Source: Patellaria atrata CBS 101060 (taxonomy: Eukaryota > Ascomycota > Dothideomycetes > Patellariales > Patellariaceae). Taken from it: DNA of 29,533 bases. The position numbers and the translations under genes were made by a program. The notes under the pieces are model-generated. The model did not search any database. It was not told where the DNA came from and saw only the letters and a list, made by a program, of their open reading frames with translations. The stretch spans positions 179,953 to 209,485 of the forward strand of contig MU006106.1 of the NCBI GenBank assembly GCA_010093705.1, read 5' to 3'. Below, one piece after another: positions 1 through 29,533 of the stretch. Within the stretch, counting starts at the first letter, position 1. Each line of letters begins with the position of its first letter.

Positions 1-589
1 GTTGCTGTTCGAAGCGAGTGTTAAGATACAAACAAAGATGAAGTGGATCGGTTAGCTTTATGAATGCCGAGTATGTAAGTTGTATAATACAGTCAGTCCT
101 GGGCTGTATAACTAAGTGTATAGAAGACAAGTAGAGAGAAGATGTTGTACGGACTACGGAGGAGTGTATTACACACCTTCCTGTTTCGGAGAGCTTGGGA
201 TGTGAGAGAGAGGGGAGCTCTAAGGTAGAGCTACCTTTATGCTGGAGTGGGGTAAAGAGTACAAGGGGGTGACCTTTTGAGGTATATATTGAGTAAATTC
301 AGCATTTTGATCTGGTACTGTACCTCTCGAAGCACACTTCAGAGCCAGAGACCCTCGTTTGATATTTACATTATTGACTGAATGAATGCTTATCTATCTC
401 ATGCTAATGTAGGTATGAGTCTTTTCGTCACAGTCGGAATCAGCAAACCACTGATTTGCACATGCTTTTGTGCTGCCTTTGATATCATACCTTCGTAGAA
501 ATACCAGTTCCTGAGTGTTCCCTCACTGATATGACCTCTCTCTAACTCTGCTCTTAGTAGGATCCTTCTGCTCTTCTCTCATTAGTCTC
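1..589. other. Intergenic, no gene seen (downstream of rvt)
   Basis: No frame here resembles a known protein. It is presumably the 3' flank of the rvt gene, which ends at 590 on the minus strand. Two small inverted repeats are visible: AAGGTAG-AG-CTACCTT at 222-237 and GGTAC-T-GTACC at 314-324. Nothing else could be supported. Confidence 0.6.
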
Positions 590-3313
590 CTATCCCATCC
601 ATCTAACCCTCTCGCTTTTAAGAACATCCACCAGACCAACCGGCAAGAGGGACTTCTCTCCCAACTGCAGACCTCCAAACCTCTCAACCAAATGCCCGGC
701 ATACAACTGAACGATCCAAGCCCAATACGGCTTCTTCGCCTCAGCATGCCAAGTCAGGGTTGTGGGCAGAGTTGAAAACGCCTTCTTAACATCTGCTGTC
801 TCCTCGACCGTCTCTTCTCCTGGGACGGCGAGCAAGAAGCTGAAGGCCTTGGATAAGTGCGTAGAAGTCTCTTCCTGATACCTGGTGAATTCTTCGAACG
901 TCATGAAAGGTTCGTCGGATTCCGATTCAGATGCATCCTGAGGGCGGATGACACGCGAGCGCCTCTGCTGGCTAGCCAACTCACCCTTATTCCATTGCTT
1001 CTTGAGACGGTCATACTCGTCTGTCTCTTCCTCAAATGCCTGATCGATTCGCTTTGTCACGTTTCGAGGAGAAAGCTTATAGCTTGTGTACAAGGTGACG
1101 AATGGATTGCGAAGTTCCAGTCCTCCTAGCTCCACGGGAAAGTAGAAGAAACCATCTGGGACATGTTCAGCACCAAACCTTTCCTTTAGCATACCACGTA
1201 GATAATCCGTGACGTTTCCACTGCCTGTATCGGAGAAGAGTTTCAATTGGATGTGCTCGAATGTCTCGATCACCATATCGAGATGCTTACGTCCAAAACA
1301 GTTCGCGGGTTGTCCAAAATTGGTACTGAAGAATCGAGAGACATAACTATTCCAAGCTTGAACCCACGCAAAAACACTACGGCAAGCTCCCAGTTGAAGA
1401 CGCAGCTCAGCAATGTGCGTATCCACTTGTTCTCTGTCGATGATCCAACGACCTTCCACCGAATCGAGATATAAGAAGCCCCATCGGATCTTGCCACTGG
1501 GAAGTGACGTAGGAACTTTGGCATTCTTCTTCTTCGGATCGTCAACAATTTTCGTAGCGCCGGTCTTCTCCTCATTGAGTTCCATACCCATGATGGTAGA
1601 GAATTCTTTCAGGGCGTTCCAACCGTCAACGACAACACTCTCCTGACCCCAAAACCACAGATCATCATGGAACCGGTAGATGTTCGCTCCCTTTGTTCGC
1701 TTGTTCATGGCGAAGTCAAGGCAAAACATAACAGCCTCACCGAAAGCATCACTGAGAACGTGGCTCATGGGGATACCACACTTCCGGATCTGCGGTTGAG
1801 CATCTGGTCCATCCTGTACAAACACTACCGGCGAACTAAGAAACCTTTGAAAAAATCGCAACCATTTACCAGGGACGCCAAAGAATTTCAATACAGCGAA
1901 GATAGTATCATGCGGCAAAGATGGACCGAACCACTTGAAGTCCGACTGTAGAATGTTGAATTCGCCGTATATCTTCGTATTTAGGAGCATCTCTGCTGTA
2001 ATAAGGCGCAACATAGACTGTTTGATGGCTAGGGGAGTTTTCGTATCGTCCACTCCTGAGTCGGTCTCATCATTGTAATCGCGCGGGGTTAACGAGGCGC
2101 TATCCGGTAACTGTGTCATGAAGTAGTTCTCTTGATACATCGCCCTCCTCATGTTCCGTACAGAGTTGGTCTCAAGTCTGCTGTCACCCAAGAAATACTC
2201 TCGTCTCTCTTTGCCCTTCTTACTAATCGAACGGTAAGGAGACTGGGTCCATGCTCCGGAATGATAGAACTTAATAAAAGCGTCCTTCAATGCTACGGCC
2301 CAAGTAGTTCCAATGAAGTGAAGGAGGATAGCTTGATGAATCTCCTCGTCCATGAAGGCACGATACTTCCCGTTTAGCTGTCTACGCATCTGCATTGGTA
2401 CAGGTGATGGTTCCCATTGCCACTCATCTAGACTGTCCAGATCCATGTTCAGGACATCGACCATTTCACTGAGAACAGTAGTCCTAGATTGTAAGTCTAC
2501 AAGTGCTTCTCGCTTTTTACCAACGAAGAGATCCGCTTTCAACACTCCTTTGATGCATATTTTGAGTTTATCGATGGTAAATCTCTCATGAGAAGTGACG
2601 ATGCGGTCAGTCTCATAGTCTTCCTTCTTATCCTTGAGATCAGATTTGAAATCCATTACTTTCTTCATCGAATCTCGTAACTCTTTGAGTGGCGTCTTCT
2701 TCACCTTCTTAGATTGCAACGTAGATCCAAACAGCTCGTCGAGATATTTCTCAATCTTGCTTTGGTCGACCTTCTTCTCGGTGAAAGCATAAGACTCCCA
2801 TTGCTTACGTTGTTCATGCATCTCTTCGCGTCCAACGTGGCTAAAGGTCGAGGAACCGCTGTCACTGTCCGAATCAGAACCGTTACCACCAGCTTGGGGA
2901 TTCTCGGCGTCGGACGGAGTCGTCAGAAGCGCATCATTTGGGTTTTTGATCCATTCGGTGACAAGATTTCCGAACAAGGAAGCATATTCGTATTTCAAGC
3001 TCTGAATATCTAGACCATGTTCTAGTTTTGCTTGCCAATCTTTAAGCATGTGAGGAGATACGGAAGGATCATAGTGAGATTGGCGTATAAAACGGTCGAG
3101 ATTCTTAGCTGACAGCCCGATTTGTCGCATGTCAATGTTGTAGTCGTCATACCCGTCCAAGAGTTTGCAAACCTTGCTACGTTGGTGTGGAGCTGCGGCA
3201 ACGGCATCCAGGATTGACTTCTTCTCCGATTCATACTTCTCACGTTGATCGGCCAGCTTACTTAATTTCCGCTCGGTAACATGATGAAGAGTGGAAAGAA
3301 CTGCTGCGGCCAT
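590..3313 (-). CDS. rvt: Cellular reverse transcriptase-related protein RVT (domesticated, single-exon)
   Basis: An uninterrupted 907-residue frame whose first ATG, at 3313, follows an in-frame TGA a short way upstream. Polymerase motif A is SDFKWFG with D458, motif B is GIPMSHVLSD near 513-522, the catalytic box is FHDDLWFWG with D550 and D551, and motif D includes N580 and K583. All three metal-binding aspartates are therefore present. Before the RT core lies a charged, helix-rich N-terminal half (a likely coiled coil around 165-275) with an acidic serine tract near 145-155; a long insert precedes motif A. No integrase, endonuclease, RNase H, gag or terminal repeat is visible beside it. This matches the rvt genes described in fungi and other groups, which are usually single-copy, non-mobile and under purifying selection. 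Neurospora RVT is reported to be induced by translation inhibitors and to form multimers. The cellular role is unknown. The FHDD version of the usual YxDD box fits the family. Confidence 0.88.
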   Translation of the reverse strand: MAAAVLSTLHHVTERKLSKLADQREKYESEKKSILDAVAAAPHQRSKVCKLLDGYDDYNIDMRQIGLSAKNLDRFIRQSHYDPSVSPHMLKDWQAKLEHGLDIQSLKYEYASLFGNLVTEWIKNPNDALLTTPSDAENPQAGGNGSDSDSDSGSSTFSHVGREEMHEQRKQWESYAFTEKKVDQSKIEKYLDELFGSTLQSKKVKKTPLKELRDSMKKVMDFKSDLKDKKEDYETDRIVTSHERFTIDKLKICIKGVLKADLFVGKKREALVDLQSRTTVLSEMVDVLNMDLDSLDEWQWEPSPVPMQMRRQLNGKYRAFMDEEIHQAILLHFIGTTWAVALKDAFIKFYHSGAWTQSPYRSISKKGKERREYFLGDSRLETNSVRNMRRAMYQENYFMTQLPDSASLTPRDYNDETDSGVDDTKTPLAIKQSMLRLITAEMLLNTKIYGEFNILQSDFKWFGPSLPHDTIFAVLKFFGVPGKWLRFFQRFLSSPVVFVQDGPDAQPQIRKCGIPMSHVLSDAFGEAVMFCLDFAMNKRTKGANIYRFHDDLWFWGQESVVVDGWNALKEFSTIMGMELNEEKTGATKIVDDPKKKNAKVPTSLPSGKIRWGFLYLDSVEGRWIIDREQVDTHIAELRLQLGACRSVFAWVQAWNSYVSRFFSTNFGQPANCFGRKHLDMVIETFEHIQLKLFSDTGSGNVTDYLRGMLKERFGAEHVPDGFFYFPVELGGLELRNPFVTLYTSYKLSPRNVTKRIDQAFEEETDEYDRLKKQWNKGELASQQRRSRVIRPQDASESESDEPFMTFEEFTRYQEETSTHLSKAFSFLLAVPGEETVEETADVKKAFSTLPTTLTWHAEAKKPYWAWIVQLYAGHLVERFGGLQLGEKSLLPVGLVDVLKSERVRWMG

Positions 3314-3976
3314 GGTGGAGGAAGTAATTGTCTGTCTGTACGATCAATCCCGTTAAGCTTGATGGGAAGAGTTGGAATAAGCTGGAATTGGTATATCTGG
3401 GGTAACCGATCCTGGGAGTGTTTCCTCGATGCAACGTGCAGATTGACTCCTAAGATCAAGTTCCTGATGGTATAATCTCTTTTATGAGTGTGACACACGG
3501 ATTAGGCGGTCAACAAGAGGTTCCGTGATGAGAATGTCCTCAAGGGAATTGGAAAGGTGCTGTAGAGTAGAGTGGAAGAAAGAAAGGTTTGAGTTAAAAT
3601 ATAAGAGATGTTAAAATGTATTGATTGGAAAGGAATTTTTTATGTACATTTCCCGCTAAGGCAGCAGTGACAACACATTGAGTGAGTCAGGTGCGGTGAG
3701 CCTAGCTGAGCAACTGCGGTGTCTACATTTTATGATGAAAAGAGGAATTAATCGATGCCTAAAAGGAAGATGTACTCTCTGAGAGGAGGTGTACTCCACC
3801 CGATAGTATTCGTGGATGGAAAGAAACCTAGAAGAACTATAGTGAAAGTGGGCGAGGGTGAGAATCTGATCAAAGCACGGTGCATAACTCATAATTCTCT
3901 CCCTTATTTACCAAAAAATACATCAACCCCTAAAAAGAAGCGAAAATCTGCATGAAAAAATGCTAAAAAAGAAAAT
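3314..3976. promoter_or_regulatory. Upstream region of rvt, no gene seen
   Basis: This stretch between the rvt start and the 3' end of tRNA-Phe should hold the rvt promoter and 5' leader. A 66-codon plus-strand frame at 3755-3955 exists, but its composition is unremarkable and it ends in a lysine-rich tail over A-rich DNA; I do not accept it as a gene. No clear TATA box or known operator could be assigned. Confidence 0.45.
3965..3976 (-). terminator. RNA polymerase III terminator of tRNA-Phe
   Basis: On the minus strand, just after the tRNA discriminator base, come four T, one C and six T. This is the usual oligo-T stop for RNA polymerase III. Confidence 0.8.
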
Positions 3977-4067
3977 TGTCGCTTGTGTGGATCGAACACA
4001 CTACCTTCAGATTTGATGATTGAAGTTATACTTCAGTCTGACGATCTCCCAAATGATCTAAAGCGAC
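3977..4067 (-). tRNA. tRNA-Phe (anticodon GAA) with an 18-nt intron
   Basis: The minus strand folds into a full cloverleaf. The acceptor stem GTCGCTT (4067-4061) pairs with AAGCGAC (3984-3978), with discriminator A at 3977. The D stem is GATC/GATC around a TTTGGGA-type loop. The anticodon stem is TCAGA/TCTGA with GAA at 4034-4032. The T arm is GTGTG-TTCGATC-CACAC. The intron (4030-4013) sits one base 3' of the anticodon, the canonical eukaryotic position, and contains ACTTCAA, which can pair with the anticodon. Removing it leaves 73 nt without CCA, the normal size. The box B sequence TTCGATCC and the oligo-T terminator support an active gene. Identity is Phe by anticodon and by similarity of the anticodon arm to yeast tRNA-Phe. 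Confidence 0.95.
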
Positions 4068-4627
4068 TAAATGATTGTTGAGAATCGTTTTGAGTACAGT
4101 ACTACATAAATTTCATAATAGCTGCCTAAACCCCGCTTTTGAACCATGGCACACATTTAGCCAATAGTGCAGTGATCTGAAAAAGGTTCACCGACAAGTC
4201 CCCGGCAAGATATACAATACAAAGTTACTTATCCTCTGTGGATGGTGGAGTATCCATATCTCGTATCAAGGCATCGAGTACATTTTTACCATTCTTCACT
4301 ATTGAACATTTGAAATAGGGATTTTACACTCCATCATAGTCATAGATTGATGACATAACTTAAAAGGGTGTATATATATGATTTCCCCTGGAAGATTCAC
4401 ATTATAGCACTCTTTTACCATAGCCATGCACATGAGAACCATTCTAAACTGTACTTCTATACGGGAACAATTTGGTCTCTCTCAATGTGGAACCTCTACA
4501 CCCACCTTTAAGCCAACGAGTCAACACCACCCCTGTCATTCACGCACTCGAAGCCTTATCAAAACACTCCTCTCCAACACGCTCAATCGGATGCAAAAGA
4601 CCGAAACCACAAACCATCTCTATGCTT
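4068..4627. other. Intergenic between tRNA-Phe and SEC14
   Basis: This is the 5' flank of the tRNA gene and the 3' flank of SEC14, both on the minus strand. AT-rich DNA includes a TATATATATG run near 4371-4380. Short plus-strand frames starting near 4426 run antisense into the SEC14 3' end and are not supported as genes. Confidence 0.5.
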
Positions 4628-5812
4628 TTAAGCCGCGGCAGGTGCGGGCGCGGGTGCTTTCCCCTCCAGTGTCGTTTCACCTTGCGGTGCAACTGTGCTC
4701 TCCGTCTGAGGAGCCGCCTCAGCCGACTCAGGCTTATTCTCAATAGTGTCATCGTCCCGCTTAGCCCACTTAGGAGGTGTATAGTATTCCCGCTCCTGCC
4801 AAGGGCCTGCATCGCTAAGCATGCAACCCTCAGCGCACTCGCACGAACCGCCAAACGCAGTAGGAAGATTCTCCTTGGGGATTTGCGCGAGCAACTCCTT
4901 CTCGTAGCCGGTACCTAAAATGTGGATCTTCTCCACAGTAACGGGGTCCAAGAACCTCTTGACGAAGTTGAAGACGGCGCCGAAACCCCAGGGTGCGTTG
5001 ATGACGTAGAGCTTTCCGAGCCGCTCGGGATAGTAGTTTTGTGATATCGCCGAGACCTTTCCCAGGTAACCGTACACTGAGCTAGCTTTTGAGATACCCA
5101 CCCCTTTAAGGTCCATTATGGAGCAGGAGGTTTCGAGCAGGTGTCCAGCCTTGCGACAGCAGGCTGGGAGACGAGGATCAGCCATCTTCTCGTACTCGCA
5201 CACGAGATTCTGTATCATGCGTTCTTCGGTCGTAATTTTGTACATAGCCGTCAGATCGACTTTGCCCAGTTGCTCGATGTATACAGGGCGTCCATCCTTG
5301 AAGCTGTTTAGCAAACGGTCTATCCGAAATTCGGGTGTCCCACCTTGTCCGTTTTATGGTAATACTGGGGATAATACTGAAAAACCTTTGGTTTCTCCTT
5401 ATAATCAAATGTTCTGACTAGATTCTCAACACCACCTCCAAATTCACTCCGCCACTTCTCAGAGTCGATAAACCTAATAGAGTAAGCCCCGCCGCAGCTG
5501 ATATGGACCAAAAATTACATTTGTTTGGAGAGTTCGACGTTGAATTTTCGTGCTCGTAGGAATCTGAGCTAGCCGTACTATTAGAATTTTAATCCACGTC
5601 GGGGGTAGCTGAGCGAACTCTACCATGGTCATAGTATCCAGTCTCTCAGTATAACCGGCCTGCTCGAGCAGTGATCTCAGCTGGAAAACTTGCGCATCCT
5701 GCTCGGGTGTTGTCCAGCCAGGATGTCCATTGTGTGGGACGGGGCTGTTCGTTGGGAAGTCGTAGTTATCGTACTTAGGATCTTGCTTCAAGGGGTTTTC
5801 GACAGGTGCCAT
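4628..5812 (-). CDS. SEC14: SEC14 phosphatidylinositol/phosphatidylcholine transfer protein
   Basis: Four exons: 5812-5624, 5568-5519, 5473-5344 and 5296-4628, giving 345 residues. Introns are 55, 45 and 47 nt. Joining them restores the Sec14 lipid-binding fold in order: an N-terminal CRAL-TRIO-N helix pair with [11 protein letters not shown] from exons 1-2, [21 protein letters not shown], then [51 protein letters not shown] and the closing [19 protein letters not shown]. Sec14 exchanges PtdIns and PtdCho at Golgi/endosomal membranes and primes PtdIns 4-kinase signalling. A 50-residue Ala/Pro/Glu-rich tail follows the domain. The third intron ends in AAG rather than the usual YAG, the only acceptor that keeps the conserved K-D-G-R-P junction. 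The start is chosen because the following residues match fungal Sec14 N-termini ([10 protein letters not shown], then [13 protein letters not shown]). Confidence 0.95.
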
Positions 5813-6249
5813 GTTGTATTACGCTTGCGGAAAGAAAAAAGAATAGCGGAATAGTAAGTAAAGAGTGCCTGCTCCCTCTAAGATATTTGCAGGGAGACTG
5901 TGAGAGTGGGGAGCTGAATGTTGCTAGGGGAGCTAGTCTAACGTAAAGTGTAGGTGTGATGTGTTTTGAGGATGAGGTTGCCGAGAGAGGACGTTGAAAA
6001 AACACAACCAACGTTCTCGCCAGATGATGCATAGCTGCATCATGATTGGATATACTTTTGCATGCACCTCGATATCATGTGAATTCCTCAACACTTATGA
6101 TTTCCATGTCTTAATTAGTCAGACGATAGTTAGTAGCACCATACGGATATTATAACAAGTCACAGGCACACATATACTGCACAGTAGAGCTATGGAATTT
6201 TGAAGCATAACAAGTGCAAGTCATATTGCCTATATGGAAATGAAGATGT
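5813..6249. promoter_or_regulatory. SEC14 upstream region / acrB 3' flank
   Basis: A 437-bp spacer between two minus-strand genes. It should contain the SEC14 promoter and 5' leader, and the acrB terminator. Short frames here do not resemble proteins. Confidence 0.5.
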
Positions 6250-9215
6250 CTATCTGCCACCGATCGGACTTAGAGGATCGCGTTGACTGCCAGGGTTACT
6301 ACCATTCGCACTACCAGACCCGCTGCCATTGCTCCCTTTTCTCTCATAGCCCACAGGTGCGTTGTGAGTTCCAAGGAGAGCGTCACGTTCGGGGTCGTCA
6401 AGGTCAGGTGCAGTGAATCCGCTTACACCCGATAACATTGAGCTTGAGCGACCTCTCCCCTCACGGAACTTGGGTGCGGGTGTCCCTTGAAAAACATCCG
6501 TACTCGGAGGTAATCCGAATGTCTGATAGTTCAATGGTGGGAATTGAGGAAGTGAGTTGCGATTGCTGGCTCCGGGAAGGTTCCCTTCCGGTGTGGTTGG
6601 CACGGAATTAGGATAGCCAGTCGCTTGCTGAGAGAGCAGGTTTTCGACATGACTTATCTGCTGAAACATGCGGTCATTAGCTAAGTTCACATCATGTAAC
6701 TGACTTTCGAACTGCGCAATAGACCTGACATATTGTTTTTCTTGATCACTACGAGAGGCAAGTCGAACGGCCCGTAACTTTTCCCTTCGTGCTTTTTCGT
6801 CCATATCTTGAGTAGTAGCAGCCATAAGAGTAGCGTATTGCTCGTTAAGTTTGGTTTGACGAGCTTGTAATCGATCACGCTTTTGGATGGCGGACGCGAT
6901 CTCAGCTTGAATGTGAGCGACCTCGGTATCAGCGGTTCCTTTGCATTGGCTATAGTCCTCGGAGACGGCAGATCTATGGGCTCTCTCCTGTTTCCAAGCT
7001 TCTTTTTTAGCAGATGCTTCCTCGATTTCATTTCTAGGTATTTCTCCGAGGGTATCTATCTGGTGACATATATCAACGGTAGACTCTTCTGTTTGTCGGA
7101 TCGTTTGCTTGAATTGGAGAACCTTAGATTTTTGTCTATCGTCAGTACCGCCAGATGAAGAGACACGGTTATTTAAATTATCGACCTCTTTCCTTAAGGC
7201 TCCAGTGGCGCCCTTGTGGTCTTTCCGGTTACGTTTCTGCCGGTTTCGGTTCTCTGACAGCTTCTGTTCCGCTGCCAAGATAGAGTTCTTGAGAGTTGTT
7301 GTAGGAGATGACGGACGGAGAGATTGATGTGTTGTAGGGGCAACGACAGAAGCTGTAAATGAGTTAGGAGATCAGTTCTCAAGAGAAGGTTTCAAGTTAA
7401 TAAAGAGAGTATGTACTGACCCGGCTCAGTAGCAGGTGCCGACTGGGTAATGAGGCTCGCAGAGTATATTGGAGTATCGTCTGACATACGAACGAACTCG
7501 ATGTAGTAACTCGAGAGGGGCGTAAGACCGAAAATTTCTCCAGAGTATGCGTCTACGTTATCACCACTGTAACTGCCATTTGGATGTATCTCGTTGATCC
7601 GTGTCGAGCTCCAATCTGCACCATTGACTCGCACATAGAATGGTTTCGACTTATCGATACCAGATCCTAAGTTTGCACCATGTCTCATACCGTCGTGGAC
7701 AGCCATTGACATTTCTCTGAGAAGGTTTAAGCCGAAAGATATATCGGTAGAACCAATAGCGGAGATCCACACGCGATCCTCCTCTTGGATGAAGTTTGCA
7801 TTTCCAACATGATATGCATCCGTTGCGTTTGCCTCTGCGGCATCACTAGAGGCCTGACTATGCTCCATTTCTTTGTAAACAGTAACTTTTGTACTTGCAA
7901 GTGCAGCCCAAAATGGCTGCTGACTACGAACTTGATTAGATTGCTTGCGCTTCTTCTTCCCACCAGTGCTCCTTTCTTTAGCTTCACGTGCAGCGGGAGA
8001 TGGGCCTGGCGGCCTTCCATCCGTGCTGGAACTGGAGCCCGCGTCCGTCGTATTGGAATCTAGAGCACTGAGGTTAGCTCTAAGCATCTGACCAGCTGCT
8101 GCAGCTTCGGGGTCGTTTTTCTTGTCAGGGGAGTACCCAGACAGACTTTCTCTGTTTGCTAAGGACCGGCGGATGAGCCGCACAACTCCTTGCGTTAAGA
8201 TATGTACTCCGAGTAAGCTCCGAAGCCAACCATGGGGAACATTGAAAGTGTCTGGGTAGTCTGACATTGTCGGCGGGTGTTTAGAAACAGGAAAACCGAT
8301 CTTGTGAAAGCCGACCCATAGGAGCTGGAGACCATAATGGCGAACCGGATTGTAGCGGAGTGTGTGAGAGATGATGATTATAACAACGCAAAGAAACAGG
8401 CTGTTCGTAGAGCCGCCTGTGCCGGCCGCAGCACCCCCGAGGGAGATTGCGATAACAGCCTGTGCGAGGTCCAAGGTGATATTTTGCACTGGGACGCTCA
8501 ATACAAGCCAGAATATGAGGATTATGATATCGGCAAAGATGATCGTGGCCATTGAGGGTGTACCACCAGCACCTTGGAACATGTCATTAAGAGAGGGTAG
8601 GGCGGAGAGAGATGTACCGGTTGACGGCGGTACAAACGTGAGTGTTGCGAAGAGACAATGGATGATGGTAAGGAAAGTCGGGGGGAGCTGTAGAAGAATG
8701 ATGAGGATAGCAATGACGTCTCGGAGAGGACATGAGGCGATAATTGTAGAAGCTAAGGTGAACACATTGCCTGCATTGGCGATGCCACTCCCCTTGACTC
8801 CATTGATGTCCATCCTGCTGGGTATGGGGCGCGAAACTGGGTCCAGTATATGGTTGATGTTTCCGTTGGTGTAACGATAGGAGTCCTGACCATCGAAAGA
8901 CAGTTCTGAATATGCTCTCGCCCTGGGATCGAGTTGAATATTGTCGGGAGGGGAGCCATTCGCAGTAGAGGAGGAGCTACTATCATGATGGAAGCCATTC
9001 GGTACATCATCTAGGTTGCCATTACCCAGAGTCAAATGCTGTTCTAAATCCGAGGACGGAAGCGGCGGCGTAGGTGTCTGGAGCCGTCCATTTGTATGGC
9101 CGTTCAGCTTTGGGTTTGATTTTTGCCTGTGTATACGTTTGCCAGGTGCAGCCAGTCCGCTTTCGTGTCGCTTGTCGTGTTGATTCGCCTTGGGCCTCAC
9201 TTTCGTCGACGGCAT
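6250..9215 (-). CDS. acrB: AcrB-type membrane and coiled-coil protein (ubiquitination network signalling protein)
   Basis: Two exons, 9215-7421 and 7352-6250, with a 68-nt GTCAGT...CAG intron, encode 965 residues. Two adjacent open frames therefore form one gene; the junction codon is split (phase 1) and yields ATEPASVVAP, leading into THQSLRPSSPTTTLKNSI. The N-terminus is basic and Ser/Pro-rich. Three hydrophobic stretches lie at about 152-195, 223-242 and 270-284. Residues about 525-592 (FYVRVNGADWS to IYSASLITQS) read like a fibronectin type III sandwich. About 610-845 is a charged coiled coil, followed by a Gly/Ser/Pro tail. In Aspergillus nidulans acrB affects acriflavine sensitivity and carbon-source responses, with genetic links to the ubiquitin (CreB/CreC) network. 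The exact biochemical role is unknown. The fibronectin-like call is my inference. Confidence 0.85.
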
Positions 9216-10968
9216 ACAGTAACTTTGATGTTATGGCAAACTCAGACCCTCAGCTGGCTCGACGTGACGCAGCAAGACGAGCCAAGCATGGGGGGATGAG
9301 CCTGGTAATGTGGAGGGAGGGAGGGAGGAGGGATGGGAAGGTTTTTGTGGGTGGAAGGTGAGTTTGTTTCGCGGTGTAAGTCTGCCGATGGGATGGCTCA
9401 GAGTAAAACGGCCAGGGCTTGGCATCTCTTTGTCACAAACTACCTTACGACAGGACCTTAGCTTGAACATTTCACATGAAAATACCCTTTATTCTAGTAT
9501 GCTTATACTTTTGCCGAATCATGTATCCTTTGTTCTTATTCTGCTATTTTCTATGCAATGGAGAGCTGTAGTTTCATGTAAAACAATGCATTTTGGTTTT
9601 GTCTATTTTTGACTGCAATATGTATTGGAAAAAAAGCTGTGATACCGCGGGCCCTCGTGTAACAAGGAGTTGGAAGTTTTCTTCAAGTCAGTCTCAGTCC
9701 ACATATTCTACCTATCTCTCTCTCTCCTATTCTCATATTTTTTGTTATTCGGTTGGTCTCGGACTGTCAGCAAAGCTAGAAGTACTGAAACTCCAAAAGA
9801 CCTGGTGACAGCGGCAATAATAGAGTCAGTAGCGTTGTTAGATTGTTAGAGTGAAGTGCGTGAGTGGATGGAAGTTATTGCGGTTATGCTCCTTCAAGCT
9901 TACTAGAGAGGGTCAGCCCCTACCTTTGTATACCTATGGTAAGTTCTTTTATCCCGAAAATGGCCTTTTATGTACCTTACGGTAGATCGCGGAAGGCTTG
10001 CGAGCGGATGTGGAAATCCTCACAACGTTCAAGGCCCGAAAACGATCACCCTCCACCAGATATCCATGGATAGCCTAGAACCACGGAGTACATTTACGGA
10101 GGTACAACCCCACCAAACATTGACTTCTTCTCCCCTGTCCCCGTTTCGACTGTCGAGGGGAAGAATACTGCCCGCAACGAGCTACCTGGGTAAAAGTCCT
10201 CCTTCCCCTCCGCCTTGTTAATCCCTTTCTTTTTTTGCTTCTTACCGCAAGCTTCAACACCGCCAAAAGCTTACTCTAACTGACCTGATAAGGGCCTTCC
10301 ACCTGGAATTGTATGCCCGCATCAAAATGACATATCTCCAAGGATGAGAAACATCAAACTTTTGCCTCACCCTCGCACGATAGCCGCCAATTTATCCAAA
10401 AGCTTGGTAGTATATCTGCTTAGACTGCTTTGCTGTACGACTTATCCCGGGTATGCCCCGAACGAATGATTCGCCCGTATAGAAATAATGATGATAGGGT
10501 TATCCTTTCGGAGCGACCCCGCTGTTAATTGCATGTCTAGAAACGTCAGTCTATAGCCAGGTATAGCCAACTATCGTCTCTGCCGACACGACAATCTTGC
10601 TATGTCTGGCTTCATTAGGCTGCCTGTAAAAACTTGAAATGGTCACACCGCATGATATATCTGCACCAATCTGCAAGCTCTTACACCTTTTGTAGAGCAG
10701 CTGGAGCCCCAAGTGGGGAGTGGATGCAATTTGAGCATCGACAGTCGCTACGTTGACGCTCACAAGAGACTGTAGAGTTGAAACACTTCTTTTTCATCTT
10801 ATTAGTAGTAATCATGTAGGGGAGGGGAATAAAGTAAAAAAACAGTTGAAGTCAGGGCATAAAGGTGATGAAAATGATGGGATAGCAATCCTATGCTTGT
10901 CACGCGAGCATGTGTTTGTCCAATGGATGATTGAGAGAGTGCAAATAACATCCTAAAGATAAGCAATA
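9216..10968. other. Long intergenic region, no gene seen
   Basis: 1.75 kb between the acrB start and the thioesterase stop, both minus strand. The part nearest acrB is its promoter; it has a G-rich tract (9315-9337) and a CT-rich tract near 9713-9735. Frames of 60-100 codons occur on both strands, but none has a recognisable domain, consistent codon use or convincing splice partners. A non-coding RNA cannot be excluded by eye. Confidence 0.5.
9315..9337 (+). other. Potential G-quadruplex upstream of acrB
   Basis: The plus strand has five GGG runs (9315-9317, 9319-9321, 9323-9325, 9330-9332, 9335-9337) separated by 1, 1, 4 and 2 nt. This meets the simple G3 loop 1-7 rule. It lies about 100 bp before the acrB start codon, on the template strand of that gene. 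Only the pattern is seen; function is inferred. Confidence 0.5.
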
Positions 10969-12379
10969 TCAAGTCTTTGCACTCCCAAAATCCTCTACAG
11001 AATCTGCTCTGTCCCAGCTATTTTGCTCTAATTCTCTCACCTTGCTTGTCAGATATCTGACTCTTTCCCCATACTTCTTCTTGGCTTGTTCTTGAAGTTC
11101 GAATGTCTGCCGAAACTGCTTCAACATGAACGGACGCAGGGGGGTCTTCTTCCCCTCTTTGTAATCATATACTACAATGTCTTCCACGCATCTGGCTGCA
11201 GGTCGTCGGTGTCGCTCCGAGAGGATTAAGACATCAAGTATGAAACTATTTGTCTCATCGGATGGCTTTGAACGCAGCTTGTGCATTACCGTAACGTGGT
11301 CTGGCCATGTCATAGGCTACCGCAAGACGTCAGCTTAAGTTCATTATCGGGAAGTGTACGCGACGGATGTCCAGATAATGGCTCAAGCTTGAAGGCTAAA
11401 TTCTCCGAACTCGAGAGTTCGCCACCGCGACTTGTATGTGATACGTGGAGCGATGCGGAGTAGCTCTCAGAGCATCACTTGACTATGCCGATGCAATCCA
11501 CGCCCATCACCATTCTAGCCAACCAGCCAAAACCTGGTGAGTAGTCATAATGGTGATTACTTTTTTGTTCAAAGCATGCCGGAACTTCGATACTATCTCC
11601 AGCTCATAGCGCACAACTTGCTAGATTCGATAAGAAAATGTACCACTCACAAACTTGAAGTCTGTCCTTATACTCCGCAGAATTAATCCTTCGCCTTGTG
11701 GCGTCCACAACTGGCTCCACTCCTTCTTGTGATGCGGATCAAGTATGTTTGCGAAGTTTTGGGCCCAATTAATTCGTGCAGATTCTGCGTAACGGTTATA
11801 GGTAACATTATTGACGTGACCTGCGAATATCGAATTAGATCCTCGAAAGAATACCACAGACTAAGAGATCTCTGTACCCTTTGTATCACTTAGTTATTTG
11901 CTTTCATGTGAAAGTGTCGACATAACTTACCATGCTATCCTAAATCACCCAAAGCTGCGAGATTAGCCTCGACCCGTAGTAAAGCTCAAAAGTACTGTAC
12001 AACAATACAAGCGCAGGTGAAGCTTCCGTACCATCTCACCCCACACAACTTCCTGTCGGAATAGGCCCTTTCGACCTGGGCCAGTGAGATAGCCTTCACT
12101 GCCTGCTATTAAATCCCTCCAATCCCGAGCAATCTCTTGACATATCTTTGCAGCTTCTATCGTGTGGTCTGGTTTGAGCCCAAAGGTCATACATTTTCCA
12201 ATCCGTATCTTAAGGTCCGATAGCCATCGAGGGTTCGAGATATTATTTGTTACATCTTCTTTGGATTGCGCTCGTGAAAGCCGGCATGATGTTGAAAAGA
12301 GAGCGGCGCGTCCGACGCGTTGGGCGGGGTTACAACTGGTCGAGAGGAAGGGGCAAAGAGCGAGATGTTGTTGCCGCAT
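10969..12379 (-). CDS. Mitochondrial hotdog-fold thioesterase-like protein (4HBT family)
   Basis: Best model: exons 12379-12032, 11939-11931, 11820-11651 and 11316-10969, about 291 residues. The N-terminus (MRQQHLALCP, then FSTSCRLSRAQS) is Arg/Ser-rich without acids and looks like a mitochondrial presequence. The conserved 4HBT core is VVWGEM, then DSM from a 9-nt micro-exon, then GHVNNVTYNRYAESARINWA, LILRSIRTDFKF, and after a 334-nt intron PMTWPDHVTVMHKLRS and ARCVEDIVVYDYKEGKKTPL. The aspartate after WGEM and the HVNN turn form the usual active-site loop. Strict GT-AG joining of the micro-exon to exon 3 leaves the frame one base short (see findings), so the middle of this model is uncertain. 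The family hydrolyses acyl-CoA thioesters; the substrate is unknown. It diverges from the ETFRF1-type gene. A sequence error, a non-canonical junction or a broken allele would each explain the discrepancy. Confidence 0.75.
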
Positions 12380-12699
12380 GTTACAATTGCGGATCTTTTG
12401 TACTCTAAACGCCTAGATACGACATACTACGCTAAATTTTGTATCGATTGACTGGGTTATCATGAAAAAAATAGATGGTCTAGGGGAATCAGTTCAAGCA
12501 ACGAAACCCGCAATTGAAATCGGCCAAGCTCGGCAAAACGAAGCGTCATTAAATGTCGTCTGGTGTTCTGATGTCAGAGCCCATCCCGAATACCGAACGG
12601 AACTGTCACCATTTTGAGCATCAAGGAGTCTACCTGAAGTAATACAGTAATGATATCTGATCGATATTGTGACATAACATTTCTCTACTATGGTTGAAT
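12380..12699. promoter_or_regulatory. Shared spacer between divergent thioesterase and ETFRF1-type genes
   Basis: 320 bp separate the two start codons, so both promoters must lie here. The spacer holds no gene. Both products appear mitochondrial, which makes joint control plausible but is not shown by any motif I can name. Confidence 0.6.
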
Positions 12700-12713
12700 A
12701 TGGTTCCTCCTAA
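12690..12713 (+). other. Short upstream ORF overlapping the ETFRF1-type start
   Basis: ATG GTT GAA TAT GGT TCC TCC TAA is a seven-codon frame that begins 10 nt before the main ATG at 12700 and ends inside the first exon in another frame. If the transcript starts upstream of 12690, ribosomes meet this ATG first. Confidence 0.45.
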
Positions 12714-13127
12714 CCCACAGTTGCGGCAACAAGTTATTAAGATCTATAAAGGTGCTCCGGACATGATTTCGTTACTGATCGATTTCTAATGGCAATAGAA
12801 CTTCTTTACTTGGGAAGAGAGTATCCTTTGGGGTATGATTACTTTAGATCTAGGCTTCACAAAGCTTTTGCCAGTCAGGCCGGTATAGAAGACGAAGAGA
12901 AGATTAAACAAGGAATCGAGAGAGCAGAATACGTAAAAAAGGGTACGTCACAAGTTCTTCTTGCCTTCCATTGTGCCACAACTGTTCTAATACTGCTTCA
13001 TAGAAATAGAAGCTTTGTAAGCAAAAGCGTGATACTCCTCGATGATGCGTATAATGTACATTAAAACGAATGCAGGTACTATCTCAAAAGGTATCGTGCA
13101 CTCAAGCAGCGTTATGACAAAACCTGA
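12700..13127 (+). CDS. ETFRF1: LYR-motif protein, ETFRF1/LYRM5 type
   Basis: Four exons: 12700-12751, 12799-12942, 13004-13016 and 13076-13127, giving 86 residues; human ETFRF1 is about 90. The introns of 47, 61 and 59 nt all have GT-AG ends, and the first two have CTAAT branch sites. The spliced protein has the whole family signature: [20 protein letters not shown], then [31 protein letters not shown] and [20 protein letters not shown]. The LYR motif is present as IYK (15-17). In animals ETFRF1 binds mitochondrial electron-transfer flavoprotein and promotes loss of its FAD; LYR proteins generally dock on mitochondrial acyl carrier protein. Exon 3 is only 13 nt long and encodes the residues joining KK to LYYL. 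The stop lies 61 bp from the end of the convergent methyltransferase gene. The fungal function is inferred from the family. Confidence 0.9.
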
Positions 13128-13188
13128 AAACACCACCATGCAGTCGCGAGTTGGAAGCCGCCAAAGTAAGTCGTGAGACTAGAAATCT

Positions 13189-14596
13189 CTAGATTTTCCG
13201 AGCCCACCAGGCTCCTAACTCCAGACATTCTCCACTAGAAGCCCCTTTTTGCTCCAATAGATCCACCATCATCCAACCCCACCAGCGTTGCCATTCCTCT
13301 TGATTCTTTCCGCTAACTTCCTTCAGTAACGGCTCCATGCTCTCGATTAACTGAATTACGGTTAGAAGAGCGGTATAGCGTAAGGCTGCTTGGTCCTCCG
13401 TGAGCACTGTCTCTCCAGCTCTCGCCTTGCCGCGGGCCGCCTCGCTCTCTCGCCGTTGGGACAGAAATCTCTCGCCAGAGTCCCTTTCCCATCTCAACTC
13501 ACCTAATGGAATGGCCACCCTTCTGTACTCTATGTCACATAGAAGATCTGGTTCCTGCAACAGAACCTGCGTGACTCTGGTACATGGCTGTGCGGGAAGT
13601 TTTCGTCTATCAAGTGCTTCTTCAATCCAGGCGTTCGAGTCATGGAGGTATTTGTTTTGGACCGGCGCAAAAGGCGTTATGGGGGAAATCATGAAGGTCC
13701 CAGTCGCAGCAGCACAATTTTCGTATTCTGGATGTTTGCCCGGCGGTGGCGGAGGATGCGGCAGTATAGATCTTATGGTATGGTCACAATCCCATATCTC
13801 AAATGTACCTCCTCTCTTAAGGACTCTGATCGCCTCGTCGGTGACTTTCTGGGAATGGAGTAGCGGTACGACTAGACTCATATCTTTCATTACTACTATA
13901 TCGAATTCTTCATCCTCGAAAGGTAAGGGCACTCGACGTAAATCATGTTGGACGAAACGCCAATCCATCCCCTGTTTTCGAAGGTCTGGTGCTAGTGGGA
14001 CTATATCTAATCCCGTGAATGAAACGTCATTCCACCCTAGCGTGCAAAAGTAATCGTGACACAATGACGACCAGTATCCGCTCCCACATGCAATCTCCAG
14101 AACTTTTCTAGGGCGATGTTCTACAGCATACGGGGAGCACAATGCTTTGCCAAATATTGTAGTGGCTAGGAGTGTACTCAGATTTTGGCGTTGCATTTCA
14201 GGGAGATCGACGGGAAGAGGATAAGGTAGGTCTCGAAGATATCGCCGGCCATGGCGTAGGATAAGTTGATTCCGTGCTGGAGGTGGATTATCTGTACCAG
14301 ACGTTGAGGAACTAGATATCGAAGCCGTCTTCCCTCCCGGACCGTCCATCGGTCTTATAGAATTGCTCCTCACCAGAGTGACAGAAGCATTCGACAGCGT
14401 CCTTGCAAGAGGTTCCGGTTCCGGGTTATCCCATAGCGACAGGGGGTCTACATTCACGTTCGCGGTCTTCGGTCTCACGAATTGCGTAGCTGGTAAGCTC
14501 GGGACGCTCTGATAACGGTACCTTCAAAATAAAAAAAGTCAGCAAACAACGACGTATGTAGTACCAGAACAGCGGGATATTCCACACATCATCCAT
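13189..14596 (-). CDS. SAM-dependent methyltransferase, class I
   Basis: Two exons, 14596-14565 (32 nt) and 14521-13189, separated by a 43-nt intron with a GCTGAC branch site, encode 454 residues. The tiny first exon gives MDDVWNIPLFW and continues as YRYQSVPSLPATQF, which is more plausible than starting at the non-ATG codon inside exon 2. Motif I, VLEIACGSGYW (about 151-161), is the AdoMet-binding glycine loop; the acidic residue of motif II is in FTGLDIVP (D183), and later motifs are HDLRRVPLPFEDEEFDIVVM and VLKRGGTFEIWDCD. The N-terminal 130 residues are Ser/Pro-rich and probably disordered (WDNPEPEPLARTLSNASVTL is a conserved-looking block). The C-terminal 200 residues are helical. The fold is clear, but I do not recognise the substrate. 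It converges with the LYR gene; both may share 3' flanking DNA. Confidence 0.85.
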
Positions 14597-16331
14597 TCTC
14601 CCATTTTGAACGGTGTTTTTCCGGGTACCAGAGGAGGTACCCCACAGGTGCTAGTGCAGATCAGAGACGACGAGCGGTGACCGGCAGATAAGCACACGTC
14701 TCAGATAGAGCCCTTGGAGCAGTAGGCGACTGCAGTCGCGTGGGAGCAAGTGTAGGGGCTTCTGCAAAGTGTAAACGACCTGGACATGTCCGTGAGGTCC
14801 AAAGTTGCAGTAGGTGGGGTTCCGAGAGGAAAAGAAGGCTGGGAAGAAACATAAATGGGAGATCTTAAGTGAGTTCAAGTAATGCGCCTGAACGGCTGTC
14901 TTTGCAACGCCTCCTGTTGGTGCGCATGAGACCCCTCGGCCTTTGAACACCCCTCTTGTTCAGCTTGGGTTCATGGCCTTAGAATTGGCAGAACGTGGAG
15001 AGAAGCTTCATCCAATCATCACCATGAATTGTTGGTTCATGCAGGTTTCGCCCCTCAGTGATTCAGCGATCGAGCGGGAACTGCGAAAGGATATTTGGAC
15101 TTCTTTGAGCCACCTCTACCACTTCCTGTACGTAAATAGTTAGGACTACATAAACAGTTAGCCAGACGCGGGAACAGCATGGAAATGGCGGCGAGAACGT
15201 GGGAGGCTAGATCAGTATTGTCAGCTGGAACTGGAATAGTAGTATTTTGAGAGGCACCATTTCATATCAAGCATAACTGTGAGACGAAACTGTTCAAGAT
15301 CTACGGTATTCGTAGAACTAGCTCTACCAGAAGGTGACCTTCTCTTTCTTTGATGCAAGGAGGTCGTCCCGAAATAATAGAGTGACTAGATATCTGACAG
15401 ATACAGTTTCGGCACAAAATAAGAACAATCAATGGGACGGAAATAGCTGTAGACCGAATAAGATATGTTTCGATGCAAGCTGCGACTGAAAACTATGAAA
15501 AGCTATACTGTACTGTACGGTACACTACTCTACCGTACACTACCATAAGATATGCTCAGTACTGCTACGGTCAGGTACCTGTGCTACCCTTCAAACAGTA
15601 TCTGTGCTTGCATCGATTCATGAATATAAAAGTTGGAGCTGCCCTTACATATATGAATCACGTGTCACCGCCAAGTAGTGTCTTCCCTCACGACGCTTGA
15701 AGCTGTGAGTGCGCACCTCAACCTCTAACAAGCCCGCCCAAACTTTACCTGTTCTTATCGACGGCCATAAGGATAGATATCATTCTTTCAATCCCGTTCT
15801 TGTTGGCTCCCGTCACCATTTACCCTTGTGGACAGTTGCGCCTCGAGACTTAGCTCAGTCTACACTTCCGCCGAGCGTTTGTGCGTGTCTTTCACCCTTT
15901 CCGCAACCTACCTTCTTTTGATTGCATACATATTAGCACGGACCTAGTCTCATAACGCTTTTGACTGACATAAGGTAATCTAGATTTATCGTCAGCGCTG
16001 ATTCATAGGCACCTCTTCGTACACCTCTAAGATACAAACTTTGCGACTACCTCGAACCACGACTCAAGACAAACAAACATCGCGTTACCGAGTGCAGGAA
16101 TAATAGTCTGAACTGAAACGTCCGTCCCGGGTGTTCTGAGCGAGTGGGCAGGAGGAAATTCATCTCAATTAATGAATGATAACCGTCCGGTTGCCTATGT
16201 TAAGACGAAGAAAGCTCCGGATCCAGCCCCTTCCACTCACTTGATTCCTCCACACAACTCTCCCTCTACGTCCACAAGAACAACGATTTTTCTACCTGGC
16301 AGACAAGCCAACAAATTGAGGCTATCTTTAG
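14597..16331. promoter_or_regulatory. Divergent upstream region of methyltransferase and CCR4
   Basis: 1.73 kb separate the two start codons. The right end is probably the CCR4 5' leader, rich in CT and CAA tracts. GGTACC sites occur at 14624-14629 and 14636-14641, and GTAC palindromes cluster at 15510-15585. Several 60-100-codon frames occur on both strands, but none resembles a protein family, so I list no gene here. Confidence 0.5.
15514..15539. repeat. Perfect 9-bp inverted repeat with 8-nt loop
   Basis: TGTACGGTA (15514-15522) is the exact reverse complement of TACCGTACA (15531-15539). A separate 10-bp palindrome CAGGTACCTG follows at 15572-15581. The hairpin lies in the divergent promoter region between the methyltransferase and CCR4 genes. 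Its function is unknown. Confidence 0.8.
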
Positions 16332-16447
16332 ATGGCCGATGGTCCCTACCGGTTCCAACAGGGAGCCGGTCATTTCTACTATTCACAACACAACCAACAA
16401 AATCATCACCAAAGACACGGTCAACGCGCTGGATCGCCGGTCAATAA
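16172..16447 (+). other. Upstream ORF overlapping the CCR4 start
   Basis: A 91-codon frame opens with ATG at 16172 and ends inside the CCR4 coding sequence in another frame, spanning the CCR4 ATG at 16332. The peptide has no family resemblance. If it is in the mature leader it would lower CCR4 translation; it may instead be removed by an unseen 5' intron or lie upstream of the transcription start. Confidence 0.4.
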
Positions 16448-18726
16448 CACGCGTATTGGCGGATTCAGTAACGACACTCCTTCTCCCTCACGATCACCGG
16501 GGCCGCAGTCCCCCGCACATAACACCTACGGCATGTACAACCAAGGCCACCACCAACATGGTCAACATGGGATGATGAACGGCGGCACTGGGCATCAACG
16601 ATATGCTATGCAAATGAGCATGAGCAAGCAATATCAGCACCAAAATCACCATAACCAGGGCCATCAGCACCAACAAGCACAGGATCATGCTGGTCACGGA
16701 CATGGAGCGCATGTTGGCGGTCATCAACATAACCTCTCCAGTGGGGGCATGTCCAACGTGCAGCCTCATTTCAATCAACATCACATGCAAAACGGTACAC
16801 CTTCAAGCTTGCACAGTGGTCTAAACAAACCTCCTACTGAACACTGGACTCTCCAGTTGCAGCTTGCGCAGGGAGCCCGAGAAATGACAATGGCGCATTC
16901 GCATGCACGGAACCACCCAATGGTAAACAAAAGCATAGTAGCGGGAGTGAGCAGTGGAATGAAGGAAAGGGACAAAGAGGAACGGAATCGTGCAGGAGGC
17001 GAGACAAATGACGCAGGGCGACAGAAACAGGTCTGGGCCGCATTAGATTTTGGAGGTCAAAATCTGAAAGTTATATCTCCAACGTTATTCGGATATCCGT
17101 TCCTTACAAAGTTGTTTTTGAATGCCAACAAGCTTTCCTACCTCCCATCAGCAATCGGACGGCTGCGAAATTTGACCCAGTTGGATCTATCGCTCAATCA
17201 GCTCACCGAGCTACCTCCGGAAGTGGGCATGTTAGTTAACCTCAGAGAGCTTTTAGTGATCGACAATAACCTCGAAACCTTGCCGTTTGAGATGGGGTCG
17301 CTGTACCAGCTGGAAATCCTTGGTGTCGAAGGTAATCCTCTTCACGATGATTTTAAATCAATCATCGTGGAGCATGGAACCGGCGAGTTAATCAAACATC
17401 TTCGTGAACAAGCGCCAGGTAAGTAACATTGGTAGCGGCGCATAGCATTTACAATAATTAACCTTTGTAGGGCCGGAACCACCGCGGGATCGGGATTGGA
17501 TATCCCTGGATGATTCGTTGGAAAACCTTGATGATAGATTCTCGGTGATAAGCTGGAACACTCTTTGTGACAAATATGCTACACAATCTCAATATGGATA
17601 TACTCCCTCGGCGGCATTGGACTGGGGACACCGTAAGGAAGTCATTTTGGACGAGATCCGGAACCGTAACGCAGATATCATCTGTCTACAGGAAGTAGAT
17701 CTCGAGAGTTTTAATGACTTCTTCCGTTCCGCACTCGCACATAATGATTACAAGGGAGTATTCTGGAACAAAAGCCGGGCTAAGACCATGGGCGAGAGGG
17801 AAGCTAAATTGGTTGATGGTTGTGCTACGTTCTACAGGAATAAGAGGTCTGCCTAATTTGATTCGGATCATCATAGAGTTCTGCTAACAGTTAGCAGGTT
17901 CATTTTGCTAGATAAACAGCTTATTGCTTTTGGAAATATAGCCATTAACCGACCAGACATGAAAGGCGAACATGACATATTCAACCGCGTCATGCCTCGA
18001 GATGATATAGCCGTTGTATGCTTCTTTGAGGACCGAATGAAGGGGACTCGATTGATTGTTGTCAATGCTCACGTTTTCTGGGACCCTGTCTTCAAAGATG
18101 TCAAGGTCGTCCAGGTAGCAATTCTTATGGAGCAGATTACCAAACTTGCCGAGCAATATGCAAAATGGCCGCCTTGCAAAGACAAAGCTCTTTACCGTTT
18201 TGCCGACGAAGACAAAATCGGAGAAGAATCGGCAGAGCTTCCAGAGGAGCCTGCACCGTCTATGGAATACGGTGAAGGTCCTCAAATTCCTCTTATAATG
18301 TGTGGAGACTACAACTCGCTTCCCAACGATTCTGGAGTGTACGAGCTTCTCGCCTCGGGATCACTTTCAAGCGCACACTCCGATCTTAACGGGAGAAAGT
18401 ACGGAAATTTCACGCGGGATGGGATGAGCCACCCCTTTAGCCTCCGTTCAGCTTATAATCACGTGGGAGAGCTGAACTTTACCAACTATACACCCACATT
18501 TACCGGCGTCATTGATTACATCTGGTATTCAACGAACGCGTTGAACGTGACGGGTCTACTAGGCGAGATTGACAAGGAATACTTGCAACGAGTGCCCGGC
18601 TTTCCCAACTATCATTTCCCCAGCGATCATTTAGCTCTTCAGGCGCAATTTTCGGTCAAGGGTAGGAAGGAAAAAAAAATAGTAGAAGCGGATTTTGGCC
18701 CGTCTTCGCGAGATAGAAGAACATGA
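16332..18726 (+). CDS. CCR4: CCR4 poly(A)-specific 3' exonuclease of the CCR4-NOT complex
   Basis: Three exons, 16332-17418, 17471-17846 and 17898-18726, with 52- and 51-nt introns, encode 763 residues. Residues 1-165 are very rich in His, Gln, Asn and Gly and are probably disordered. Leucine-rich repeats occupy about 235-345 (LFLNANKLSYLPSAIG, LDLSLNQLTELPPEVG, LLVIDNNLETLPFEMG); in yeast these dock Ccr4 on Caf1/Pop2. The endonuclease/exonuclease/phosphatase fold follows from about 385, with N393 in SWNTL, E438 in LQEVD, D625 and N627 in GDYNSLPNDS, D694 in GVIDYIW, and D731-H732 in PSDHLAL. All residues expected for Mg-dependent deadenylation are present. The second intron restores YRNKRFILLDKQLIAF. 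The protein shortens mRNA poly(A) tails in the cytoplasm. The start is the first ATG in frame before the disordered region. Confidence 0.96.
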
Positions 18727-19716
18727 GATTTCTAGCGAACCCTAACACACTCCGTTAATGACCGATTTCTTCGTGGAGTGCAGGGAAGTTCATATCTCTC
18801 TTGATTGGAAACTTGTAAAGCGGATGGGTGCAAATGGAGTTGTCTGTGTTATTTCAATGCCTACTTTGGCAAAGGGTACTTGGTTTTCAATTCTCTTCCG
18901 TGTGACCTTGAGTCGATTGGGTTGCATCTTTGGGGGGGGGAAGGGGAATTGCGGACGAGCGAGGATTGAAACATATTTCTGATTTTCCCGGGTTGCTTCG
19001 AATTCCTACTTCTATTCACGTTACGTTGCGTAGACTGAATTCGCTGGATCGCGGATGGATGTCTTTTCAATCTCTATTTTGGCTTATGCACGGGCAATGC
19101 TTTTGTTTTGACGAATTGTATTAGATAGTTCAATTGGCACAACGTCCGACCTGTATGGTACACTACGTATTGTGCAGGTCGAGATGAAGATCCTAAATCT
19201 ATGCTATCCTCCACATCATCGATCTCATATGACCCACTATATACTTGCTGGTGCCTTGGGGATGTAGGGAGTAAGGTACCTTACTGTATCCCCTGCTTTA
19301 CTCGGAGCATTAAATCGGGGACGCGACTTTGATACTTGGCATGTTTGACGTACTTTTGTACCTTATGCGGATAGCAAATCCGAGCTAATAATAATGAGGA
19401 AATTCCGCTACGAAATCCATCCATCGTCACCGTATCCGACCCGACTCTCCCCCCAGGCGGCTTCCTCAACCTTCCGGTCGGACTTTTGTCAATAATGTGA
19501 GCGGACATTTAAATTCTCTTCACCGCGTCTGCATTCTTCTATATTCCCCAGGAGTTGGAATTCCTCGCATTGCAAATGACTTTTGCACTCTCTCCTCCAG
19601 CTATTTACTTTGGTCACTTACTTTTATAGAGCTCGCGTCACCGGCTATCTTCCGCTGCTTCCGCCCGCACCCCACCCTCTATCCTCCTCCCCAACACCTC
19701 AATTCCCACGCCATAG
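18727..19716. other. Intergenic between CCR4 and the DUF2434-like gene
   Basis: About 1 kb containing the CCR4 3' flank and the promoter of the next gene. A run of nine G lies at 18932-18940, and a 16-bp perfect palindrome at 19270-19285. CT-rich DNA close to 19670-19700 probably marks the leader of the downstream gene. No protein-like frame is evident. Confidence 0.5.
19270..19285. repeat. Perfect 16-bp palindrome
   Basis: AGTAAGGTACCTTACT reads the same on both strands. It lies about 430 bp upstream of the DUF2434-like start codon and shares a GGTACC centre with other intergenic palindromes in the window. It could bind a dimeric regulator, or it may be a simple sequence feature. Confidence 0.8.
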
Positions 19717-21395
19717 ATGGGTCTCATCACTCTCCGGGATCTTGTCCAATTTCCCGCTGGCGACAATGATACCGACACCTTCATAAATGGCAGGCACTAC
19801 AATCTAACCGCGTTAGAATTGTACGACTACCGCCTCTTCGAGAACCACACGGGACAGTTTACCATCTCCAATGAATCGAGATGCTATCTGATATTCGACA
19901 AGTACCAGCCTTTCTTATATCCGAATGGCAGCTGGGTCAATGGCACTTCCTGCTACTTTCCGTATTACGAAATTGGCACACGGGGTGCGGCTGGTGTTGC
20001 GTTTGCGGCCTTGTTTACCGCGAGTATCATGTTTACTCTGATCAATCTGAGGAAGCATGGTAAACTATATCTAAGGGAGGATAGGCGCTTCAGAGTTGTT
20101 GGTAGGAGGTGGCAGTGGTATTGGATGCTATTTGTGGCAGCTTGTGCAATGATTAGCACACTCACAGGGGTCGACGTGGATCGAAACTATCTGCAAGGCC
20201 TGCCCATAGTTTTACAAAGTTTTTTCTTCTCATTGATGATACCTGGAACGCTTGCGATGGTGTGGGAAGCTACAAGACACTGGTTTGTGTCACTAAAGTA
20301 CTGGCCTTTGGTAACAATAGCTAACAATAATAGGGGCTCATGGCAAGAGAGACAGATCTGTGATCGCGATATATACGGTTTACCCCAGGATGATCGAAGA
20401 AGCAAGACGGAGTTCTATCTACCGCTGATTTTTTATCTATTTGCGTGGTTGGTGGGTAGCCTCCCTATAACGTAACATTTTCTTATTTCAATGATCTGCT
20501 TACCCTCTACTAGAACTTCTTCATGGTCATTCCCCGTGCCTGGGATCCCCTCCAGAAGCAGCGTTCGCTCTTACAGCAAGAGACAATTGCCGGTCCTTCT
20601 GCTACGGACGTTCGCATGAAAGCCGGCTCAATCATGGCAGCTATCGCCTGGTTCGTTATCTGCTTTTCACTCCGTCATAGCATCCACCACTACAAACCAA
20701 AGAATCGTGGCATGTGGAACAGTTTCAATGGATTCTGTCACTACTGTCCGACTAAGCTATTCCTTGCCATCGTACTTCTCGCCTTACGCATCGCCTACGC
20801 TATTGCCAGCGCGTGGGAATTTGACATAAGTCTTCTCAAGTATGACAGCAACCCAGCGTGGCCTTATACCCTTGGGTACGGGTCTACGATCCTTATTATG
20901 ATCGTCCTTGAAGTGGCTGGCTTTATCGACGAGAATGAGGATAAGATCCTCATCGCACAGCGCGCTGAACGTGGACGTGCTGCTGATGCGGAGCTTGGAT
21001 ATACCGCTAAACCGAACTGGTGGTCTAAGATGACAAGTCACATACACATGACGGACGATCAGCGCCTGCGAGCTCTGACATCTGAGGTCCATGGTGTTAC
21101 CCAGCCGACGGAAAGAGGTCTCGCGGAAGGCGTCGAGCTAGGCACGATGCCGCGCAACAGGTCTCGTAGTCGCCAACAAGGGGACCCTTTTACGGATATG
21201 CGCACTGGAGCTGATGGACTGAGGGGAGCTACTCTTGGGGCTGGAGCGGGAAGAAAAATAGGTGTGACCACAGCCACTACCGGAGGTACATTGACCAGGG
21301 AGACGAGCATGGCACCGAGTACGCGGACAACCGGAAGCGACAACACATTGACAGGAGTCCAACCTCAGACTATACGGAGTATGTTGGATATTTAA
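19717..21395 (+). CDS. DUF2434-like polytopic membrane protein with seven predicted segments
   Basis: Exons 19717-20451 and 20514-21395, joined in phase 0 across a 62-nt GTGGGT...TAG intron with a GCTTAC branch site, encode 538 residues. The first 89 residues lack a strongly hydrophobic stretch but carry six N-glycosylation sequons (N17, N29, N43, N52, N70, N75). Hydrophobic segments lie at about 90-111, 133-150, 161-183, 232-252 (spanning the splice junction), 282-299, 326-346 and 363-383. A 155-residue Thr/Arg/Gly-rich tail follows. Positive residues after segment 1 (LRKHGKLYLREDRRFR) suggest that loop is cytosolic, so the sequon-rich N-terminus faces the lumen or exterior and the tail is cytosolic. 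The family resemblance is to fungal DUF2434, recalled from the overall sequence rather than a search. Function is unknown. An N-out seven-segment layout is receptor-like, but I see no GPCR signature motif. Confidence 0.75.
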
Positions 21396-22431
21396 GGCAA
21401 TTCTTCATTGATTTTCATAATCAGGGCTCCATTGGTTGATATACTCTCGCTGTACACTCTCGGCACGACCTCGATTCAGGAGTATCCCTAGCTTTCCAGG
21501 ACCTGTACCATTTATTGTATCTACAGCTTGCAGTCATTTGCACAGTCTGGTTCATCACATTTGGGGGAGTAGGAGGCTCTTGCTTAAATCGTCGTACTGT
21601 AAGCCAGGGTTTCCACAACACGGGAGGGATGAGCGTTGATGGAAGAGAAGAACAGCATAATGAAGGAGTTCTGGGCATGAGGACAAAGAGAACTTAGTAG
21701 TCGATTATTATGCTCGTGACTAATTATGAGAGGAGGCTAAATGTAAAAAGCGGTATACTGGAGGTAATCTACTACAGATGTATTAGCTATACCATTGATA
21801 TATGAAATCGATTTGTCCCAGTGCACACTGAAGTAAAATAAATATCACTTAGGGGGTCTGAAAAAGCGCTCATGCAGTCCCCAGTTCGACATTTCGAGTC
21901 CCGCCCATGGTTTAATATTGGGATAGTTCTGAAGCAAAACCGAGATTTACGCTTAACTCATCTTAGATGAAGGTGTCCCTTTTGCCAAAAAGAAAGAAAT
22001 TCTTTTTATCGTTCATAATTTACTGTATGTGGTGGTTACATATTATATTCGCCCTTCACCCATTCCTCGTGCTCATAGGGTTAGTTCTATCGTTTTCAAC
22101 TGCTCCGATGCACGACACAATGAAGGACAATGGAAACTCAAAGGACTGGCCTTTTGCTTATCTCATACAGAAATTGCAGCGTGAAGACAGTCATGGAAAC
22201 TTCTCCAGCATTTACACTTAAGGCTTAAGAGTGTGCGAGACCGCATCTCGCAATATCTTTTGTGACATCCGCTTTGCTCGACGTATTTCCCTTGCGACGA
22301 CCGAACCCTTTCACGGCACCATCCACGTGTTTATTGTGACAAGGACGCGTCGATTTCGAATTATTCTAGTCCTGAAGCAATTCTATTAACTTATGGAACC
22401 CTCAGTCTTTTAAACATACTCTCAAGAAGTC
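21396..22431. other. Intergenic between DUF2434-like gene and AMO1
   Basis: About 1 kb of 3' flank and promoter. An 84-codon plus-strand frame at 21967-22221 encodes a hydrophobic N-terminal half (two possible membrane segments), but has no recognised relatives or splice support. A TTCGAGTCC box-B-like string near 21892-21900 has no cloverleaf around it. Confidence 0.45.
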
Positions 22432-24109
22432 ATGGTTGTTTGCAGATTCTTTCTACAGGGTAACTGCAGGTTTGGCGGTACTATAACCTCACGCAACTTT
22501 CCGACCTTCGCTAACCATCACCGTTTCTACAGCAAATTGTAGAAATGAACACCCTAGTTCAGAGTCGAGAAGTTCATTTCAGAACCAGAATCAAAACCGC
22601 TTCGCCGCCCTCCAAACCCCTCCTCACAACCGGTCAAACGCATTTCAAAACCCTCCACAAAACAGGAACAACGCGTTCCAAAACCCTCCACAGCACCGGA
22701 ATAACCATAGTTCGTTTCAGAATCTTCCAACAGGGCCACGGAGAGGTAATCAAGACCGAGGTACTGAAAGGCGAGGAGGTCGTGACCAACGAGACTATCC
22801 GTACCACCTTGAAACCGAGATCATAAAAGCAGATCTGACGAACGAGCTTCCAATATGGCCATTCTCTGCTTACGGACCAGGCCGGGATGCTCCAAGACAG
22901 CTATTTGGCGGTGAATTGGAACAAAGCCCTGAAGAGATGAGGTTGTTCTATTATAACTCGAAGGCGGCCGGAAATGTTCAGGTGGCTATTGAGGCAGAAC
23001 AAGCATTGTATCAGCAGTCTAGGAGACAGATTGACGCAGCTCTCAATGATCTCCATGGTGCAATTGATTACATCGTCACTGGGAAAGATATCCATCCGAA
23101 TCGTTGGGATGTTGTGAATATGAAAGATATCCCTCCCGGTCAAGCAAGCGGAAACCAAGTGTTTGGTCAGCCACCCGTACATCAAGGTGCAGCTTCTAAT
23201 CAAGCCGCATCTTCTGGTCAACCGGGAGCAGTAGGACCGGGTGCTTTTTTTGGGCAACCAACTGGGAGGGTGCAGAATACCACCTTCAGCCAAGCTGCTC
23301 CCTCCACTAACAATTCTGCCTTTGGTCAACCATCTTCTATGGGACAAGATGCTACTATGGGGCAGCCAAAATTTGGACTACCCTCAACAGCGCAAAGGGC
23401 TACTGTGGCCCAACCAACATTTGGAAAACCATCTGCGTCCCGGGGTATTATTTTCGGTCAAACGTCTAATACGGGCCAGTCTGCATTTACCAATCAAACC
23501 CAAGGTCAAGGGGGGATATTTGGGCAGGCTTCTGCGCAGACTTCTGCTTTTGGCCAACCCGATACTCAGCAATCCCTATTTGCACAAAACCAAAATCAGA
23601 ATCAACAGACGTCTTCTGCTTTCCAATCCTTTCCTCAGCCTTTACAACCAGTTGCCTCTAACGCTTTTGCTCAAAAATCACAAGCGTTTTCGGGCCAACA
23701 AGGCCTCCCTGCGGGTCCGTCATTGGCGCAAAATGCGTTTTCCCAGCATTTAAACGGCTCGTCTGGAGCAGCTCAAGCGAACGGGACTGGCTCTTTAGCA
23801 GTTGCAAGTTCAGACGATCCCAGAACTTATTCTACCCGGGACAACCAAAATCGTCTCCTAACATGGAAAGGGAGACCAGTCAAATATGAAGATGGCAAGG
23901 CATTCTACAGGCGGGAAGACAATGAGCTAGAGCGCATCTTCTTTCCTGAGGGCCCGCCTCCCCAAAATCCTTACACTGAAGAGTTGCCAGACGCATACAC
24001 AGACAAGGTCGAAGTCGCGTACGAGTATCTCATTAACAATGATAGTTTTCAAGACGGGGTCATGCCAGATGTAGCACCGAAAAGGGAGTGGTTACGCTTC
24101 GATATCTGA
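22432..24109 (+). CDS. amo1: CCCH zinc-finger FG nucleoporin, AMO1/Nup42 family
   Basis: Exons 22432-22477 and 22533-24109, with a 55-nt intron (branch GCTAACC), encode 540 residues. The 46-nt first exon starts MVVCRFFLQGNCRFG; after splicing, ANCRNEHP completes a C-x7-C-x5-C-x3-H zinc finger (C4, C12, C18, H22), so the intron cuts the finger in two. An Asn/Gln/Pro-rich stretch with degenerate FQNPPQNRNNA repeats follows. A conserved segment near 115-215 (IIKADLTNELPIWPFSAYGP to SRRQIDAALNDLHGAIDYIV) precedes an FG/FGQP-rich region (about 225-435). The C-terminus (LTWKGRPVKY and on) corresponds to the Gle1-binding region of Nup42. The family sits on the cytoplasmic face of the nuclear pore and helps release exported mRNA. 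S. pombe Amo1 also affects microtubule organisation. A gene model lacking exon 1 would lose the zinc finger. Confidence 0.93.
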
Positions 24110-24644
24110 GAAGCTATATACTAGAAAAAGAAGTTGAAAAACTTTTGCATTAGCGGAGGCGCTTGGAGGTTTTGTCTTGGGTAAAGCGATTTGGTTCTTT
24201 TATGCTGTAGTTCACATATATTCGAAAATCTGTGTCATGTATAGAACTAATAGATCAGACATTCGGAAATTCACGATCAAGTGCTCCTCCCTGTAGCTGA
24301 TGTGTATGCAAGTGTAGGACCTTAATTACAAAAGTATAACTATCAGCAGGATATCAGACGAGAAAAGTTTAATTCGCATGTGATAATGTGAGGGTTTGAG
24401 GCTCCTACAGTACCTATAATAAGGCTGAAATAAGCTTTTTCCCAGAATTGCCTAAATTGTGGTCAAAACTTGTCCCTCCCACCCTACGTAACGACAATCT
24501 ATAATCTGGTGAATCAAACCAACAGCGTTCACTCACACGACGCAAAAGCTCCGGTTTCTTGAACCTAGAGGACCCTAAAACCCTAGGCATGGAGCATCAA
24601 CATTCCGTTCCCAGAACATCTAATCACTTCTGATAACTTGCACA
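24110..24644. promoter_or_regulatory. Spacer between AMO1 and SKI3
   Basis: 535 bp holding the AMO1 3' flank and SKI3 promoter, with both genes on the plus strand. The sequence is AT-rich until about 24470, then moderately balanced toward the SKI3 start. No gene is seen. Confidence 0.55.
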
Positions 24645-27600
24645 ATGTCAAGTATCAAGGCCGCTTTGAAGGCCGCAAAAGCGGCGCTGGATGCGCAGAA
24701 ATATGAGGATGCAGTTGTACAAGCTAATAATGTGCTTGCATCCGATCCACAGAACTATTTCGCGTAGGTAACCTTACTCACTGTATCATCGTAATCTCTC
24801 ATTTGGATGCTTTCATCTCGCTAACTAAGTCAGTACCATATTCCTAGGCAGAGCTCATGAGAAATCAGAAAACTACGAGGATGCCGCGAAGGCATACACC
24901 AGCGCAACGAAGTTAAAGCCGAAAGATGACCAAGCATGGTTAGGTTTGCGGAGTCTATACGAGAGTCAGGGAAGTAGTAAAGTTGATGAGTATATCACCG
25001 TTGGAGTGAGGCTGGCAGAGATCTATGGCGAAACGTAATGCATACTGTCCTTTCCATGATTACTTTTGTACGGTACTAATTTTTAATATATAGCGACGAT
25101 AACCATAGATGCGCCTCCGCTATACACAAAGTCACAGATCTTGTCAAAGTAAAAGGAACAACTGCAGATTTAAAACGTACATTAGAAATACAGTTACCAA
25201 CAAGCCCGATATACAGTTACATAGAAGGCTTTGTACCTCACCCTTCCCACACATATCTAAGACTCGCGGAGATTATTGAGAATGAGGAGAAGGAACGTAT
25301 AAACAAACTGATTGGAGAAAGGAGGACCCGTCTAGGAGCTAGAATTGCACAAGTCACAACGGAAGCCAAGCGGGAGGTACTCAGTAACAGCCCTCTGGAG
25401 GACATATACCAGAAGATCATCGATTGGACCAACGACGACGATGTGCGGCGAGATCATGAGGAAAAGCTCCTTCGGCGGTGTCTCGAGCTTTTACATGTGC
25501 TTCCCAAGGAACATAAGGAGACCAAAAGGAAGGAGGTTGAAAAGATTGCTCGTGGGATGGTCATTGTCAAGCATAAGTTTCAGATTGCGTGGTGTATTGA
25601 CATCGAATGGAAAGATGTTGAAAATATCCAAGAGCATGACGGAGGTGTTTTACGAGAGTTTGTCGAATTCTTCCCAGAGAGTGGCCTTTCCGAAGTACTT
25701 AAGGGTTACCTAGGTAGCGAGATATCTCCGTTCCCACTACCGCAAAAGGATGATACAAACCAACAAAACGGAGAGAGCGATGATAACCAAGATGCAATTC
25801 TGAGTACTGAGGATCGGCTAATACTAATGACAGAAGGTTTGGACCTGTGTAAAGAGTCCATACTGGCTCATCGCTTGATGGGAGATTACTACCTCTATCT
25901 TGAAGAATACGAAAGTGCAGTTGATATTGCGCGTAAGGGGCTCCGTTTTGTTCGCTCTGAAACTGATAAATCCGGACTTGCGTTAAGAAATCATATCGAT
26001 GCACTGAATATAATACTAGCAACGTCCTTGATCCACTACCAGTCCCCCAAGAATCATCCTGAAGCGAAGTCAATTTTCAACGAGCTGCTAAAGCGCAAGC
26101 CCTCCTCCACCCCAGCTCTGATAGGTGTTGGATTGATTCTCGAGGAAGAAGAAGAGTACGAAGCGGCAATTGATTTTTTAGGCCGTGCGCTAATGAAGGA
26201 TCCTGGGAATACACGTATAGGGGCAGAGGTAGCATGGTGCAAAGCACTAAATGGCAATCTAACTAAAGGCTTAGAAGAACTTGAGACATACGTTGAACAG
26301 ATGGAAGTAACTGACACACGGTCTCGAGATTTACGCTCTCAAACACTATACCGAATAGGAAAATGTATGTGGGACTTAAACCCGGCACGAGCGGCACGGA
26401 AGGACCGTAATGGAGCTTACACTAAATATCTTGCATCTATCAAGACGAATCCGAATTATGCGCCAGCCTACACAAGCCTTGGATTCTTCTACTCGGATTA
26501 CGCCAGGGACAAGAGGAGGGCGCGGCAATGCTTCCAAAAAGCATTCGAACTATCAGTCTTTGAAATTGAGGCTGCTGAAAGACTAGCAAGAGCCTTCGCA
26601 GACGAAGGAGATTGGGACATAGTGGAGGTAGTCGCTCAGCGTGCTATAGACTCAGGCAAACGGAGACCCGCGCCTGGTTCGAAGAAGAAGGGTATTAGCT
26701 GGCCGTACTCTGCTCTCGGCGTGGTGCAGATGAACAAACAAGAATACGCGAAGGCTGTAGTATCGTTTCTTGCAGCATTGCGGATTAGTCCCGATGACTA
26801 TCATTCATATGTGGGCCTTGGAGAAGCATATCATAATTCAGGTCGTTACAATTCCGCGGCTCGAACATTCAACTACGCTGAACATCCAGAAGATGGAGTT
26901 CAAATGAAAAAGACTGGCGAAAGTTGGTTTACACAATATATGCTCGCAAATGTAAAGAGAGAACTGGGCCAGTATGATGATGCAATAGATGGTTATAAAC
27001 ACGTTCTGAGTGATCGGCCGACGGAATTTGGTGTCTCGATAACTCTACTCCAGACGTTGGTGGAACGAGCTTGGAGGTGTGTTGAAACAGGATTCTTTGG
27101 GAAAGCAGCTGATAGTGCAATAGAAGCTATTGGTATAGCTGAAGGCATAGCTAAATACAGACCTGATGCTTTCAATCTGTGGAAAGCACTGGGAGACGCA
27201 TCTTCTGTCTTTTCTTTCGTCCAGAGCCGTTTGAAGGACCTCCCTTTCGAAAAGGTCCAAAGTCTCCTTGGAAAGGGGGTGTCAGTAGATCAATATGATT
27301 TATTCCAAGAAGCCGACGGTATCAATAAAGCATCGCTACAAACTCTTACAAGTGAAGACGAAGGCTTAAATTCCCCATCTTCTATTCTCCCACGCTGCTT
27401 AAACGCTTCAATTCTCGCCCATAAACGAGCAATCAATAGTTGTGCACACGATATACACGCACAAGCCGTAGCATGGTTTAACCTTGGGTGGACTGAGTTC
27501 CGAGTTCATAAATGTCTCGAAACAGATTCCGCAACAGGACAGACTAAGCAGCAGAACAAGTTTTTGAAAGCTTCAATGCGATGTTTCAAACGTGCAATCG

Positions 27601-29024
27601 AGCTTGAGGCTGGAAACTCAGAATTTTGGAACGCGTTAGGAGTCGTGACAACAAAAATGAATCCAAAAGTGGCCCAACACTCGTTCGTCAGGAGTCTACA
27701 CCTTAACGAACGGAGCGTAAGGACATGGACTAACTTGGGCGTCCTGTATCTTCTACAGAACGATTTGGAGTTAGCACATCAAGCTTTCTCTCGTGCTCAG
27801 TCTACCGATCCTGACTACGCCCACGCATGGCTTGGAGAAGGTCTGGTCGCTCTGCTTTGGGGTGATACGAAAGAAGCTCTAGCCCATTTTACACATGCAT
27901 ATGAGATATCAGACTCCGGCTCCCTTATCGCAAAACGTCAATATACCCTTTCCGCATTTGACCATCTCATATCCTCCTCAAATACCTTAACTAGTATAAA
28001 TGACCTAATCCAACCTCTATTCGCCCTCGAACAACTCCGCTCCCAAGAGCCCTCCGACCTCCCTCATAACCATCTTGCAGCCCTCTTTCTCGAACGCGTT
28101 GGCAAACACGATGAAGCCATCACTACCCTCGAAGCGATCTGCACCACCGCAGAATCTAACTACGAGGTCTCCGAATCCCCCTCTGAGCTCTCCACTTTCG
28201 CCAAAGCAAAGACAGACCTGGCACGCAACCGCCTCGCAGTCGACGACTACAGCAACGCGGCCACAGACGCCGAAACCGCCCTCGACCTCATGTCCGAAGA
28301 GGACAGCACGACACTGTCCAAAGACGCGCTCCGCCGCACTCGTCTATCCGCTCATATCACAACCGGCCTATCGCACTTCTACCTCTGCGACATCGACGCC
28401 TCCCTCGCTACTTTCCGCACCGCGCTCGAAGAAAGCGGTTCCGCGCCCGACGTCGTCTGCCTCCTTGCCCGCATTCTCTGGGCTAAAGGTGGCACAGACG
28501 AGAAAGCCGTCGCGAAAGAGCAACTCTTCGACGCTATTGAACGGCATCCCGGTCACGTCGGCGCGAGCGTGCTCATCGGTGCCATTGCGGCGATCGAGGG
28601 AGACGAGGAGACGATGGAGGCTGTGAGAGATGATCTCGAGTCTCTCCGTACCGAACCCAAGCTCTCTTACCAGCAAAAGAAGAATGTAGAGGGTGTGCTT
28701 GAGGCCATCGCTGCACTTGGGCCGGGTGGGGATGAAGCGGAACTGGAGCAGTTGCGGACGGCGATTATGTTGACGCCGGCGGGGAGTCATGGGTGGAGCT
28801 TGCTTGCTGGTGCTGTGGAAGGGGATGGGGAGTTTGCGGCACGCATGGCGTTGAAGACGGCGCAGAGACAGGTACCGCCGAGAGGGGCGATTGGAGCGGA
28901 GGAGCTTGCGAGGACGTTTGCGGGGACGGGGAGTGTGGGTGATGCGCAGAGAGCGGTTATGGTTGCGCCGTGGTTGCGGGATGGATGGGAGTGCTTGGTC
29001 GAAGCGGTGGATGGGGTGGCGTGA
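24645..29024 (+). CDS. SKI3: SKI3 tetratricopeptide scaffold of the Ski complex
   Basis: Exons 24645-24763, 24834-25034 and 25094-29024, with introns of 70 and 59 nt, encode 1416 residues, the size expected for fungal Ski3. The N-terminus is MSSIKAALKAAKAALDAQKY, and the first splice gives NYFATIFLGRAHEKSENYED. Tetratricopeptide repeats run through most of the protein, for example LAHRLMGDYYLYLEEYESAV, NPNYAPAYTSLGFFYSDYAR, ALGVVQMNKQEYAKAVVSFL, VRTWTNLGVLYLLQNDLELA and DYAHAWLGEGLVALLWGDTK. Ski3 holds the Ski2 helicase and two Ski8 subunits together and feeds mRNA to the cytoplasmic exosome for 3'-5' decay and nonstop decay. No signal peptide or membrane segment is visible. Base composition changes sharply near the 3' end (see findings), but the frame stays open. 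Confidence 0.95.
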
Positions 29025-29533
29025 TGGAATTGGGGGTAAGGGAGGTAGGTAGACGCTTTAGGGGTGGAGGCGGAATGTCCTCAATATTAAGAAGCGATGA
29101 ATCATGAACTTACAAATATAGGCTACTGTAAAATGACTACAACCGATGTCACCCATGATGAGAATGCTGTCCCTGAGTCTCACATGCGTACGTACCTTAT
29201 TTGTGAAGATTATTTTATATCCACCAGCTCAGTCCTTAGATATACCTCAGAAACTCCCACCAGGAACTAATGTAACCTCCGACGCAAAGAATAAAACAGC
29301 ATCTTCTCGTTAGCAATTCCGCACTTCGAGTCGGGGATGAGTGCGAAGAGCGCTCAGTCGGACGTTAACAGAAAATTTATAAGGACTGTGAAGTCGATAG
29401 ACGGGTCATTTACTCCATCCCCACAGAATCCTACACGCCCTCATGGAAACCCCCTTCAACCTCATCCCAGCCAGATATCCACACAAAATTCCACTCCACC
29501 CCCTTTCCCCTAAACCTCACCTCCCCCCCTCCC
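29025..29533. other. Downstream flank of SKI3; possible start of another gene
   Basis: No complete gene is seen. A plus-strand frame opens with ATG at 29443 (METPFNLIPARYPHKIPLHP) and stays open to the window edge, about 30 codons. A separate 49-codon frame (29164-29313) has a hydrophobic start. Both are too short to judge. Confidence 0.3.

Follow-up and report, generated by a model that had tools for sequence, protein, structure and literature searches.

A single-copy rvt gene of Patellaria atrata, apparently belonging to the host, with glycine at its presumed steric gate

Does the reverse transcriptase (RT) gene near the beginning of a 29,533-nucleotide stretch of Patellaria atrata CBS 101060 DNA (contig MU006106.1; the whole stretch is referred to as the window) belong to a mobile element or to the host, and what might its product do there? 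The first-pass annotation had proposed an intact, cellular gene of the rvt group. The frame runs uninterrupted from ATG to stop over 907 codons of the minus strand, across an interval in which frame 1 of the plus strand contains many stops. Simulating the window 100 times with a Markov-1 model gave longest ATG-initiated frames of 142 residues on average and 206 residues at most; a frame of 907 residues arising by chance is therefore excluded. Both the unbroken frame and the residues singled out at first pass are borne out: Asp458, Asp550, Asp551 and the motif D lysine, which can be assigned to Lys583, do not vary among the 13 homologous sequences. Judged from these residues, the rvt product is predicted to be catalytically active. 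The parts of the gene are collected in Table 1.

Table 1. Positions of the rvt gene, its domains and key residues in the window
Feature	Position	Strand	Evidence
rvt gene, single 907-codon ORF, ATG context CCACCATGG	590..3313	-	ORF; copy number one; RT_UG37 E 6.5e-65
N-terminal domain, residues ~1-300, kept in bacterial homologues	2414..3313	-	RT_UG37 positions 7-209; hhalign from residue 8
Long interval, residues 319-457, between K316/R318 and motif A D458; expected place of loop 2a	1943..2359	-	alignment A1
RT palm motifs A-D, residues 452-590	1544..1960	-	alignment; family profile vs solved RTs
Asp458, catalytic, motif A	1940..1942	-	invariant 13/13
Gly463, motif A Asp+5	1925..1927	-	Tyr in 12/12 bacterial homologues
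Asp550-Asp551, catalytic, motif C FHDDLWFW	1661..1666	-	invariant 13/13
Lys583, motif D	1565..1567	-	invariant 13/13
C-terminal domain, residues 591-907, terminal YWxW...Y...G...P block conserved	593..1543	-	alignment
Tyr863, candidate protein primer	725..727	-	invariant 13/13; priming role inferred
Tyr871, candidate protein primer	701..703	-	invariant 13/13; priming role inferred
TGACTCA, putative regulatory lead	3683..3689	-	370 bp upstream of ATG

Proteins of the rvt group carry an N-terminal coiled coil, and the N-terminal domain of the P. atrata product presumably is the place of this element. A single-sequence structure model shows a helix at residues 2-39, with a mean pLDDT of 34.9 that is too poor for use. 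Lys316 and Arg318 probably represent RT motif 2, which was assigned by eye; in alignment A1, Lys316 is separated from Asp458 by 142 residues. A big loop 2a insertion before motif A is described for rvt in the available text of PMC5718144.

Pfam, NCBIfam and PHROGs gave no meaningful match to the product, the hits listed (E-values 0.069, 0.15 and 0.043) being at chance level. The RT_UG37 profile of PADLOC, by contrast, matched with an E-value of 6.5e-65, the best stretch covering residues 241-776, and in the genome search the N-terminal portion (profile positions 7-209) was matched as well. Weak PADLOC matches were found to AbiP2 (9.7e-5) and Drt6 (0.0013). At E-values up to 0.1, RT_UG37 matched weakly in 3 of 14 control genomes, and these are also the three that match RVT_1; such weak matches are unspecific, since they occur in genomes with other RTs. 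At 1e-20, no control genome matched.

Relatives at E ≤ 1e-20 were found in 15 of 400 genomes of Chloroflexota, the phylum of an Anaerolineales record, which served as positive control for the empty searches in other phyla: Bacteroidota (0 of 395 genomes), Actinomycetota (0 of 296) and Planctomycetota (0 of 294). Phyla were assigned from record titles. Ten genomes reached through loci were likewise empty at E ≤ 1e-10. Twelve of the 15 Chloroflexota genomes gave full-length proteins; the remaining three (G338, G275, G238) gave fragments and were excluded. A 13-row alignment combines all 12 with the fungal product, and alignments A1 and A2 contain nine of the 12, close duplicates (L093, L095, L096) having been dropped. 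Over their entire length the fungal and the bacterial proteins can be aligned end to end, with an identity of 20-26% to the nine proteins of A1. Comparison by hhalign yielded a probability of 100 and an E-value of 1.9e-39 for residues 8-745, and an HMM built from the nine bacterial proteins matched the product with an E-value of 8.6e-72. For this HMM, the best of 200 shuffled sequences scored 0.0058, the best of 79 RT segments taken from 15 RVT_1 loci of the same genome scored 0.013, and the reversed product gave no match up to E 10.

Sixty-two columns are invariant in the 13 sequences. These include the catalytic aspartates, Asn580, Lys583, Gly585-Ala586 and Tyr745 and, towards the C-terminus, Tyr863-Trp864-x-Trp866 and Tyr871. 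Among six close bacterial relatives, dN/dS lies between 0.066 and 0.153 over 15 pairs, and the family is therefore under purifying selection within this six-gene bacterial group; neutral dN/dS, at first pass named as pointing to a mobile element, was thus not seen there. The studied bacterial RVT has its host, Herpetosiphon, in the Chloroflexota. Full-length homology, rarity and host phylum together suggest that the bacterial members of rvt are to be found in RT_UG37. This family is catalogued with phage-defence genes, and from the strong match to it the rvt and the phage-defence literatures may describe one family; of the papers found for UG37, none is by its title on this RT family.

Neither phages nor viral contigs gave a tblastn match to the rvt product. 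Plasmids yielded 111 records, each with one weak match to the palm (best E-value 0.05, 23% of the query); nine of the 20 listed are annotated, all of them as group II intron RT. A peptide-pattern search of genome contigs matched six stretches and a motif C pattern 53 and 17 stretches, none being a relative; outside the source genome, the best E-value for motif C was 1.1. The motif HDDLWFW is absent from the bacterial members of the alignment.

Whether the gene is the host's own was addressed in the source genome (28.3 Mb, 46 contigs). By tblastn the product found one place, and the RT_UG37 profile matched this locus alone, as two pieces. Many copies, which at first pass had been named as a sign of a mobile element, were thus not found. 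Within positions 1-6000 of the window, no direct or inverted repeats of at least 20 bp were detected, so that flanking repeats, a second sign named at first pass, were not found there either. A search that skips simple repeats gave no second place in the genome for either flank (1-589 or 3314-4640). Within positions 1-6000 the earlier statement that terminal repeats and element machinery are lacking stands, as does the description of the surroundings as cellular, the window containing a SEC14-like gene, a methyltransferase, CCR4, DUF2434 and SKI3. The Pfam RVT_1 profile found at least 56 matches in the genome at E ≤ 0.01 and none on the rvt locus, and internal stops are present in 45 of the 56 matches listed. 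Repeat-induced point mutation (RIP) is recognized by a TpA/ApT ratio above 0.89 in combination with a substrate index below 1.03. The best-scoring 15 of the 56 RVT_1 loci, a sample which includes related copies, takes in the flanks for RIP and contains two loci that are partly N (L010, L014), were examined; 10 show both values, and five (L002, L004, L006, L007, L011) do not. The rvt ORF, with 0.62 and 1.17, shows neither value. In the downstream flank (1-589), TpA/ApT is high at 1.14, with a substrate index of 1.03.

The RT palm of the product, together with the 56 or more RVT_1 matches in the genome, could speak for a retrotransposon, a part of one or an RT recently captured from an element. 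However, copy number one and the lack of an RVT_1 match on the locus, the absence of repeats within positions 1-6000, the unique flanks, the intact frame as opposed to RVT_1 matches that mostly contain stops and, at two thirds of the loci examined, are RIP-like, and the end-to-end homology with a bacterial family whose members are single genes make such an origin very improbable. Judged by copies, terminal repeats and element genes in the sequence examined, the locus was rejected as a retrotransposon. Fungi have one other single-copy RT of their own, telomerase, a circumstance that counts for a telomerase or Penelope-type RT. Yet the full-length homology is to RT_UG37. Up to E 10, a range in which HMMER filters hide most weak matches, Pfam lists one match, which is unrelated and, at 0.069, below the cut-off, and no telomerase domain family, so that this identity has next to no probability. 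Given the RT_UG37 homology over the full length, the single copy, the lack of element structure in the sequence examined and a frame that is intact while 45 of 56 RVT_1 matches are broken, the name of a host rvt gene chosen at first pass is supported, and the gene is apparently the host's own and not a transposon's. As an ordinary member of the known, though little understood, rvt class, it is soundly placed.

The upstream region offers one lead on regulation. TGACTCA, which we take to be the core of a GCN4/CPC1-type site, is the only TGASTCA in the window, where 5.15 would be expected. Because sites are fewer than expected, it is a weak lead to amino-acid control. There are also seven upstream ATGs in a span of 787 nt. 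The available text of PMC10191625, which deals with amino-acid starvation, states no CPC-1 motif.

Within the palm, one residue sets the fungal product apart. The residue five positions after the motif A aspartate acts as a steric gate, by which RTs can exclude ribonucleotides. Motif A of the rvt product reads SDFKWFGPSL and thus has Gly463 at what we take to be the gate position. The corresponding residue is tyrosine in all 12 bacterial homologues, phenylalanine or tyrosine in each of the 15 RVT_1 loci examined (the best 15 of 56), and phenylalanine in six distinct solved RT sequences, which align without a gap at this point. Since glycine replaces the aromatic gate residue, acceptance of NTPs is predicted, and the fungal enzyme may build RNA rather than DNA. 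A preference for NTPs and the formation of multimers are described as features of rvt proteins. Gladyshev and Arkhipova reportedly found in 2011 that the Neurospora RVT prefers NTPs, and a paper of 2018 is said to describe the use of dNTPs by the bacterial enzyme; the prediction made for Gly463 agrees with both. By analogy, the predicted use of ribonucleotides would also fit the terminal transferase activity of Neurospora RVT. That a fungal RVT polymerizes RNA is an idea already known, and PMC8381367, in its available text, credits the 2011 paper with an RNA-dependent RNA polymerase activity of RVT proteins. New would be the attribution to a single residue, and no statement of the gate difference was found in the literature searched, which lies outside the 2011 and 2018 papers. 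Should fungal and bacterial members make different products, the gate residue would offer a simple explanation that can be tested.

These observations can be extended to an RT-fold enzyme turned RNA polymerase. The ancestor shared with the UG group would have had an aromatic gate, the fungal line would have lost it (Gly463), and ribonucleotides would be added to the protein itself or to RNA ends under translation stress. Such a course of events is conceivable, though it falls somewhat short of being probable. If true, one residue would explain the change from a DNA to an RNA product between the bacterial and the eukaryotic halves of the family.

Conserved C-terminal tyrosines and protein priming are characteristic of rvt proteins. 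In the present alignment Tyr745, Tyr863 and Tyr871 are invariant in all 13 sequences, and Tyr863 or Tyr871 may prime polymerization. For the enzyme of the 2018 paper, priming is said to be reduced without the conserved C-terminal tyrosines. In DRT9, too, two highly conserved C-terminal tyrosines are present and were tested as protein primers (PMC12483538, available text).

The family name raises the question of a role in defence. In six bacterial loci of 20 kb each, neighbours are held in common only by the close pair L107/L108 and by the pair L103/L104, the latter through one weak pair of genes with 30% identity. In six of 12 loci, all belonging to one close group, the bacterial RT gene is immediately preceded by a hisG gene of the same orientation (the gap is 14 nt in L107). 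Ten adjacent bacterial genes were scanned and one encodes a TIR domain; the other nine comprise an LRR, a glyoxalase-like, a MarR, two dehydrogenase, an LVIVD-repeat, a HisG and an APH-type gene and one without assignment. A conserved defence partnership is not supported by this bacterial context.

Nevertheless, the product might be an antiviral or anti-element polymerase, that is, a fungal offshoot of the UG/Abi (DRT) RTs of bacteria, directed against mycoviruses or retroelements. In favour of this, the sole strong profile match, RT_UG37, stems from a defence library, AbiP2 and Drt6 match weakly, and Abi RTs make DNA of random sequence without template or primer, according to the available text of PMC11077055. 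However, being listed in a defence library does not test function, common neighbours are limited to a close pair and one weak pair among six loci, a TIR domain occurs in just one of ten adjacent genes, and the phenotypes published for rvt concern amino-acid starvation and antibiotics (PMC10680173, available text), which renders a defence function unlikely. A further possibility is a templated RT that supplies the cell with cDNA built from dNTPs. The complete set of palm motifs, and the alignment of the palm with group II intron RTs at the level of the family profile, would be in keeping with it. The gate, however, is glycine instead of an aromatic residue, and the activities published for rvt, as far as the sources are available, are terminal transferase and non-templated, leaving templated cDNA synthesis improbable as well. 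The label 'reverse transcriptase' may accordingly be misleading for the P. atrata protein, as its active site and the available parts of the literature point to an untemplated polymerization, possibly of ribonucleotides.

Taken jointly, the locus is best explained as the single, fixed rvt gene of the host, encoding a cellular polymerase with an RT palm, for which untemplated polymerization in times of stress is proposed; this explanation as a whole is held to be somewhat better than evenly balanced. In the proposed working, the rvt product would multimerize via its N-terminal region. Its palm would carry out a nucleotide polymerization that needs no external template and is primed by a tyrosine close to the protein's own C-terminus, by RNA 3' ends or by both. 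Glycine at the gate position would admit ribonucleotides. Synthesis of the product would respond to a block of translation or a shortage of amino acids, and the product would help the cell through the stress. All this presumes that the P. atrata copy behaves as the published rvt proteins do, which is argued by analogy. Its significance lies in the breadth of a group that spans bacteria and eukaryotes (PMC5718144, available text).

Among known systems, the rvt genes themselves are the closest. According to the available text of PMC3520738, the Neurospora RVT is non-essential, is induced when protein synthesis is inhibited and acts as a terminal transferase in vitro. In the available text of PMC10680173, rvt genes aid bacteria, fungi and rotifers that are starved of amino acids or exposed to certain antibiotics, their polymerization is non-templated, and intact catalytic residues are required for the relief of stress; PMC5718144 adds, in the part available, that rvt is the sole RT group found in both bacteria and eukaryotes. 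The available text of PMC8934634 and PMC4920403 uses the term RVT in other senses, and both were set aside. Compared by class description, as available, with the rvt genes represented by RVT of Neurospora crassa, the P. atrata gene is likewise single-copy, non-mobile and located in a fungal host, and its product has an RT palm, N- and C-terminal domains and full-length kinship with bacterial members.

With RT_UG37 the product shares end-to-end homology, the catalytic aspartates, the motif D lysine and the C-terminal YWxW...Y. It differs in Gly463, where the bacterial proteins have tyrosine, in the motif FHDDLWFW, as opposed to bacterial [VIM]DD[IL], and in two inserts, of which the one near residues 140-165 is acidic and the one near 826-862 is about 36 residues long. 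To the Abi/DRT enzymes (AbiK, Abi-P2, DRT9) it is linked by the common RT fold and, in the case of DRT9 as described in the available text, by the invariant C-terminal tyrosines. In contrast to them, profile matches are weak and, in the six bacterial loci, a conserved partner gene is lacking beyond close relatives. Group II intron and maturase RTs have palm motifs A-D that align at the level of the family profile. In these alignments no similarity extends beyond the palm, and the Pfam search found no maturase domain in the rvt product.

Elsewhere in the Patellaria atrata genome, at least 56 matches to the Pfam reverse transcriptase profile RVT_1 (E <= 0.01) are found, a few of which have open frames. 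Stop codons interrupt 45 of the 56 listed matches, and a dinucleotide bias resembling that left by repeat-induced point mutation is present at 10 of the 15 best-scoring of these loci, which were the ones examined.

The window also carries a tRNA gene and three protein-coding features (see table). The endonuclease-type domain of the deadenylase is not a LINE endonuclease, since it is accompanied by an LRR part and its nuclease part matches the yeast CCR4 chain 4b8c_D (E 2.5e-47). Together with the SKI3-like protein this makes two mRNA-decay genes in the window of rvt, a co-occurrence that is probably coincidental. The two DUF2434 ORFs cover model positions 5–184 and 188–294, respectively, and presumably represent a single intron-containing gene.

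Features in the window of rvt
Feature	Position	Strand	Basis
tRNA gene with 18-nt intron	3977–4067	minus	ARAGORN
CCR4-type deadenylase, two ORFs (LRR part and nuclease part)	16332–18726	plus	profile and structure-chain matches
DUF2434 protein, two ORFs (252 and 290 aa)	19717–21395	plus	match to DUF2434 model
SKI3-like TPR protein	25443–29024	plus	E 6.7e-115

The tRNA gene lies 664 bp from the rvt ATG, on the upstream side. ARAGORN left its type undetermined and with the intron option returned Cys(gca); read by eye, it would be a tRNA-Phe(GAA) if the intron is put at the usual 37/38 position. Rfam gave no match to this gene at gathering scores, and no tRNA was seen near bacterial rvt at the six loci inspected.

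At one bacterial locus (L105) a protein combining TIR and beta-helix domains (11247–12779) adjoins rvt. Around another bacterial rvt, viewed more widely as L107, none of eight additional neighbours scanned is a further his gene; L107 and L108 are wider views of two among loci L091–L096. In these six of the 12 homologue loci, all belonging to one close group, hisG is located immediately upstream of rvt on the same strand, an adjacency which possibly reflects a link to amino-acid supply.
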